In this document: in pieces, positions 1 to 64,000 of the stretch
Layout of the letters: every line of letters begins with the position of its first letter
How positions within the stretch are numbered: position 1 is the first letter of the stretch
From: Sinorhizobium alkalisoli
Lineage (GTDB): Bacteria; Pseudomonadota; Alphaproteobacteria; Rhizobiales; Rhizobiaceae
Length of the DNA: 64,000 bases
Assembly: GCF_008932245.1 (NCBI RefSeq)
Contig: NZ_CP034909.1
Span: 1,674,001 to 1,738,000 of the forward strand
Direction: 5' to 3'
The notes under the pieces: model-generated
What the model was told of the DNA's origin: nothing
Seen by the model: the letters and a program-made list of their open reading frames with translations, nothing else
Databases searched by the model: none
Position numbers and translations under genes: made by a program

Positions 1-639
1 GAGGTCTTGATCGAAGCGGGAGAGGATTTCCTTGCCGCGATAGATCAGCGTCGTTTCAACGCCGAGCCCGTGGAAGATATTGGCAAATTCGACTGCGATA
101 TAGCCGCCGCCGGCGATCAGGATCGATCTCGGGAGTTCGGGCAGGTCGAAGGCCTCGTTCGAGCTGATGCAGAGTTCGTGCCCCGGCAACGCCTCGTGGG
201 GAGTGGGATGTCCCCCGACGGCGATTACGATACGTTCCGCCGTAACCGTCTTGCCGCTTGCGCTCAGGCGCACCTCGTGAGGACCGACCAGTTCCGCCCG
301 TGTGTCGAAGATTTCCGCGCCGGCACCGGCGAGGCCCTTGCGATAGAGGCCCTCAAGGCGGGTGATTTCCTGCTCCTTGGCGGCGACCAGCGCCTTCCAG
401 TCGAAGCGTCGCTCCCCCACGGTCCAGCCGAAACCGGCCGCATCCTCGAAATGCTCCGAATACTGCGAAGCATAGACGTAGAGCTTCTTCGGCACGCAGC
501 CGCGGATGACGCAGGTGCCGCCATATCGAAACTCCTCCGCGATCGCCACCTTCTTGCCGAGCGAGGCCGCCAGTCTACCGCTTCTCACGCCGCCGGAGCC
601 GCCGCCAATCACGAAGAGGTCATAGTCGAAAGCGGTCAT
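1..639 (-). CDS. gor: Glutathione reductase, N-terminal part (runs off left edge)
   Basis: Reading leftward from ATG at 639, 213 codons are open to the window edge, so about the first half of the enzyme is present. It starts MTAFDYDLFVIGGGSGG, a GxGxxG FAD-binding fold, followed by the redox-active disulfide motif GTCVIRGCVPKK near residue 45, which is diagnostic for glutathione reductase among the class I flavoprotein disulfide reductases. A second dinucleotide-binding motif (IAGGGYIAVEF) lies near residue 180 and would bind NADPH. The enzyme regenerates GSH from GSSG in the cytoplasm. GAGGAG lies about 7 bases before the ATG and fixes the start. A RIME element sits upstream. The missing C-terminal half carries the dimer interface and catalytic His. 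Family assignment is firm. Confidence 0.95.
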   Translation of the reverse strand, partial: MTAFDYDLFVIGGGSGGVRSGRLAASLGKKVAIAEEFRYGGTCVIRGCVPKKLYVYASQYSEHFEDAAGFGWTVGERRFDWKALVAAKEQEITRLEGLYRKGLAGAGAEIFDTRAELVGPHEVRLSASGKTVTAERIVIAVGGHPTPHEALPGHELCISSNEAFDLPELPRSILIAGGGYIAVEFANIFHGLGVETTLIYRGKEILSRFDQDL

Positions 640-690
640 GGAAAGCTCCTCAAGCAACGAAAGATTGGATGAAGCCATCGGTCGTCGAAC

Positions 691-797
691 CTACAGCGCC
701 GCGCCTCTTATAAGGCGCGCAAAGGTCGCTGTAGCACTTTGAACTGCTGCATGTCCTTGTCCTTTAATCGAGGTCGATTAAAGGAGACATGCAGTAG
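691..797 (+). repeat. RIME-type intergenic mosaic element, full copy 1
   Basis: This copy has the two palindromes shared by the other copies. The left one runs CTACAGCG ... CGCTGTAG (691-734) with an inner stem GCGCCT/AGGCGC. The right one runs CTGCATG ... CATGCAG (747-794) around CCTTTAATCGA/TCGATTAAAGG. The inner stem differs from the GCGTCT/AGACGC of other copies on both arms, so pairing is kept. It lies between gor (minus strand) and the DUF2059 gene; the rest of 640-924 holds no gene. The RIME name is from memory of Sinorhizobium repeats. Confidence 0.8.
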
Positions 798-924
798 GCC
801 CCGGTAATGCGGCGGGCGACGGCAGTCACCTTTGCCCTGATATAGTATTGCGGTGCAAAAAAAGAAAAGCCCGGATCGCTCCGGGCTTCGTCGGATGATC
901 GAGCCAAGCGGCCTCTCGCCGCCT

Positions 925-1455
925 TTACTGGGCGGGCGCCTGTGCTGCGGGCAACGAACCGATCTTCTCGTCAAGCGATTTGGTCGCCTCGTTGGTGAGG
1001 TCCCGCGAAACGCCGGATGCCCAGATGTCGGCTGCTTTCAGCAGCTCGCGCGAAGCAATCGGGCCATCGTTCAAGAGCTTCTTGCCGGCGGGCGAGCTGT
1101 AGAAGGCGGTGATGGCGTTCAACTCGTCGATGGTGAAGGTCCTGGCGTAGATGGCCGCAGCCTCGCGCTCGAGATCCGTCCGGCGCGCAGCAAGTCCGAG
1201 GGCCTTCTCGTCGACCGTGGCGGTGATCAGTTCCTGATGGTTCGGCGACGCCTGGATCAGCGTGTTCTTCAGCCGCTCGGCCAGGTTGGGCAGGATGTTG
1301 TCGAAGCTGTTGGTCACGCCGAGCGCGGCAATCGTCGCGCGTGCCGCCGTGATCTGGTCCTCCGTCACGTCCTGCGCGTGTACGGCCGGAACCGATGCGG
1401 AAAGAAGAACGGCTGCGGTTGCGAATGCGCGGGCGAGACCTGCAATTTTGTTCAT
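925..1455 (-). CDS. DUF2059 family exported protein
   Basis: The product has 176 residues from ATG 1455. It begins with a signal peptide (MNKIAGLARAF, then a hydrophobic stretch ending in VPAVHA, about 27 residues), so the mature protein should be periplasmic. The body is helical and contains the DUF2059 pattern TFTIDELNAITAFYSSPAGKK, common in small Proteobacterial proteins of unknown function. ACAGGAG lies about 11 bases upstream. A longer frame reaching 1518 exists but would put 21 polar residues before the signal peptide, so the shorter start is preferred. It lies between gor and rpiA on the same strand, an arrangement I recall from Sinorhizobium. Function is unknown. Confidence 0.8.
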   Translation of the reverse strand: MNKIAGLARAFATAAVLLSASVPAVHAQDVTEDQITAARATIAALGVTNSFDNILPNLAERLKNTLIQASPNHQELITATVDEKALGLAARRTDLEREAAAIYARTFTIDELNAITAFYSSPAGKKLLNDGPIASRELLKAADIWASGVSRDLTNEATKSLDEKIGSLPAAQAPAQ

Positions 1456-1585
1456 TTTTATCCATGCTCCTGTGTTGGCGCACGCCGCCCCGGCCATTTG
1501 CCGCTGCCAGGCCCGCATGCGCGGAAATTCTTCACTCGTCGCCCGTCGCCGCCCCGCGGGCGCCCGACGGGCGCTGTAAACCCGC

Positions 1586-2281
1586 TCAGGCCGACGTCAG
1601 GATACGCGCCCCCGACGGGCCGGCGATGATCGCCAAGGTTGCAATTCCGATAAACAGCCCGTGTTCGACCACACCCGGAATGGCATTCAGCTCCGATGCC
1701 AGCGCCTCTGCATCAGGAATACGGCCAAATGATGCATCCAGGATGAGGTGTCCCCCATCGGTCATGAAAGGTCCGTCGCCCGAGGCCCGCACGACGACAT
1801 CACCCGTCAGACCCAACCGAGAGGCCACCCTCTCGATTGCAATCCGTGTCGCAACCTGCCCGAACGGATTGACCTCGATCGGCAGCTTGAAGGCGCCGAG
1901 CACGTCGACCACCTTCGATTCGTCGGCGATGACGATCATCCGCTCGGAAGCGCACGCGACGATCTTCTCGCGCAGCAGCGCCCCGCCGCCACCCTTGATC
2001 AGACGCAACTTCCTGTCGACTTCATCGGCACCGTCGACCGTCATGTCCAGTTCCGGCAATTCATCGAGCGACTTCAGCGGTACGCCGAGATCGAGGCAGA
2101 GCCGAGCCGTGCGTTCCGACGTCGGCACGCCCACGACGCGGAAACCGGCGGCGACCTTTTCGGCCAACAGCCGTACGAATTCCTCCGCGGTCGACCCGGT
2201 CCCGATCCCGAGCCGCATTCCGTCTTCTACATAGTCAAGCGCCGCTTCGGCGGCCTTGATCTTCATCTGGCGGGCGTCCAT
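1586..2281 (-). CDS. rpiA: Ribose-5-phosphate isomerase A
   Basis: The product has 231 residues, the usual RpiA length. It interconverts ribose 5-phosphate and ribulose 5-phosphate in the non-oxidative pentose phosphate pathway. Visible hallmarks in order are [11 protein letters not shown] (phosphate loop), DGADEVD (active site), [11 protein letters not shown] (with the catalytic Glu region) and a C-terminal GLFIG segment. The start at 2281 follows AGAGGAG with about 7 bases spacing; an upstream in-frame extension to 2605 has no family similarity and crosses a RIME remnant. The neighbour gph (phosphoglycolate phosphatase) is divergent. Confidence 0.96.
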
Positions 2282-2422
2282 GCGCCATTCGCTCCTCTGA
2301 TGCCAGAACGGTAGTGTGACCAACCGCCCCGTCCAAATTCCGCCCAGACACTTACACGCCCGTCGCGGCAAACAAAAGCCAAAATGCGCGGCTTGCCCTG
2401 GATTCCGGCTGCGTTGCCGACG

Positions 2423-2482
2423 TACAGCGCCGCGCGTCATTTCAGACGCGCAAAGGTCGCTGCAACTCTTTGAATCTGCGCA
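2423..2482 (+). repeat. RIME-type element, left half only
   Basis: The left palindrome TACAGCGCCGCGCGTC ... GACGCGCAAAGGTCGCTG is intact, and a degraded linker (CTCTTTGAATCTGCGCAT) follows, after which the right palindrome is missing. It lies between divergent rpiA and gph. The remaining bases of 2282-2595 show no gene; they must hold the promoters of both flanking genes, but I cannot place a convincing -35/-10 pair. Confidence 0.7.
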
Positions 2483-2595
2483 TCGCGCTTTCCGAAATCG
2501 GGTACGATTCTCTGGCCGATGCGCTGTGTCTCCGTTGCATTCCGGCGGGACTTCGCCTACGCGAATGGACAGGATATTGCAGAACGAGGCTTCCC

Positions 2596-3276
2596 TTGTC
2601 CCCACCTCTTGTCGTTTTCGATCTCGATGGCACGCTCGTGGATACCGCGCCGGACCTCGTCGCCAGCCTCAACCATGTGGTCACGCAAGCAGGCATCCAA
2701 CCGGTTACCTATGCTGACCTCACTCATCTCGTGGGTCACGGCGCCCGCGCCATGATCGAGCGAGCCTTCGCGCTTCGCGGCAGGGCGCTCGGCGAAGAGG
2801 ACCTCGCCTCGCAGATGAAGGCCTTCGTTGAGTTCTATCACGGCTCGATGCCCGGCGAATCCCTGCCCTACCCGGGCCTCGTGGAGGCGCTCGATCGGCT
2901 GCAAGACGCCGGCCTGAAGCTTGCCGTCTGCACCAATAAGCCGGAAATGCTGGCGAAACGTCTGCTCGACGGCCTTGGCCTCGTCGACCGCTTTGCAGCG
3001 ATCGCCGGTGGCGACACGTTCTCAATGCGCAAGCCGCACGCCGAACACCTGCTTTCGACCGTCGCCAATGCCGGAGCCAGCGCCGAGCGGGCCGTCATGG
3101 TCGGCGACAGCCTCAACGATATCCTGGTCGCCCGCAACGCGGCCGTGCCGTCGATCGCCGTACCATTTGGCTACTCCGACGTGCCGATCGAACGCCTGTC
3201 GCCCGACCGCATCATCCAGCATTTCGACGAACTGACGCCCGAGCTCGTCAAGACGATGCTCGAACGCAGAAAGTAA
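2596..3276 (+). CDS. gph: Phosphoglycolate phosphatase (HAD superfamily)
   Basis: The product is 226 residues starting from a TTG at 2596, preceded by AACGAGG six bases upstream; the frame extends back to 2470 but that part runs through a RIME remnant. HAD motif I is [16 protein letters not shown], with nucleophile Asp9 and Asp11. Motif II is [14 protein letters not shown], and motif III/IV is [10 protein letters not shown] ... [15 protein letters not shown]. The cap insertion between motifs I and II marks the Gph subfamily, which removes phosphate from 2-phosphoglycolate formed in DNA 3'-end repair or by RuBisCO oxygenation. Specificity within the Gph/PGP group cannot be settled by sequence alone. 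Confidence 0.88.
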
Positions 3277-3361
3277 ACCGGCCTCCGGCGATCAGCGGAC
3301 CTCATCCCGCTCAACCCACGTGGGAGCCCCGCTCGGGGGCCTCCACGCTTGTCCGAGCCCG

Positions 3362-5251
3362 TCACCCCTCGGCGTGCCGCGCCTTGCGCGTCGCCTCAAA
3401 AGCCCGGTTCATGTACATGTCGCGGTCGTAGACGTCGTTGAAGTATTCGACCTTGCCATCCTTGTTCGGCCACGCCGTGAAATAGGAGACATAGACCGGG
3501 ATGGTCCTCGGAACCGGCAGCGCCTTGTTGCGTCCGCTGGCGATTTCGCTCGCGACCTCCTCCATGCTGACGCCGAGGACGGCGGCCGCCATGCGGCGCG
3601 GCTCCGAGAGGCGCACGCAACCATGACTTAGCGCCCGCTGGTCGCGCTTGAAGAAGCTCTTCGAGGGTGTGTCATGCATGTAGATCGCATGCGAGTTCGG
3701 GAAGAGAATCTTGAGTTCGCCAAGCGCGTTGTCGCTGCTCGGCGGCTGGCGGACCGAAACCGAGGCCGTCGAGCCGTACCAGTTCACGGCCGAGGACGAC
3801 ACGGTGCGGCCGCCAATCTCGACTTGGTAGCCCATGCGATCGAGATAGCCGGGATCATTTCTGAGCTTAGGCAGCATCTCGTTCACGATGATCGACTGCG
3901 GCACGCCCCAATAGGGATTCACCTCGACGGTCTCGATCTTGTCCTGGAAGAAGTAGGTCTGGTTCGCCTTGGAGCCGACGACCACCCGCATGGAGAACTG
4001 CTCCGTGCCGCCTTCGGTGTAATAGGCCATGAAAGCCGGCTGATTGATGAAGACATAGCGATCGCCGAGCCCGTCCGGCAGCCAGCGCGCCTGTTCCATT
4101 GCGATCTCGAGTTTGTCGATCTTGGTCGCCGCCGTCTCGCCGCCGGTCAGGGCGCGAATCGATGCCTGGCCGACGATGCCGTCCGGCTTCAGCCCGCTTT
4201 CCTTCTGGAAAGCCTCCACGAGCGAAACCAGCTCAGGCGTGTATTCCGGCGCGCCCTGGTAGCCCGCGAGCACCACGGCATGCTCCGCCTTCAGCGTCTC
4301 CGACGCCTTCAGCCTTATGCCCGCCACGATGTTGGCGAGCTCCGGATTGCTGTCGCCAGGCTTCAGCAGCGTCCCCGGCGCGATCTCGACGCGCGGGGCT
4401 GCATCCGTTTGGGCGCGCAGCCTTTCGAGTTCCTGCTTCAGCGCCAGGAACTGCGGGCTCTTCGGATTCTGCTCCTCGATCAGCGCCGCCACGTCGCTCG
4501 TCATTGCCAGCTGTTCGAGAAAGCCGGCAAGATCGACCGTCTTGCGCTTGAAATCGTGATAGCCGGAAATCCTGTTCGGATCGATTCGGCCGCGCACCGT
4601 ATCCTGGACATAGGTGAGCACCGCAGCGGACATGGCGATTTCGAAGCGCACCAGATTCTTTTCGCGCGCGATCATGTCACCGCCATCGAACGCGTCGGTA
4701 GGGACCGTCACCGCATAATCGGCGGGATCGAGGCCGACCTTGGCGGCCTCCTTCAGCACAGCGAGCGCTGCTTTCGCCCGAGAATTGACGCCACTGCCGG
4801 CGATCCAGAGAAAATCCTGCCGTCCGCCATAGAAGCTCTCAATCGCCTTCGCCACCCCGGCCTGCGCACTGACGTCGACTTCCGGCAAAAACCGACGCGC
4901 ATTCGCAAGCGGCACCCGCAGCATCGGCGGCAGCCCATAGCTCCCGACGGAGCCGGTCACGACCGGATCCACCAGCCGATCCGTCGCAACTCTGCGCAAA
5001 GGCTCTGCCTTGTAGGTATAGTAGCGAGGGCCGGAGATCTTCGGCGGCGCCACTGCCCTCTGCTCCTGCTGCAGCATCGTACCGAAGCCAGGCATCGGCT
5101 GGCGAGGCTGGACCTGCTCGGGTGCAGCGCGTTTCTGGCCGCCGCGGATGAAATCCATCAGGGTGATTGCCGACGCGGGTCGGACATCCATGGTGGCGAT
5201 TGCACAGCCACTCATGAGCGCAACTATCGCTGTCGATTTGAAAATGTTCAT
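3362..5251 (-). CDS. L,D-transpeptidase (YkuD domain) with peptidoglycan-binding domain
   Basis: The protein has 629 residues from ATG 5251, resembling the large YcbB/LdtD type that makes 3-3 (DAP-DAP) peptidoglycan crosslinks. An N-terminal export signal (MNIFKSTAIVALMSGC...) ends either as a lipobox-like SGC or at RPASA. A PG_binding_1 repeat (LVEAFQKESGLKPDGIVGQ) lies mid-protein and the YkuD catalytic domain is C-terminal, with HDTPSKSFF and SHGCVRLSEP; the nucleophile is Cys545 with His543. The order (large N-terminal region, PG-binding motif, YkuD) is that of the YcbB family. Rhizobia have highly 3-3 crosslinked walls and many such paralogues, so no gene symbol is given. A longer upstream frame to 5431 lacks support. 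Confidence 0.92.
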   Translation of the reverse strand: MNIFKSTAIVALMSGCAIATMDVRPASAITLMDFIRGGQKRAAPEQVQPRQPMPGFGTMLQQEQRAVAPPKISGPRYYTYKAEPLRRVATDRLVDPVVTGSVGSYGLPPMLRVPLANARRFLPEVDVSAQAGVAKAIESFYGGRQDFLWIAGSGVNSRAKAALAVLKEAAKVGLDPADYAVTVPTDAFDGGDMIAREKNLVRFEIAMSAAVLTYVQDTVRGRIDPNRISGYHDFKRKTVDLAGFLEQLAMTSDVAALIEEQNPKSPQFLALKQELERLRAQTDAAPRVEIAPGTLLKPGDSNPELANIVAGIRLKASETLKAEHAVVLAGYQGAPEYTPELVSLVEAFQKESGLKPDGIVGQASIRALTGGETAATKIDKLEIAMEQARWLPDGLGDRYVFINQPAFMAYYTEGGTEQFSMRVVVGSKANQTYFFQDKIETVEVNPYWGVPQSIIVNEMLPKLRNDPGYLDRMGYQVEIGGRTVSSSAVNWYGSTASVSVRQPPSSDNALGELKILFPNSHAIYMHDTPSKSFFKRDQRALSHGCVRLSEPRRMAAAVLGVSMEEVASEIASGRNKALPVPRTIPVYVSYFTAWPNKDGKVEYFNDVYDRDMYMNRAFEATRKARHAEG

Positions 5252-5870
5252 AAGAATAGAAGTCCCCGTATCGCGTTGCCGCCGAACTCGGCCGCTGCCA
5301 GATTCTCGCCACGCCCTCGTGCCCGAAGACTTATAGAAAAGGATGGTGAATGAAAAGGAAACGGCCCTCGCCCAAACGACCGGAGATCTGACAGCGCCCG
5401 TTCTGAAACAGCTCATCCAAGACTCGCGCAAATCGAAGCAAACATCTGTTTTTCTGCGAATATATAACCATCCTCTACTTTCGATTGTTCCCGTTGGAAC
5501 AAAGCGTTACCCGAGGAAGACGCCGATTGTGGCTGAAAGGACACAGGAGCGGTTGCGCAGAAGCGGGACTGCGCGGCGGCACGAGGCGAACCCTCGGAGC
5601 CGATGCCGCATCGCAGCAATTCAAACGATTGTAGGACTTTGCGAGCCCATGCCGGCCCTTTACAAGCCGCCGATGCCGGGGCAGAGAAATGCCCGGCATA
5701 TAGCGGCGCGCGTCCTACCGGACGCAGCATGTCGCCGTAGCAGTTTGAATTGCTGCATGTCTTCTCCTGGATCGGCTCCGGCTCAGGTGGCGTGCAGCGC
5801 GGGAGGACCACCGGCTCAGACCGGATTCTCGCCCGGCTTGATGAACCGCAGGACGAAGGCAGGTATCACA
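5252..5870. other. Intergenic region between the L,D-transpeptidase gene and fumC
   Basis: This is a 619-base gap between divergent genes. The fumC frame stays open back to 5343, but that extension has no recognisable protein character. A perfect 7-base inverted repeat TTGTTCC-cgtt-GGAACAA lies at 5485-5502 next to an AT-rich stretch (tatataacc) and could be an operator. A degraded RIME copy occupies 5698-5770. I see no further gene. Confidence 0.5.
5698..5770 (+). repeat. RIME-type element, degraded
   Basis: The segment matches the RIME layout: GCGCGCGTCC ... GGACGC, then GTCGCCGTAGCAGTTTGAAT and TTGCTGCATGTCTTCTCC. The right palindrome is cut after its first arm. It sits about 100 bases upstream of the fumC start. 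Confidence 0.6.
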
Positions 5871-7262
5871 ATGACATCCATGCGCACGGAAACAGATACG
5901 TTCGGCCCCATCGAAGTGGCGAGCGACCGCTACTGGGGCGCCCAGGCCCAGCGCTCGCTCGGCAACTTCAAGATCGGTTGGGAAAAGCAGCCGCTTTCCG
6001 TCGTCCGGGCGCTCGGCATCGTCAAGCAGGCGGCGGCGCGTGCCAACATGGCGCTCGGCCGGCTCGACCCGACGGTCGGCGCTGCCATCGTCGAGGCGGC
6101 GCAGGAGGTGGTCGACGGGAAGCTCAACGATCACTTCCCGCTCGTCGTCTGGCAGACCGGCTCGGGCACCCAATCCAACATGAACGCCAACGAGGTAATC
6201 TCGAACCGGGCCATCGAGCTGCTCGGCGGCGTCATGGGCTCGAAGAAGCCGGTGCATCCGAACGACCACGTCAATATGAGCCAGTCTTCGAACGACACCT
6301 ATCCGACGGCCATGCACATCGCGTGCGCCGAGCGCGTGATCCATGACCTGCTGCCGGCTCTCAAGCACCTGCACAAGGCGCTCGAAGAGAAGGTCAAGGC
6401 CTTCGGCCATATCATCAAGATCGGCCGCACGCATACGCAGGACGCGACGCCGCTGACCCTCGGCCAGGAATTCTCCGGCTATGCGGCCCAGGTCGCCTCC
6501 TCGATCAAGCGGATCGAAATGACGTTGCCGGGCCTTTGCGAACTCGCCCAGGGCGGTACCGCCGTCGGCACCGGCCTCAATGCTCCGGTGGGCTTCGCCG
6601 AGAAAGTGGCCGAAGAGATTGCCGCAATCACCGGCATCGCCTTCACCTCCGCGCCGAACAAGTTCGAGGCGCTGGCCGCGCATGATTCGATGGTCTTCAG
6701 CCACGGCGCGATCAATGCGACCGCCGCCGCGCTCTTCAAGATCGCCAACGACATCCGCTTTCTCGGCTCCGGCCCCCGCTCCGGCCTCGGCGAACTGGCG
6801 CTGCCGGAAAACGAGCCCGGCTCGTCGATCATGCCGGGCAAGGTCAACCCGACCCAGTGCGAGGCGCTGACGCAGGTCTGCGCCCAGGTGTTCGGCAACC
6901 ACGCCGCCCTTACCTTCGCAGGCAGCCAGGGCCATTTCGAGCTCAACGTCTACAATCCGATGATGGCCTATAACTTCCTGCAGTCGGTGCAACTGCTCGC
7001 CGACGCCGCCATCTCCTTCACCGACAATTGCGTCGTCGGGATCGAAGCGCGCGAGGACAACATTAAGGCGGCCCTCGACCGCTCACTGATGCTGGTCACC
7101 GCCCTGGCGCCTAAGATCGGTTACGACAACGCCGCCAAGATCGCCAAGACGGCACATAAGAACGGTACGACGCTGCGCGAGGAGGCCGTAGGCGGCGGCT
7201 ATGTCACGAATGAGGAATTCGATGAGATCGTCCGTCCCGAAACGATGATCGGCCCCGCCTGA
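5871..7262 (+). CDS. fumC: Fumarate hydratase class II
   Basis: The product has 463 residues, exactly the usual class II fumarase length. It hydrates fumarate to L-malate in the TCA cycle without an iron-sulfur cluster. The lyase signature [11 protein letters not shown] is present, as are the active-site segments [26 protein letters not shown] (B-site) and [17 protein letters not shown] with the catalytic His. ATG 5871 follows AGGCAGG; ATG 5880 (MRTETDTF) is a possible alternative start. A GC-rich hairpin follows the stop. Confidence 0.97.
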
Positions 7263-7275
7263 AAGGATGAATGGA

Positions 7276-7298
7276 CCGCGGCGCTGCAGGCGCCGCGG
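7276..7298 (+). terminator. Hairpin after fumC, possible terminator
   Basis: A 9-base perfect stem, CCGCGGCGC / GCGCCGCGG, with loop TGCAG sits 13 bases after the fumC stop. It is followed by CTTCTCC rather than a clean T-run, so intrinsic termination would be weak. Confidence 0.5.
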
Positions 7299-7405
7299 CT
7301 TCTCCGGCCTGCTCACCCCATGCCGGGCAAAACCGTTGAGCTTCTGAAATTGTTCAATTTGTATTTGTGCGAACAAGCAATTGTTAAGACTCCGACAATC
7401 TTTTG

Positions 7406-7448
7406 CCCCTAAAAAATAATGATCAATTAGAGCCTATTATTTTAGGGG
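7406..7448 (+). promoter_or_regulatory. Hairpin covering the ribosome binding site of the GGDEF gene
   Basis: CCCCTAAAA (7406-7414) plus TAAT (7417-7420) pair with ATTATTTTAGGGG (7436-7448), with a two-A bulge and a 15-base loop. The 3' arm contains AGGGGG (7444-7449), the Shine-Dalgarno sequence 8 bases before ATG 7458. In the folded mRNA the ribosome binding site would be paired. The AU-rich upper stem suggests a switch that opens by heat, ligand, protein or antisense RNA; which of these is unknown. Confidence 0.5.
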
Positions 7449-7457
7449 GCATGCAAG

Positions 7458-8528
7458 ATGCATACGGCAACCTCAAACAGGACGCCGACGCCCGATATTG
7501 CCGCGCAGATCTCCCACGCCATGCGCATGATGGGGGTAGCGCCGATACCGCGCAATTACGAGCTATATTACGAGGCTTATCTCGGCTCGGACCCGCAGCT
7601 TTCCAAGGAACTCGCAGCACTCGGAAGCCGCGCGACGCAGGAGGAACTCGACGCGATCGGAGCCCGGCACTTCAGCCACATCCACCACTCGCGCGGCATC
7701 GAGCGCGCCCACAGCACGATGGTGGCCAAGCTTTCCGAGCTTCTCAACCTCCTCAAGGACGAGCAATACGCGCTCGAGAGCTACAACAAGGTTCTCGATG
7801 AAGCCTATCTCAACATGACGAACAAAAGCGCGGCGAGCGTCGACATCCTGCGTCACGCGATCGGCATCCTCAGCGAGGCGACCGCGGACACCATGAACCA
7901 GGGAAAGGAGCGCGTGCAGAGTGTCGTCCAGAAATCGGTGGAGATGGAGGCGATCCGCCAGGAGCTCGACGAATACAAGCGCATCGCCAACACCGATTCA
8001 CTGACGCGGCTCGCCAATCGGCGCGCCTTCGACGAAAACCTCGCCGCGATTTACAACAGCGAGCACCTGCGCAACTTCACCGGCCTGCTGCTCGCCGACA
8101 TCGACCATTTCAAGAAAATAAACGACAGTTTCGGCCATCCCGTCGGCGACAAGATCCTTGCGACCGTGGCAAACGTCATCCGCGCCAACCTCCGCCGGGA
8201 AGCCTTCGTCGCTCGCACGGGCGGCGAGGAATTCGCGATCATCCTGCGCGACAGCACCCAGGAAGAATGCCTCCAGGCAGCGGACCGGATCCGCACCGTT
8301 CTCTCGAGCGCGCCCTTCAAGAACACCAAGACCGGCGTCAGTTACGGCGCCGTCACCCTCTCCGTCGGAGTCTGCATGGCGACCGCCGCCGACGATCCGG
8401 TCGAGCTCTATAACAAGGCCGACATCGCCCTCTACGCCGCGAAGAATGCCGGCCGCAACCGCACGGTGCTCTTTGAGGAAGGCATGCGCAAGGACGCCGG
8501 CCGCAACTGGCTGATCTATCGACGGTAG
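7458..8528 (+). CDS. GGDEF domain protein, probable diguanylate cyclase
   Basis: The product has 356 residues and no signal peptide or membrane segment. Residues 1-170 are a helical N-terminal region of unknown type. The GGDEF domain follows, starting at DSLTRLANRRAFDEN and with active-site GGEEF at 255-259 and LLADIDHFKKINDSFGH upstream. This should make cyclic di-GMP from two GTP. The I-site that normally reads RxxD five residues before GGEEF reads RREA here, so product inhibition is probably lost. There is no EAL domain. AGGGGG precedes the ATG inside a hairpin. Specific role unknown. Confidence 0.88.
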   Translation: MHTATSNRTPTPDIAAQISHAMRMMGVAPIPRNYELYYEAYLGSDPQLSKELAALGSRATQEELDAIGARHFSHIHHSRGIERAHSTMVAKLSELLNLLKDEQYALESYNKVLDEAYLNMTNKSAASVDILRHAIGILSEATADTMNQGKERVQSVVQKSVEMEAIRQELDEYKRIANTDSLTRLANRRAFDENLAAIYNSEHLRNFTGLLLADIDHFKKINDSFGHPVGDKILATVANVIRANLRREAFVARTGGEEFAIILRDSTQEECLQAADRIRTVLSSAPFKNTKTGVSYGAVTLSVGVCMATAADDPVELYNKADIALYAAKNAGRNRTVLFEEGMRKDAGRNWLIYRR

Positions 8529-8710
8529 CCCTTCAAGCCCAATGGCGGGCTCGGCAAGCAATTCCGCGGACGCGACCCAACCTCGGCCCCATTGCGGCGA
8601 ATCGACCAATGACCTGCTTCGAACGGCTCTGTAGAGGGCTGCCGAAGCACGGCGAACGCCCGCGCCGCTTCCAACCGAAGCCGGAATCCCCTGGAACACC
8701 GTGCATCTTC

Positions 8711-8796
8711 GCAGACACGCAAAGATCGTGTTAGCCTTTGAACTGCTACACGTATTTGTCCTTGAATCGAGGGCGATCGACATCGACATGCGGTAG
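8711..8796 (+). repeat. RIME-type element, degenerate
   Basis: GACACGCAAAGATCGTGTTA, then GCCTTTGAACTGCTACACGTA and CCTTGAATCGAGGGCGATCG ... GACATGCGGTAG follow the order of the full copies with many substitutions. It lies in the 314-base gap (8529-8842) between the GGDEF gene and the beta-lactamase gene; nothing else is seen in that gap. Confidence 0.6.
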
Positions 8797-8842
8797 GATT
8801 CTGCGACTGCAATCCTGACGTGCGTGAGGAGACATATCCCCC

Positions 8843-10021
8843 ATGATTGACTTTTCCCTTGGGAAACTCGCAATCCTGACCGCCGCTGCGCTACTCATCG
8901 GCGTGAGCGCCCACTCGGCCGATGGTGATGCAAAGGAGGCGCTCAAAAGCGCCGTCGACGAAGCGATCCGGCCCATCATGGCAGAACACAAAGTTCCGGG
9001 CATGGCCGTGGCGATCACCGCCGAGGGCGGGCGGTATGTCTTCAACTACGGGGTTGCCTCCAAGGAAAGCGGGCAATTGGTCACCGACGACACGCTTTTC
9101 GAAATAGGCTCGATCAGCAAGACCTTTACCGCGACTCTCGCGGCCTATGCGCAGGAAAGCGGAAGCCTCTCCCTCTCCGACCATGCCAGCCAATACCTGC
9201 CGGAGCTTGCCGGAAGCAGCTTCGACGAGATCAGCCTTGTCGATCTCGGCACCTATACGGCCGGCGGGCTGCCGTTGCAGTTTCCGAATACCGTCACGGA
9301 TGACAACGTGATCGCCTATTTCAAAAACTGGCGCCCTGAATATGCCCCCGGCACTTACCGCCGCTATTCGAACCCGAGCATTGGCCTCTTCGGTCATCTG
9401 GCGGCAAAAAGCATGGGCAGTTCCTTCGTGGACCTCATCGAAGGGGAACTCGTGCCGATGCTCGGCCTCTCGCACACCTATATCCGGGTTGCCGAAGACA
9501 GGATGGCGGACTACGCGCACGGCTATTCGAAGGACGACAGACCCGTTCGCGTGACTCCCGGCGTCCTGGATGCGCAGGCCTATGGCATCAAGACGACCGC
9601 AGCCGACCTGCTCCGGTTCATCGAAGCCAACATCGACGGTTCGAAGCTGGATGAAAGGCTGCAACGGGCGATCACCGCTACGCACGTCGGATATTACCGG
9701 GTCGGCGAGATTGTTCAGGGGCTCGGATGGGAGATGTATCCCTACCCGACGGAATTGGAGCAGCTGCTTGCCGGCAATTCGCGCAAGATGGCCTTCGAAC
9801 CCAACAAGGCAGCGAAGCTCGCTCCGCCGCTGCCGCCGCGCGGCGACAGCCTGATAAACAAGACGGGATCGACGAACGGATTCGGCGCCTATGCCGCTTT
9901 CGTGCCCGCAAGGGAAATCGGCATCGTGATCCTGGCGAACCGAAACTATCCCATCCCGGCGCGTGTGAAGGCCGCATACCGGATCCTCAAGGCGCTGGAC
10001 GGAGCAAAGCCGCTGCGTTGA
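8843..10021 (+). CDS. Class C beta-lactamase / AmpC-family serine hydrolase
   Basis: The protein has 392 residues and an N-terminal signal sequence (hydrophobic residues 9-22, ending near SAHSAD), so it is periplasmic. All three AmpC-type motifs are present: the nucleophile motif S90-I-S-K93 in GSISKTFT, the YSN motif in YRRYSNPSIG, and KTGSTNGFG near residue 340. The YxN and KTG pair, with the length, favour a true class C cephalosporinase over an esterase of the same fold. No divergent AmpR-type LysR gene is adjacent, so inducibility is not indicated. GAGGAG lies 11 bases upstream of the ATG. Confidence 0.85.
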   Translation: MIDFSLGKLAILTAAALLIGVSAHSADGDAKEALKSAVDEAIRPIMAEHKVPGMAVAITAEGGRYVFNYGVASKESGQLVTDDTLFEIGSISKTFTATLAAYAQESGSLSLSDHASQYLPELAGSSFDEISLVDLGTYTAGGLPLQFPNTVTDDNVIAYFKNWRPEYAPGTYRRYSNPSIGLFGHLAAKSMGSSFVDLIEGELVPMLGLSHTYIRVAEDRMADYAHGYSKDDRPVRVTPGVLDAQAYGIKTTAADLLRFIEANIDGSKLDERLQRAITATHVGYYRVGEIVQGLGWEMYPYPTELEQLLAGNSRKMAFEPNKAAKLAPPLPPRGDSLINKTGSTNGFGAYAAFVPAREIGIVILANRNYPIPARVKAAYRILKALDGAKPLR

Positions 10022-10124
10022 CAATTGGTGGAGCGACGGGCAAGCATCGCCACACCACGTGCGAAGATCACCCGCAGCCGCTCAGGGTAGCGTGCGCATC
10101 GGGTCAAATAAGTCAGGAGGACTC

Positions 10125-11435
10125 ATGGGCCTGTCAGACATTTTCGGTCGACTGGTTGCGCTGATCGGGGCCGTTGTAATCCTTTGGCGACGCCAGGACG
10201 GTGATGCACTGGATCCGGCCTATGGCAGCGCCCCGAAAATCCCGACGGCCAAGCCGCAGGGCATTCCGACCCTCAAGATGCCGACAGCCAGGGGATGGTC
10301 CCCGAAACAAACGCCGACTGCAGCGGCCGGGCTCAAGGTAAACGCATTCGCCGCCGGGCTTAAACATCCCCGTTGGATTCACGTGTTGCCGAACGGCGAC
10401 GTACTGGTCGCTGAGGCATTGAGCGAGCCGGGGGGCATCAGCTCGGTCTTCGACTACGCCATGTTCAGCACGATGAAGCGCGCCGCCGCAGTGGGCGCAA
10501 GTCCAAACCGTATCACGCTGTTGCGCGATGCGGACGGCGACGGCGTGGCCGAAATACGTGAGGTATTCCTCGACGGTCTCAATCAGCCGTTCGGCATGGC
10601 CTTGCTGGGCGATACGCTGTATGTCGGCAACACGGACGGGGTGGTCGCATTCCCGTATAGGACGGGCGACACGCGGATCACCGCGCCAGGGCGACGGCTG
10701 ACGGATTTCAAGGCCGGCGGGCATTGGACGCGAAGCCTGCTTGCCAGTCGCGATGGACGAAAGCTTTTCATCGGCGTCGGCTCGCTCAGCAATATAGGCG
10801 AGCACGGCATGGCGGCGGAGGAAGGGCGCGCCGCCATCCACGAGCTCGACCTCGAGAGTGCTGAGCGCCGCATATTTGCCGCCGGCCTGCGCAACCCGGT
10901 GGGCATGGCGTGGGAGCCAACGACCGGTGCCCTCTGGACCGTGGTGAATGAGCGCGATGGCTTAGGCGACGAGACCCCTCCCGACTATCTGACATCCGTG
11001 CGCGACGGCGGCTTCTATGGGTGGCCCTATTGCTACTGGGGGCAGACCGTGGACGACCGCGTGCCCCAGGACCCGGCGCTGGTCGCTGCCGCCATAGCAC
11101 CGGACTATGCCTTGGGCGGACACACGGCGTCGCTCGGCCTCTGCTGGCTTCCCGCAGGCACCCTGCCTGGCTTTACGGACGGTATGGTCATCGGGCAGCA
11201 CGGTTCCTGGAATCGCAGCACGTTGAGTGGCTACAAGGTTGTTTTCGTGCCATTCGTGAATGGACGCCCGGCCGGGCTGCCGCGCGACATTCTGACCGGT
11301 TTCCTTTCGCCCGACGAGCGGGCGTCCTATGGACGGCCGGTCGGAGTGGCCATCGGCCCGGACGGCTCCCTGTTGGTGGCAGACGATGTCGGCGACGTGA
11401 TCTGGCGCGTGACGGGCGAGGCGGCGCGCGGCTGA
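10125..11435 (+). CDS. PQQ-type sugar (sorbosone) dehydrogenase family beta-propeller
   Basis: The product has 436 residues from ATG 10125, preceded by a perfect AGGAGG with 4-base spacing; a longer frame from 10059 is not needed. A short hydrophobic segment (LVALIGAVVILW, residues 10-21) is probably a membrane anchor facing the periplasm. The remainder is a six-bladed propeller of the GDH/sorbosone dehydrogenase family: LKHPRWIHVLPNGDVLVAE, LNQPFGMAL, AAGLRNPVGMAWEP, VRDGGFYGWPYCYWG and YGRPVGVAIGPDGSLLVADD. These enzymes oxidise sugars or aldehydes with PQQ as cofactor. Substrate is unknown and PQQ binding is inferred from the family. Confidence 0.82.
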   Translation: MGLSDIFGRLVALIGAVVILWRRQDGDALDPAYGSAPKIPTAKPQGIPTLKMPTARGWSPKQTPTAAAGLKVNAFAAGLKHPRWIHVLPNGDVLVAEALSEPGGISSVFDYAMFSTMKRAAAVGASPNRITLLRDADGDGVAEIREVFLDGLNQPFGMALLGDTLYVGNTDGVVAFPYRTGDTRITAPGRRLTDFKAGGHWTRSLLASRDGRKLFIGVGSLSNIGEHGMAAEEGRAAIHELDLESAERRIFAAGLRNPVGMAWEPTTGALWTVVNERDGLGDETPPDYLTSVRDGGFYGWPYCYWGQTVDDRVPQDPALVAAAIAPDYALGGHTASLGLCWLPAGTLPGFTDGMVIGQHGSWNRSTLSGYKVVFVPFVNGRPAGLPRDILTGFLSPDERASYGRPVGVAIGPDGSLLVADDVGDVIWRVTGEAARG

Positions 11436-11659
11436 ACACGCGGCGGTGCAGCCGTGACGATAGAAAGGCATCGACCAATGATGGCCGGATCGAGGAACCG
11501 TCCGGGTGCGCCCACACCGTCCGCCCCGCGGGCGAAGCCTTCATCGCCGTGACGCCGCCGGCGGCGGTTGCGAGGAGCCTTGACAACGGCATGTAAGTGG
11601 AACCTTCCACCGCTCTTCAGCGTTGAATCTCGGCGGCGCCTGTTGGAGGGGAGAAGATC

Positions 11660-12427
11660 ATGTCCTTTCGAGATATCGTCGTGTATCTGGATGCAGGTCG
11701 ACACACCGCCAACCGGGTCCGTACGGCGGCCGATCTTGCCACGAGACACCATGCCAGGCTCGTCGGCGTCGACATCAGCACGACGACGGCTCTTGAAGAA
11801 GCGCTCGCCGTGCAACGGGAATTCGTGAGGGCGCTGCAGGGAACGACTATCGATTTCGAGTATCGAAAAGCCTCGCCGGAGGCGCGGACTGCGGAGGAGC
11901 TCTATTCTCATTGCGCGGACCTCCTGGTCGCCACGCAATCGAATCCCGACGATCGCCATCTCTCCAATCCGGCGGTACCGGAGGACGTTCTTCTGAGTGC
12001 CGGGGTCCCGATGCTGGTGCTTCCCGCCGGCTGGACAGCCGAGAATCCAATCGGGAACAACGTTGTCGTCGCCTGGAATTTCAGCCGCGAGGCAACGCGC
12101 GCCGTCCACGACGCCCTGCCGATCCTGAGCCAGGCGCAGAAGGTCTATCTCTTCATCTACGCTCCCAACTACAGCGAGGAGAACGAGGACGTCCAGGACA
12201 TCAAGGCGCACCTTGAACGTCACGGAGCTAGGGTCACCCTGGCCGGTTGGCGCGACCGCGGCGAAACGGATATGGCCAGCGCCCTGTTCGCGGGCCTCGA
12301 TCGGGAAGATGCGGACCTTATCGTATGCGGGGCCTACGGCCACTCACCCCTTTCCGAAGCCATCTTTGGTGGTGCTACCAAGACCCTGTTGGGCAACGTC
12401 TCCATGCCAGTGTTGATGTCCCACTGA
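11660..12427 (+). CDS. Universal stress protein (UspA family)
   Basis: The protein is 255 residues with two UspA-like halves. The N-terminal half (MSFRDIVVYLDAG...) is degenerate. The C-terminal half ends with GAYGHSPLSEAIFGG, the G-x2-G-x9-G nucleotide-binding loop, and PVLMSH. This suggests ATP binding in the second half only. GGAGGGGAGAAG precedes the ATG. A 224-base gap separates it from the propeller gene and shows no other gene. A full RIME copy begins at the base after its stop codon. Such proteins are typically induced by stress or low oxygen; specific role unknown. Confidence 0.85.
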   Translation: MSFRDIVVYLDAGRHTANRVRTAADLATRHHARLVGVDISTTTALEEALAVQREFVRALQGTTIDFEYRKASPEARTAEELYSHCADLLVATQSNPDDRHLSNPAVPEDVLLSAGVPMLVLPAGWTAENPIGNNVVVAWNFSREATRAVHDALPILSQAQKVYLFIYAPNYSEENEDVQDIKAHLERHGARVTLAGWRDRGETDMASALFAGLDREDADLIVCGAYGHSPLSEAIFGGATKTLLGNVSMPVLMSH

Positions 12428-12534
12428 CTACAGCGCCGCGCGTCTTATTAGACGCGCAAAGGTCGCTGTAGCACTTTGAACTGCTGCATGTCTTTGTCCT
12501 TTAATCGAGGTCGATTAAAGGAGACATGCAGTAG
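12428..12534 (+). repeat. RIME-type element, full copy 2
   Basis: This is an intact copy: left palindrome CTACAGCG...CGCTGTAG with GCGCGTCT/AGACGCGC inside, linker CACTTTGAACTGCTGC, and right palindrome CTGCATGTC...GACATGCAG with TTTAATCGA/TCGATTAAA. It fills the gap between the convergent genes usp and the SDR gene, starting right after the usp stop and ending 10 bases before the SDR stop. In that position it could act as a bidirectional terminator. Confidence 0.85.
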
Positions 12535-12544
12535 CGGCAGCCGC

Positions 12545-13312
12545 TTAAAGCACGGACAGCATGCCGCCGTCGACGTAGATGATTTGGCCGTTGACATAGT
12601 CGGATGCCGATGAGGCAAGGAAAACCGCCGTGCCGACGAGTTCTTGCGGCTCGCCCCACCGGCCGGCCGGCGTGCGGCTCTTCACCCAGGCGTCGAACTG
12701 CGGATCGTTGACGAGCGCCTCGTTCATGTCGGTCAGCATGTAGCCGGGCCCGATGGCATTTGCCTGAATGCCGAACTTGGCCCATTCTGCGGCCATCCCC
12801 TTCGTCAGCAGCTTCACTCCGCCCTTCGCGGCGGTATAGGGAATGACCGTGGCGCGCGCGACTTCGCTGGTCAGTGAGCCGATGTTGATGATCTTGCCGC
12901 GGCCACGGGGAATCATCCGACGCGCCGCCTCGCGGCCGACGAGGAAGGCGCTGGTCAGATTGGTGTCGATGACGCGCTGCCAATCGGCAAGGGAAAGCTC
13001 GACAAGCGGCTGCCGGTGCTGAATGCCCGCATTATTGACGAGGATGTCGACCTCCAGGCCTTCGTCGTCGAGGCGTTCGAAGGCGTTCCTCACGGCGGAC
13101 TCACTTGTCACGTCGAATACCGCCTCCAGTACCTGATGACCCGCATTCCGCATTTCTTCCGCGACAATCGCCACGGCCTTTTCGTTTCGACCGTTGAGAA
13201 CGACCCTGGCACCGGCGTCGCAGAGACCCTGCGCGATGGCGCGACCGAGCCCGCGGGACGATCCGGTCACCAAAGCCGTACGGCCCGTAAGGTCGAAGAG
13301 TTTTCTGGTCAT
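12545..13312 (-). CDS. Short-chain dehydrogenase/reductase, gluconate 5-dehydrogenase-like
   Basis: The product is 255 residues starting at ATG 13312 after GAGGGAG. It is a classical SDR: cofactor loop TGSSRGLGRAIA, structural motif NNAGIQHR, and the catalytic set with Ser in INIGSLTSE and YTAAK. The Arg after the glycine loop (SSRG, NGRNEK) is consistent with NADP(H). It is most like the IdnO/Gno group that interconverts gluconate and 5-ketogluconate. It is 11 bases downstream of the enolase-superfamily gene on the same strand and so is co-transcribed with it, pointing to sugar-acid catabolism. Substrate is inferred from context only. Confidence 0.82.
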   Translation of the reverse strand: MTRKLFDLTGRTALVTGSSRGLGRAIAQGLCDAGARVVLNGRNEKAVAIVAEEMRNAGHQVLEAVFDVTSESAVRNAFERLDDEGLEVDILVNNAGIQHRQPLVELSLADWQRVIDTNLTSAFLVGREAARRMIPRGRGKIINIGSLTSEVARATVIPYTAAKGGVKLLTKGMAAEWAKFGIQANAIGPGYMLTDMNEALVNDPQFDAWVKSRTPAGRWGEPQELVGTAVFLASSASDYVNGQIIYVDGGMLSVL

Positions 13313-13323
13313 CAGTATCTCCC

Positions 13324-14523
13324 TCAAAGCTCCGAGCGGCGGCAGATCAGATCCGGACGCAGATAGACCTCAGGCAGCAGATCCGTGCCGAGGCCCGGCC
13401 CTTGCATCGGCAAGACATAACCGTCCTTGATCGTCGGCACGACCGTCACGAGTTCCTTGTACCAACCGGTATAGAAAGCCCGGACCGACTCCTGGATCAG
13501 TGTGTTCGGCTGGCTGAAGGAGGCGTGGATTGCCGCTGCAAAACCGACGGGGCCGGTGCAATCATGCGGCGCGAAGGGGCGATGATAAGTATCGGCAAGA
13601 GAAGCGATCTTGCGCCCCTCGGTCAGGCCGCCCGTCCAGCAGAGATCGACCATCACCACGTGGGCGGCGTTCCGCTCCAACATGTCCTTATAGGGGAAGC
13701 GCGAACCAAGCGTCTCGCTCGCACAGACCCAGACATCCGTTGCCGCCGCATATTCGGCCAGCGCCTGCGGCGAGTTCATGCGGATCGGATCTTCGTACCA
13801 GGTGGGGGAATAGGGCTCCAGTGCCCGGGCGATCTTCTTCGCTGTGGGAAGATTCCACAACGAATGGAACTCCACCATGATTTCCATCTTGTCGCCGACG
13901 GTCTTGCGGATCTTCTCGAAGGGCTCGATCGCCTTCTTCATTTGCTCCGCCGTGATGAAGAGGCCGCGGTTTTCTTGCGCCGGCGGATCGAACGGCCAGA
14001 TCTTCATGGCCGAAATGCCGCTTTCAAGCAGATTTTCGGCAAGCGCACCGGCATCGGTCATGAAGCCGGCCAAATCTTCATAAGGTCCCTCGCCGGCGCC
14101 AATGTTCCAGGTGTCCACCGGGCGGATATTGTGGCTGCGGACATAACCGTAACCGGCGCAGGTGTTGTAGACGCGCAGCCTGTCCGCGGCCAATCCGCCG
14201 AGCATCTGGTGTACCGGCTGACCGCATACCTTGCCGAAGAGATCCCAGAGCGCGATGTCGATCGCAGAAGCGGCGCGATATTCGACGCCTGTCGACGCCT
14301 GCGCCATCGGGAGGTCGGTCATGACCCGATTGAGCGCCTCGATGCGCAACGGGTCCTGGCCGAGTAGGCGGCCTGCCAAGGTATCGTGAATATGAACCTC
14401 GACGGCCCCGGCGCCGTAGAAGGTCTCGCCAAGGCCGATCGTGCCCTCATCCGTGTGAACGCGAACCCAGAGAACGTTCGAAAACTCTTCCGTTCTCAGC
14501 GTTTCCAGTGCGGTGATCCTCAT
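13324..14523 (-). CDS. Enolase-superfamily (mandelate racemase/muconate lactonizing-like) sugar-acid dehydratase
   Basis: The product has 399 residues. The N-terminal capping domain begins MRITALETLRTEEFSNV, and the barrel domain follows with metal ligands on successive strands: IMVEFHSLWN, TWYEDPIRM and CASETLGSRF. PHDCTGPVGFAA supplies the later His. His in place of the usual second-strand Asp (EFH instead of D) recalls mannonate and related acid-sugar dehydratases. It lies upstream of the SDR gene and divergent from a GntR regulator and TRAP transporter. Likely role: dehydration of an imported aldonic or aldaric acid. The exact substrate cannot be assigned. Confidence 0.82.
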   Translation of the reverse strand: MRITALETLRTEEFSNVLWVRVHTDEGTIGLGETFYGAGAVEVHIHDTLAGRLLGQDPLRIEALNRVMTDLPMAQASTGVEYRAASAIDIALWDLFGKVCGQPVHQMLGGLAADRLRVYNTCAGYGYVRSHNIRPVDTWNIGAGEGPYEDLAGFMTDAGALAENLLESGISAMKIWPFDPPAQENRGLFITAEQMKKAIEPFEKIRKTVGDKMEIMVEFHSLWNLPTAKKIARALEPYSPTWYEDPIRMNSPQALAEYAAATDVWVCASETLGSRFPYKDMLERNAAHVVMVDLCWTGGLTEGRKIASLADTYHRPFAPHDCTGPVGFAAAIHASFSQPNTLIQESVRAFYTGWYKELVTVVPTIKDGYVLPMQGPGLGTDLLPEVYLRPDLICRRSEL

Positions 14524-14599
14524 GCGTTCCTCCCTTGGCAGCCTGAAACCCCGCTCCGGCCATCCGGCCTGGCTCTGCCGCGGGCCGGCGGGTCGGGAA

Positions 14600-14630
14600 T
14601 TGACATACTATGATATTCTGTGAAATATCA
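14600..14630 (+). promoter_or_regulatory. Promoter with overlapping palindromic operator upstream of the GntR gene
   Basis: TTGACA (14600-14605) is separated by 17 bases from AAATAT (14623-14628), a good sigma-70 spacing. The inverted repeat TGATATT-ctgtga-AATATCA (14611-14630) covers the spacer and -10. It lies in the 139-base gap between the divergent enolase-family gene and the GntR gene, as expected for an operator of an autoregulated GntR/FadR-type protein. Confidence 0.6.
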
Positions 14631-14662
14631 CTTCCGATCGCAATACGTTTTCGGAGCGCATT

Positions 14663-15490
14663 TTGCAAGGGAGACCGCTCAAGGAGAGAGGCAAAGCCGC
14701 CAAACCCTCGGCCATTTCCGAGGCTGAAAACGCTTGGCCGCTCGAGCATGGGCGCGATCTGACGGCGCTCGCCTACGAGCGGATAGAGGCGCTGTTCGTT
14801 TCCATGCGCATTGTGCCGGGCGCCGAAATCCGCACGCAGGACCTTCAGGCAATGGTTGGTATCGGCCGCACGCCGGTGCACCAGGCCGTGCGCAGGCTCG
14901 CAGCCGAAACGCTTCTGGAAATTCGTCCGCGGAACGGCCTTCGCGTCGCGCCGATCGACCTTTCGCGGGAAAAGCGCCTCGCGGAACTCAGGCGCGATCT
15001 CGACCGCTTCGTCACCGCGGCCGCCATTCGCAATATGACCTCCAACGATCGGGCCGCCCTTCATCACCTGAAGAGGAAGCTCGAAGCCGAGGGGCCGGCG
15101 ATGACGGTCGACAGTTTCAATTTCATCGACAAATCGTTCGACGACCTCCTGATCCGAGCGTCGGGTGAGCGATTTCTTGAACGTGTACTGAGCCCGCTCC
15201 ACGCCATCGGCCGGCGCAACGGCTACCTGCATCTGACCCATATAAGTGGACCCGATGGCCTCTCGCGCACTGTCGAGCGCCATGTCGCCATCATGGAAGC
15301 CGTGCTTGCGGGCAATGCGGAGAGGGCCTGCCAGGCATCGGACGAACTGATCCAGTTCGGCATTTCCATGCTCGTCGAGCTCGAGGAACAGATCGATCCG
15401 GCCCTGCTGGACATCCGTTTCTCCACCACCCACAGCGTTGCCGGCCCATTCGCGCCGGCCAGTGACGGGAGTTCTGCGCCGCCCGATTAG
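14663..15490 (+). CDS. GntR-family (FadR subfamily) transcription regulator
   Basis: The product has 275 residues from a TTG start at 14663, with CGGAG upstream; no ATG occurs before the DNA-binding domain. The winged helix spans about residues 32-100 (LTALAYERIEALF, then VGIGRTPVHQAVRRLAAETLLEIRPRNGLRV). The all-helical FCD ligand-binding domain follows with His-containing metal/ligand segments such as RTVERHVAIMEAVLAGN. It lies divergent from the enolase-family/SDR pair and directly upstream of dctP (41 bases). It likely represses the transporter and catabolic genes until a sugar acid is bound. Confidence 0.87.
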   Translation: MQGRPLKERGKAAKPSAISEAENAWPLEHGRDLTALAYERIEALFVSMRIVPGAEIRTQDLQAMVGIGRTPVHQAVRRLAAETLLEIRPRNGLRVAPIDLSREKRLAELRRDLDRFVTAAAIRNMTSNDRAALHHLKRKLEAEGPAMTVDSFNFIDKSFDDLLIRASGERFLERVLSPLHAIGRRNGYLHLTHISGPDGLSRTVERHVAIMEAVLAGNAERACQASDELIQFGISMLVELEEQIDPALLDIRFSTTHSVAGPFAPASDGSSAPPD

Positions 15491-15531
15491 AACGCGATAC
15501 CCACAACGGATCATCCAAGGGAGGAAAGATC

Positions 15532-16551
15532 ATGAGACGTTTTCTGTTCAATACCGCAGCCACGTTCGTGGCGGTGCTCGGCCTGGCCGGCGCGGCCGGC
15601 GCACAGGAGTATTCGTTCCGGTTCCAATCATCGGACCCGGCCGGCAACCCCAATTTCGAATACCAGAAGGGCTGGACAGACCTGGTTGCGGAGCGCTCGG
15701 GAGGCAAGGTGAAAATCGAGCTTCTGCCAGTCGGCTCGGTCGTCGAATACAATGAAACTCTCGACGCCGTGGCAGGCGGCATTCTCGATGGACAGATCTG
15801 CGATTCCTCCTATTGGGCCGGCAAGGACCCGGCCTTCGGCCTGATTTCGAATCCCGTTGGCGCCTGGTCGGACCCGTCGCAGATGATCGATTTCGTCGAA
15901 AACGGCGGCGGCAAGGAAATCATGCAAGAACTGCTCGGCTCCTACGGCCTCCACTTCATCGGCGTCTCGACCCCGGGCCTCGAGGCGTTCGTCTCCCGCG
16001 TGCCGCTTGACGGCGTCGACGACCTCAAAGGGGTCAAGGTGCGCTCGCCCGAGGGCCCAATTGCGAACGTCTTCGCCGCGGCCGGCGCGGCCCCCGTCAA
16101 CCTGCCTGCCTCCGAGGTTTACACATCGATCGACAAAGGCGTGGTGGACGCGGCCGACTATTCCGTGTTTTCCGTCAACCAGCAGCAGGGCTTGAACAAG
16201 GCGGCGCCGCACCCGGTCTATCCCGGCTTTCACTCCTTGCCGCTCGTCGAAGTATCGATGAACAAGGCGAAATGGGACGAATTGCCCGACGACATCAAGA
16301 AGATGCTCGAGGAAACGGTCAAGGAATTCCAGCAAACCCAGATCGAGGGGTTGAAAAAGGCTGATCAGGCCGCACTTGAGGAAGCGAAGGCCGATGGATC
16401 CATAACCGTGCACGACTGGTCGGCCGAGGAGCGTGCAAAGTTCCGCAAGATCGCTGTTGCGGAGTGGGAGCGCTTGGCCAAGACTTCGCCGATGGCGCAG
16501 AAAGTCTTTGATACCCTAACCGCCTACCTCAAAGAAAAAGGCCTGTTGTAA
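15532..16551 (+). CDS. TRAP transporter substrate-binding protein (DctP family)
   Basis: The product is 339 residues with a signal peptide (MRRFLFNTAATF ... GAAGAQE, about 24 residues) and is periplasmic. The DctP family features are visible: GWTDLVAERSGGKVKIEL, GAWSDPSQM, DDLKGVKVRSPEGPIANVF (with the Arg that binds the substrate carboxylate) and PASEVYTSIDKGVVDA. It captures a carboxylate substrate for the DctQM pump, probably the acid degraded by the neighbouring dehydratase and SDR. GGGAGGAAAG precedes the ATG. It is followed by hairpins and a repeat before dctQ, so it is probably expressed above the membrane subunits. Confidence 0.9.
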   Translation: MRRFLFNTAATFVAVLGLAGAAGAQEYSFRFQSSDPAGNPNFEYQKGWTDLVAERSGGKVKIELLPVGSVVEYNETLDAVAGGILDGQICDSSYWAGKDPAFGLISNPVGAWSDPSQMIDFVENGGGKEIMQELLGSYGLHFIGVSTPGLEAFVSRVPLDGVDDLKGVKVRSPEGPIANVFAAAGAAPVNLPASEVYTSIDKGVVDAADYSVFSVNQQQGLNKAAPHPVYPGFHSLPLVEVSMNKAKWDELPDDIKKMLEETVKEFQQTQIEGLKKADQAALEEAKADGSITVHDWSAEERAKFRKIAVAEWERLAKTSPMAQKVFDTLTAYLKEKGLL

Positions 16552-16583
16552 CAGGCTCTGGGCGGCCCACCGGCTGGGCCGCC
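16541..16583 (+). terminator. Tandem hairpins at the end of dctP
   Basis: GCCTGT-tgta-ACAGGC (16541-16556) spans the dctP stop codon. GGCGGCCCA-ccggc-TGGGCCGCC (16561-16583) follows with a perfect 9-base stem and TTACCTT after it. Together they could cause partial termination or protect the dctP mRNA end, lowering dctQM expression. Confidence 0.55.
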
Positions 16584-16599
16584 TTACCTTGATATTGGC

Positions 16600-16699
16600 T
16601 AGAGCGGGATGCGCTCACATACGTTCGCGCCACCGATCTATCTGTTTGTTTTGCCGCATTTGTCCGACGTCAGGTGATTCCACGTGACCGCAAAATGCT
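16600..16699. repeat. Dispersed rhizobial palindromic repeat abutting a RIME copy
   Basis: The segment is bounded by TAGAGC (16600-16605) and GCTCTA (16697-16702), and contains GGGATGCG and CACGTGACCGCAAAATGC, which resemble dispersed Sinorhizobium intergenic sequences that I recall. It has no coding character and ends where RIME copy 3 begins. Confidence 0.4.
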
Positions 16700-16806
16700 C
16701 TACAGCGCCGCGCGTCTTATTAGACGCGCAAAGGTCGCTGTAGCACTTTGAATTTCTGCATGTCTTTGTCCTTTAATCGAGGTCGATTAAAGGAGACATG
16801 CAGTAG
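16700..16806 (+). repeat. RIME-type element, full copy 3, inside the dctP-dctQ gap
   Basis: This copy is almost identical to copy 2 (linker TTTGAATTTCTGC instead of TTTGAACTGCTGC). It ends with CATGCAGTAG, immediately followed by GGAGAG, the ribosome binding site of dctQ (ATG 16818). It is therefore inserted within an operon, directly in front of a translation signal. Confidence 0.85.
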
Positions 16807-16817
16807 GGAGAGAAGCG

Positions 16818-17396
16818 ATGGCCGATCATTCTCGCACGAGAGAAGAGATAGATTTGGCGGCGACAAGCGAGGGCATCGCCGCCCCGGCTCCCGAAGCCGG
16901 CCTTATGGGGCGGATCGTGGACAAGGTCGCATACGTCTTCGCAGCCGGCATCGTCGCAGCCGCACTCATCCTGCTGATGGAGGTTTTTCTGCGCTATGTG
17001 CTCAACAGCCCCACCATCTGGGCGCATGAGACGACGGTCTTCCTTTGCGGATCCGCCTTCGTATTCGGAGGACTTTACTGCACCTGCCGGAACAGCCATA
17101 TTCGCGTGGTCTTGATCTACGACCACTTGTCTCCAAAAGCGAGACGGATCGCGGATATCGTGATCTCGCTGGTTTGTGCAATTGCGAGCGGCTTTTTCGC
17201 CTACGCCGCCTACCACATGGTGACGCGCGCGGTCGTTACCCCGGCCGGCGAAATACGCCTCGAAACGACGGGAAGCGCGTGGAGCGCACCGACCCCTGCC
17301 CTGATCAAGATCTTCATCTTCGTCACGATGGTCTTGCTGGTCCTGCAATTCTTGATCCTGGCTTTCAACTATGCCCGCAGCGACCGGAGAGATTAG
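16818..17396 (+). CDS. TRAP transporter small membrane subunit (DctQ family)
   Basis: The product has 192 residues and four predicted membrane helices, beginning at VAYVFAAGIVAAALILL, VFLCGSAFVFGGL, IVISLVCAIASGFFAY and IFIFVTMVLLVLQFLIL. A polar N-terminal tail of about 30 residues precedes them. The RYVLNSPTIWAHET segment is the conserved DctQ core. It forms the membrane complex with DctM, whose gene begins 3 bases after its stop. The ribosome binding site GGAGAG abuts RIME copy 3. Confidence 0.88.
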   Translation: MADHSRTREEIDLAATSEGIAAPAPEAGLMGRIVDKVAYVFAAGIVAAALILLMEVFLRYVLNSPTIWAHETTVFLCGSAFVFGGLYCTCRNSHIRVVLIYDHLSPKARRIADIVISLVCAIASGFFAYAAYHMVTRAVVTPAGEIRLETTGSAWSAPTPALIKIFIFVTMVLLVLQFLILAFNYARSDRRD

Positions 17397-17399
17397 CCC

Positions 17400-18728
17400 A
17401 TGACAGACTTCCTGGATGTCGGCTTCAACCTGCAGGCGCTTGGGATTGGTTGGGGCACGACGGTGATGTTCGTGCTGATGGTGGGCTTGCTGTTGACCGG
17501 CATGCCGCTGGCCTTTGTGACGCTGCTCGTCGCGCTCATTTTCGCCCTCGGCTGGTTCGGCCCGATGTCGATCCCGCTGATCACCAGCCGCGTATACTCC
17601 TTCGTCATGAACTTCGTGTTCGTCTCCGTGCCGATGTTCGTGCTGATGGCGGCGATCCTCGATCGCTCCGGTATCGCGCGCGATCTGTTCGACGCAATGA
17701 AGCTTTTCGCCGGCCGCATCCGTGGCGGTGTCGCCGTACAGACGATTTTCGTCTCGGTCATTCTCGCCGCCATGAGCGGCATCATCGGCGGGGAGATCGT
17801 TCTGCTCGGCCTCATCGCCCTACCGCAGATGCTGCGCCTCGGCTATGACCGAAGCCTGGCGATCGGCGTCGTCTGTGCCGGTGGGGCGCTCGGAACGATG
17901 ATCCCGCCGTCGATCGTCCTGATTATCTACGGCCTGACCGCCAATGTCTCGATCGGAGAGCTGTTCACGGCTGCGTTCATCCCCGGCTTCATGCTGGCCA
18001 TGTTCTATGTCGTCTACATCCTGGCCCGCGCCTATTTCACGCCTCATGTGGCGCCGCCAGCGGACGCTGCGCCGATCCCAACTGCCGAAAAGATCCGACT
18101 CCTCAAGGGATTGGCCTTGCCGATCCTCGTGGTTTTCATCGTGCTCGGTTCGATCTATGGGGGCATCGCCTCGGTAACCGAAGCCTCCGCCATCGGTGTC
18201 GGCGGCGTGGTGCTGTCGACAATCCTGCGCGGTGAGTTCTCCTACGCCCTGCTGCGCGACGCGGCGATGCAGACACTGGCGACCGTCGGCATGATCGTCT
18301 GGATCGGCATTGGTGCGACAGCGATCGTCGGTGTCTACAACCTGATGGGTGGCGTCAACTTCGTGTCCGGTCTCATCACAGGCATTTCCGACAATCCGAC
18401 GGTCATCATTCTTTTCATGATGCTCATTCTCTTCGTCCTGGGCGCCTTCCTCGACTGGGTCGGCATCGCTCTGCTCACGATGCCGATCTTCGTGCCGATC
18501 ATCAAATCTCTCGGCATGGATCCGGTCTGGTTCGGCGTGCTCTTCTGCATGAACATGCAGGTTTCTTTCCTTTCCCCGCCATTCGGCCCCGCCGCGTTTT
18601 ACCTCAAGTCGGTTGCCCCGCCCGGCATCACGCTCGGCGTCATTTTCAAATCGCTGCTGCCGTTCATCATGCTTCAGATTCTTGCGATTGCGGTGCTCAT
18701 AGCTTTTCCAGGGATAACGGGACGATAA
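17400..18728 (+). CDS. TRAP transporter large membrane subunit (DctM family)
   Basis: The product has 442 residues and about 12 hydrophobic segments, the usual size and topology of DctM, the ion-coupled translocation subunit. Family segments are visible: VPMFVLMAAILDRSGIARDLFD, SGIIGGEIVLLGLIALPQM, GGALGTMIPPSIVLIIYG and GAFLDWVGIALLTMPIFVP. It lies 3 bases after dctQ and ends the transporter unit. Together with DctP it should import a sugar acid using the sodium or proton gradient. Confidence 0.92.
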   Translation: MTDFLDVGFNLQALGIGWGTTVMFVLMVGLLLTGMPLAFVTLLVALIFALGWFGPMSIPLITSRVYSFVMNFVFVSVPMFVLMAAILDRSGIARDLFDAMKLFAGRIRGGVAVQTIFVSVILAAMSGIIGGEIVLLGLIALPQMLRLGYDRSLAIGVVCAGGALGTMIPPSIVLIIYGLTANVSIGELFTAAFIPGFMLAMFYVVYILARAYFTPHVAPPADAAPIPTAEKIRLLKGLALPILVVFIVLGSIYGGIASVTEASAIGVGGVVLSTILRGEFSYALLRDAAMQTLATVGMIVWIGIGATAIVGVYNLMGGVNFVSGLITGISDNPTVIILFMMLILFVLGAFLDWVGIALLTMPIFVPIIKSLGMDPVWFGVLFCMNMQVSFLSPPFGPAAFYLKSVAPPGITLGVIFKSLLPFIMLQILAIAVLIAFPGITGR

Positions 18729-18781
18729 GCCCTACAGCGTCGATTACCATGTGCTGGTCTTGGCTCCTCTCGGTCCATCCA

Positions 18782-19390
18782 CTACCACATCGTCTTCGCC
18801 GCACGGACGGCCCATTCGCGATCATAGCTATCCTTGTCGAAATCGGCTTTTGCCGCCTTCAGAAGGGCGCCGGGCGTCGGTAGCGACTTCGGATCGGCGA
18901 AGCGTTCAGGATTCCACAGCTGCGAGCGCAGCAGCGCCCGGGCGCATTGGAAATAGACCTCGCCGATCGTCACCACGACGACGCTGCGCGGGTGCTTGCC
19001 GTCGACTTCGAAAGATTTCGTCAGGTCGGGGTCGACACTCACGACAGCCGTGCCGTTGATCCGCATGGTCGTGTTCGAACCCGGAACGAGAAACAGCAGC
19101 GCCACCCGCGGATCGCGGACGATATTTTCAAGGGAATCGACGCGGTTATTGCCGCGCCAGTCGGGGATCAGCACGGTCCGGTCGTCTGCGACACGGACGA
19201 CGGATCGATCGTCACCGCGCGGCGAGCAGTCGAGCCCTTCCGGCCCAACGGTCGCCAATGCGGCGAAAGGCGACGCCTCGATCATCTGACGGTATTCGGC
19301 GGTGAGTGCCGACGTCACCTTGACGATCGATGCCTCGCTTGATTCGCCATAGAGCGCCCTCAACTCCTCGACTGTCCCGACAATCGTCAT
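18782..19390 (-). CDS. Pyridoxamine-phosphate-oxidase-like FMN flavoprotein
   Basis: The product has 202 residues with a split-barrel FMN-binding fold: FAALATVGPEGLDCSPRGD, VLIPDWRGNNRVDSLENI, DPRVALLFLVPG and NTTMRINGTA. This is the PPOX class family similar to MSMEG_1061-type proteins rather than PdxH, since the pyridoxamine phosphate-binding residues at the C-terminus are absent. It ends FDKDSYDREWAVRAAKTMW. GGAGGGAGAC precedes the ATG. It stands alone between dctM (convergent) and the alpha/beta hydrolase gene. The electron donor and substrate are unknown. Confidence 0.8.
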   Translation of the reverse strand: MTIVGTVEELRALYGESSEASIVKVTSALTAEYRQMIEASPFAALATVGPEGLDCSPRGDDRSVVRVADDRTVLIPDWRGNNRVDSLENIVRDPRVALLFLVPGSNTTMRINGTAVVSVDPDLTKSFEVDGKHPRSVVVVTIGEVYFQCARALLRSQLWNPERFADPKSLPTPGALLKAAKADFDKDSYDREWAVRAAKTMW

Positions 19391-19472
19391 GTCTCCCTCC
19401 GCGGTTCGTCCGTGCCGATTGAGCCCGGCATTCGCGTGACGTTACGCGGCATAGCATGACGAAGCGATGACG

Positions 19473-20390
19473 TCAGGCGATCAGACCGAAGCGCACTTGG
19501 TTTTCATCATAGTCGAGAAATGCCGTCACCCTTTCGATCACCGGCTGCGCCGACACAATGCGGCGGTGGCCGAGTCCGTTGGCCCAATGCAGGTCGATAT
19601 TCGGGCCGGCATCGCCATAACGGCGAGCGTGATAGGCGGGCACCTCCTTGTCGTCCTCCGCGTGAATGACCAGCGTCGGTATACCTAGCGCGCCGAGGAT
19701 CCTGGCACCATCGAACCCGTCGATGCGGCGCCCGGAGAACCGCTCGATCATGCCTTCGAAGACCGCCTGTGCGGCCGGTGCAAGGCCGAGCATCCGGCCG
19801 AAGCCTTGGACGAGCCAATTCATTTCGCTCGGCGCGCCGATCAGCACCAGCTTCGCAGGGACACGTGGCGGCACGTCGCAGACCACCGCTCCCGCCGCGC
19901 AGGCAAGCGTGGCCCCACCGAAGGAATGGCCAATGGCAGCGTCGAAGCCATCGAAATGACGCCAGGCCGCATCGACCGCCCTCACCGCCTGGACCACAGT
20001 CAACGAGCGGCCGGGCGAGGCGCCGTGTCCCGGCCAATCAAGGGCTACCACTTCCGAACCGGCGGCAAGCAGACCCTCGGTCATCCTGGCGAGATAGTCG
20101 CTGCGCGATCCCCATCCATGCACGAGCAGCACGCGAGGCCCTCGTCCGCCCTCCGGACGCTCGAAATGTCGCGCGACGACCCAGCCACCCGCGATCGACA
20201 GAGTGACGCTCCGCGACCGAGCCATGACCGGCGACGCGACCCTCAAAAGCGCCTTCTCCTTGCCGTTTCTGGGCTTGCGGCCCGGTGTGCGGCAGAATAT
20301 CCGGAAAGCGATTTGACCCGCTTTTTCCGGTGAGACCGCGGCAACGGTCTTCAGCCAGAGGCGGATGACCTTCGTCGCAAAGGATGCCAT
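19473..20390 (-). CDS. Alpha/beta hydrolase
   Basis: The product is 305 residues from ATG 20390 (GAGGG eight bases upstream); the reading frame is open much further upstream but that is antisense to the MarR gene. Strand/turn features of the fold are clear: VLLVHGWGSRSDY (oxyanion region), the nucleophile elbow GHSFGG, the acid in VIHAEDDKEVP, and the catalytic His in GLGHRRIV. The N-terminal 60 residues are basic and helical. It is divergent from the MarR regulator, with palindromic sites between the two starts, so it is the likely target of that regulator. Substrate is unknown. Confidence 0.85.
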   Translation of the reverse strand: MASFATKVIRLWLKTVAAVSPEKAGQIAFRIFCRTPGRKPRNGKEKALLRVASPVMARSRSVTLSIAGGWVVARHFERPEGGRGPRVLLVHGWGSRSDYLARMTEGLLAAGSEVVALDWPGHGASPGRSLTVVQAVRAVDAAWRHFDGFDAAIGHSFGGATLACAAGAVVCDVPPRVPAKLVLIGAPSEMNWLVQGFGRMLGLAPAAQAVFEGMIERFSGRRIDGFDGARILGALGIPTLVIHAEDDKEVPAYHARRYGDAGPNIDLHWANGLGHRRIVSAQPVIERVTAFLDYDENQVRFGLIA

Positions 20391-20407
20391 AGTGAAGCCC
20401 TCAAAAC

Positions 20408-20433
20408 GTTCAATATTGAACATAATTGTACAA
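20408..20433. promoter_or_regulatory. Palindromic operator between the alpha/beta hydrolase and MarR genes
   Basis: GTTCAATATTGAAC (20408-20421) is a perfect 14-base palindrome, and TTGTACAA (20426-20433) is a second 8-base palindrome. Both lie in the 45-base gap between the two divergent start codons, the usual place for a MarR autoregulatory site. Confidence 0.6.
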
Positions 20434-20435
20434 CG

Positions 20436-20930
20436 ATGAACAAAAAGCAAGCGACTGCCGAACACCCTCACTTTCCCTGGGATCACCCGCGCTTTCGCAG
20501 CTGGATCGCCGTGGCGCGGGCGTGCCAATTGATGCAGCAGACGCTGACGCGCCGCCTGTCCCATCTCGATATCAAGCCGCCGCATCTCGACATCCTGGTG
20601 AACCTCTATCGCTTCGACGGCATCAGCCAGCAAGAACTCGCCCGCAAGCTGCTGGTCGGCCGCTCCAACATGAGCATGCTGCTTCCGCAACTGGAGAAAC
20701 GGGGCCTCATCGAACGACGCGGCGATGCCAGGGACAAGCGCGTGTTGCGGCTGTCCATTACGCCAGTGGGACGGGTACTGACGGAAGAGGCGATGGAGAT
20801 CCAGACGGCGCTGATCGACGATTCGCACCGGGGGGCCCCGATCGAGGACTGCATCAGGATCGCAGAATCGATGGAACGAATGATTGCCATCCTGCTTGAG
20901 GAGAACGGCATCGATGATAGGAACCGATAG
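20436..20930 (+). CDS. MarR-family transcription regulator
   Basis: The product has 164 residues. The winged-helix domain spans about residues 45-115 (LDILVNLYRFDGISQQELARK, SNMSMLLPQLEKRGLIERR) and the wing ends with DARDKRVLRLSITPVG, the MarR signature DxRxxxxxLT. Flanking helices provide the dimer interface. No Shine-Dalgarno sequence is visible before ATG 20436, so the mRNA may be leaderless or short-leadered. It probably represses itself and the divergent alpha/beta hydrolase gene in response to an unknown small molecule. Confidence 0.88.
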   Translation: MNKKQATAEHPHFPWDHPRFRSWIAVARACQLMQQTLTRRLSHLDIKPPHLDILVNLYRFDGISQQELARKLLVGRSNMSMLLPQLEKRGLIERRGDARDKRVLRLSITPVGRVLTEEAMEIQTALIDDSHRGAPIEDCIRIAESMERMIAILLEENGIDDRNR

Positions 20931-20940
20931 GAGGGCCTGA

Positions 20941-21315
20941 TCAGCGCGGCTTTTCGGACCGGTCGCGCGACATGCCCTTGTCCGCAAGCTCCTGCTCGTA
21001 AGCTTGGAACAGGACGTCGCCCTTCTCGCCCAACTCACGCAGGTAGGACCAGGTGTAAATGCCGGTGTCGTGGAAATCGTCGAAGCCGATCCGCACCGCA
21101 TAGTTTCCCGTCGGCTGGACCGAAAGGATCTGCACATTGCGCTTGCCGGGCACAGTCACGCGCTGGCCGGGCCCATGCCCCTGCACTTCGGCCGAGGGCG
21201 AAAGCACGCGCAGCAGTTCGGCCGAAAGATCGAAGGAGGCACCATCGTCGAAGGTCACCACCAACCGATGGCGATCCTTCGATATGCGCAATTCGGTCGG
21301 CCAGTGGTCGCTCAT
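20941..21315 (-). CDS. DUF971 (GBBH-like N-terminal domain) protein
   Basis: The product has 124 residues from ATG 21315 (GGGGAG at 8 bases); ATG 21321 is an alternative two codons earlier. Features typical of DUF971 are WPTELRISKDRHRLVVTFDDG, FDLSAELLRVLSPSAEVQG and IGFDDFHDTGIYTWSYLRELG. The same domain forms the N-terminus of gamma-butyrobetaine hydroxylase and occurs in some iron-sulfur or molybdenum enzyme accessory proteins. It is convergent with the MarR gene and lies upstream of moaA on the opposite strand. A link to molybdopterin or FeS biology is possible but only suggested by position. Confidence 0.85.
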   Translation of the reverse strand: MSDHWPTELRISKDRHRLVVTFDDGASFDLSAELLRVLSPSAEVQGHGPGQRVTVPGKRNVQILSVQPTGNYAVRIGFDDFHDTGIYTWSYLRELGEKGDVLFQAYEQELADKGMSRDRSEKPR

Positions 21316-21354
21316 CGCCATTACTCCCCGCTCGTCCTCTGCTAGAAAAGCTCT

Positions 21355-21402
21355 CTGGCGCCGCAGGCGCGCAAAGATCGCCGTGGCGCTGTGCAGTAGT
21401 AA
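21355..21402 (+). repeat. RIME-type fragment, degenerate
   Basis: GCGCCGCAGGCGCGCAAAGATCG followed by GGCGCTGTGCAGTAG resembles the left palindrome fused to the end of the right one, with most of the element deleted. It lies between DUF971 and moaA; the remainder of the gap to 21527 must carry the moaA promoter but I see no clear riboswitch fold. Confidence 0.4.
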
Positions 21403-21527
21403 AGCAGAATTGAACGGGCGGAAATCTCTCGGGGATTGCTTTCCGTGAGTTTGAAACAATTTGACGCAGCAGCCGCCTTGACGCGCACCCTATTGCTCAC
21501 GACATTGAGGGTTCCGGGAGAAATGGA

Positions 21528-22577
21528 TTGAACACGGCCAGAATAGACAGCGAAAGCGCGCAACCGATCGATGACGTGACCGCCCCGATGGTCGACCCTT
21601 TCGGCCGTGCGATCACCTATCTGCGGGTGTCCGTCACCGACCGCTGCGACTTCCGCTGCACATACTGTATGGCGGAACATATGACGTTCCTGCCGAAAAA
21701 GGACCTCTTGACGCTCGAGGAACTTCACCGGCTCTGTTCCGCCTTCATCGCCAAGGGCGTGCGCAAGCTGCGGCTGACCGGCGGCGAACCGCTGGTACGC
21801 AAGAACATCATGTTCCTCGTTCGGGAACTCGGTAAAGAGATCGAGGCCGGCCGGCTCGACGAATTGACGCTGACCACGAACGGCTCGCAACTCTCGAGAT
21901 ATGCAGCCGAACTCGCCGATTGCGGCGTCCGCCGCATCAATGTCTCGCTCGACACCCGCGATGCCGACAAATTCCGGCAGATCACCCGTTGGGGAGAGCT
22001 GGCGAAAGTGATGGAAGGCATCGATGCCGCCCAGACCGCAGGCCTCAAGGTCAAGGTCAATGCGGTGGCACTCAAGGGCTTCAACGACGCCGAGATCCCG
22101 GACCTGATGCGCTGGGCGCACGGGCGCGGCATGGACCTGACGCTGATCGAGACCATGCCGATGGGCGAGATCGACGAGGACCGCACCGATCACTACCTGC
22201 CGCTTTCCGAAATGCGCGAGCGTCTCGAGACGCAATTCACGTTACGGGATGTGCCCTACCGTACCGGCGGTCCCGCCCGTTACGTCGAGGTGGAGGAGAC
22301 CGGCGGCCGGCTCGGCCTGATCACGCCCCTCACCCACAATTTCTGCGAAAGCTGCAACCGCGTCCGTCTCACCTGCACCGGCACGCTCTATATGTGCCTC
22401 GGCCAGAACGACGCCGCGGACCTGCGCGCCGCGCTGCGCGCCACCAATGACGACGCCTACCTGTCGAAAGTCATCGACGAGGCGATCGGCCGCAAACCCA
22501 AGGGCCACGATTTCATCATCGACCGCGAACACAACCGCCCCGCCGTGGCGCGGCATATGAGTGTGACTGGCGGGTGA
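21528..22577 (+). CDS. moaA: GTP 3',8-cyclase (molybdenum cofactor biosynthesis protein A)
   Basis: The product has 349 residues and carries out the first step of molybdopterin synthesis (GTP to 3',8-cyclo-GTP), a radical SAM reaction. The N-terminal CxxxCxxC cluster is C40-C44-C47 in RCDFRCTYC. The C-terminal substrate-binding cluster is [18 protein letters not shown], and the protein ends in the conserved Gly-Gly, which is needed for the reaction. The start is a TTG at 21528 after GGGAG, since the ATG at 21523 is out of frame and immediately followed by a stop. mobA and mobB lie 4 kb downstream, and the molybdoenzyme FdoG is in the same window. Confidence 0.97.
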
Positions 22578-22608
22578 CGTTTGGTTGGCCCTCATCCGGC
22601 TGCCGCCA

Positions 22609-22744
22609 CCTTCTCCCCGCAGGCGGGGAGAAGGGCCTCGCGGGGTCGCCTTCCCCTCCAACCACAGGTGGTGCCGACGCGGAGGAAAGCGTCCCCTCGC
22701 CCCGATTCCGGGGAGAGGGTTAGTCCTCGGGTTAAACCCGAGGA
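22609..22744. repeat. Cluster of three palindromes between moaA and the chemoreceptor gene
   Basis: CCTTCTCCCC-gcaggc-GGGGAGAAGG (22609-22634) is a dispersed hairpin that I recall in many rhizobial intergenic regions. CCCTC-CCCCG-attc-CGGGG-GAGGG (about 22693-22719) has one mismatch. TCCTCGGGTT-a-AACCCGAGGA (22724-22744) is a 21-base palindrome. moaA and the chemoreceptor gene converge here, so the cluster may stop transcription from both sides. Confidence 0.55.
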
Positions 22745-22765
22745 AAGGGGCCAATTTTCCGGAGT

Positions 22766-25321
22766 TTACGCAGCGTAAGTCGCCGCCCCATAACGCCCTT
22801 GGCCATAGCTTGACGCTACGCCGTTCGTGCCGGTCTTGAAGCGCTCAATTTTCTCGTTGAGCATTTCCACCTGGCGGCGCAGGCCGTGGATCTCGGCCGT
22901 GTTCTCCTCGACCATTGCGGCATTCTGTTGCGTGATCAATTCAACTTCGTGCACCGCGGTATTGACCTCGTTCAGGCCGCGATACTGGTCGGCGGCGGCG
23001 GCCTCGATATTGCTGACGAGGCTGTGGATCGTCGCAATGTGATCGTTGATGACCGACAGTGCATTGCCGGTTTCCTGCACCAGCTCGACGCCGCTGCGCA
23101 CCTGAACGGAACTCGCGGAAATAAGCTCCTTGATCTCGCGTGCGGCACTCGCACAACGCTGGGCCAGTTCCCGCACCTCCTGCGCCACGACGGCGAAGCC
23201 GCGGCCCGCCTCGCCTGCGCGCGCCGCCTCGACGCCCGCATTCAACGCCAGCAGGTTGGTCTGGAAGGCGATTTCGTCGATTACACCGATGATCGTTCCG
23301 ATCTTTTCCGAGGAACGATTGATCGCCGCCATGGCGTCAATCGCCTTGGCGACGACTTCGCCGGAATGCTGTGCATAGGAATTCGTCTCATCGACGGAAA
23401 CGGTCGTCTGCCGAGCGCTCTCGGCCGTGGCGCGAACGATCTCCGTCAGCTGGCTTAGCGCCCGCGAGCTTTCCTCGAGGGCTGCCGCCTGTTGTTCGGT
23501 GCGGCGGGCAAGATCGTCGGCCGAAGCCGAGAGGTTGCCGGTGCCGCCGGTGATCTCTTCCGTCACGAGGCGGACATCCATCAGGGTCGCGCGCAGGGCT
23601 TCGACCGCATTGTTGTAGGTGCGCGCCATGATCACGTAGTCTTCCGGCAGATCCTCCGCCATGCCTTCCTCGAGATTGCCGGCGGCAAGCTGCGACAGCA
23701 CGTCGGAAAGCGCATTCAGGGCCTGCATCTGTTCCGCCTCGACGCGCGCGCGCTCCTCTGAGCGGCGAGCCTGTTCCTGGGCGGACAGCGTCCGTGCCGC
23801 CTCGGCCTCGCGCCCGAGGCGGACATTTTCCAGCGCATTGTCGCGGAAGACGGCGACGGAGCGGACCATGTCGCCGATCTCGTCGCCGCGGTTGCGCCCT
23901 TCGATCGCCACTTCGAGATCGCCATTGGCAAGCCGCGTCATCGTCTCGGTGACGCGCTTCAAGGGACCGCGCAGCGTCTCCACAAGCATCAGCCCGCCAA
24001 TGATCGCCAGCAGCGTCCCGGCGACCATCGCCACGATCGAGACGGTTGCCGAGCGCTGGCTGTCCTGCTTTCCGGCTTCCTGGGCACGGCTGACGAAGCT
24101 TTCCAGCGTGCTGCTTGCATCGGCGACGAGGGCCGCCGCCTCGCTCTTGGTCGCCTGCCAGCGCGCGCCGACATCGATCAGCGCCGCGGTCCCCTTGTCG
24201 ATATTGTCGAGCGACGGGCCGAGCTTTGCCGGCAGCTCACGCAGGGTTGCGTTCTTCGCGCCGAGTTCGGATAGCTTGTCGGCCGTTTCGCGGACTGCCT
24301 TGAGGTCGGCGACGACGAGATCGCGGTTTGCCGGATCCAGCTTTCGATGCAACTCGCTGATGTGAAGACGGGCGCTGTCCAGCCCCTTGAACGTCTCGCC
24401 CATCAGGCCAATCAGCGTCTTCAGCGTCACGATTTCGCCGTCCATGCTGACGAAGCGCTTTGCAGCTGTATCGGAGTTGGCCGCCGCCGCCTTGGCGAAA
24501 TCGGCCTCATATTTCGAGAACTTGCTGAGGATCGGCACGAGCGCGTTCTTCTTCTTGTCGTTCTCCTCAGGCCCCGCCAGGACTGCCTGGACCTGTTCCG
24601 CCAGTGCTTTGAGCTCGCCTATCGGTTTCTTGACCTTCTCGGAGGCGATCCGTTCCGACTCGTCGATCTGCTTCATCAGGTGCGGCAGCAACTTGTTCGC
24701 CTGCTCGATCTTTGCATCCGGATTGACCGCCATAGTAACCGGCAGGCGGAATTTCTTGATCCGCTCGGCCAAGCCCTGATAGGCCGCCGCGTCGAACAGC
24801 AACGCCTTTGCGAAGGCTTCCTTCTCGCCCGATTGCGAGCGCAGGATATCGATCTGCTTGTAGGCGCCGTTGCCGTTCCTGGTCATGTCGGCAAGCGCGG
24901 CTTCCAGCGATTCCGTCACCTTCTCCCGTTCGACTTCGACCGCCCAGAGCTTATCCGTCTGGGCGCGCATCCGGCTGCCGAGGCCGACGACGGAGGCGAT
25001 CTGAGCCTTGTCGGCATCCCGCGTCAGCAAGGCATCAAGCGCCCCAACGCCCGCCTCCTGCTCGTCGATCGCGTGCACGAGCGCGTCGCGCGCCTTGGCA
25101 CTCGGATCATCCGCGAAAGCCTGAAGGGCGCTTCTGAGCGCCTGGAAGTCCGAAAGATTGTTGATCGTTTCGCGGGTGACCGTCATGTGCCCGTTGAGGG
25201 TGCGAGCGGTGAAAAAGCCGACGAGGCCGATCCCGGCAATCAGCGCCACAAGCGGTATGACGAAAAGGAGGACTTTCGTAACAATGCGCAGGCGCTGCAG
25301 AAGGCGATCGATGACAGACAT
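22766..25321 (-). CDS. Methyl-accepting chemotaxis protein
   Basis: The product has 851 residues. TM1 is at residues 16-38 (VLLFVIPLVALIAGIGLVGFF), a large helical periplasmic domain follows to about residue 415, and TM2 is VSIVAMVAGTLLAIIGGLML. A HAMP domain (ETMTRLANGDLEVAIEGRN...GDEIG) and a second HAMP-like unit (LAAGNLEEGM) come next, then the signalling domain with hairpin tip EIAFQTNLLALNAGVEAARAGE. There is no C-terminal CheR-docking pentapeptide; the end is rich in Gly, Tyr and Ala. The ligand is unknown. The long helical sensor region resembles helical-bundle sensors rather than dCache. No che genes lie nearby. Confidence 0.93.
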   Translation of the reverse strand: MSVIDRLLQRLRIVTKVLLFVIPLVALIAGIGLVGFFTARTLNGHMTVTRETINNLSDFQALRSALQAFADDPSAKARDALVHAIDEQEAGVGALDALLTRDADKAQIASVVGLGSRMRAQTDKLWAVEVEREKVTESLEAALADMTRNGNGAYKQIDILRSQSGEKEAFAKALLFDAAAYQGLAERIKKFRLPVTMAVNPDAKIEQANKLLPHLMKQIDESERIASEKVKKPIGELKALAEQVQAVLAGPEENDKKKNALVPILSKFSKYEADFAKAAAANSDTAAKRFVSMDGEIVTLKTLIGLMGETFKGLDSARLHISELHRKLDPANRDLVVADLKAVRETADKLSELGAKNATLRELPAKLGPSLDNIDKGTAALIDVGARWQATKSEAAALVADASSTLESFVSRAQEAGKQDSQRSATVSIVAMVAGTLLAIIGGLMLVETLRGPLKRVTETMTRLANGDLEVAIEGRNRGDEIGDMVRSVAVFRDNALENVRLGREAEAARTLSAQEQARRSEERARVEAEQMQALNALSDVLSQLAAGNLEEGMAEDLPEDYVIMARTYNNAVEALRATLMDVRLVTEEITGGTGNLSASADDLARRTEQQAAALEESSRALSQLTEIVRATAESARQTTVSVDETNSYAQHSGEVVAKAIDAMAAINRSSEKIGTIIGVIDEIAFQTNLLALNAGVEAARAGEAGRGFAVVAQEVRELAQRCASAAREIKELISASSVQVRSGVELVQETGNALSVINDHIATIHSLVSNIEAAAADQYRGLNEVNTAVHEVELITQQNAAMVEENTAEIHGLRRQVEMLNEKIERFKTGTNGVASSYGQGRYGAATYAA

Positions 25322-25729
25322 TGCGGACCCCAGTTCTTATTATGAAGAGACATGTCCGCGCGGCTTGCATTTCGCAGCACCATACATCGCTCGGATGCTT
25401 GGAGCCGCCGGGGCATCGGGCTGCGGCCGGGAACACCTCCAGCTCCGAGGTCGCAGCACGCCATGGTCGGCTTTCCGACCGTCGCCCACCGATCGCATCA
25501 TGCGATGGATTGCGGAATCATCCGGACGATAGGCGGCGAAAATTAAGATTCCCCGAATGTATCAGGACCTGGTGGCGCGAAGGTCCTGGGGCATTTGTGG
25601 GGTGGTCGCGCGGAACATAGGCTTGAGTTTTGGAGAAAATGGCATTCAAAGCTAGGCAGTCGGGCGGCCGCAGCGAATAGATTCGCCCGGTCCTGCCGGG
25701 TATTTGCGCCCTAGCCGAAGGTTTTCGTG
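25322..25729. other. Intergenic region between divergent chemoreceptor and EamA genes
   Basis: About 400 bases with no convincing gene, palindrome or RIME copy. Several short open frames occur but none has a ribosome binding site or family character. It should carry the promoters of both divergent genes. Confidence 0.4.
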
Positions 25730-26638
25730 ATGCACCCCTCAGCCAATCTCCGCGGCATCGTCTTCATGTGCCTGGCCATGGCCGCTTTTTCCTGTAACGA
25801 CGCGCTGATCAAGTCGGTGACCGGCACGATGAATACCGGTCAGATCATGTTCGTGCGCGGTCTGCTGACCACCTTGATGGCGCTGGCGGTTGCGCTCCAC
25901 TTCGGTGCCCTGCGTCCGATCCGCACGATTTTTCGGCCGGTGATCCTGCTGCGTATCGCAATGGAAGCCCTCGCATCGGTGACCTATATTTCGGCGCTCG
26001 CCCTCATACCGCTGGCCAATGCATCGGCGATCATGCAGGCGCTGCCGCTCGCGGTGACGCTCGGCGCGGCCCTCTTCCTCGGTCAGCCGGTCGGTTGGCG
26101 CCGCTGGGCGGCGATCGTGATCGGTTTTGTTGGCGTCTTGATCGTGCTGAGGCCAGGGCCCGAGGGCTTTACACCAGCGGCGCTGACAGTCGTCGCCTGC
26201 GTCTTCGTGACGGCAACGCGCGATCTCTGCACACGGCGGATCGGAACAGAAGTGCCCTCGCTCTTCATCACCGTCACCACCGCCTTCGTCACGACGCTGG
26301 TCGGAGCGGCGCTTATCGTCCCGTTCGGCGGCTGGCAGCCGGTATCGGCGACCTCCTTCACCCATATCGTCGGCGCCAGCGCGCTGTTGATGCTCGGCTA
26401 TCAGACGATCGTCCTCGCCATGCGCGAGGGAGACATTTCGGTGATCGCGCCGTTCCGCTACACCGGGCTTGTCTGGTCGATCACGATCGGCATCGTCTTC
26501 TTTGCCGAGACGCCGGACCGCTGGATGCTGGCGGGCGTTGCCGTTATCATCGGCTCGGGTCTCTATACCTTTTATCGCGAAAGCCTGCGCGGACGCACCG
26601 CCGTCGCGCAGCGCGCTGTCACGAGCCCGCTGGAATAG
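25730..26638 (+). CDS. EamA/DMT-family membrane transporter
   Basis: The product has 302 residues and ten hydrophobic segments in two EamA repeats, starting GIVFMCLAMAAFSCNDALIKS and ending GVAVIIGSGLYTFYRES. Conserved EamA features such as ALIPLANASAIMQALPLAVTLGAALFLGQ and IGFVGVLIVLRPG are present. The family exports or imports small metabolites such as amino acids or nucleotides; nothing identifies the substrate. The GTG three bases upstream of the ATG is an alternative start. mobA begins 11 bases after its stop, so the two may be co-transcribed. Confidence 0.87.
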   Translation: MHPSANLRGIVFMCLAMAAFSCNDALIKSVTGTMNTGQIMFVRGLLTTLMALAVALHFGALRPIRTIFRPVILLRIAMEALASVTYISALALIPLANASAIMQALPLAVTLGAALFLGQPVGWRRWAAIVIGFVGVLIVLRPGPEGFTPAALTVVACVFVTATRDLCTRRIGTEVPSLFITVTTAFVTTLVGAALIVPFGGWQPVSATSFTHIVGASALLMLGYQTIVLAMREGDISVIAPFRYTGLVWSITIGIVFFAETPDRWMLAGVAVIIGSGLYTFYRESLRGRTAVAQRAVTSPLE

Positions 26639-26649
26639 GAATCGCTTCG

Positions 26650-27309
26650 ATGACCGAAGGCGCCTCCACTGCAGCCGGCCGCCCAGCCGCCGTCATTCTC
26701 GCCGGCGGCCGTTCCACGCGCATGGGCACACCGAAGGCGAGCGCCAGCCTCGGCGGACGCAGCTTGCTCGCCCATGTCACAGCCCGGCTAAGGCCGCAGG
26801 TCGCAAGCATCGCCGTCAATCTCAACGCCGAACCGGGCATCGCGCTACCGAGCGATACGACCATGATAGCCGACACGATCCCGGGCTTCGCCGGCCCGCT
26901 TGCCGGCGTGCTGGCGGCAATGCGTCACGTGGCGAAGGCTTCACCGGACGCGAGCCACGTCCTGACCGTGCCGATCGACACGCCCTTCTTTCCGGCCACG
27001 CTGGCGGCCAGGCTCCGGAATGCGCTCACGTCTGCCGGCGAGATCGCCGTTGCCTGGTCCCTCGGCGCGATGCATCCGCTCTTCGCCCTGTGGCCGATCG
27101 GACTAGCAGATGACCTGGATGCCTGGATCCGCATCGACGAGAAGCGGCGCGTTCGCGCCTTCATCGCTCGCCATCCCTCGGTAGCGGTGGACTTCGCGCC
27201 GATCGCCACGACGGCAGGACCGCTCGACCCGTTCTTCAACATCAATACGCCGCAACAGCTTCAGGAGGCGGAAGCATGGCTGGCGCATATCAAGGATCCC
27301 GCACCATGA
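26650..27309 (+). CDS. mobA: Molybdenum cofactor guanylyltransferase
   Basis: The product has 219 residues, slightly above the E. coli size. The nucleotidyltransferase signature ILAGGRSTRMG..K is at residues 16-27, with TPKASASLGGRSLLAH next. VLTVPIDTPFFP carries the metal-binding Asp of the family, GPLAGVLAAM is the guanine-binding loop, and DPFFNINTPQQL is the C-terminal motif. It adds GMP to molybdopterin to form MGD, which bis-MGD enzymes such as FdoG need. It overlaps mobB by four bases (ATGA). Confidence 0.93.
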   Translation: MTEGASTAAGRPAAVILAGGRSTRMGTPKASASLGGRSLLAHVTARLRPQVASIAVNLNAEPGIALPSDTTMIADTIPGFAGPLAGVLAAMRHVAKASPDASHVLTVPIDTPFFPATLAARLRNALTSAGEIAVAWSLGAMHPLFALWPIGLADDLDAWIRIDEKRRVRAFIARHPSVAVDFAPIATTAGPLDPFFNINTPQQLQEAEAWLAHIKDPAP

Positions 27310-27818
27310 ACGCACCCAGGATATTCGGCATCGCCGGCTGGAAGAACTCCGGCAAGACGGGTCTGATGGTCCGCCTCGTCAGCGAAATGACCCGGCGTGG
27401 CTATCGGGTGTCGACCGTCAAGCATGCCCACCACGACTTCGACATCGATAAGGTCGGCGCCGACAGCTACCGGCACCGCGAAGCGGGGGCGCATGAGGTG
27501 ACTATCGTCTCCTCGATCCGCTTTGCCATCATGCATGAGTTGCGCGGAGCGGCCGAGCCGAGCTTCGAGGAAATCCTGTCGCGGCTCGCCCCTTGCGATC
27601 TCGTCCTCATCGAGGGATACAAGCGCGAACCAATTCCGAAGATCGAGGCCCGCCGGCTGGACTCGGCCAATCGCGAACCGCTGGCGCCAACCGACTCACA
27701 CATCGTCGCCATCGCCGCCGATCACCTCGTCGCCGACAGCCCCCTGCCCGTCTTCGATCTCGACGACACGGCGGCGATCGCCGATTTCATCGAGCAAACC
27801 ACGGGGTTGCGCGGCTGA
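27306..27818 (+). CDS. mobB: Molybdopterin-guanine dinucleotide biosynthesis adaptor protein B
   Basis: The product has 170 residues. The GTP-binding P-loop is GWKNSGKT at residues 11-18, followed by STVKHAHHDFDIDKVGADSYRHREAGA, the conserved MobB segment, and VLIEGYKREPIPKIE. It is a GTPase that assists MobA or delivers cofactor. The ATG at 27306 overlaps the mobA stop as ATGA, indicating translational coupling. An in-frame start at 27276 lies inside mobA and is not preferred. Confidence 0.93.
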   Translation: MNAPRIFGIAGWKNSGKTGLMVRLVSEMTRRGYRVSTVKHAHHDFDIDKVGADSYRHREAGAHEVTIVSSIRFAIMHELRGAAEPSFEEILSRLAPCDLVLIEGYKREPIPKIEARRLDSANREPLAPTDSHIVAIAADHLVADSPLPVFDLDDTAAIADFIEQTTGLRG

Positions 27819-28240
27819 ACGATAGACGCGCTGTCGGTCAAGTCTGCGTCAGAGACCGTCGCGGCTGCCGCGACGTCCGTGAATGTTCCCGCGATGAGCC
27901 GGCGTTCGCAATTAAGTACTGCCATTCGATGCCACATAGGCAGATTGACTGCATTGGGCCTCGCGCTCAGACGAACAAGACAAGCATACAAGCAACTGAA
28001 GCAAAATTAGCTGTGATAGCCCGTTTTACGGAAGAACATGCCTGTGAGCGGCGCAGATACCGCAGCCCGCCTGCCGCTCGTCTGGTAGAATGGGAATCAA
28101 TGGTGGGGACCACGAAGACACTCGTATTCACGTCCACCGTAACGCCCATCCTCCCAGGGCAATTCGGCTGCCGTCGCACGGGTCCCGACGGCAGCCGCAC
28201 TTTTCATCAGGCCTCATTCGCTGACATTGCCGATGCCAAG
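27819..28240. other. Intergenic region after mobB
   Basis: Roughly 420 bases between mobB and a truncated RIME copy. I find no open frame with a ribosome binding site or recognisable product. The moderate AT content and broken frames suggest degraded sequence. Confidence 0.35.
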
Positions 28241-28327
28241 TCGACGCGCAAAGGTCGCTGTAGCACTTTGAATTGCTGCATGTCTCTGTCCTTTAATCGA
28301 GATCGATTAAAGGAGACATGCAGTAGG
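28241..28327 (+). repeat. RIME-type element, truncated at its left end
   Basis: It begins inside the left palindrome (GACGCGCAAAGGTCGCTGTAG), then the linker CACTTTGAATTGCTGC and the complete right palindrome with TTTAATCGA/TCGATTAAA, ending CATGCAGTAG. The right-palindrome centre reads GA rather than GG. It lies 16 bases before the Lrp gene stop (minus strand). Confidence 0.8.
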
Positions 28328-28343
28328 CGCCATTGGCATGGGG

Positions 28344-28808
28344 TCAACGCTGCTTGCTGGCCCGGGTAGCCAGAACGTTGCGGATCGAGAAGCTTGAATG
28401 AATCCGCAGGACGCCCGGCAGCGTCGAGAGGATTTCCTTGTGGATCCGCTCGAACTCGCCGGCGCCTGCCACTTCCACCCTTAGAAGATAATCCGATCCG
28501 CCGGTCATCAGAAAGCACTCGCGGATTTCCGGATGCTTTCGCACGGCCGCTTCGAAACGGTCGAGATGTTCCTCGGTTTGCCGTTCGAGCGTGATGTTGA
28601 TGATCACGGCGATCGTGTCTTCGGAACTCCCGCTGTCCACCAATGCCGTGTAGCCGCGGATGACGCCAGCCTCCTCGAGCAGTTTTATCCGCCGCAAGCA
28701 AGCCGAAGGCGACAGGCCGATTTCCTCGGCCAGGCGAGCATTGCTCATGCGCGCGTTGAGCCGCAGCAGGCGCAGGATGTTGCGGTCGATCGCATCGATT
28801 GCGGTCAT
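28344..28808 (-). CDS. Lrp/AsnC-family regulator, probably of the alr-dadA genes
   Basis: The product has 154 residues. An N-terminal helix-turn-helix (DAIDRNILRLLRLNARMSNARLAEEIGLS, with SACLRRIKLLEEAGVI) is followed by an AsnC/RAM ligand-binding domain (VIINITLERQ ... ECFLMTGGSDYLLRVEVA). Its gene is divergent from alr (124 bases apart), the arrangement of alanine-responsive Lrp-type activators of dad operons. ATG 28808 lies close to the intergenic AT-rich stretch, where ATGATCAT is a visible small palindrome. Probable effector: alanine, inferred from context. Confidence 0.88.
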   Translation of the reverse strand: MTAIDAIDRNILRLLRLNARMSNARLAEEIGLSPSACLRRIKLLEEAGVIRGYTALVDSGSSEDTIAVIINITLERQTEEHLDRFEAAVRKHPEIRECFLMTGGSDYLLRVEVAGAGEFERIHKEILSTLPGVLRIHSSFSIRNVLATRASKQR

Positions 28809-28932
28809 GCAGGATACTCCATTTCTTCGATGATCATTCTAACAACTAATAGACTTTGCAATAAATGATCGAACTTTGCCAGACAATTCGACGAAAATTT
28901 CAATAAGTTCCCCTGCAGAAGAGAGGGGACAC

Positions 28933-30066
28933 ATGGACGGATACGCTTTTCATGCTCAAGATCGCCATGCCCGAGCTGACACGGGGGCTTCCGGCTACCT
29001 GACCATTGATCTTGCCGCCTTGCGTCGAAACTATCGGAAGCTTTCCTTGGCTGTCGCACCCGCAGCGGCCGCGGCCGTTGTAAAGGCTGACGCCTACGGA
29101 CTTGGTGCCGAGCCCGTGTCCAGATCCCTGCATGCGCAAGGCTGCCGGCATTTCTTCGTTGCGCAGCTGATGGAGGCTGTCGAACTCAAGCCGCGTCTGC
29201 CGAACGACACGCAACTTTTCGTGCTTAACGGATTGCAGCCCGGCGCAGAGGAGAGCTGCGCCGACGCCGGCATCGTTCCGGTGCTCAACTCCCTCGAGCA
29301 ATTCCGGCGCTGGTCGCTTGCAGCGCAGAAACTCGGACGCGTGCTGCCCGCCGTGGTGCAGTTCGACACCGGCATGTCGCGGCTGGGCGTCGCGCCGCAG
29401 GAACGCACGGCGCTCGCAGCCGAGCTCAAGGACTGCCGGAATATCGAAATCCTGTTCATCATGAGTCATCTCGCCTGCGCCGACGAAATGGACAACGGGC
29501 AGAATGCCGAGCAACTCGCGGAGATGCACCGCATCGCCGCGGAGTTTCCGGATCTGGATGTCTGCTTCGCCAACTCGGGCGGCGTTTTCCTCGGCGGCGA
29601 CTATCACGGCGTCCTGGCTCGACCGGGCATCGCCCTTTACGGTGGCGCGCCCTCTGCAGGGAAACCCAATCCGATGGAGCCCGTCGTGCGGCTCGAGGTC
29701 GCCGTCATCCAGACGAGGACGGTTCCCGCCGGCACGAGGATCGGATACGGCGGCGCACACGTGGCATCCTCCGAAATGCGGCTTGCTACCATCGCCGGCG
29801 GCTACGCCGATGGCTTTCCGCGCAGCCTGAGCGGCCGCGGCGCCGTCTTTCATGCGGGCGTTCGCCTGCCGATCGTTGGACGGGTCTCGATGGACAGCAT
29901 CACGGTGGATGTCACCGCCCTGCCCGACGGCGCGCTTTCGCTTGGCAGCCTAGTCGAGGTCTTCGGCCCGCATCAGACGCTGGAAGACGTGGCGGAAGCC
30001 GCCGGCACGATCTCGTACGAAATCCTGACCGGCCTCGGCCGTCGATATGACCGGCGGTATCGCTGA
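28933..30066 (+). CDS. dadX: Alanine racemase (catabolic type)
   Basis: The product has 377 residues from ATG 28933, with GAGGGG upstream. The PLP lysine is K51 in [13 protein letters not shown]. The catalytic Tyr region is [10 protein letters not shown] on the second domain, and [11 protein letters not shown] is the C-terminal barrel motif. It converts L-alanine to D-alanine. It is followed by dadA and ridA in the same direction and faces an Lrp regulator, so it is named as the catabolic paralogue. The about 20 residues before [13 protein letters not shown] exceed the usual N-terminus. Confidence 0.92.
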
Positions 30067-30089
30067 GCATACTTCTATTGAGGGAAGCC

Positions 30090-31340
30090 ATGAAAGTCAT
30101 CGTACTTGGTGCCGGAGTGGTCGGCGTAACCAGCGCCTATCAACTGGCAAAGGCAGGTCACGAGGTCACGGTCGTCGACCGCCAGGACGGACCCGCTCTC
30201 GAGACCAGCTTCGCCAATGCAGGCGAAGTCTCCTTCGGGTATTGCTCGCCCTGGGCGGCGCCGGGCATCCCGGCGAAGGCGCTGAAATGGCTGTTGATGC
30301 GACACCCGCCGCTCATCCTGCGTCCCAAGCTCGACCGCGCAATGCTCGCCTGGATGTTCCAGATGCTGAGAAACTGCACGCCCGAGCGCTACGCGGTCAA
30401 CAAGAGCCGCATGCTGCGTCTCGCCGATTACAGCCGGACGTCCCTCGCCGAGGTACGGGCCGAAACGGGCATTGGCTATGACGAGCGCATGAAGGGCACA
30501 CTGCAGCTCTTCAGGACGCAACAACAGCTCGACGCCTCGGCAAAGGACGTGAAAGCCCTGTCGGCCGATGGCATCCCGTACGAAGTGCTCGACCGGGATG
30601 ACTGCATCCTGGCGGAGCCCGCGCTGAAGCATGTCCGCGAAAAGATCGTCGGCGGATTGCTGACGCCGAATGACGAGACCGGCGATTGCTTCAAGTTCAC
30701 CAACACGCTGGCCGCGAAGGTCGCAGAGCGTGGCGTCCGCTTCGCCTATGGCACACGCATCAAGGACCTCGGCGTGGAAGGCGGCCGGGTGCATGGGGTC
30801 GCCACCGATCGCGGCTGGTTGAGCGCCGATGCGGTCGTCGTTGCGCTCGGCAGCTATTCACCGCTCCTGCTGAAGCCGCTCGGCATCAAACTGCCGGTCT
30901 ATCCCGTCAAAGGCTATTCGCTGACGATTCCGATCACCGATCCATCGCGCGCACCGGAGTCGACAGTGATGGACGAGACCTACAAGATCGCGATCACCAG
31001 GCTCGGTGACCGCATCCGGGTCGGCGGCATGGCGGAGATTTCGGGCTACACGAATGACCTTTGCAGCGCCCGGCGGCGCACGCTCGAACATTCGGTAACC
31101 GATCTGTTCCCGGGTGGTGATGTGCAGAAAGCATCGTTCTGGTCCGGCCTGAGGCCGATGACCCCGGACGGGACGCCGGTCATCGGTGCCACAAAGATCG
31201 CCGGTCTCTTCCTCAATACGGGCCATGGCACGCTGGGCTGGACGATGAGCTGCGGGTCGGCGCGGCTCATCAGCGACCTGGTGAGCGGCCGAAAGCCGGA
31301 TATCGACGCGGCCGATCTCGCGATCGCCCGTTACAGCTGA
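30090..31340 (+). CDS. dadA: D-amino acid dehydrogenase
   Basis: The product has 416 residues, matching DadA. The FAD-binding [19 protein letters not shown] is at residues 5-23, [19 protein letters not shown] is a DadA-specific segment, and [20 protein letters not shown] is the C-terminal FAD-binding motif. It oxidises D-alanine to pyruvate and passes electrons to the respiratory chain at the membrane face. AGGGAAG precedes the start. It lies 23 bases downstream of dadX. Confidence 0.94.
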
Positions 31341-31366
31341 TCCAAAATCCAAGTTCGGAGGTACTC

Positions 31367-31750
31367 ATGATTGAAGCGATTGCAACTGCTGACGCACCGG
31401 GCGCCATTGGCCCCTTTTCCCAGGCGATAAAGGTCGGCGATCTGCTCTTCGTCTCGGGTCAGCTCCCAATCGACCCGGCTACCGGCGAGTTCGTGTCCAA
31501 CGATCCCGTGGAGCAGGCAAGACAATGCCTGAAGAACGTCGCCGCGATCGCCAAGGCGGCGGGATCGGGAATCGAGAGGACCGTCAAGACGACCGTGCTG
31601 CTGACAGACCTTTCCAAATTCGCCGACGTCAACAATGTCTATGCAACATTCTTCGAGAAGCCCTTTCCCGCTCGCGCCTGCTATCAGGTCAGCGCTCTGC
31701 CGAAGGGCGCGCAGGTGGAAATTGAAGCGGTGATTGCCCTCAGGTCGTGA
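31367..31750 (+). CDS. ridA: RidA family imine deaminase
   Basis: The product has 127 residues of the RidA/YjgF family, with [37 protein letters not shown] and [21 protein letters not shown] (the conserved Arg binding the substrate carboxylate). It hydrolyses reactive enamine/imine intermediates such as 2-iminopropanoate, which fits release from D-alanine oxidation by DadA. TCGGAGG precedes the ATG. Its last 11 bases overlap the last bases of selD on the opposite strand. Confidence 0.92.
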
Positions 31751-32801
31751 CACGCAGTCCCGGCCCACCATCCTCGACCTGGCCGATGATCCGCGCGGCC
31801 GAATAGCCCGCCTGAATAATGTCCCGGAGCAGCGCTTCCGCGCGCTCCGGTCTGCAGGAAACGAGAAGACCGCCGGAGGTCTGGGGGTCGGTCAGGATGT
31901 GGCGCTGCCATGGCGGGAGGTCGTCGGGAACGAGCACGCTCATGCCGTAGCTCGCCCAGTTGCGATGGGAGGCGCCGGTCACATATCCTGCTTCCGCGAG
32001 TTCGGCGCAGCGGGCAAAGAGGGCAATGTCGCGTGCCCTGAGCGATATCCGCTTGTCCGATCCCCTGGCCATCTCCAGCGCGTGGCCGAGAATGCCGAAG
32101 CCGGTAACGTCGGTGACGGCGTGCACATCGACATTCTTTGCAAGCTCTGCGCCGACACGGTTGAGGAGCGTTGTCGAGGCGATGAGTTCGGCATAGGCAT
32201 CCGACGGCAATGCGCCCTTCTTGAAGGCCGCCGAATAGATTCCGACCCCCAACGCCTTCGTCAGGATCAGCGCGTCGCCGACGCGGGCATCGCTGTTGCG
32301 CCGAATGCTGGCGGGCGGGGCTGTGCCGATCACCGCAAGGCCATAGATCGGCTCCAGCGAATCGATCGAGTGGCCGCCGGCAACGGGAATGCCGGCCTCC
32401 GCACAGATCGCGCCACCGCCTCTCAGGATCTCCCGGACCATCTCCGTTGGCATTTTTTCGACCGGCATGCCGACGATCGCAAGCGCCATGATCGGCCGTC
32501 CGCCCATGGCATAGACATCGGAGAGCGCATTGGCCGCCGCGATCCGGCCGAAGTCGAAAGGATCGTCGACCATCGGCATGAAGAAATCGGTGGTCGCTAT
32601 GATGCAGGTCTCGTCATCGAGCTGCCAGACGGCGGCATCGTCACCTGTTTCGGTGCCGACGAGGAGCCGGGCGAATTGCCCGCCGACGGGTTGATCGACC
32701 AGCAATTGCTGCAGCACCGATGGCGCCAGCTTGCAGCCGCAGCCGCCGCCGTGGGCAAGCGCCGTCAGACGAAAGGGCGTTGTCGCAGTCGAATTATCCA
32801 T
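31740..32801 (-). CDS. selD: Selenide, water dikinase (selenophosphate synthetase)
   Basis: The product has 353 residues and makes selenophosphate from selenide and ATP, the selenium donor for selenocysteine. The active-site segment [11 protein letters not shown] carries the catalytic Cys21 (Cys rather than Sec here) and Lys24. [29 protein letters not shown] and AGGHSIDS supply the metal- and ATP-binding Asp residues, and [15 protein letters not shown] and [12 protein letters not shown] complete the family pattern. GGGAGG lies before ATG 32801. It points away from fdoG, and its 3' end meets ridA. It is the only gene of the selenium block on the minus strand. Confidence 0.96.
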
Positions 32802-32826
32802 GCCGGCCTCCCGCTAGCGGATTGGC

Positions 32827-32850
32827 CCGAAGATCCTCCCGGATCTTCGG
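32827..32850 (-). promoter_or_regulatory. Hairpin in the selD leader
   Basis: CCGAAGATCC-tccc-GGATCTTCGG is a perfect 10-base stem with a four-base loop, 25 bases upstream of the selD start. A second palindrome, CCGCTAGCGG (32811-32820), flanks the ribosome binding site. It could be an attenuator, an mRNA stabiliser or an operator. There is no T-run. Confidence 0.45.
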
Positions 32851-32854
32851 AGAT

Positions 32855-32911
32855 GCGCAGGTTCAAAGAGTAACAGCAGCCTTTGCGAGTCTGAAAAGAC
32901 GCGCGCCGCTT
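32855..32911 (-). repeat. RIME-type left half, reversed
   Basis: GTTCAAAGAGTAACAGCAGC, then CTTTGCGAGTCT and AGACGCGCGCCGCT, is the reverse of the RIME left half with substitutions. It lies in the 640-base gap 32802-33441 between selD and fdoG, which also holds the fdo promoter and two more RIME pieces but no gene. Confidence 0.6.
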
Positions 32912-33109
32912 TGGGCGAACTGGGCGGCGGGCCGACGATGTCTTGCCGACGGGGGCGGCAAGGAAGCAAGCGAGCCGGGAACGGACGGGCATCAACGGCC
33001 GTCGTCGGCAGCGCGGCGTCAGCCCTATTCATAGTGCCCCGGGACCCGGGAGCGGCGTGCAAGCCCATCGATCGATTATGGTTGTTCGTAACACAGGCGT
33101 CAATTTGCA

Positions 33110-33184
33110 ACTGCTGCCTGTTTCCTTGAATCGACTTCGATTCAAGCACAAAGACATGCAGCAGTTCGAAGTGCTACAGCGCTG
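33110..33184 (-). repeat. RIME-type element, reversed, right palindrome and linker
   Basis: Read on the minus strand it ends with the left-arm start CTACAGCG and linker CACTTCGAACTGCTGC. The right palindrome has CTTGAATCGA/TCGATTCAAG where other copies have CTTTAATCGA/TCGATTAAAG: a T-A pair is replaced by G-C on both arms. Confidence 0.75.
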
Positions 33185-33267
33185 AAAACCTCCCTCAAAT
33201 CGCGCCGTCTCGATAACGACGGCGTTACCCTGGCATTCAACAAGTCATCGTTTCCGTTCTTATTAAT

Positions 33268-33295
33268 TTGACAATAGAACAGAGACGGCTAAGAT
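33268..33295 (+). promoter_or_regulatory. Candidate promoter of the fdoGHI operon
   Basis: TTGACA (33268-33273) is followed after 16 bases by TAAGAT (33290-33295). It is the best -35/-10 pair in the selD-fdoG gap and would give a leader of about 140 bases containing a RIME fragment. Formate dehydrogenase operons are often controlled by oxygen or nitrate regulators; I did not find a clear FNR-type site. Confidence 0.45.
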
Positions 33296-33319
33296 TCTAA
33301 TTTCAAAGGTCGAGTTTGC

Positions 33320-33376
33320 ATTGCAGCGCCGCGCTTCAGACGTCTCCGAGGTGGTCAAAGGGAGACATGCGGCAGC
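33320..33376 (+). repeat. RIME-type mosaic fragment in the fdoG leader
   Basis: GCAGCGCCGCGCTTCAGACG followed by GTGGTCAAAGGGAGACATGC joins pieces of the left and right palindromes. It lies 65 bases before the fdoG start, inside the presumed leader. Confidence 0.5.
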
Positions 33377-33441
33377 GGCGCATCGTAGTTGTTCCGGCAC
33401 GCCCGGTTCGGCAAAGCCGGATTCAGGGGAGGTGTCATGCA

Positions 33442-36400
33442 ATGAACATGGAACTCTCGCGGCGCCAATTTCTCGGCGTGGCCGGTGCTGGAGTAGCGGC
33501 CACGGCGCTTGGTGCCCTTGGCTTTGGTGAAATCGAGGCGGCGCATGCCGAAGCAATCCGCGCCTTCAAACTCGTGAGCACCACGGAAACCCGCAACACA
33601 TGTCCCTATTGTTCCGTCGCATGCGGCGTCATCCTCTATTCGAAGGGCGACCGGAAGAAGGGCGAGCAGGCGGACATCATCCATATCGAGGGCGACACCG
33701 ACCATCCGACGAACCGCGGCACTCTCTGTCCCAAGGGCGCGGCACTGCTCGATTTCGTCAAGTCGGAAACGCGCCTCAGAAATCCGATGATCCGCAAGCC
33801 CGGTTCGGACAGGTTCGAACGGGTCAGTTGGGATGAAGCGCTCGATCGGATCGTCCGGCTGATGAAGGACGACCGCGACGCCAATTTCGTCGAGAGGAAC
33901 GATGCCGGCCAAACAGTGAACCGGTGGCTGACGACCGGTTTCCTGGCGGCTTCCGCCACGACCAACGAGACGGCGTGGGAGACCTACAAGGTCGTCCGCA
34001 GCACCGGGATGCTCGCCTTCGACAACCAAGCGCGTGTCTGACACGGCCCTACGGTAGCCAGTTTGGCTCCAACTTTCGGCCGTGGCGCAATGACCAACTC
34101 CTGGACGGACATCAAGAATACCGACCTCGTGATCATCATGGGCGGTAATGCCGCCGAAGCGCATCCCTGCGGCTTCAAATGGGTGACCGAGGCGAAGGCC
34201 GATCGCGGCGCGAAGCTAATCGTCGTCGATCCACGCTTCACGCGCTCCGCATCGGTGGCCGATCTTTATGCGCCGATCCGCCAGGGCACGGATATCGCCT
34301 TCCTGCTCGGCGTGATCAACCACTGCATTAAGAACGACAAGGTGCAGTGGGACTATGTCAAGGCGTTCACCAATGCCAGCTACATCGTCAAGGACGGTTT
34401 TGAGTACAAGGATGGCCTGTTCACGGGCTATGACGAGGCAAAGCGCGATTACGACAAGTCGACGTGGGACTATGAAATCGGCGACGACGGCTATGCGGTC
34501 GTGGACGATACGTTGACGAATCCACGCTGCGTCTGGAACCTGCTGAAGCAGCATGTCTCGGTCTACACGCCCGAGATGGTGGAGCGGATCTGCGGTACGC
34601 CGCAGGACACGTTCCTGAAGGTGGCCGACATGATCGCCGAGTGCTCATCGCCGACCAAGGCGATGACGTCGATGTATGCGCTCGGCTGGACGCAGCATTC
34701 GAAAGGCTCGCAGAATATCCGCGCGATGGCGATGCTGCAGCTGATCCTCGGCAATATCGGCATACGCGGCGGCGGCATGAATGCGCTGCGCGGCCACTCG
34801 AACATCCAGGGCCTCACCGATGTCGGGCTGATGTCGAACCTGATCCCCGGCTATCTGACGATACCGAACGAGAAGGAGGCCGATTTCGAGACCTACATGT
34901 CGTCACGCGGTTTCAAGCCGCTCAGACCCAACCAGATGAGCTACTGGCAGAACTACAGGAAGTTCTTCGTCAGCTTCCAGAAGGCGATGTGGGGTTCGGC
35001 GGCGACGCCGGAAAACAATTTCGCCTATGATTGGCTGCCGAAGCTCGACGTCTCCGGCTACGACGTTCTGCGTGTCTTCGAGCTCATGAACCAGGGCAAG
35101 GTGAACGGATATATCTGCCAGGGCTTCAACCCGCTGCTTGCGGCCCCGAACCGGAAGAAGCTGACGGACTCGCTGTCGAAGCTCAAATATCTCGTCACGA
35201 TGGATCCGCTCGATACGGAGACGGCGCGGTTCTGGGAGAACCATGGCGAGTTCAACGACGTCGATTCTTCCACGATCCAGACGGAGGTCATCCAATTGCC
35301 CTCCACCTGCTTTGCCGAAGACGAAGGCTCACTCACCAATTCCGGCCGCTGGCTGCAGTGGCATTGGCCGGGCGGCGCGCCTCCCGGCGAGGCAAGAACC
35401 GACAACTGGATCATGGCGCAGATCCATACGCGCCTGAAGGAGCTCTACCGCCAGGAAGGCGGGACCTTCCCCGACCCGATCGTCAATCTCGACTGGGCCT
35501 ATGCGGACCCAGGAGAACCGACTGCGGAAGAGCTTGCCAAGGAGATCAATGGCAAGGCGCTTGCCGCCGTCTACGACACCGCCGACCCGACCAAGGTTTT
35601 GGTGGAGGCCGGCAAGCTCGTGCCCGGTTTCGCGGCCTTGCGCGACGACGGTTCGACCGCCTGCGGCTGCTGGATCTATTCCGGCTGCTTCAACGAGAAC
35701 GGCAACAACATGGCCCGGCGCGACACGTCGGATCCGGACGAGATCGGCGCCTATCCCAAATGGGCGTTCTCGTGGCCCGCCAACCGCCGCATCCTCTACA
35801 ACAGAGCTTCGGCGGACTTGAACGGCAAGCCTTGGGATCCGAGCCGCAAGCTGATCGAATGGGACGGCACGAAATGGACCGGCTACGACGTGCCCGATAT
35901 CGCGCCGACGGCAAATCCCGCGGTGGTCGGGCCGTTCATCATGAATCCGGAAGGTGTCTCGCGTCTCTTCACCCGGGGGCTGATGCGCGACGGTCCGTTC
36001 CCGGCCCATTACGAGCCGTTCGAATCCCCGCTCGGCAATCTCGTCGCCCCGAACGTGCGCGGCAACCCTGCGGCGCGCGTGTTTGCCGGTGATTTCGAGC
36101 AGTTCGCCGAACCGGCCTCTGAGGAGTTCCCCTATGCGGCCACGTCCTACCGCCTGACGGAGCACTTCCACTATTGGACCAAGCATTGCCGGACGAATGC
36201 GGTGCTGCAGCCGGAATTCTTCGTCGAGATTTCCGAACAGCTCGCGGCGGAGAAAGGCATCACTGGCGGCGGCTGGGTGCGCGTCTGGTCCAAGCGCGGA
36301 GAGGTCCGGGCGAAGGCCGTCGTCACCAAGCGGATCAAGCCTCTGATCTGCGACGGCAAACCGATCCATGTCGTCGGCATACCGTTGCACTGGGGCTTCA

Positions 36401-36528
36401 CCGGAGCGGCGAAGAAGGGCTTCGGCCCGAATTCGCTGACGCCGTTCGTCGGCGACGCCAATATCGAGACGCCGGAATACAAGGCGTTCCTGGTCAATAT
36501 CGAGCCCATCGCCGGGCCGGCGGCATGA
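33442..36528 (+). CDS. fdoG: Formate dehydrogenase alpha subunit, selenocysteine-containing
   Basis: This is one reading frame with an in-frame TGA at 34039-34041 decoded as selenocysteine (residue 200 of 1028). The context [16 protein letters not shown] is the invariant active-site sequence of the FdnG/FdoG family. A twin-arginine signal SRRQFLG is at residues 6-12, so the subunit is exported folded to the periplasm. A [4Fe-4S] cluster is bound by C54, C57, C61 and C96. It carries Mo (or W) bis-MGD and oxidises formate to CO2, giving electrons to FdoH. E. coli FdnG is 1015 residues, close to this. ATG 33442 follows GGGGAGG. fdoH starts 13 bases downstream. Automatic callers would split it into two genes. 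Confidence 0.96.
34039..34084 (+). promoter_or_regulatory. Selenocysteine UGA codon with SECIS-like hairpin
   Basis: Just after the TGA, CACGGCC (34042-34048) can pair with GGCCGTG (34078-34084). An inner helix GG-(bulged T55)-AGCC pairs with GGCT-CC (34053-34070), with an apical loop AGTTT containing G61-T62. The bulged U and loop GU match what I recall of the E. coli fdhF element recognised by SelB. Confidence 0.85.
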
Positions 36529-36541
36529 GGAGGCAGAAGCC

Positions 36542-37483
36542 ATGTTCCCGCCTGTCCCAAACCCCACCACCGGACCTCAAACCTCGAAGTTCGGCGAGAA
36601 GGATCTGATCCGGCGGTCGGCGTCGACCATAACGCCGCCGGCCGAGCGCCAGACCGAGGTGGCCAAGCTCATCGACGTCTCGAAATGCATCGGCTGCAAG
36701 GCCTGCCAGGCGGCCTGCATCGAATGGAACGACACCCATCCCGACCTCGAGGCCAATACCGGCGTCTACGAGAATCCGCATGATCTGACGCCGGATATGT
36801 TCACGCTGATGCGGTTCACCGAGTGGGAAAATCCGGAGACGAACAATCTGGAATGGCTGATCCGCAAGGACGGCTGCATGCATTGCGAGGATCCGGGCTG
36901 CCTTAAGGCCTGCCCCGCCCCCGGTGCCATCGTGCAATATTCGAACGGCATCGTGGATTTCGTCCACGAGAACTGCATCGGCTGCGGCTATTGCATCAAG
37001 GGATGCCCGTTCAATATTCCGCGGATCTCCAAGGTCGACCACACGGCCTACAAATGCACGCTCTGCTCCGATCGCATCGCCGTCGGCCAGGGCCCGGCCT
37101 GCGCCAAGGCCTGCCCGACGCAAGCCATCGTCTACGGCACCAAGGAGGAGATGAAGAATCATGCCGAGGGGCGGATTGCCGACCTCAAGTCCCGCGGCTT
37201 TGAAAATGCCGGCCTTTACGATCCGCCGGGCGTCGGCGGTACGCATGTCATGTATGTGCTGCACCATGCCGACAAGCCCGAGATTTACGCCGGCCTGCCC
37301 AACAGTCCGCGGATCAGCCCGGTCGTCGAGGCCTGGAAGGGCGTCACCAAATATGCCGGGCTCGCCGTGATGGGCGTCGCGGCGGTGACCGGGTTCCTCC
37401 ACTACATGGTCAACGGCCCCAACCGCGTCTCCGAGGAGGACGAGGAGGCCGCTGAAAGGCTGACGGGAGATCGTTCCTCATGA
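36542..37483 (+). CDS. fdoH: Formate dehydrogenase beta subunit (iron-sulfur)
   Basis: The product has 313 residues with four ferredoxin-type cluster motifs: [43 protein letters not shown] and [21 protein letters not shown]. It carries electrons from FdoG to the cytochrome subunit. A C-terminal membrane helix ([20 protein letters not shown]) anchors it, as in E. coli FdnH. It starts 13 bases after fdoG and its stop overlaps the fdoI start (ATGA). Confidence 0.96.
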
Positions 37484-38196
37484 GCACGGAGACGGAGTAT
37501 GACGTCGCGAAAGGCGACAGCGTTCATCCCGGCAAGCCTGTCACGGTCGATCGTTATACCGGTGCCGCACGGATCAATCACTGGATCACGGCGACGAGCC
37601 TCGTGCTGCTGGCACTTTCCGGCCTATCCCTGTTCCACCCGCGGCTTTTCTTCCTGTCGGCGCTGTTCGGCGGCGGCCAATGGGTGCGCACCATCCATCC
37701 CTGGATCGGCGTCGTCCTATTCTTCGGCTTCCTCGGTCTTTTCCTCCGCTTCTGGAAGCTTAATCTCTGGAAGCGGGAGGACGGCACCTGGCTTGCGCGC
37801 GTGCGCGATGTCCTGACCGCCCATGACGAGCGCCTGCCTGAGGTCGGCAAGTACAATGCCGGGCAGAAACTCGTCTTCTGGTCCATGTCGATCCTGATCG
37901 TCGTACTGATAACCTCCGGCGTCGTCATCTGGGACCAGTATTTCGCGGCCTACACCACGATCGAACAGAAGCGGTGGGCGCTTCTCTTGCATTCGATCGC
38001 CGCCGTCCTCGCGATCAGCGTCTGGATCGTCCACGTCTATGCAGCGATCTGGGTAAAGGGTACGATACGCGGAATGGTACGCGGTTCGGTCACTGGCGGC
38101 TGGGCTTGGCGCTATCACCGCAAGTGGCTGCGCGAACTGGTCGCCACACCACCGACAGAACCGGCAGAAGACCAGAAAAAGACAGCAGCCGAATAG
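37480..38196 (+). CDS. fdoI: Formate dehydrogenase gamma subunit (cytochrome b556)
   Basis: The product has 238 residues and four membrane helices, among them [54 protein letters not shown] and [23 protein letters not shown]. His residues in [23 protein letters not shown] and IVHVYAA are the expected heme b ligands. It transfers electrons to the quinone pool. The protein is somewhat longer than E. coli FdnI, with an N-terminal extension. It is the last respiratory subunit gene; fdhE follows after 98 bases. Confidence 0.93.
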
Positions 38197-38241
38197 AGCA
38201 GGATGAGAAAGTGTGCGCGTTTCTCTGCCCGCATCCCGCTC
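38196..38241 (+). repeat. Imperfect hairpin repeat between fdoI and fdhE
   Basis: GAGC (38196-38199) pairs with GCTC (38238-38241), and after an A-C mismatch GGAT pairs with ATCC; AGAAA pairs with TTTCT around a GC-rich loop. It resembles short dispersed palindromes of rhizobia. It may stabilise the fdoGHI mRNA or reduce readthrough into fdhE. Confidence 0.5.
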
Positions 38242-38294
38242 AACCGTGAGAATGGGTTCGTATCACGTGGCCCGTGGGGTTCGTGAGGAGTGTG

Positions 38295-39212
38295 ATGAAA
38301 CGCAAAAGCCCTGTCGAACCGGATCCCACCGCGATCGGAGAAGTTTCCTCGCCGCCCCTCGCGCACCTTCCCGACCCCGCTTCGCTCTTCTCCATCCGGG
38401 CCATGCGCCTGCGGCAACTGGCCGAAGCCAGCGACCTCGCCCCTTATCTCCGTTTCCTTGCCGGACTGGCGGACGCCCAGCACCAAATTCAGGCCGAGCT
38501 CCCGCCTCCCGAAAGTCCCAACCCCGCAGTGATCCTGCGCGCCCGCGAATTCGAAATGCCGCCGCTCCACCGCAACGGCATGGAGGGCGACGAGACGGTC
38601 CATGCCATTTTCGACCGTCTGTTCGCCGCCGCTGACGCAATCGACAAGCCGCAGGCCGCCGCCGAGGCGCTTACGCGCGTTGCCGGCGCCGATCCGAAAG
38701 CGCATCTTGCAATGGCGGAAACCGTGCTCTCCGGGGCATTGCCCGCTGACGCGATCGCCGAGCATATTTTCGTCTGGGCAGCGCTTCAGGTGCATTTCGC
38801 CCGCCTCGCCTCGGTTCTCGATGCGGGATCGCTGACGCCGGTCGCCGACGGCATTTGCCCGGTCTGCGGCGGCAGGCCGGCCTCGTCCATGGTGGTCGGC
38901 TGGCCGGGCTCGCATGGCGCACGGTTCTGCTGCTGCTCGCTTTGCTCGACGCTCTGGCACTATGTCCGCATCAAATGCGTACTTTGCGGCTCGACGAAGG
39001 GGATAGGCTACCGGGAGATCGAGAACCACGGCGGCTTCGTCAAGGCCGAGACCTGCGACGAATGCCAGGGATGGACGAAGATCTTCTATCAGAACAAAGC
39101 CCCGGCGGTCGAACCCGTAGCCGACGATGTCGCAAGTCTCGGCCTCGACCTGCTGATGCGCGAAGGCCGCTATCGTCGCGGCGGGTTCGCTCCGCTGCTG
39201 GCCGGCTTCTAA
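38295..39212 (+). CDS. fdhE: Formate dehydrogenase accessory protein FdhE
   Basis: The product has 305 residues, with GAGGAG before ATG 38295; the upstream extension to 38274 is not supported. Four CxxC pairs in the C-terminal half (CPVCGG, CSLCS, CVLCG, CDECQ) form the rubredoxin-like metal sites typical of FdhE, preceded by a helical N-terminal region. FdhE binds the formate dehydrogenase catalytic subunit and is required for its activity in aerobes and facultative anaerobes. It is the bridge between the structural genes and the selenocysteine genes of the same operon. Confidence 0.94.
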   Translation: MKRKSPVEPDPTAIGEVSSPPLAHLPDPASLFSIRAMRLRQLAEASDLAPYLRFLAGLADAQHQIQAELPPPESPNPAVILRAREFEMPPLHRNGMEGDETVHAIFDRLFAAADAIDKPQAAAEALTRVAGADPKAHLAMAETVLSGALPADAIAEHIFVWAALQVHFARLASVLDAGSLTPVADGICPVCGGRPASSMVVGWPGSHGARFCCCSLCSTLWHYVRIKCVLCGSTKGIGYREIENHGGFVKAETCDECQGWTKIFYQNKAPAVEPVADDVASLGLDLLMREGRYRRGGFAPLLAGF

Positions 39213-39250
39213 TGCATGTCGCCGAAAAGTGTGCAGCGGTTTTGGGCAAC
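39213..39250 (+). repeat. Short palindromic repeat between fdhE and selA
   Basis: TGCATGTCGCCGAAAAGTGT, then GCAGCGGTTTTGGGC, forms an imperfect stem GCCGAAAA/TTTTGGGC (39221-39228 with 39240-39247, one mismatch). It begins immediately after the fdhE stop and ends 13 bases before the selA start, leaving only the GGAGGG ribosome binding site beyond it. The sequence resembles a dispersed rhizobial element. Confidence 0.5.
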
Positions 39251-39262
39251 GGAGGGCCGTAA

Positions 39263-40687
39263 ATGGACGCCAATGTCAGGTTGCGTGACATCCCCTCGGT
39301 GGACGAACTTCTAAGATCGGCCGGCGTCGCCGACGCGGTCGGACGTTTTGGGCGGCCGGTCGTTGCCGCGGCCTTGCGGCGTGTCCTGACCTCCATCCGC
39401 GAGGCGGTGCGGGAAGGCGCGGACATTCCCTCCTCGGCGACCATCGCGGCTGCCGCCGTCGCGGCGCTCAAGGCGAACGAGCGGTCGACGCTTCGCCCAC
39501 TCTTCAATCTGACGGGAACCGTGCTCCACACCAATCTCGGCCGGGCATTGCTGGCAGAAACGGCGATCGATGCCGCGATGGCCGCGATGCGCGAGGCTGT
39601 CGCGCTCGAATTCGACCTTGCGAGCGGCAAGCGCGGCGAAAGGGACGATCACCTGCGCGGGCTCATCTGCGAGCTGACCGGCGCGGAGGATGCGACCGTC
39701 GTCAACAACAATGCCGCCGCGGTGCTGTTGACCCTGAACAGTCTTGCCGCCGGCCGGGAGGCGATCGTCTCCCGCGGCGAGCTCATCGAGATCGGCGGGG
39801 CATTCCGCATGCCGGACATCATGCTGCGCGCCGGCGTGCGCCTCACCGAGGTCGGCACGACCAACCGCACCCATGCCCGGGACTACCGGGACGCCATCGG
39901 CCCGGATACGGGCCTGATCCTGAAGGTCCATACCTCGAACTATCGCATCGAGGGTTTTACGAAAGAAGTCGGCGCACGCGAACTGGCGGCGATCGCCCGC
40001 GACAAGTCCGTGCCGCTCATCAACGACCTCGGTTCGGGCACGCTTGCCGATCTCGAGCACTTCGGGCTCGCGCACGAAACGACCGTCAGGGAGGCTATCA
40101 GCGAGGGCGCCGATATCGTCACTTTTTCCGGCGACAAACTGCTCGGCGGACCGCAGGCGGGATTCATCGTCGGACGCAAGGCTTTGATCGAGAAGATCAA
40201 TGGCAATCCGATGAAGCGCGCGCTCCGGGTCGACAAGATCCGCCTTGCGGCGCTGGAAGCGACGCTCCGGCTCTATCGCGACCCCGACCGGCTCCATGAG
40301 CGCCTGCCGACGATGCGGCTGCTTGCCCGCCCGCAGACCGAGATCAAAGCGCAGGCCGAGCGGCTCGCGCCCCTGGTCGCGCGCGCGACGGGGGGAGCTT
40401 TCGCCGTGTCGGTCGTTGCCTGCGAAAGCCAGATCGGTTCCGGGGCGCTGCCGCTCGCGACCATGCCAAGTGCCGGGCTAGCGCTGACACCGTCTTCGGG
40501 CAGCGGCCGCATGCTTGCAAAGGTGGCGGCGGCGCTCAGGCGCCTGCCGATACCGGTCATCGGCCGCATCGAGCGCGGGTCGCTGATCCTGGACCTGCGC
40601 TGTCTCGAAGACGAGGAAGGCTTCGTCGCCGATCACGCGCATCTCGACATGGCCTGCGAAGGAGGTGCCGATGGCGAGCCTTCTTAA
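39263..40687 (+). CDS. selA: L-seryl-tRNA(Sec) selenium transferase
   Basis: The product has 474 residues, typical of SelA. It converts seryl-tRNA(Sec) to selenocysteinyl-tRNA(Sec) with selenophosphate as donor. [16 protein letters not shown] is the N-terminal core, and the PLP lysine is K292 in [18 protein letters not shown], aligned with E. coli K295. [14 protein letters not shown] provides the Asp of the PLP pocket. GGAGGG precedes ATG 39263. Its last 17 bases overlap the Sel1-repeat gene. Confidence 0.96.
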
Positions 40688-41492
40688 CCGTTTCATGCGC
40701 AACCCGGCCGAGACCGATGCCTCCCGAATGGCCGAGGCGCTCGCCGCCGCGCAGAGGAGCGAATTCGAGTTTGCGCTCGCAATCTGGGAGCCGCTGGCGC
40801 GGGCGGGACACGCCCGCGCCCAGAACAATATCGGCGCATGCTTTGCCGGCGGACTGGGCGTCGTGCGGAACGACAATCTTGCCTATCGCTGGCTGAGCCT
40901 CGCCGCCGAGGCCGGCGATCCGGTCGGCCAGCGCAATCTCGCGACGCTTCTCTTCAAGGGCGAGAGCATAGAGCCGGACTACGAACGGGCGGCCTCCCTT
41001 TACCGCAAGGCTGCCGAACAGGGTGACACCGAGGCCCAGGACATGCTGAGCTGGATGCTGCTCGAGGGCGATCTCATCGAGCCCGATTTTGCGGAAGCGC
41101 GCCGCTGGGCACTCGCAGCCGCGAAGGACGGTCGCGCCGCCTCGATGACGCGGCTCGGCATGCTTTATCACAATGCCGTCGGTGTAGCCCGTGATCCCTT
41201 CGAAGCGGTTCAGTGGTGGCAGCGCGGCGCCTATGCCGGCGATGCCGACGGGCAGGCGATGCTGGGCGCCGCCTATCATCTCGGAAGCGGCGTCGCCCGC
41301 GATCCGGTCGAAGCCTTCGTCTGGCTGACAAGGGCGCGCGCAGGCGGGAGCGCGCTGGCAGCACCCTTCTACGACGCCGTGCGCGCGGCGCTCGATGCGG
41401 ACGAGTTGCAGGAGGCCGAGTGCCGTGCCGCGCTTCCCCTCTCCGAAACGGCCGTGCCCGCTCAGCCCGTCACCACGGGAGATGAACGGTGA
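40671..41492 (+). CDS. Sel1-repeat (TPR-like) protein encoded between selA and selB
   Basis: The product has 273 residues and no signal peptide. Sel1/TPR-like repeats of about 36 residues cover most of it: [80 protein letters not shown] and [18 protein letters not shown]. Such solenoids bind partner proteins. The gene starts inside the last 17 bases of selA (GGAGG in selA) and ends overlapping selB by four (GTGA), so its translation is tightly coupled to both. It is probably involved in Sec incorporation or formate dehydrogenase assembly, but no such function is known to me. A frame six bases longer (GTG 40665) is less likely. Confidence 0.85.
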
Positions 41493-43564
41493 TCGTCGGC
41501 ACCGCCGGGCATATCGATCACGGCAAGACATCGCTCGTCCGGGCGCTGACCGGCGTTGATACCGATCGGCTGAAGGAGGAGAAGAATCGCGGCATCTCGA
41601 TCGATCTCGGCTTTGCCTATCTGCCGATCGATGGGGCGGAAACCATCGGCTTTATCGATGTTCCGGGACACGAGAAATTCATCCACACCATGCTCGCCGG
41701 CGCCAGCGGCATCGATTTCGCCCTGCTGGTGGTCGCGGCCGACGACGGCGTCATGCCCCAAACGCGTGAGCATCTTGCCATCGTCGATCTTCTCGGCATC
41801 GAACGCGGTATCGTTGCCATCGCTAAGGCCGATCTGGTGGCAGAGGATCGCCTCGCGGACGTCGAGGAGGCGATCAGAAACGAGCTCGTTGGCACGGCAC
41901 TCGCCGATGCGCCGATGATCCCGGTTTCGACGGTATCCGGCACGGGCGTGGCGCGGCTTCGCGACGAAATCGTCGCTGAAGTTCGCCGCTTCGCGCGCCG
42001 GCAGACGGCCGGGCGCTTCCGCCTGGCCGTCGATCGCTCCTTCACCATTCAGGGCATAGGTACGGTGGTCACCGGGACCGTTCTTTCGGGGCAGGTATCG
42101 GTGGAGGATCACATCACCGTCAGCCCTTCGGGCCTTCAGGCGCGGGTGCGATCAATCCACGCGCAGAACCGGCCGAGCGAGAACGGCCGCGCCGGTGATC
42201 GCTGCGCCCTCAATCTCGTCGGCCATGGCATTACAAAAACCGCGATCCATCGCGGCGACATGGTCTCAGACCCGAGCCTGCATGCGCCGACGAGCCGCAT
42301 CGATGCGACCTTGCGGGTGCTTGGCTCCGAGCCGAAGCCGATCGGCCACTGGTTTCCGGTGCGGCTTCATCATGCGTCTGCGGAAGTCGGAGCCCGTATC
42401 GTCCTGCTGGCGGAAGAGACGGTGGTGCCGGGAGCGCGGACGCTCGTCCAAATCGTTCTCGACCGACCGATCGCAGCGGCGGCCGGAGACCGCTACGTTA
42501 TCCGCGACACCTCCGCCCAACGCACGATCGGTGGCGGCCGGTTTCTCGACCTGCGCGCACCGGCCCGCAAGCGGCGCACGCCGGAGCGATTGGCGCAACT
42601 TCAAGCGCTCGCGCTGACCGAGCCGAAACAGGCAATCGGGGCCCTGCTTGCCGCTCCGCCCTTCTTTGCCGACATCAGCGCCTTCGCCCGCGACCGGGCG
42701 ATTGCCGCGGCGGAAGCCGACGCACTGGCGCAGACGCTCAACCTGGTGCAACTGCCGTCGGACGCGGCGACGCTTGTCATGTCGATGGAGAGCTGGGAGA
42801 GACTGCGGAGCGATATTCTCGCGCGGCTTGGGGCCTTCCATGTGGAAAATCCGGACCTGGCCGGCATGGGGGTCGAACGGCTGCGCACTGAACTTCCGCT
42901 TCGCCTGCCGGTGACCGCCTTTCGCGCGGCGTTACAGGCTCTCGTCCGGCCGGGTGAAATCGTCCTCGATGGCGCATGGGTCCGGCTGGCGGGCCATCGG
43001 GTGACGATGAGCCTGGCCGATGAGAAACTCTGGAAGGAGATCGAGCCCTTGCTCGGCGGACCCAAGCGCTTCCGCCCGCCGCGCGTGCGCGACATTGCCG
43101 CCCTGCTGGGCGCGCCGGAGGTGCAAGTGCGCCGGCTCATGAAGCTCGGCGGCCGCATGGGCAAGGTGCATGAGGTGGCGCACGACCATTTCTTCTTGCG
43201 CGACACGATCGCGGAAATGGTCGCCATCATCGCCGATATCGGCGAGGCGGCCGACGGCGGCTGGTTCACCGCCATGCAGTTCCGTGATCGCGTCGACAAC
43301 GGCCGCAAGGTCGCCATCCAGATCCTCGACTTCTTCGACCATCACAGCGTGACGCTGCGCCGCGCCGATCTTCGCCGCCTCAATCGCAGCCGTCTGGATT
43401 TCTTCGGCAATTTGTCGAATGCTAGCCGTGGCATTTCAGGAGGAGATTCATGCCCGGTGGCATGTCCGGACTTCAAATCCGGGAGGGGCCGAGAGACGGT
43501 CCTTGGTGGGTTCGACCCCCACTCTCTTCCGCCATTATCGGACGCGACCGGGAGTACCCGTTAG
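41489..43564 (+). CDS. selB: Selenocysteine-specific elongation factor SelB
   Basis: The protein binds GTP, selenocysteinyl-tRNA(Sec) and the SECIS hairpin. The G-domain has GHIDHGKTS (residues 7-15), FIDVPGHEKFIHTML and AKADLV; the C-terminal part, with a run of winged helices, ends with HHSVTLRRADLRRLN. GTG 41489 overlaps the upstream stop as GTGA. The frame is open through the whole tRNA-Sec gene (codon 651 begins at 43439, the first base of the tRNA), ending at TAG 43562-43564 with 691 codons. About the last 41 residues are tRNA-derived sequence. Whether they are translated is uncertain; the normal domain end is near LDFFGNLS. Confidence 0.95.
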   Translation: MIVGTAGHIDHGKTSLVRALTGVDTDRLKEEKNRGISIDLGFAYLPIDGAETIGFIDVPGHEKFIHTMLAGASGIDFALLVVAADDGVMPQTREHLAIVDLLGIERGIVAIAKADLVAEDRLADVEEAIRNELVGTALADAPMIPVSTVSGTGVARLRDEIVAEVRRFARRQTAGRFRLAVDRSFTIQGIGTVVTGTVLSGQVSVEDHITVSPSGLQARVRSIHAQNRPSENGRAGDRCALNLVGHGITKTAIHRGDMVSDPSLHAPTSRIDATLRVLGSEPKPIGHWFPVRLHHASAEVGARIVLLAEETVVPGARTLVQIVLDRPIAAAAGDRYVIRDTSAQRTIGGGRFLDLRAPARKRRTPERLAQLQALALTEPKQAIGALLAAPPFFADISAFARDRAIAAAEADALAQTLNLVQLPSDAATLVMSMESWERLRSDILARLGAFHVENPDLAGMGVERLRTELPLRLPVTAFRAALQALVRPGEIVLDGAWVRLAGHRVTMSLADEKLWKEIEPLLGGPKRFRPPRVRDIAALLGAPEVQVRRLMKLGGRMGKVHEVAHDHFFLRDTIAEMVAIIADIGEAADGGWFTAMQFRDRVDNGRKVAIQILDFFDHHSVTLRRADLRRLNRSRLDFFGNLSNASRGISGGDSCPVACPDFKSGRGRETVLGGFDPHSLPPLSDATGSTR
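43439..43534 (+). tRNA. selC: tRNA-Sec (anticodon TCA)
   Basis: This 96-base tRNA includes the encoded CCA. The 8-base acceptor stem GGAGGAGA/TCTCTTCC has one G-T wobble. The anticodon loop is CTTCAAA with anticodon TCA at 43473-43475, the stem is CCGGA/TCCGG, and a long extra arm and T loop GTTCGAC follow. Discriminator G is at 43531. The long extra arm and 8-base acceptor are hallmarks of tRNA-Sec. It lies entirely inside the selB reading frame, on the same strand. Confidence 0.96.
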
Positions 43565-43777
43565 AGCCAGTGTCGGCGCGGCCAGTCTGCAGCTAGGTGT
43601 TCCTGCGGTCGATCCATGTGCCGGATTTCTCTTGGTCCGAGATCGGTTGTCGGGAGAGGCGCCGGTCGTTCGTCCTCCGGATGCAAAGCGCAAATATTGG
43701 AGACAGGCCATGACAGGGATTACCGCTGACACCCAAGTCGCGCCGTACGGCGCCCTGCCATCACCCGGAGCTTTCCG
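43565..43777. other. Region after selB, with a short ORF
   Basis: Between the selB stop and the GST start lie 213 bases. The only coding sign is the 23-codon ORF at 43710-43781, listed separately. No terminator hairpin for the selenium operon was found here. Confidence 0.35.
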
Positions 43778-43781
43778 ATGA
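43710..43781 (+). CDS. 23-residue leader peptide coupled to the GST gene
   Basis: The short ORF reads MTGITADTQVAPYGALPSPG then AFR and stop. GGAG (43699-43702) stands 7 bases before its ATG. Its stop overlaps the GST start as ATGA, so ribosomes finishing the peptide could restart on the GST gene. Sequence has no recognised family. Coding is suggested only by the ribosome binding site and the overlap. Confidence 0.35.
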   Translation: MTGITADTQVAPYGALPSPGAFR

Positions 43782-44428
43782 CCCCAACCATTACCGCCTT
43801 TGAACGCTCGCCCGATGGCGGCAAGGGTTTGGCACGTGACATGCGGGTTCGCTGGGCGCTCGAAGAGGTGGGACGGCCCTACGACGTCCGTCTTCTTTCT
43901 TTCAAAGCGATGAAGGAACCCGCGCATCTCGCGCTTCACCCTTTCGGACAGATTCCGACCTACGAAGAAGGCGACCTCGCCCTGTTCGAGTCGGGAGCGA
44001 TCGTCTTCCATATCGCGGAGCGCCATGCGGGACTGCTGCCGGACGATGCGAATGCCCGGGCGCGTGCGATCGCGTGGATGTTTGCCGCGCTCAACACCGT
44101 GGAGCCGCCGATCTTCGACCGCGCCCTTGCCAGGATCCTCGAGCGCAACGAGCCTTGGTACGAACAGCGCCTGCGTACCCTTGAGGCCAGCATTCGGAAA
44201 CGGCTGGACGGCCTTTCGAGCCGACTTGGCGATGCCGACTGGCTCGAAGGCGAATTCAGCGCCGGTGATCTTCTGATGGTGACGGTGCTGCTCAGGTTGA
44301 AAGGATCGGCTCTACTGGACGAATATCCGAACCTTACGGCCTATGTCGCCCGCGGCGAAGCGCGGCCTGCATTCAAGCGTGCTTTCGACGCGCAGTTGGC
44401 GGTTTTCACCGCCGCATCGACCGCTTGA
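43778..44428 (+). CDS. Glutathione S-transferase family protein
   Basis: The product has 216 residues. The thioredoxin-like N-terminal domain ends with FGQIPTYEEGDLALFESGAIVFHI, containing the cis-Pro and the ESGAI glutathione-binding segment. The helical C-terminal domain follows, with GEFSAGDLLMVTVLLRL as the conserved N-capping box. Substrate is unknown; the family covers detoxification and stress roles. GGAG precedes the ATG. It stands apart from the selenium operon and converges on the OmpA-domain gene. Confidence 0.88.
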   Translation: MTPTITAFERSPDGGKGLARDMRVRWALEEVGRPYDVRLLSFKAMKEPAHLALHPFGQIPTYEEGDLALFESGAIVFHIAERHAGLLPDDANARARAIAWMFAALNTVEPPIFDRALARILERNEPWYEQRLRTLEASIRKRLDGLSSRLGDADWLEGEFSAGDLLMVTVLLRLKGSALLDEYPNLTAYVARGEARPAFKRAFDAQLAVFTAASTA

Positions 44429-44520
44429 GAAGGCCCCTCAGGGCTCGATCGGCACACTCCGCAACCGTATGCCCGAAGTCAGGATGCTCTCGACCGTCTT
44501 CTGCATCCATTCCGCCGACA

Positions 44521-44564
44521 GCGTAGAGGCCCCAAAATCGGAACCGATCTTGGGGCCTCTATGC
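44521..44564. repeat. Twenty-base hairpin between convergent GST and OmpA-domain genes
   Basis: TAGAGGCCCCAA (44524-44535) pairs with TTGGGGCCTCTA (44550-44561), extended outward by GC pairs and inward by ATCG/CGAT after one A-C mismatch, with loop GAAC. Total about 20 base pairs. It lies where the left palindrome of a RIME would be, since the RIME right half follows directly. Confidence 0.7.
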
Positions 44565-44585
44565 AGAGTCTGCGGCACGTCTTTA

Positions 44586-44621
44586 CCCTTGAACCGAGCT
44601 CGATCAAAGGAGACATGCAGC
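44586..44621 (+). repeat. RIME-type right half
   Basis: CCTTGAACCGAGCTCGATCA, then AAGGAGACATGCAG, resembles the second half of the RIME right palindrome. It stops four bases from the OmpA-domain gene stop. The left half is replaced by the unrelated hairpin at 44521-44564. Confidence 0.6.
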
Positions 44622-44624
44622 GGC

Positions 44625-46808
44625 TTATCGTTGCGCCACCGGGCGTACGAGAGGCGTCACGCGCCGAATGGTGACGCGGCGGTTTTCCTGCTCCGCCTCC
44701 TGTGTGCGGATCTTGAGGAAGCGCTCGCCATAGCCCTGTGTCACCAGGTTTTCCGGCGCGATCCCGTAGACCTCGGAGAGCAGCGTGGCGACCGAATCGG
44801 CGCGCTTGTCCGACAGGAGCAGGTTCGAGCGGTCGGAACCGACGGCATCCGTATGGCCCTCGATGAAGAAGGTTTCGCCCGGGTCCCTCTCGAGGATTTT
44901 CGCCATCGCGTCGGCGACCCTGCGCAATGTCTTTGCCTGCGACATCGACACCTCGGCACTGCCCGTCGCAAAGGTGATGGTGTCGAGATCGACGCGACGA
45001 ACCTTGTCCCGAAGGCGGGCGGAATGGCGGACCTCGTCCATCGTGTAGACGCGCTCGACGCGCTCGACCGGCGGTTCGGACAGGAACTCGTAATAGTCGC
45101 GGTCCGGTTCTTCGGCGTAATCGACAATGTAGTCGTCCACCGGTATCGTCAGCCGCATCGGTGGCAGCTCATAGCCCACGTCGACGATCGCCGGCCGCCG
45201 GCGCTCTTCATATTCCGGCGCATAGATCAGTACATAATCGTTGCCGTCGCGATCGATGCGCGTGCGCTGCAGAATGTCGCCGTAACGGTTGTAGATGGTG
45301 ACGACACGGTAGCCGTCCGGGCGCACGATGGTCTCGCGGTAGCGACCGCGCGGCAGTTCCTCGTAGAAGGTCTCTTCCGCGTCACGCCGCAGGCGTGGTC
45401 GGTCGTCGCCCCGCACGAAGATGCGGTCGCCGGCCTCGAGGATGACGCGGTTCTCGGTCTCTTCGACCACCCGCACCTCGGTGACATTGTTGGTCGTCGT
45501 ATTGTTGACGGTCGTGTTGTTGATCACCGTATTGTTGACCATGGTATTGTTGACGATGTTCGTCGTTTCCGGAACGGCGAATGTGGGAGCTGCCTCGACC
45601 CGCTGCCCCTCTTCGCTGAGCGCCGCCTCCACCTTCTGCGGCAGTCCTTCCGTGAACTCGGCCGGAATTTCCGCCTGCGCGGCGGCATCGTCGGCAGGCG
45701 GCGCTACAATCTCCTCCTTCGCTCGTAGCTCTTCCCGCTGTTGACGCCGGAGTTCGCGCGACCGGTTGCCGCCGGCATTGTCGGCATCCTTGTCGCTGTC
45801 GAGCACGGCCGCACCACCTTCGACGGGGAGTACGACTGTCTCATCGCTGGCCGCCGGGTCCTCGGCGATCTTCTGCTTCTCTTCTACCGTGCGCTCGTCG
45901 ACGACTTCCGGAGCCGGCTGGCCTTCAGGCTGTTCAGCCTGCATCTGCTCCGCTGTTGCAGGCTCTTCACCTTCCGGAACCGGCTGCTGCTCGGCCTCGC
46001 CGGTCTGCTCGGCGGGCTCTTCGGCTGGCGGCTGTTCGGCGGTCGTCTTGTCCTCGGTTGCAGCAGGTGGCTCTTCCGCGGTCTGTTCTTCTTCAGCCTG
46101 GCGCTGCTGTTCTTCCTCGGCGGCGCGCTGCTGTTCTTCCTCGGCGGCACGCTGCTGCTCTTCCTCAGCCGCACGCTGTTTTTCTTCCTCAGCCGCACGC
46201 TGCTGCTCTTCCTCAGCCGCACGCTGCTGCTCTTCCTCGGCAGCCCGCTGCTTTTCTTCCTCGGCAGCACGCTGCTGCTCTTCCTCGGCAGCCCGCTGCT
46301 TGTCTTCCTCCGCCGCACGCTGCTGCTCTTCCTCGGCAGCCCGCTGCTTTTCTTCCTCAGCCGCACGCTGCTGCTCTTCCTCGGCAGCGCGTTGCTTTTC
46401 TTCCTCAGCCGCACGCTGCTGCTCTTCCTCGGCAGCCCGCTGCTTTTCTTCCTCGGCAGCACGTTGCTGCTCTTCCTCGGCAGCCCGCTGCTTTTCTTCC
46501 TCGGCAGCGCGTTGCTGCTCTTCCTCGGCAGCCCGCTGCTTTTCTTCCTCCGCCGCACGCTGCTGCTCTTCCTCGGCAGCCCGCTGCTTTTCTTCCTCGG
46601 CAGCACGTTGCTGCTCTTCCTCGGCCTTGCGCTGCTCTTGCTCGCGCTTCTTCAGGAGCAGCAGCTCTTCGGGCGACAACTCCTCGCCGCCTTCCTGCGC
46701 CACTTCGAACGGCGCCTTCAGGCTGTCGGCCAACGCCGGTTGAACTGCAAGGGACGCCGCGAAAACCGGCAGGGCGACCGTTGCGAAAAGTTTCGATCGA
46801 ATCGTCAT
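44625..46808 (-). CDS. Large OmpA-domain protein with octapeptide repeat region
   Basis: The protein has 727 residues with a signal peptide (MTIRSKLFATVALPVF ... ALADS, about 28). Residues 69-236 are 21 tandem copies of AAEEE(K/Q)QR, alternating K and Q through most of the run, followed by an acidic Pro/Glu-rich stretch. A segment with repeated NNTxV units (TTNIVNNTMVNNTVINNTTV) follows near residue 420. The C-terminal part is an OmpA peptidoglycan-binding domain: TITFATGSAEVS ... FFIEGHTDAVGSDRSNLLLSDKRADSV ... QGYGERF. It probably ties the outer membrane or periplasm to the cell wall, with a long rigid helical spacer. The repeat period of eight does not fit a heptad coiled coil. No gene symbol is justified. 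Confidence 0.88.
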   Translation of the reverse strand: MTIRSKLFATVALPVFAASLAVQPALADSLKAPFEVAQEGGEELSPEELLLLKKREQEQRKAEEEQQRAAEEEKQRAAEEEQQRAAEEEKQRAAEEEQQRAAEEEKQRAAEEEQQRAAEEEKQRAAEEEQQRAAEEEKQRAAEEEQQRAAEEEKQRAAEEEQQRAAEEDKQRAAEEEQQRAAEEEKQRAAEEEQQRAAEEEQQRAAEEEKQRAAEEEQQRAAEEEQQRAAEEEQQRQAEEEQTAEEPPAATEDKTTAEQPPAEEPAEQTGEAEQQPVPEGEEPATAEQMQAEQPEGQPAPEVVDERTVEEKQKIAEDPAASDETVVLPVEGGAAVLDSDKDADNAGGNRSRELRRQQREELRAKEEIVAPPADDAAAQAEIPAEFTEGLPQKVEAALSEEGQRVEAAPTFAVPETTNIVNNTMVNNTVINNTTVNNTTTNNVTEVRVVEETENRVILEAGDRIFVRGDDRPRLRRDAEETFYEELPRGRYRETIVRPDGYRVVTIYNRYGDILQRTRIDRDGNDYVLIYAPEYEERRRPAIVDVGYELPPMRLTIPVDDYIVDYAEEPDRDYYEFLSEPPVERVERVYTMDEVRHSARLRDKVRRVDLDTITFATGSAEVSMSQAKTLRRVADAMAKILERDPGETFFIEGHTDAVGSDRSNLLLSDKRADSVATLLSEVYGIAPENLVTQGYGERFLKIRTQEAEQENRRVTIRRVTPLVRPVAQR
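46101..46604 (-). repeat. In-gene tandem repeat, 21 units of 24 bases
   Basis: The DNA consists of 24-base units coding AAEEE(K/Q)QR; alternating units give a 48-base higher-order period. Copies are nearly identical on the coding strand, so slippage could change copy number between strains. Long plus-strand open frames opposite this region are by-products of the repeat. Confidence 0.85.
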
Positions 46809-47146
46809 TCTCTTTCATCCTCCTGATACCGGCGCATCGGCACGCCTTGTCCGGCCTTATGTCAGCCGGCACTGTCGCCATCGCAACGCGACAGCCGCGG
46901 GTCGGTTCCGCCCAAGGCCTATCGAAGCCTACATTAACTGCGCATGAACGGGCCGTTCATCGCCTGCGATGATCGGAGGCGCCGAAAATGCGGCAATGCA
47001 CACAGCGGCTCCGCGCGTGACGCTTTCCTGTTGATTTTTGCAGGAAAACCGTACGAATATCGCGGCAACCGGCGGCGCTCGCCCCGGGCTAATGTGGCAT
47101 CCGCGAACAACAAGAAACCGGGTGCCGGCCAACAGAGAGGATCATC
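46809..47146. promoter_or_regulatory. Intergenic region between the OmpA-domain gene and the ABC importer, with a palindrome
   Basis: This 338-base gap divides two divergent genes. ATGAACGG-g-CCGTTCAT (46944-46960) is a 17-base palindrome with 8-base arms, a plausible operator for one or both genes. I see no other gene or RIME copy. Confidence 0.5.
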
Positions 47147-47929
47147 ATGCGTATTTCCAGACGGCTGGCAGCTGCCGCATCGGCTGCCGTTCTCGTATTC
47201 CTGGCAGGCTCGGCCATGGCAGAGGGCGAAAAGGTCGTTATCGGCACCGAAGGCGCCTACCCGCCCTTCAATAATCTCGAGGCGGACGGCACGCTGACCG
47301 GTTTCGATATCGACATTGCCAAGGCGCTCTGCGAGGAGATGAAGGCCGAATGCACCTTCGTGACGCAGGACTGGGACGGCGCCATTCCGGCGCTGATCGC
47401 CAAGAAATATGACGCGTTCATCGCGTCCATGTCGATTACCGAGGAACGCAAGCAAAAGGTCGACTTCACCAACAAATACTACAACACGCCGCCGGCGATC
47501 GTCGTACCGAAGGATTCGCCGATCACCGAAGCGACCGAAGCGGCGCTCGACGGGAAGACGCTCGGCGCGCAGAGCTCCACCACCCATTCCAACTATGCCG
47601 AAGCGCATATGAAGGGTGCCGATCTGAAGCTCTATCCGACGGCCGACGAATATAAGCTTGATCTCGCCAACGGCCGCATCGATGCTGCCATCGACGATGT
47701 CGTCGTGATCTCTGAATGGCTGAAGACCGACGACGGCGCCTGCTGCAAGCTGCTCGGCACGTTGCCGGTCGACCCGGTCATCAATGGCGAAGGCGCCGGG
47801 ATCGCCCTGCGCAAGGGCGACGACGAACTGCGCGAGAAGTTCAACAAGGCGATCGAGGCCATTCGCGCCAACGGGAAATATCAGGAAATCAACGAGAAAT
47901 ACTTCCCGTTCGACGTCTACGGCAGCTGA
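47147..47929 (+). CDS. Basic amino-acid ABC transporter substrate-binding protein
   Basis: The product has 260 residues and a signal peptide (MRISRRLAAAASAAVL ... SAMAEG). It belongs to the SBP family 3: VIGTEGAYPPFNNLEADGTLTGFDIDIAKAL, FDAFIASMSITEERKQKVDFT, GKTLGAQSSTTHSNYA and NGRIDAAIDD are the conserved landmarks. DFD/DIDIA and the Arg/Lys-binding features suggest arginine, ornithine, lysine or histidine (HisJ/OccT type). A terminator-like hairpin separates it from the permease genes. GAGAGGATC precedes the ATG. Confidence 0.92.
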   Translation: MRISRRLAAAASAAVLVFLAGSAMAEGEKVVIGTEGAYPPFNNLEADGTLTGFDIDIAKALCEEMKAECTFVTQDWDGAIPALIAKKYDAFIASMSITEERKQKVDFTNKYYNTPPAIVVPKDSPITEATEAALDGKTLGAQSSTTHSNYAEAHMKGADLKLYPTADEYKLDLANGRIDAAIDDVVVISEWLKTDDGACCKLLGTLPVDPVINGEGAGIALRKGDDELREKFNKAIEAIRANGKYQEINEKYFPFDVYGS

Positions 47930-47994
47930 CCACCGGGATTTCGGCGACGATAGAGCGCTTATGCCGGGAAATTCTCGGTTGATGAAGAAAATGC

Positions 47995-48026
47995 AACGGC
48001 GGACGGCTTGCCCTTCCGCCGTTTTT
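47995..48026 (+). terminator. Terminator-like hairpin between the binding-protein and permease genes
   Basis: AACGGCGGA (47995-48003) pairs with TCCGCCGTT (48015-48023) around an 11-base loop and is followed by TTT then G. It should stop part of the transcripts, giving more binding protein than permease. Confidence 0.7.
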
Positions 48027-48094
48027 GTCTGACAAGAAGAGACAAGAACAAGCGTCATCGACGACAATAAGAACATAAAGGGGAATCTACCGGC

Positions 48095-48898
48095 ATGAGC
48101 GGACTGTTTGCCGCCATTTACTCCGGTCTCGCCTGGGTCATATCGATCATCGATCCGTTCTGCGGCCCGATCGGCATCTTGAACCTGTTCGGATCGGACA
48201 CGCTGCTTGCCTGCGGCGATACCGGGTGGGGAGACGAGATCGCCTATGGTTTTCTCGTCACCGCGAGCCTGGCGATCGCCACGCTGCCCATCGGGCTGAC
48301 CGTCGGCTTCTTCATTGCACTCGCCAAGCAGTCGAATGAGCGGTCGCTACGACTTGCTGCCAATATCTACACGACGATCTTCCGCGGCCTGCCCGAACTT
48401 CTGACCCTGTTCATCGTCTATTACGGTCTGCAGATTCTCGTGCAGCAATTCCTTGCCGGCGTCGGCTACGAAGGACCCGTCGAGATCAACGCCTTCGTCG
48501 CCGGCATGATCGCGCTCGGAGTCGTCTTTTCCGCCTATTGTTCGGAGGTGCTGCTCTCCGCCTTCAAGGCCATTCCCCAGGGACAGTACGAGGCCGGGGA
48601 CGCACTTGGCTTGCATCGCGGCGCCACGATGCGGCTTGTTATCCTGCCGCAGTTGGTGCGCATAGCCCTTCCCGGCCTCGGCAATCTCTGGATGGCCCTG
48701 CTCAAGGATACCGCACTGGTCTCGGTCATCGGCCTGCCCGACATCCTGCGCCAGACCGGCATTGCCGCGCGCGTCACCAAGCAAGCCTTCGAGTTCTTCG
48801 GCATTGCCTGCATCCTCTTCCTGATCCTGGCGATGCTTTCGTCGATTGCCTTTTCGGCGATCGAACGCCGGACGAAACGTGCGGAGATGGGGCGATGA
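48095..48898 (+). CDS. Amino-acid ABC transporter permease (HisQ-like)
   Basis: The product has 267 residues and several hydrophobic helices. It contains the binding-protein-dependent permease domain, with IFRGLPELLTLFIVYYG, the EAA loop SAFKAIPQGQYEAGDALGLHRG, LLKDTALVSVIGLPDI and the C-terminal helix. It pairs with the following permease. Its ATG follows AAGGGGAATC, and its stop overlaps the next gene as ATGA. Confidence 0.92.
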   Translation: MSGLFAAIYSGLAWVISIIDPFCGPIGILNLFGSDTLLACGDTGWGDEIAYGFLVTASLAIATLPIGLTVGFFIALAKQSNERSLRLAANIYTTIFRGLPELLTLFIVYYGLQILVQQFLAGVGYEGPVEINAFVAGMIALGVVFSAYCSEVLLSAFKAIPQGQYEAGDALGLHRGATMRLVILPQLVRIALPGLGNLWMALLKDTALVSVIGLPDILRQTGIAARVTKQAFEFFGIACILFLILAMLSSIAFSAIERRTKRAEMGR

Positions 48899-49725
48899 GC
48901 ATTGCCGAAACGATGATCCCACCGCAGGCCCCGCCGCCGGCCCCTCCTAAGGCCTACACGCTCTCCCGCTTTCTCGGCAGCGTCACCCTCGGCATCTGGC
49001 TCGCAGTCGCGGTCGGCATTTTCCTCACCGTCGTGAATGGCTGGGACCCGGAGAAATTCTCGCGCTACGGACCGAGCTTCCTTTCCGGCCTGGGCGTGAC
49101 GCTGGCGCTTGTCGGCTCGTCGATACTGCTCGGAGCGGTCCTGTCGCTGCCCGTGGCGCTCGGGCGCATGTCGAAGAACAGGTTCTGGTCCTGGCTCGCC
49201 TATGCCTATGTCTACTTCTTCCGCGGCACGCCGCTGATCACGCAGCTCTTCCTCGTCTATTACGGCCTCGGCAGCTTCCGCCCTGAGCTCGATTCCGTCG
49301 GGCTGTGGTGGTTCTTCCGGGATGCCTGGAATTGCGCGCTCTTTACCTTCACGCTGAACACCGCCGCCTATCAGGCCGAGATCCTGCGCGGAGCGATCCA
49401 GAGCGTGCCGCGGGGTCAGCATGAAGGCGCCGCCGCCCTCGGCCTGCCGCGAGGCGTCGCCTTCTTCAAGGTGATCCTGCCGCAGGCAATGATCGTCGCC
49501 TTGCGCCCCTATGGCAATGAGATCGTCCTGATGATCAAGGGCTCGGCGATCGTCGCGATCGTCACCGTTTTCGATCTGATGGGCGAGACGCGGCGCGCCT
49601 TCTCGCGCACCTTCGACTATCAGATGTATATCTGGGCCGCAGCACTGTACCTCGTCATGGTGGAATTGCTGCGCAACATCTGGGCCTGGCTTGAAGCCCG
49701 GCTGACGCGGCACCTGAAGCGCTGA
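48895..49725 (+). CDS. Amino-acid ABC transporter permease (HisM-like)
   Basis: The product has 276 residues. After a Pro-rich N-terminus (MIPPQAPPPAPPK) it has the permease core, with FFRGTPLITQLFLVYYG, the EAA loop RGAIQSVPRGQHEGAAALGLPRG and MIKGSAIVAIVTVFDL. It forms a heterodimer with the upstream permease. No ATP-binding subunit gene lies in the window downstream, so the ATPase must come from elsewhere in the genome. It overlaps the upstream gene by four bases. Confidence 0.92.
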   Translation: MSIAETMIPPQAPPPAPPKAYTLSRFLGSVTLGIWLAVAVGIFLTVVNGWDPEKFSRYGPSFLSGLGVTLALVGSSILLGAVLSLPVALGRMSKNRFWSWLAYAYVYFFRGTPLITQLFLVYYGLGSFRPELDSVGLWWFFRDAWNCALFTFTLNTAAYQAEILRGAIQSVPRGQHEGAAALGLPRGVAFFKVILPQAMIVALRPYGNEIVLMIKGSAIVAIVTVFDLMGETRRAFSRTFDYQMYIWAAALYLVMVELLRNIWAWLEARLTRHLKR

Positions 49726-49741
49726 GGCAGGCCGGAAAACG

Positions 49742-49768
49742 TCCGTGGCGGACCCGTGTCGCCACGGA
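49742..49768 (+). terminator. Hairpin after the permease genes
   Basis: TCCGTGGCG pairs with CGCCACGGA around GACCCGTGT, a perfect 9-base stem 16 bases after the stop. No T-run follows, so its termination activity is uncertain. Confidence 0.5.
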
Positions 49769-49914
49769 AGCGGTCTGGCAGCACTCGCCGAAGGTTGCTG
49801 CTAAGCCTTTGTTATTACCTACTTTTTATGCATTTCCGACAGATATTAGCTCTTGATTAAGGAATCAAGCGCCCCATCATAGAAACCAACCTTTGTGAAG
49901 AAGTGAGGTTCTTG

Positions 49915-50181
49915 ATGACGAACGACATGGAACTGCAACTGAAGGGTTACGGCTTGACGACGGCCCACATTCTTTATCGGATGCCGGACCACCCGGCTCT
50001 CCTGCAGACCTATATCTGGCAGCATTACGACATCGCGCCCGATTTTCCGGAGATGCGCAACTTCCTCAGGTTCTGGCAGGAAAAGCTGGACGGACCGTTA
50101 CACTCGGTACGCTACGTGCACCGCAAGCTGATATCCGCCAGCGAATGGCGGGCGCTGAAGGGAGAATTCATTCTCCACTGA
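49915..50181 (+). CDS. usg: Usg family protein
   Basis: The product has 88 residues and belongs to the small alphaproteobacterial Usg family: MTNDMELQLKGYGLTTAHIL, YRMPDHPALLQTYIWQHYD, APDFPEMRNFLRFWQEKLDG and SVRYVHRKLISASEWR. The function is unknown; the name in some genomes derives from a neighbour of a phosphoribosylanthranilate isomerase gene. GTGAGG precedes ATG 49915. The preceding leader contains CTTGATT-aagg-AATCAAG (49852-49869), a 7-base hairpin 45 bases before the start. Confidence 0.85.
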   Translation: MTNDMELQLKGYGLTTAHILYRMPDHPALLQTYIWQHYDIAPDFPEMRNFLRFWQEKLDGPLHSVRYVHRKLISASEWRALKGEFILH

Positions 50182-50214
50182 GCGTTCCGCGCCGGCCCGG
50201 CGCAACCGATCCGG

Positions 50215-50940
50215 TCAGACATGCACTTGACCGTGGGCCAGTTCGCCCTCCCGCTCCTCCCGGCGAAACGAGCCATAGAGAATGAGACCGTAAAAGAGCG
50301 CAACGAAGATCAGCACAATTGAACCCGGCAAAGGACCGAGGGCAGTATTTTCGAAGAGGTCACTCCAGGAGTGCACGGGGCCGAGGAATTCGCCGGCCAT
50401 GGACATTTTCGACGAGGAAATTTTCAGAGCCCAGGCCAGGAGCAGGATCAGATACATCCAGCAGTAATTGCGCTGCAACCGTCGGCAGACTGCATCCTTG
50501 TAGCTCATCAGGAAGATCGGCTTGCGCAGGCTCGTGGCGATGGAGGTCGACCACTTGGCGCTCGGCACTCCGTCCGGCGCAAGGACTTGCGCGAAATAGC
50601 CGCGCTCCAGTTGGCGCACGCGGGCGCGGTAAACGTCGAAGAAGCGATAGCGCCTCGCCTCGATCAACAGCAGCAGGCTGATCAGCAGCATGGCAAAGAG
50701 CAGTACGCCATGATGCGAGGTGGGGGTCGACAGGGAAACGGAAAGCATCGCCGCGACGACCGTGATCGCCCAGTTCGAGGTCCGGTCTATCCGGTCCCGC
50801 CAACCCGCCATCCGGCCCATCTCGCCGCGATAATAATGGACGATCGTATTGATCGTCTCCTGCGAGGACTGCGGCAGCGGCGGACCTTTTTCCTCCGGCA
50901 GTCCCGTTTCCAGTGTCAGCGGGCTCAGTTCAGAAGCCAT
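50215..50940 (-). CDS. DUF2270 membrane protein
   Basis: The product has 241 residues from ATG 50940 (GGGAGGA at suitable spacing; ATG 50946 is too close to it). Four hydrophobic segments are visible, at NWAITVVAAMLSVSL, VLLFAMLLISLLLLIE, MYLILLLAWALKI and SIVLIFVALFYGLILYG. The YRGEMGRMAGWRDRIDRTSNWAI segment and RYRFFDVYRARVRQLERGYF are characteristic of DUF2270. Function unknown, an integral inner membrane protein. It ends 33 bases from the convergent usg gene. Confidence 0.82.
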   Translation of the reverse strand: MASELSPLTLETGLPEEKGPPLPQSSQETINTIVHYYRGEMGRMAGWRDRIDRTSNWAITVVAAMLSVSLSTPTSHHGVLLFAMLLISLLLLIEARRYRFFDVYRARVRQLERGYFAQVLAPDGVPSAKWSTSIATSLRKPIFLMSYKDAVCRRLQRNYCWMYLILLLAWALKISSSKMSMAGEFLGPVHSWSDLFENTALGPLPGSIVLIFVALFYGLILYGSFRREEREGELAHGQVHV

Positions 50941-51134
50941 CGGCATTCCTCCCGGTAATTCATTGTTTTGCCGATGATGACTCCATTCCCGCTGCGGATA
51001 AATGCCGGAGTCTTGCGCTTCGTCAGTTTTTGACCATCGGTTGAGGTTCCGATCACCCACGGAACGGCACGGAGGTCTAACGCCGCTCCGTCGAGGCAAT
51101 TGCCAAAGGCCGCCCACGGTCGTAAGAAGCGACC

Positions 51135-51962
51135 ATGACGCAGAAGAGCAAGAAGATCGACGAGGAAGCGCTGGCGGAAGCCTATAACCGCGCCCTCGCT
51201 TTGGAAAAAGCCGGCAACTTCGACGCGGCCGCCGCCGCCTATCGGGAAGTGCTGGATCTCGACCCGGAGGATCATGGAGGAGCCTCCGTGCGTCTCGCCT
51301 CCATGGGGCGCGGCGACACGCCGATCAAGGCTCCGGATGCCTATGTCGCGACGCTTTTCGACCAGCACGCGGAGGTCTTCGACAATGTCCTTGTCGATCA
51401 GCTCGATTATTGCGTGCCGCTCCTCGTCCGCCAGCGCATCCAGGCGCTCGGCTTGGCGCCGTTCAAACGGGTTCTCGATCTCGGCTGCGGCACCGGCCTG
51501 ACCGGCGGCGCCTTACGCGATATGGCCGAGGACATCACCGGCGTCGACCTTTCGGAGAGCATGGTCGAGATCGCCCATGAGAAGGATCTCTACGAGACGC
51601 TTTATGTTGCGGAAGCCGTCGATTTCCTCGACGACAATGACGACGAGGCGTTCGATCTGATCGTCGCGACGGATGTCCTGCCTTATATGGGCGCCCTGGA
51701 AGCGCTTTTCTTCGGAGCCGTCGACAATCTCGTCCCCGGCGGCCTGCTGATCTTTTCCAGCGAAACGCTGCCCGAGGAAGACTTCGCGGGACGATCCTAC
51801 ATGGTCGGCCTGCATCAGCGCTTCGCCCATTCGGAGGCCTATCTGAAAGACCGCCTCACGGCGACCGGATTCGAGGTCGTCGAGGTCGGCGACATAACCG
51901 TTCGCATGGAAGAAGGCGCGCCGATCGCCGGTCAACTGGTCATCGCTCGCTTCAAGCCCTGA
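51135..51962 (+). CDS. TPR-containing class I methyltransferase
   Basis: The product has 275 residues. The first about 50 residues form a TPR (LAEAYNRALALEKAGNFDAAAAAYREVLDLDP). The SAM-binding domain follows: VLDLGCGTGLTGGALRD (motif I), ITGVDLSESMVEIAHEK (Asp at the end of strand 2), FDLIVATDVLPYMG (motif III) and LVPGGLLIFSSE. This resembles the rhizobial TPR-methyltransferases of unknown substrate. Its ATG has only a weak ribosome binding site (TAAGAAGC). Confidence 0.85.
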   Translation: MTQKSKKIDEEALAEAYNRALALEKAGNFDAAAAAYREVLDLDPEDHGGASVRLASMGRGDTPIKAPDAYVATLFDQHAEVFDNVLVDQLDYCVPLLVRQRIQALGLAPFKRVLDLGCGTGLTGGALRDMAEDITGVDLSESMVEIAHEKDLYETLYVAEAVDFLDDNDDEAFDLIVATDVLPYMGALEALFFGAVDNLVPGGLLIFSSETLPEEDFAGRSYMVGLHQRFAHSEAYLKDRLTATGFEVVEVGDITVRMEEGAPIAGQLVIARFKP

Positions 51963-52129
51963 GCCCAGTCCCGACGAAGTCCTGAAAGCGCCATTGGCAG
52001 CGCCTCGTTGCCGGCGCTCGCCTCCCGTCTCTTCTGAACTCCAGGCACAATCGCGAGTTGGTGAATTCGGCTCGCGTTTAGCTTGCATTAACCATGCGCC
52101 GCTAGGGTCCAGACGGATCTATAACGGAG

Positions 52130-52960
52130 ATGGGGCCCGTGTTTCGAACGACCACTTTAGCACTGCTGTGCTTATCGAGTTCCAACGTCGCATTCGCTGC
52201 CGACGTGGATGAGCCACTTATCGGTTGGGGGGCGTATCATGAGCCCGTCGTCGAAGTCGCCTCTGGCGGCGTAACGGGATATGTCGAGGGCTCCTACGCG
52301 AACAGCGTCGACGATGTCGATGCGGACGCCTGGGAATTGAGAGGCGCGATCAATGTCGACGCCGGCTCCGGCATGAATCTGCAAGTCGATCTCGGCTATG
52401 CGCGCGTCGGCATAGAAGATCTCGATATCGACAAGTTCGACGGGGGCCTTCATGGCTATTATCGGGATGAACTCTATGCGGCCGGCGCCTTCTTCGGGGC
52501 GTCCCGATTCGATGCCGGTCTGTCGGAGGACATCAAGGACTACATGGGCGGCATCGAGGGCGCCTTCTTCCAGGATACCTGGACCCTGGTCGGAGCGGCC
52601 GGCTACGGTCAAACCGATCTGGGCGGCCTCGACGCCGATCACTATATGGGCGCGCTCGGCGCACGCTGGTACGCGACCGACAACGTCCGTTTCGACGTCG
52701 ATGGCACGCTCGATCGCGTAACCGACGGGGGTGACGACCTGGACGTCCAGACCCTGAAGCTCACGGCGAACTACCGACCCGAGCTGATGCCGGTCACGTT
52801 GTTCGCAGGCTACAAGTACACGGATGTCGATTTGGCGGACACTCTCTCCGGCGACAGCAACACCATTTTCGGCGGACTGCGCTTCTCCTATGGCACCGGC
52901 AGCCTCAAGGAAGATGAACGCCGCGGCCCGATCTGGTCGAACCGCAGCGTATCGTTCTAA
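52130..52960 (+). CDS. Outer membrane beta-barrel protein
   Basis: The product has 276 residues with a signal peptide (TTTLALLCLSSSNVAFA) and no helical membrane segment. The mature part alternates hydrophobic and polar residues in Gly- and Asp-rich strands (GVTGYVEGSYANSVDDVDAD, MNLQVDLGYARVGIEDLD, TWTLVGAAGYGQTDLGG, MPVTLFAGYKYTDVDLADTL) and ends with Phe (SVSF), the outer membrane sorting signal. The acidic repeats may bind calcium. AACGGAG lies before ATG 52130. Function unknown. Confidence 0.75.
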   Translation: MGPVFRTTTLALLCLSSSNVAFAADVDEPLIGWGAYHEPVVEVASGGVTGYVEGSYANSVDDVDADAWELRGAINVDAGSGMNLQVDLGYARVGIEDLDIDKFDGGLHGYYRDELYAAGAFFGASRFDAGLSEDIKDYMGGIEGAFFQDTWTLVGAAGYGQTDLGGLDADHYMGALGARWYATDNVRFDVDGTLDRVTDGGDDLDVQTLKLTANYRPELMPVTLFAGYKYTDVDLADTLSGDSNTIFGGLRFSYGTGSLKEDERRGPIWSNRSVSF

Positions 52961-52971
52961 GAACACTTTTG

Positions 52972-53022
52972 CTGCGCCGTGCGTGTTTTCAGTCGGTCCG
53001 TCTGATTGGACGCGCGGCGCAG
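52972..53022. terminator. Hairpin between convergent barrel and VOC genes
   Basis: CTGCGCCGTGCGT (52972-52984) pairs with ACGCGCGGCGCAG (53010-53022) with one G-T pair; 13-base stem and a 25-base loop. It lies between the stop codons of two convergent genes and could end transcription from both sides. It has a faint resemblance to the RIME left palindrome. Confidence 0.5.
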
Positions 53023-53041
53023 GAACTGTTCCGGACCCTGC

Positions 53042-53392
53042 TTAGATATGCATCAGTATGTTTACGAGCCGCCCGAACGGGTCGCGCACAAAGAAGCGGC
53101 GCACCCCCCAGGGCTCATTGGCAGGGCCATACTCGATTGTGACTCCGGCCTCCTTCATGCGCTGCAAGGCGGCGTCGAGATCGTCGACTTCGATCGAGAG
53201 ATCGGGCACCGGCGCGCCGGAGCCGCCTTCGGACGCGAAGCTGACCTGAACGCTCATCTTCCGGGATGAACCGTAGGTCGTGATCCAGCCATGATCCATC
53301 AGAACGTCGAGACCAAGGATATCCTTGTAGAAGCGCTCGGCTGCCGCAACATCCTCGGCCGCGATGATGGCCATGATGCGTTTGACCTGCAT
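53042..53392 (-). CDS. VOC (glyoxalase/bleomycin resistance) family protein
   Basis: The product has 116 residues in one VOC module: MQVKRIMAIIAAEDVAAAERFYKDILGLDV, SFASEGGSGAPVPDLSIEVDDLDAA, VRRFFVRDPFGRLVNIL. The FYKDILGLDV and RDPFGRLVNI motifs are standard. Substrate unknown. Its gene lies 3 bases after the second VOC gene on the same strand, so the two are co-transcribed. Confidence 0.82.
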   Translation of the reverse strand: MQVKRIMAIIAAEDVAAAERFYKDILGLDVLMDHGWITTYGSSRKMSVQVSFASEGGSGAPVPDLSIEVDDLDAALQRMKEAGVTIEYGPANEPWGVRRFFVRDPFGRLVNILMHI

Positions 53393-53395
53393 CGA

Positions 53396-53806
53396 TCAGG
53401 CCTCCGCGTATGGGTCATAGGTGCCGAAGCTCCAGAGATTGCCCTCGCAGTCGCGCGCGGAATATTCGCGTGAACCGTATTCGGTCTCTGCGAGCGGGCG
53501 CTCGATCTTCGCGCCGACGGCCTTGGCGCGTGCATAATGCGCCTCGATGTCGGGCACCACGACATAGATGCCGAAGCGCTCAGTCGCCCAGGGATTCGTC
53601 GAATCCGGCTTGCCGCCGGAGCCCGTCATGATCATGCCTGGGCCGAGGCGGAGCTGCGCGTGCGCAACTGTATTGTTCTCGCCTGGCACCACGAACTGCT
53701 TTTCGAAACCGAAGGTCTCGTTCAGCCATTCGATCGCCTTGGGCGCATCGTCGTAGCGCAAGCAGGGGAAGACGTTTGGAACGCCAATCTTTGCCTTGTC
53801 TGCCAT
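53396..53806 (-). CDS. VOC family protein (glyoxalase-like)
   Basis: The product has 136 residues, with ATG 53806 chosen because it opens a VOC module: PNVFPCLRYDDAPKAIEWL, ENNTVAHAQLRLGPGMIM, GIYVVVPDIEAHYARAKAVGA and SARDCEGNLWSFGTYDP. The frame extends upstream to 54046 but that part is not family-like. It precedes the other VOC gene by 3 bases. AraC and a third VOC gene follow upstream on the same strand. Confidence 0.82.
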   Translation of the reverse strand: MADKAKIGVPNVFPCLRYDDAPKAIEWLNETFGFEKQFVVPGENNTVAHAQLRLGPGMIMTGSGGKPDSTNPWATERFGIYVVVPDIEAHYARAKAVGAKIERPLAETEYGSREYSARDCEGNLWSFGTYDPYAEA

Positions 53807-53873
53807 GGGACTCTCCAACCATCGAAAGGTGGGGAAGGCTAATGCTGAAAGCCGCGCCGGTATTGGACGAATT

Positions 53874-54743
53874 TTACCCGCCGACGCCACCACCGTCAGG
53901 AAGCAGGGAAGCGCGGAATTCGCGCGGGGTGCGCCCCGTATAACGCCGGAAATCGCGGTTGAAGTGCGCCTGGTCATAATAGCCGCAGCCGACGGCGAGA
54001 TCGGCCCATCCCTCCTCATCTGCCGCGTGGATGTGCTTGATCGCATGGGCGAAGCGCAGAATACCGGCGACAGCCTTCGGGTTCAGGCCCACCTGGGCAT
54101 GGAAACGTTGAATCAGTGTCCTGCGGCTGCAAGCGAGATCGCGGCTGAGCGCGCCAATCGAGCGCGCGCCATGGCTTTCCTCCAGGCATTTCAGCGCCCA
54201 TGCAACGTCCGGCGACATGGGCCTGCCTCGGCCAAGGCGGTCCAACAGGAAACGGTCCATCAGGTCGAACCGCGCCGCCCAGTCGTTCGCGTCGTGCAGC
54301 GCCCCCGCGAGCCGGCCGGCCGCCGCATCACCCAGCAGGTCGCCGAGACCGACGCAGCGATTGGCAATGTCGGACATGGTGACGTTGAGAAACCGGAAGG
54401 CCCCGAGCAGGGTGAAATTCACCTGGAAACCGATCTGATCGCCTTCAAATTCGGTGACGACGTGAACGTCGTGCAGCCCGGCCAGGAAGCTGCGAAAGAC
54501 GCCTCGCTCTGTCGGCAGATTGCCATTGATGATGTCGATCGATGGGCCGAAGGTCACGATCATCGGGACGCCCGCGAAGGGCGGCTGGAGGCGTCGCATC
54601 GGCGTCAGCGCCCGCTCGCGATAGCCGCAATAGTCGATGACGTAGGGCGCGAGCCGAGAATCGGGCGCGCGCGTGACGAGCGCCCAGCTATACTCGTCCG
54701 AGCGATGAGTGTTAACCTGAACGCCCGATGCTTCGGCCGGCAT
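53874..54743 (-). CDS. AraC-family transcription regulator
   Basis: The product has 289 residues. The C-terminal two-helix AraC DNA-binding domain is LEESHGARSIGALSRDLACSRRTLIQRFHAQVGLNPKAVAG followed by WADLAVGCGYYDQAHFNRDFRRYTGRTPREFR. The N-terminal sensor region has no recognisable cupin. AAGGAGG precedes ATG 54743. It lies between VOC genes on the same strand and may regulate them. The inducer is unknown. Confidence 0.87.
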   Translation of the reverse strand: MPAEASGVQVNTHRSDEYSWALVTRAPDSRLAPYVIDYCGYRERALTPMRRLQPPFAGVPMIVTFGPSIDIINGNLPTERGVFRSFLAGLHDVHVVTEFEGDQIGFQVNFTLLGAFRFLNVTMSDIANRCVGLGDLLGDAAAGRLAGALHDANDWAARFDLMDRFLLDRLGRGRPMSPDVAWALKCLEESHGARSIGALSRDLACSRRTLIQRFHAQVGLNPKAVAGILRFAHAIKHIHAADEEGWADLAVGCGYYDQAHFNRDFRRYTGRTPREFRASLLPDGGGVGG

Positions 54744-54805
54744 TCATGTCCTCCTTGGCTAGCAAAGTGTTGGCGGCAATTTCGCCCCGAGACCGCGGTA
54801 GAGCG

Positions 54806-55279
54806 TCAACCGCGACGCGCTGCCTCGATCGCGGCGACGTCGATTTTCCTCATGGTCATCATGGCTTCGAAGGCGCGCTTTGCTTCGTCGCCGCCAGCCG
54901 CCATCGCGTCGGTCAGCACACGCGGCGTGATCTGCCAGGAAATCCCCCACTTGTCTTTGCACCAGCCGCACGCGCTCTCCTGGCCGCCATTGCCGACGAT
55001 CGCATTCCAGTAGCGGTCGGTCTCCTCCTGATCGTCGGTGGCGATCTGGAACGAGAAGGCTTCGTTGTGCTTGAACACGGGACCGCCGTTCAGGCCGATA
55101 CAGGGAATACCCGCCACAGTGAATTCGACCGTCAACACGTTGCCTTCTTTGCCGCCCGGATAGTCACTGGGTGCGCGGTGCACGGCAGTCACCGCGCTGT
55201 CGGGAAAGACCTCGGAATAGAAGCGGGCGGCAGCCTCGGCGTCCTTGTCGTACCAGAGGCAAATCGTATTCTTCGCCAT
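54806..55279 (-). CDS. PhnB/VOC family protein (3-demethylubiquinone-9 3-methyltransferase-like)
   Basis: The product has 157 residues: MAKNTICLWYDKDAEAAARFY, GGKEGNVLTVEFTVAGIPCIGLNG and NEAFSFQIATDDQEETDRYW, with a C-terminal WCKDKWGISWQITPRVL. The family is often misnamed for a methyltransferase but is a VOC fold of unknown function. AAAGGAA precedes ATG 55279. It lies upstream of the AraC gene, 62 bases away. Confidence 0.84.
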   Translation of the reverse strand: MAKNTICLWYDKDAEAAARFYSEVFPDSAVTAVHRAPSDYPGGKEGNVLTVEFTVAGIPCIGLNGGPVFKHNEAFSFQIATDDQEETDRYWNAIVGNGGQESACGWCKDKWGISWQITPRVLTDAMAAGGDEAKRAFEAMMTMRKIDVAAIEAARRG

Positions 55280-55454
55280 TGCGCGTTCCTTTCGCTGTGT
55301 TGCCATTCGGGAATGATTTTCGTCGCTATCCCCCGAGATAGGCAGCCAACCGATTTTCTCCACCCCGGAAGTCACGCTCGGTTCCGATTCGAGGATCCAT
55401 GCAGTAGGGTCACACCCCGTGAATCCTATCAACGCAATCTGGAGTCAGCAGCAA
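55280..55454. repeat. Intergenic region with the 3' end of a RIME-type element
   Basis: CGATTCGAGGATCCATGCAG then TAGGG (about 55389-55408) matches the last bases of the RIME right palindrome, CATGCAGTAG. The rest of the element is missing. It lies between the PhnB-like gene and the dehydrogenase gene. Confidence 0.4.
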
Positions 55455-56324
55455 ATGGCCAAAGTCGCATTCCTCGGTCTCGGCGTCATGGGCTACCCCA
55501 TGGCCGGACATCTCAAGCTCCGCGGAGGACATGAGGTGACGGTCTACAACCGCACCCTCGCCAAGGCGGAACGGTGGGCGGCCGAATTCGGGGGACGCGC
55601 GGCGGCCACTCCTGCCGAGGCGGCCGCGGACCAGGAGTTCATCTTCGCCTGCGTCGGCAATGACGACGACCTTCGGTCGGTCACCACCGGCGAGAACGGT
55701 GCCTTCGAAACAATCGGGGCCGGCGCAATCTTCATCGACAACACGACGGCCTCGGCCGAAGTCGCCCGCGAGCTTTGCGGCGCCGCCCGCGCCAAGGGCG
55801 CGCATTTCATCGACGCACCGGTTTCCGGCGGTCAGGCGGGCGCCGAGAACGGCGTGCTCACCGTGATGTGCGGCGGCGATGCCGAGGTCTTCGAAAAGGC
55901 GAAGCCCGTCATCGAGGCCTATGCCCGCATGGTCGGCCTGATGGGACCTGCCGGCGCCGGCCAGCTTACCAAGATGATCAACCAGATCTGCATCGCCGGC
56001 CTCGTCCAGGGGCTCGCCGAAGGTATCCATTTCGGCAAGAGGGCGGGACTCGACATCGAGAAGGTGATCGAGGTCATCTCCAAGGGAGCGGCCGGATCCT
56101 GGCAGATGGAGAACCGTCACAAGACGATGAATGCCGGCAAATACGACTTCGGCTTTGCGGTCGATTGGATGCGCAAGGACCTCGATATCGTGCTGGCCGA
56201 AGCTCGGCGCAACGGTGCCAAGCTTCCCGTCACGGCCCTGGTCGATCAGTTCTACGCGGATGTCCAGGCGCTCGGCGGCAACCGTTGGGACACGTCGTCC
56301 CTGCTCGCGCGGCTGGAAAAATGA
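55455..56324 (+). CDS. NAD-dependent beta-hydroxyacid dehydrogenase
   Basis: The product has 289 residues of the 3-hydroxyisobutyrate/tartronate semialdehyde reductase family: FLGLGVMGYPMAGHL (cofactor loop), FIDAPVSGGQAGAENGVLTVMCGG (substrate loop) and GAGQLTKMINQICIAGLVQGLAEG with the catalytic Lys. The substrate, such as tartronate semialdehyde or a hydroxyisobutyrate, cannot be chosen by sequence. GGAG precedes the ATG; a longer frame from 55419 (GTG) is possible. It overlaps the AlkD-like gene by four bases, which is unusual pairing for these two functions. Confidence 0.87.
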   Translation: MAKVAFLGLGVMGYPMAGHLKLRGGHEVTVYNRTLAKAERWAAEFGGRAAATPAEAAADQEFIFACVGNDDDLRSVTTGENGAFETIGAGAIFIDNTTASAEVARELCGAARAKGAHFIDAPVSGGQAGAENGVLTVMCGGDAEVFEKAKPVIEAYARMVGLMGPAGAGQLTKMINQICIAGLVQGLAEGIHFGKRAGLDIEKVIEVISKGAAGSWQMENRHKTMNAGKYDFGFAVDWMRKDLDIVLAEARRNGAKLPVTALVDQFYADVQALGGNRWDTSSLLARLEK

Positions 56325-57019
56325 CGCTCGCGCCAGCGTCTTCGGCCGAAGAGATCATCGCTCATCTCCGCGGCGCCGGCTCGGCCGAAAGCATTGCAGG
56401 CATGGCGCGCTTCGGCATCGAGACCGAAGCGGCGCTCGGCGTTTCGAGCGTCGCGTTGCGCCGCATGGCCCGGCAGGTGAAGAAGGACCACGCCCGCGCG
56501 CTCGAGCTCTGGCGATCCGGCCTCCGCGAGGCGCGCATCCTCGCGGTCTATACCGCCGATCCCAGGGCCATGACGCTCCCCGAGGCGCGCCGCTGGGCCG
56601 ACGATTGCAACTCCTGGGAAGTCGTCGACACGCTTGCCGACCTTCTCGTCGCCGCCCGACTGGAGCAGTCGCTGATCCCCGAATGCGCGGCCGACGAACG
56701 CGAGTTCGTCCGCCGCCTCGCCTTTGCGATGATCGCCACCGCCGCCGTTCACCTCAAGAAGGAGCCCGATGCTGCGGTCCTTACCTGGCTGCCGCTCGTC
56801 AAGTCCCACGCCGATGACGGGCGCAACTTCGTCAAGAAGAGCGTCAATTGGGCGTTGAGGCAGGTCGGCAAACGGAGCGTCGGTTGCCATGGGCCTGCAT
56901 TGGCTCTCGCGGAAAAACTCGCCGCAAGCGACAGTCGCACGGCGCGGTGGATCGGAAAGGATGCCGTGCGGGAACTCACGAGTGCGCAGGTCCGCGTTCG
57001 GCTTGGCCTCTCCAGATAG
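56321..57019 (+). CDS. AlkD-like DNA alkylation repair protein (HEAT-repeat glycosylase)
   Basis: The product has 232 residues, entirely helical, in the AlkD HEAT-repeat family: VALRRMARQVKKDHARALELW, ARILAVYTADPRAMT, WADDCNSWEVVDTLADLLV and NFVKKSVNWALRQVGKRS. The Trp/Asp pair near DCNSWEVVD fits the DNA-binding surface of the family. It excises alkylated bases without flipping them. Its ATG overlaps the dehydrogenase stop as ATGA. Confidence 0.86.
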   Translation: MTLAPASSAEEIIAHLRGAGSAESIAGMARFGIETEAALGVSSVALRRMARQVKKDHARALELWRSGLREARILAVYTADPRAMTLPEARRWADDCNSWEVVDTLADLLVAARLEQSLIPECAADEREFVRRLAFAMIATAAVHLKKEPDAAVLTWLPLVKSHADDGRNFVKKSVNWALRQVGKRSVGCHGPALALAEKLAASDSRTARWIGKDAVRELTSAQVRVRLGLSR

Positions 57020-57108
57020 GTCCGGCGTGCAATTGGAGAACGGGGACTCCCAGAAAAATCAAGGCGCTGCCGGAAAAAATCTGCACCGCCTCCTGAACTT
57101 CAGTCGAC

Positions 57109-57597
57109 CTATTCCTCGCCCGACTTCGCCTGATCGACGGCCATGTAATCGAGCGGCAACTGCGTCGTATACTTGATCTGCTCCATGGCAAAGGCGGAGG
57201 AGACGTCGCGGATCTCGATCTTCGCGATCAGCCGCTTGTAGAAGGCGTCATAGGCCGCGATATCCGGAACGACCACGCGCAGCAGATAATCCACGTCGCC
57301 GCTCATGCGGTAGAACTCCACCACCTCCGGAAAATCGGCCACCACCTCGGCGAAGCGGCGCAGCCACTCCATCGAATGGGAATTGGTGCGGATCGACACG
57401 AACACCGTGACCTTCGTATTGACCTTCACGGGATCGAGAAGGGCCACGCGCCGGCGGATGACGCCGTCCTCTTCCATCTTCTGGATGCGACGCCAGCAGG
57501 GCGTCGTCGAGAGCCCGACCTTCTTGGCAAGGTCGGCAACGGCCAAAGTCGAATCCTCCTGCAACAGACGCAGGATTTTGCGGTCCAGACGGTCCAT
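57109..57597 (-). CDS. Lrp/AsnC-family regulator
   Basis: The product has 162 residues. The HTH is LDRKILRLLQEDSTLAVADLAKKVGLS, followed by TPCWRRIQKMEEDGVIR, and the AsnC domain is MEWLRRFAEVVADFPEVVEFYRMSGDVDYLLRVVV. It stands alone between AlkD and the uracil-DNA glycosylase gene; target genes are unknown. Confidence 0.87.
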   Translation of the reverse strand: MDRLDRKILRLLQEDSTLAVADLAKKVGLSTTPCWRRIQKMEEDGVIRRRVALLDPVKVNTKVTVFVSIRTNSHSMEWLRRFAEVVADFPEVVEFYRMSGDVDYLLRVVVPDIAAYDAFYKRLIAKIEIRDVSSAFAMEQIKYTTQLPLDYMAVDQAKSGEE

Positions 57598-57661
57598 GGG
57601 AAATCCTCTCGAATATTATTCCTTCTATAGCGTGAATTTGGTGAAGATAAAGAAAATTGTT

Positions 57662-58300
57662 TCAAGAGAGCAGGGCCTTTACCCGCTCGCGCAGGAAGGG
57701 CACCAGGTCGGCCTCGAACCATGGGTTCCGGCGCAGCCAACCCGTATTGCGCCAGCTCGGATGCGGCAGCGGCAATACGGAAATACCCGAATTGCGCTGT
57801 GCAAAGCGCTGCCAATTGCCCACCGCCTCGGTCATCGACTTCGGACAGTCGGACCCGAGATGCCAGCGTTGCGCGTGGTGGCCGACGGCAAGCACCAGTT
57901 CGATCTGCGGCATCGCCTCCATCACGCGCCGGCGCCAGAGCGGCGCACATTCGCCGCGCGGCGGCAGGTCGCTGCCATGGCTGTCATAGCCCGGAAAGCA
58001 GAACCCCATCGGCACGATCGCGAAATTCTGCGGGTCGTAGAAGGCGGCTCGATCGACGGCGAGCCATCCCCGCAGCCGGTCGCCGGAGGCATCGTTGAAA
58101 GGCAGGCCGGATTCATGCACCCTAAGGCCGGGCGCCTGGCCGGCAATCAGAACGCGGGCCGAGCCGGAAAGCACGGCCACCGGCCGCGGCTCATGCGGCA
58201 GCCGATGTGCAAGGCCGCGTGCCGGATCGTCCCGGCAGATGCGGCAGGCGGCGATGGCTGCGCGCAGTTCCTGCAGCCGCTCCTCTTCGCTAGCCGCCAC
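57662..58300 (-). CDS. Uracil-DNA glycosylase family protein
   Basis: The product has 212 residues from GTG 58300 (AAGGGGAT upstream). CRIC plus a later Cys suggest the FeS-type family, GQAPGLRVHESGLPFND is motif 1, and LPLPHPSWRNTGWLRR is motif 2 with the His. It removes uracil from DNA; the exact family (4 or 5 or a new subgroup) is unclear. Its start overlaps the nuclease gene stop by 11 bases. A longer frame would read through the nuclease gene. Confidence 0.85.
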   Translation of the reverse strand: MAASEEERLQELRAAIAACRICRDDPARGLAHRLPHEPRPVAVLSGSARVLIAGQAPGLRVHESGLPFNDASGDRLRGWLAVDRAAFYDPQNFAIVPMGFCFPGYDSHGSDLPPRGECAPLWRRRVMEAMPQIELVLAVGHHAQRWHLGSDCPKSMTEAVGNWQRFAQRNSGISVLPLPHPSWRNTGWLRRNPWFEADLVPFLRERVKALLS

Positions 58301-59054
58301 CGATGATCCCCTTCGCCAGAGTGCGAATTTCATCTTCGATCCAGCGGGCAATGAGTTCCAGCCAATCATCGGCGCGGTGCGGCGTCTCCGCCGGCTTACC
58401 ATTGGTGCGGCGCCATTCCTGCGGCCGGACGAAATCCCCGCTCCAGAGCCCGGCCTGCCGCTCTCGTGCCGTCTCTTCCTCTGCGCGGTAGAGACCGTAG
58501 CTGACCGCCAGACCCGAGAGAACCATCGCGCGGCCGATGTCGCGGCCGCCGCTTTCGCAAATGCCGAGCTCGCGGCCATAGCGGTCGCGCCCATGCAGGC
58601 GGCAGCGCGTCGTCGTCGCACCAACCAACGAGGCCAGTCGCCGGCGCGCCTCGGCGCCGCAGTCCCAGTCATCCTTGCCGCGACGACAGCTCTGGCCGAT
58701 CTCCGGCGCATCGATGCCCTCGATCCGCACGCGCCGACCGCCGAGCCGCAGGCTGTCGCCATCGCTCGCCGCCGCCGCGCCGTGCAATTCTCCGGTCAAG
58801 GGCTTTTCCGGCGGCGGGAGACGGGAGGCGAAATAGGCGCCGATACTCAAGACGAGGAGGAACAGCCAGCCGCCGATCAGGCTGCCGCGTCCTTGCGTAT
58901 CCCGGCCGCGATTTCGCCTGGGGCCGCCCACCGCGCCGAACCTGCCGCGTCCCGTCCTCAAGCAAGCGCCTCCTCGTCCCATACCCTCATCGCCATCCTC
59001 GGCCGGCCGGCGCCGGGAACGCAAACGCGCCACAATGGTTTTCGAATCCTTCAT
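58290..59054 (-). CDS. Membrane-anchored thermonuclease (SNase-like)
   Basis: The product has 254 residues from ATG 59054 (no strong ribosome binding site; TTG 59066 is an alternative). A basic N-terminal region precedes a membrane helix (GGWLFLLVLSIGAYFA), and the SNase domain follows: VRIEGIDAPEIGQSC (Asp ligand for Ca), GRDRYGRELGICE (Arg/Glu) and RAMVLSGLAVSYGLYRAEEETA. The enzyme should cut DNA or RNA on the periplasmic face. It shares its promoter region with the divergent histidine kinase gene, 67 bases away. Confidence 0.85.
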   Translation of the reverse strand: MKDSKTIVARLRSRRRPAEDGDEGMGRGGACLRTGRGRFGAVGGPRRNRGRDTQGRGSLIGGWLFLLVLSIGAYFASRLPPPEKPLTGELHGAAAASDGDSLRLGGRRVRIEGIDAPEIGQSCRRGKDDWDCGAEARRRLASLVGATTTRCRLHGRDRYGRELGICESGGRDIGRAMVLSGLAVSYGLYRAEEETARERQAGLWSGDFVRPQEWRRTNGKPAETPHRADDWLELIARWIEDEIRTLAKGIIGGG

Positions 59055-59121
59055 GCCGGGCAGCAACTTCTTAAGGATTGCGTCCTAGACTGCAAGCCGA
59101 ACGCAATCCCCGAATCCGAGC

Positions 59122-60657
59122 ATGAGCATCGCCGTCAGCACATCGACCGACAAGATCATCGTCGACAAATCGCGCGTCCGTCGGAACAAGACAGTTTCGA
59201 GAACCGTTCGCGCGACGCGGCAAAGGCTGCAAACCGGATCGTCCGCCCCCTCCGGCTTCGACCGCGAAATGCTCCTGCTCCACATCGACTCCGTGCTCTA
59301 CGGAGCGATCGCCCTGCCGGTGCTCATCGCCCTGATCGCGGCCGCCGGCGTCTATCTTTCCGGCGACAGAAGCATTCTCGCCTGGGCGCTGATGGCGCTT
59401 TCGGCCCATGCAGTCACGATCTTTCTGGCGCGCAAGGCAAAGCGCGACAATATCGGTCCCGAAAAGGTTGCGACCTGGCGCCGACGGTTCCTTGGCGGTC
59501 AGGTCCTAATGGGGGTCTGCTGGGCGATCTTCGCGCTGCGGGACTGCGACGCCTGCGGCGGCGTCAGCTTCGCTCTTTTCCAAGGCACCGGGCTGTTTAT
59601 AGCGCTCGCAGCCACGGCGATCGGCACATTCCTCTTGCGCCACGCCCTGGTCTACACCTTCGCGCCGGTCATCGTCGCACTTGCCGTCACGTCTTCGACC
59701 GGCGGCAACCCCATTCATATCGGTCTGACCGGCATGCTGTCACTGTCGCTCGCCTTCCTCGTCTTCATGACCGGCCGGATGAATCGCGCGAACGTCCATA
59801 TCCTCTCGGTGCAGTCGGAGAAGGACGACCTGATCGCCGAACTCGAGGTGGCGAAATCCATGTCGGACGAGGCGCGCCGGCGCGCGGAGGAAGCCAATCT
59901 CGCAAAGTCCCGTTTTCTCGCATCCATGTCGCATGAGCTGCGCACCCCGCTCAATGCCATCCTCGGCTTCTCCGAGGTCATGTCGAGCGAGGTTCTGGGG
60001 CCACTCAACAATCCGACCTACAAGGAATACACGGTCGATATTCACCGCTCCGGCGAGCATCTCCTGAACCTCATCAACGAGATCCTCGACCTGTCCCGGA
60101 TCGAGGCGGGCAAGTACGAGCTCAATGAAGAGGCCGTGAACCTGGTCGAGATCGCCGAAGACTGCATCGGCATGGTGCAACTGCGCGCGCGCGGAAAGAA
60201 CATCACCATCAGCGAACAGTTCGAACAGGGCATGCCCTCCGTCTGGATCGATGAAAAGGCCATGCGCCAGGTGACGCTGAACCTCCTGTCGAATGCGGTG
60301 AAGTTCACGCCCGCCGGCGGCGAGATCACCGTCAAGAGCGGCTGGACCGCCGGCGGCGGCCAGTACATCTCGATCAAGGACAACGGCCCCGGCATTCCCG
60401 AGGAGGAAATCCCGATCGTCCTCTCGGCCTTCGGCCAGGGCTCCATCGCCATCAAGAGCGCCGAGCAGGGCACGGGCCTTGGCCTGCCGATCGTCCAGGC
60501 GATCCTCGCCAAGCACAACGGCCAGTTCATCCTGCGCTCCAAGCTTCGCGAAGGCACCGAGGCGATCGCCATCCTGCCGCCGCGCCGCGTGCTGCAGAGC
60601 CTGCCTCCGGTCGAGGATGTCCCCTCGCCCGCCCGCCGGCGCAAGAGCTTCGCTTAA
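59122..60657 (+). CDS. Sensor histidine kinase, PleC/PdhS-like
   Basis: The product has 511 residues with several N-terminal hydrophobic helices (residues 55-220, no periplasmic domain of size), a short coiled-coil (SEKDDLIAELEVAKSMSDEARRRAEE), then HisKA with phospho-acceptor H271 in ASMSHELRTPLNAILGFSEVM, and HATPase with N-box NLLSNAVKFTP, G1 DNGPGIP and G2 GTGLGLP. The SHELRTPLNAILGFSE box is the DivJ/PleC/PdhS type that signals to DivK/PleD in alphaproteobacterial cell-cycle control. No response regulator is adjacent. Function is by family only. Confidence 0.9.
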   Translation: MSIAVSTSTDKIIVDKSRVRRNKTVSRTVRATRQRLQTGSSAPSGFDREMLLLHIDSVLYGAIALPVLIALIAAAGVYLSGDRSILAWALMALSAHAVTIFLARKAKRDNIGPEKVATWRRRFLGGQVLMGVCWAIFALRDCDACGGVSFALFQGTGLFIALAATAIGTFLLRHALVYTFAPVIVALAVTSSTGGNPIHIGLTGMLSLSLAFLVFMTGRMNRANVHILSVQSEKDDLIAELEVAKSMSDEARRRAEEANLAKSRFLASMSHELRTPLNAILGFSEVMSSEVLGPLNNPTYKEYTVDIHRSGEHLLNLINEILDLSRIEAGKYELNEEAVNLVEIAEDCIGMVQLRARGKNITISEQFEQGMPSVWIDEKAMRQVTLNLLSNAVKFTPAGGEITVKSGWTAGGGQYISIKDNGPGIPEEEIPIVLSAFGQGSIAIKSAEQGTGLGLPIVQAILAKHNGQFILRSKLREGTEAIAILPPRRVLQSLPPVEDVPSPARRRKSFA

Positions 60658-60759
60658 CAGCGACCGCTCCGGATCGCCTAAGGTCGCCGGCTGATAACCT
60701 TCGCCCGGACTCTCCACAGCGCAAGTCACACCGCCTCAGGTTGAGACCACTTAGAGGAT

Positions 60760-61383
60760 TCACTTATCGTTGCACTGCTCTAAGGTCAGGAACGCGTGCA
60801 ACGCTTCCAACTCCCCGGGTCGGATCTCATGTCCTCCGGAATGGTAGCTTGCCTCCACGCGGGCCTTCTGTGCGGCAAAATAGTCGACCAGTTGCTCTGT
60901 GAGCGGGAGCGGGCAGATCGGGTCGCGTTGCCCCGCGGTGATCAGGATTGGTCGATCCCTCAACCGCTCACTGTTCGCGGGGATCCATGGAATGAGTGGA
61001 TGCAGCAGGGCGGCTCGGTCGAAAAGGCCGGCATGCCTGAACAGAACCGACGCAAGGATGTTTGCCCCGTTCGAATAGCCGAGGCCGTATATTGCCCGCC
61101 CAAGATTTGCTGCTTTGTGGGCGGCAATGAAACTGGCCATCCGCTCTGTTCGTATTGCCAGGTCCTCCATGTCGTAGGCGCCTTCGCTCGTTCGACGAAA
61201 GAAGCGCAGAGCGCCAAACTCCGAGACATCTCCGCGCGGCGAAACCAGCCCGGCATCGGGCAAAATTTGCCCGATCAACTCGGCGAACTGATATTCGTCT
61301 CCCCCCGTGCCGTGAAAGGCGAAGACGATCGGCGCGTTGCGTCCGGGCGCCCTTACGAGCGCCTGATAGGATGAGATGGTCAT
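60760..61383 (-). CDS. Alpha/beta hydrolase (phospholipase/carboxylesterase family, MhqD-like)
   Basis: The product has 207 residues: IVFAFHGTGGDEYQF (oxyanion hole), the nucleophile elbow GLGYSNGANIL, acid in ITAGQRDPICPLP, and His in YHSGGHEIRPGEL. It is adjacent to and downstream of a ring-cleaving dioxygenase gene on the same strand, as in mhq-type quinone detoxification pairs. GGAGAAG precedes the ATG. Substrate not established. Confidence 0.85.
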   Translation of the reverse strand: MTISSYQALVRAPGRNAPIVFAFHGTGGDEYQFAELIGQILPDAGLVSPRGDVSEFGALRFFRRTSEGAYDMEDLAIRTERMASFIAAHKAANLGRAIYGLGYSNGANILASVLFRHAGLFDRAALLHPLIPWIPANSERLRDRPILITAGQRDPICPLPLTEQLVDYFAAQKARVEASYHSGGHEIRPGELEALHAFLTLEQCNDK

Positions 61384-61431
61384 GATGGTCTTCTCCGCCA
61401 GGCTCGACGTGACATGCCGTCCGGAAGGCAG

Positions 61432-62364
61432 CTAGTCCCTGATTGGCTCGAGGCGGCGCGAGATCTGGTCGCGATAGGGCTCGTAGCGCGAGGGAAGCTT
61501 GAGGGCTTCACCGAGGTGTCCGGTGTCCTCATCCCGGTCAAACCCCGGCTCATTGGTCGCGATCTCGAACAACACGCCGCCGGGGGTGCGGAAGTAGATC
61601 GCCCAGAAGTAGTCGCGGTCTATGACAGGCGTAACCTGATAGCCGGTATCGATCAGAGCCTTTCGGACCTCAAGCTGCGCCGCGCGATCGTCCACGGCGA
61701 AGGCGATATGATGCACCGAGCCAGCGCCGAGGCGGGCGGGACCGGCCTGGGGGACCGTTTCCAGATCGACGATGTCGGCACCGTTGCCGCCGCTGATGAC
61801 GAAGCGCGACCAGTCGCCCTTGCGGTCCACCTCCTGGTAACCCATGAAGCCGAGCAGTTCCCGCGTCGCACCCGGATCCCTCAGGCGCAGACTTGCGCCG
61901 TGGAAGCCCTTGATGGCTTCGCCTGCGTCGATCTCGCTGCTCATCCAACCGGGACGCGGATCACCATCGACCTCGACCAGCGAGAAGGCGTCCCCGTCGG
62001 GCCCCTTGAAGCCAAGGCGCTTCTCGCCGCGGAGTGCGTGCTCCGAAAGTCCCGCGACGCCGCGCGAGGCGAGTCTTTCCTTCCAAAAGCCGAGCGTGTC
62101 CTTGGCGACGGCGAAAAGAGTTTCGCCGACTTCGCCGGCACCCGGGTGCCCCTTGGCAATATGGGGAAACGGGAAATAGGTCATCACCGAGCCCGGCGTG
62201 CCGATCTCGTCGCCGTAATAGAGGTGATACACCTCCGGGTCATCGAAGTTCACGGTCTTCTTTACCCGGCGCAGGCCGAGCGTTTTGGTGAAGAAATCAC
62301 TATTCTCCTGGGCATTGGCTGCCATCGACGTGACGTGGTGAAGGCCTTTGATCTGTGTAAGCAT
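61432..62364 (-). CDS. VOC-type ring-cleaving dioxygenase (MhqO-like)
   Basis: The product has 310 residues in two VOC halves. Metal ligands are at GLHHVTSMA (residues 8-11), VHHIAFAV and VLFEIATN in the second half. It belongs to the glyoxalase-fold dioxygenases that act on hydroquinones and related catechols in the MhqO family. GGAGAG precedes ATG 62364, while the longer frame to 62409 is not preferred. It is divergent from a LysR regulator and followed by the esterase gene. Confidence 0.85.
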   Translation of the reverse strand: MLTQIKGLHHVTSMAANAQENSDFFTKTLGLRRVKKTVNFDDPEVYHLYYGDEIGTPGSVMTYFPFPHIAKGHPGAGEVGETLFAVAKDTLGFWKERLASRGVAGLSEHALRGEKRLGFKGPDGDAFSLVEVDGDPRPGWMSSEIDAGEAIKGFHGASLRLRDPGATRELLGFMGYQEVDRKGDWSRFVISGGNGADIVDLETVPQAGPARLGAGSVHHIAFAVDDRAAQLEVRKALIDTGYQVTPVIDRDYFWAIYFRTPGGVLFEIATNEPGFDRDEDTGHLGEALKLPSRYEPYRDQISRRLEPIRD

Positions 62365-62447
62365 TTCGGGTCTCTCCGGATTGGCGTATCGCCGTTTGTC
62401 TGGAGACAAGATCGGTCAGGTCTTCGTCGAAGTGAATAGAAATAATG

Positions 62448-62477
62448 TTGACAAAATTGTTGCATTTTGCGCAATAA
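62448..62477 (+). promoter_or_regulatory. Promoter and ATTG-N12-CAAT site upstream of the LysR gene
   Basis: TTGACA (62448-62453) with -10-like CAATAA (62472-62477) lies before the LysR start. ATTG (62456-62459) and CAAT (62472-62475) form an interrupted palindrome, close in form to LysR-type sites, in the 119-base gap with the divergent dioxygenase gene. Confidence 0.45.
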
Positions 62478-62483
62478 AAGAAC

Positions 62484-63383
62484 ATGAGCGGCCTAAGCGA
62501 TATTCGGGTATTCCTGGCTGTAGCGCAGCAGCGCAGCTTCACGGCCGCGGCCCGACAGCTGTCCATGACACCGCCGACCGTGACGCGCGCCGTCAGTGCG
62601 CTGGAGGAGAGCCTTGGCGTACAGCTCTTGCTGCGCACCACCCGTCAGGTTTCTCTGACGTCGGCCGGCGCCGTCTACGCGGCGCGCATCGAGCCGCTGA
62701 TCAGACAGTTCGACCAGGCGAGGGAGGATCTGCGCGAAGAGCACGGCGATGTGGCCGGGCTGATCCGCATAAACGCGCCGCTGTCGCTCGGACAGCATAT
62801 CCTGCCGGACATTGTCACTGGATTTCGGGTTGAATATCCCAGAACGAGCGTTTCTCTATCCTTGACGGACCGGCTCATCGACATCGTTTCCGACAGTTTC
62901 GATCTCGCCGTGAGGGTCTCGGAGCCGCCGCGCGATAAGTCGACGATATGGCGGAAGCTTTGTCGCGTGCGGCGTATTCTGGTTGCCTCCCCCGGCTATC
63001 TCGCCGCCTTCGGAACACCTGAGACGCCCGGCGACCTCGATCGCCATGCCTGTATCGCCTATGACGAGGAGGCGATCGCCGAGAGTTGGGAACTGACGAA
63101 CGGCGGGCGGACGCGAAAGGCACGCGCCGGCAAGGTACTGGCGGCGAACAATGGCGAGCTTATCGCCAGACTGGCGGAAAACGGAGAAGGCCTAGCCCTG
63201 CTGCCGCACTTCATCGTCGACGATGCGCTGGCACGGGGCACGCTGAAGCAAGTCCTTGGCGACTGGGAACCTCCCGAACTCTGGCTGACGCTTCATTATC
63301 CGCCCTACGAGAAACTGCCGATGCGGGTTGCCAGGTTCTCGGACTTCTTCGAAAAGTACGTTACCCATACGCGTCCGCTGTAA
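62484..63383 (+). CDS. LysR-family transcription regulator
   Basis: The product has 299 residues with N-terminal HTH (IRVFLAVAQQRSFTAAARQLSMTPPTVTRAVSALEESLGVQLLLR) and a C-terminal periplasmic-binding-like effector domain (VRRILVASPGYLAAFG, LPHFIVDDALARG). It is divergent from the dioxygenase-esterase pair, so it probably controls it and may respond to a quinone-like or aromatic compound. No strong ribosome binding site precedes ATG 62484. Confidence 0.88.
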   Translation: MSGLSDIRVFLAVAQQRSFTAAARQLSMTPPTVTRAVSALEESLGVQLLLRTTRQVSLTSAGAVYAARIEPLIRQFDQAREDLREEHGDVAGLIRINAPLSLGQHILPDIVTGFRVEYPRTSVSLSLTDRLIDIVSDSFDLAVRVSEPPRDKSTIWRKLCRVRRILVASPGYLAAFGTPETPGDLDRHACIAYDEEAIAESWELTNGGRTRKARAGKVLAANNGELIARLAENGEGLALLPHFIVDDALARGTLKQVLGDWEPPELWLTLHYPPYEKLPMRVARFSDFFEKYVTHTRPL

Positions 63384-63758
63384 AGCGAGGCGGGCTCCCG
63401 TCCTGTATTCGCGTGAAAGGCGTCTCATTCGGCAAAAGGAGAGCAAAAACGACAAGAAATTGAACTGGTTTGCAGACATCTTTCTTTCGGAGTCGGACAG
63501 AAAGCGCCTACTGGCGGCCCATCTGTGGTTGAGATCGCCACGGTCGGAAAATCGCATCTGGATTTCGGGCGTCGAATTCTCCCATGCATCGGCCCGGGAG
63601 GAGTCCGGTAGCGCTGAGCAGGTTCCGAAAACATGTCAGACGGTTTTCCGATAAGGACCTGCGTCGAAACAAAGGAAGCGGATAAAGCGTTGGATTGGCC
63701 TAACAAATCTGCTTCGACCTCTTGCGGCGCAAAAGCGAGCATCGACTCGGAGGTACGA
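63384..63758. other. Intergenic region with a palindromic repeat
   Basis: A 375-base gap. The segment 63618-63662 forms an imperfect hairpin with outer arms GCAGGT / ACCTGC (63618-63623 and 63657-63662) and inner GAAAAC / GTTTTC (63627-63632 and 63643-63648), of the dispersed rhizobial type. No gene is seen. Confidence 0.45.
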
Positions 63759-64000
63759 ATGAACCATAGGACGGGAACGGAAGTGGGCGTTCATTTCGGT
63801 CTGCCACATTCGCCATGTCTTTTGGCGCGACCGGTTCGCACCGCCGGATTTTCCGTCACGCGCTTGGAATGGCGGCTAAAGGGGGATGCGAGCCGCCTGG
63901 TATCTTTGCCGCCGGACGACGCTTACTTCCTGATGCTCTACCTTAACGATGCGCACCATTGCGACGTTGCTGCCGATGGCAGCGAAAGCGACATTCGCCG
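63759..64000 (+). CDS. AraC-like regulator, N-terminal fragment (runs off right edge)
   Basis: ATG 63759 follows CGGAGG with suitable spacing and is open for 80 codons to the window edge: HFGLPHSPCLLARPVRTAGF, EWRLKGDASRLVSLPPDDAY and FLMLYLNDAHHCDVAADG. The layout resembles the N-terminal domain of rhizobial AraC-type regulators. The DNA-binding part is outside the window, so the family is tentative. Confidence 0.5.
   Translation, partial: MNHRTGTEVGVHFGLPHSPCLLARPVRTAGFSVTRLEWRLKGDASRLVSLPPDDAYFLMLYLNDAHHCDVAADGSESDIR

Follow-up and report, generated by a model that had tools for sequence, protein, structure and literature searches.

A selB reading frame kept open through the tRNA-Sec gene in Sinorhizobium alkalisoli and its relatives

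Comparison of selB loci in which the reading frame runs on through the gene for tRNA-Sec (selC) reveals that the frame, the phase in which it meets the tRNA and a stop codon shortly beyond it are conserved, also where no downstream gene is recognised at that stop, and that the encoded peptide is nearly free to vary. Since the frame is kept and the residues largely are not, it seems from the sequences to be the reading through that is conserved rather than the peptide. In GC-rich DNA, a frame that stays open for about 50 codons is nothing unusual in itself; the argument is a comparative one, resting on phase and stop position kept across relatives.

The layout and the leading hypothesis for it are already published, and the comparisons of phase, stop and peptide are what is new here. 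The first-pass annotation of this DNA took the arrangement to be undescribed, in which it was mistaken: nesting of selC in selB in diverse Alphaproteobacteria has been described as the first case of a tRNA nested in a protein gene of bacteria, common but dispensable, together with the same proposal that tRNA processing by RNase P yields a nonstop selB mRNA and a balance between SelB and tRNA-Sec (Mukai 2021, Int J Mol Sci 22:4605, PMC8124441). That paper does not report testing whether the frame is conserved or the peptide constrained. Passages in two reviews (PMC9312934, PMC13188914) repeat the nonstop model as a proposal, and a search of the open-licence literature by title and abstract found no experimental test of the nested selB–selC model.

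The window, the whole stretch of 64,000 nucleotides that was analysed, contains the following features.

34036–34094, + strand: SECIS_3 element of the formate dehydrogenase alpha gene of the same cluster (RF01989, 81.3 bits)
38274–39212, + strand: fdhE (PF04216, PF24859, PF24860)
39263–40687, + strand: selA (PF03841)
40665–41492, + strand: Sel1-repeat open reading frame (PF08238), its stop overlapping the selB start
41489–43408, + strand: selB, SelB core (codons 1–640), matched by TIGR00475 over residues 1–631 and by SelB-wing_3 to residue 631; its GTG overlaps the stop of the upstream Sel1-repeat frame
43409–43438, + strand: in-frame linker of 10 codons from the SelB core to the tRNA (gap of 30 nt)
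43439–43534, + strand: selC, tRNA-Sec, 96 nt with CCA (RF01852, ARAGORN), with the D-arm CATGCC/GGCATG at 43449–43465
43535–43564, + strand: last 9 codons of the selB frame and TAG, the stop lying at +123 from the tRNA start, as in the related loci L010, L011 and L116

The selB frame extends from the GTG at 41489 to the TAG at 43562–43564, 691 codons with no internal stop (translation of window positions 41489–43564), and its product is a genuine SelB, TIGR00475 scoring 408 bits over residues 1–631. The last recognised domain, SelB-wing_3, ends 19 residues before the tRNA; the tail, counted from codon 640, consists of the 10-codon linker, 32 tRNA-coded codons and 9 further codons. Rfam model RF01852 places tRNA-Sec at 43439–43530 on the + strand with 73.7 bits against a cut-off of 47, and the encoded GCCA reaches 43534, giving a gene of 96 nt, or 32 codons. 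The model exceeds its cut-off once in the whole genome, with seven weaker matches below it. ARAGORN calls the tRNA at 43438–43534, one base longer at the 5′ end; because of the 8-bp acceptor GGAGGAGA/TCTCTTCC, the mature 5′ end is set at 43439. This bears out the earlier observation that the frame enters the tRNA at codon 651 on its first base, codon 651 being the GGA at 43439, with (43439 − 41489)/3 equal to exactly 650, and the tRNA being read as codons 651–682. The frame also ends, as had been noted, at the TAG past the CCA, and 27 bases lie between the final A of the CCA and that stop. This tRNA gene is open in all three frames.

It is very unlikely that a sequencing frameshift caused the overlap: the relative L010, which is 91% identical, shares the frame and has an identical distance from tRNA start to stop. 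In a predicted RNA fold of 43399–43574, the tRNA arms are present in both the minimum-energy and the centroid structures, and the segment is not more stable than shuffled sequence (z −1.13). The surrounding cluster matches the fdoGHI–selAB layout: SECIS_3 element, molybdopterin oxidoreductase, Fe–S subunit, cytochrome b561-type subunit, FdhE, SelA, Sel1-repeat frame and SelB. The formate dehydrogenase alpha gene has at 34039 an in-frame stop with HGPTVAS after it, as would be expected if the codon specifies Sec, and a Molybdopterin match (PF00384) lies within 34063–36528. Downstream, a glutathione S-transferase-like gene starts 213 nt beyond the selB stop. A 120-codon frame in another phase (43419–43781), which begins within selB and spans the tRNA, terminates on the ATG of this gene; it is probably a chance occurrence.

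For the comparison, selB loci were drawn from named genome contigs (49 loci), from surveys of the genus, family, order and class, each a sample of at most 30 loci among the matches listed, from regions fetched by place and from plasmid records. Removal of duplicates and of hits short of residue 600 left 152 rows, and 147 distinct loci were kept, a set that leaves out the re-fetched loci from L199 on and SelB stretches of fewer than 400 residues. Among the matches listed, the selB frame reads through the entire tRNA in phase 0 at 56 of the 147 loci, for which a gap that is a multiple of 3 is given by the class definition, and in phase 2 at a single locus. The frame stops inside the tRNA at five loci and before it at 53, and in the remaining 32 ARAGORN found no tRNA-Sec within the fetched stretch. 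Comparison of the junctions in relatives, suggested with the original observation, does recover the open frame and its phase through the whole tRNA in 56 of 147 loci. A stop before the tRNA in close relatives, which had been named as evidence against the arrangement, was encountered in part: it is present in three loci of the same genus, L040, L128 and L123, with spacers of 121–140 nt, and absent from L010, whose frame is that of the window. Since some close relatives stop before the tRNA, the trait is common but dispensable. With equal weight on both kinds of event, the SelB tree needs eight losses and eight gains of nesting; should nesting be older and its gain less frequent, more losses by stop codon took place than we counted, over a longer nested history. 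The one phase-2 case among the 57 full overlaps, L193 (G241), has as its tree neighbour L191, whose frame runs into the tRNA in the same register and meets a stop there; the phase-2 read-through possibly has an independent origin.

Changes in linker length were counted on one FastTree SelB tree, close relatives included, with the anticodon as the reference point for the spacer. In the 62 loci with a selB frame that enters the tRNA there have been at least 26 such changes, three of them frame-changing, against 15 of 29 in the 40 separated loci with gaps below 150 nt (Fisher p = 0.0018 for 3/26 versus 15/29). An earlier count from ARAGORN starts gave 3/27 versus 17/30 (p = 3.5e-4); the contrast holds but is weaker from the anticodon, the recount having moved the tRNA start of L047 by 3 nt, taken L191 from phase 1 to phase 2 and shifted 17 separated loci. 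The start of the tRNA on a codon boundary, first remarked on in the window, is kept in 59 of the 62. The class definition does not in itself impose phase 0, because in most nested loci the tRNA is open in other frames as well, stops being found in phase 1 at 7/56 and in phase 2 at 9/56. We take these counts as support for selection having kept the frame. The absence of phase-0 stops inside the tRNA was dropped as a further line of support: with SelB identity of at least 52%, such stops occur in 3/32 separated and 3/59 nested loci (p = 0.66), which is not significant among these closer relatives; in all separated loci they number 14/53 (p = 0.003).

The position of the stop beyond the tRNA is equally regular. 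In the selB phase a stop is met 6–35 nt past the tRNA at 55 of the 56 full-overlap loci, compared with 6/56 and 3/56 in the other two phases of the same loci and with 23% of the 159 frames (all phases) in the 53 separated loci. Of these comparisons, that with the separated loci is the fairer, because the other phases of nested loci often include downstream genes. At the linker's own rate, and without constraint, 11 in-frame stop gains would be expected over the nested branches in the linker and 17 in the linker and tRNA together; the branches of the tree show two or three losses by stop. The Poisson probability of three or fewer is 0.004 for the linker and 4e-5 for linker plus tRNA, both rough values, and with rarer gains of nesting the observed and expected numbers would both rise. 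These results bear on the simplest account of the overlap, that an ancestral selB stop was lost in front of a tRNA that happens to be open, with no selection involved. Although many loci have a tRNA without a stop in any of the three frames and the trait has repeatedly been lost, as such an accident would allow, we consider it distinctly unlikely, given the few frame-altering changes in linker length, the shortage of stop gains and the clustering of stops just past the tRNA in the selB phase only.

The constraint on the tail was estimated as dN/dS from 23 disjoint pairs of nested loci, 14 of which served for the post-tRNA part. The last 100 codons of the core give 0.14. The linker gives 0.84 in the selB frame (bootstrap 0.62–1.10) and 1.06 and 0.61 in the control frames, a measure that is noisy as well as high, because the selB frame is no lower than frame 2 (0.61). 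Within the tRNA the values are 0.76 for the selB frame and 0.86 and 1.25 for the control frames; beyond it they are 0.61 (0.35–1.10) against 1.48 and 1.90, which leaves room for some constraint in the post-tRNA part. Entropy by codon position, computed over the tRNA, failed to distinguish nested from separated genes: in both groups position 2 varied least. The possibility that the tRNA-coded tail is functional in SelB, for example in binding tRNA or mRNA, so that the overlap exists to supply a peptide, would account for the kept frame and phase and for the close similarity within the tRNA across species. That similarity is, however, largely due to the tRNA itself, the difference of 0.76 from 0.86 and 1.25 being small; the linker is near neutral; the 53 loci that stop before the tRNA have no tRNA-coded tail; and three tail residues are not the same in the window as in L010, owing to the difference in the D-arm. 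A functional peptide as the main reason for the overlap is made less likely by the near-neutral dN/dS, and we regard it as improbable.

A second role for the distal stop has been put forward, namely translational coupling, in which ribosomes must reach the stop past the tRNA in order to start ORF1 or ORF2 overlapping it (Mukai 2021, PMC8124441). These genes were recognised by a rule of our own (a C-terminus ending in DF at 120 residues or more, or TDFD near the N-terminus), and at 27 of the 56 full-overlap loci a gene of ORF1 type (20) or ORF2 type (7) starts at the selB stop. The 29 loci without a recognised one, the window among them, nevertheless keep the frame: their 11 or 12 linker-length changes (corrected or uncorrected L047 start) are all multiples of 3, and with the frame-shifted relative L067 added there are 13, one of them frame-changing. 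The stop lies 6–35 nt past the tRNA in 28 of the 29. This class is not pure, because 7/29 have some start codon on the selB stop, and the loss of ORF1/ORF2 in L058 and L116 may be recent. In the window, no start codon overlaps the TAG, and one ORF1 query, run without a positive control, gave no match in the window's own genome. A tblastn search of 43401–46000 with 30 ORFs (at least 60 codons, starting at a selB stop) gave no match below 0.05 other than one at E 8e-4 on the opposite strand, which was treated as chance; there is thus no clear relic downstream. Coupling as the sole reason for the overlap was rejected in view of the 29/56 loci, and as the explanation for the conserved frame and stop we consider it rather unlikely.

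The published model (Mukai 2021, PMC8124441) would make of selB and selC one bifunctional stretch of RNA. A ribosome finishing SelB would have to read the tRNA sequence and would terminate shortly beyond it; were the tRNA to fold first, RNase P and 3′ nucleases would excise it, leaving a selB message without a stop that would be lost by trans-translation or decay. Each transcript covering both genes would then give finished SelB or tRNA-Sec, never both, and the proportion between them would be held. The shared transcript, the competition between ribosome and RNase P and the loss of the cut message are steps that we infer from the sequences. Such alternative fates, with frame and stop kept while the peptide is nearly free, offer what we regard as the best explanation, in which our confidence is a little short of even. 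In its favour we count that the genome holds no second tRNA-Sec above the cut-off and that neither a sigma-70-like promoter nor a terminator-like site was found in 42900–43900, a weak test in Alphaproteobacteria. Against it we count that 53/147 loci stop before the tRNA and that conservation of phase is not required, or predicted, by nonstop-mRNA decay alone; a phase on the codon boundary would be better explained by the need to meet a stop just past the tRNA.

The link between the two genes can also be observed in its broken state, in eight loci with parted selB and tRNA-Sec (pSymA of S. meliloti, G071, G070, G189, G274, G098, G246 and G016). In the first four, tRNA sequence is retained at the selB end as far as position 40, where the anticodon loop ends, and all four diverge from there at one and the same base. 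The match runs to position 52 in G274, and G098, G246 and G016 have no clear tRNA remnant directly after selB, G016 having a 5′ half with the same break farther on (L018, L203). A phage-integrase-family gene (PF00589) ends 68–77 nt before the complete tRNA in G016, G070 and G189 (L204, L205, L207); that of G189 is in two pieces, and G016 carries a phage portal gene. The complete displaced tRNA-Sec of pSymA lies at 7717–7812 of L133, and the G071 locus is L199. The common break at position 40 points to site-specific integration by an element bringing a new 5′ half. Around selB and tRNA-Sec in pSymA, G071, G274, G098 and G246, the stretches examined contain no relative of the G016/G070/G189 integrase, and an element was presumably inserted in these as well. 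The split on pSymA has been ascribed to a transposon (Mukai 2021, PMC8124441), whereas the break at position 40 suggests site-specific integration. In a viral contig (L209, IMG/VR), a 5′ half of tRNA-Sec at about 58–97 likewise breaks off at that base, and the integrase encoded by the contig shares about 32% identity with the one in G016. No paper on integration at selC in rhizobia was found by title and abstract.

Integrating elements thus appear to undo the selB–selC link, and the loci that they have split may be viewed as its natural knock-outs. The displaced copies (pSymA, G071, G189 and others), being outside selB, must be transcribed in another way, which lends something to the idea that the nested tRNA is made independently from a promoter of its own inside selB, with the overlap reflecting no more than compactness. 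We nevertheless judge this highly improbable: no sigma-70-like site was seen in 42900–43900, for what that is worth in this class, and the conservation of frame and stop would be left unexplained.

The tRNA-Sec of the window itself carries a mark of the displaced type. Its D-arm, CATGCC/GGCATG, as an exact 32-base pattern, occurs in 6 of 394 genomes of the family, and in the other five the tRNA is away from selB or on another contig; the same D-arm is present in pSymA and L075, both displaced. Among the 62 frame-entering loci it is found in the window only, and among 44 separated loci with spacers below 300 nt in none. Five bases distinguish the D-arm of the window from that of L010, with all D-stem pairs kept, and three tail residues change as a result. 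Because the acceptor and 3′ half resemble those of nested relatives and the D-arm is of the displaced type, a mosaic is likely. We prefer exchange with an element-borne copy as the probable source of the D-arm; independent compensatory change is the alternative. In viral_contigs, the exact 30-base pattern of the displaced-type D-arm gave no match, and the 5′ half with the common D-arm gave one (L209).

Overall, we tentatively propose, with a confidence well below even, that translation through the tRNA and the near stop are selected and the resulting peptide is not, that a zone of competition between ribosome and RNase P sets the ratio of SelB to tRNA-Sec, that elements entering at the anticodon loop break the link, and that the tRNA of the window is a survivor or mosaic that has kept the frame. 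If the model of alternative fates is true, a single RNA fixes how much of an elongation factor is made relative to its sole cargo tRNA, with no separate regulator. The comparison sharpens the published idea, in that translation through the tRNA and the point at which it ends would matter, and the sequence of the tail would not.

Compared with the loci described by Mukai 2021 (PMC8124441), the window is alike in having the entire 96-nt tRNA-Sec within the selB frame, in direct orientation and in the same phase, with the tRNA part starting on Gly (GGA) and ending on Pro (CCA), and in its fdoGHI–selABC cluster. As in that description, the tRNA length is a multiple of 3 (mostly 96 or 93 nt there) and GGA stands at tRNA position 1. 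Unlike many of those loci, the window has as its selB stop a TAG without an overlapping start, and neither ORF1 nor ORF2 was found beside it, an overlap that the description treats as optional; it differs further in its D-arm of the displaced-copy type. A likeness outside bacteria, cited in PMC8124441, is found in the mitochondrion of Armadillidium vulgare, whose cox1 contains a nested tRNA-Lys; there the tRNA likewise lies in a coding sequence in the same direction and the products compete for one RNA. It is unlike selB–selC, as far as that citation goes, in belonging to a compact mitochondrial genome and in having a partner gene unrelated to tRNA function.

The rhizobial elements resemble the enterobacterial selC islands in that the tRNA-Sec gene is the attachment site. 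In enterobacteria, selC is an integration site of genomic islands, tRNA-Sec serving as an attachment site for tyrosine recombinases. The rhizobial elements differ in that their shared break comes after tRNA position 40, where the anticodon loop ends, in that selC is parted from selB, and in that the distal end carries a 5′ half unlike the one left at selB.
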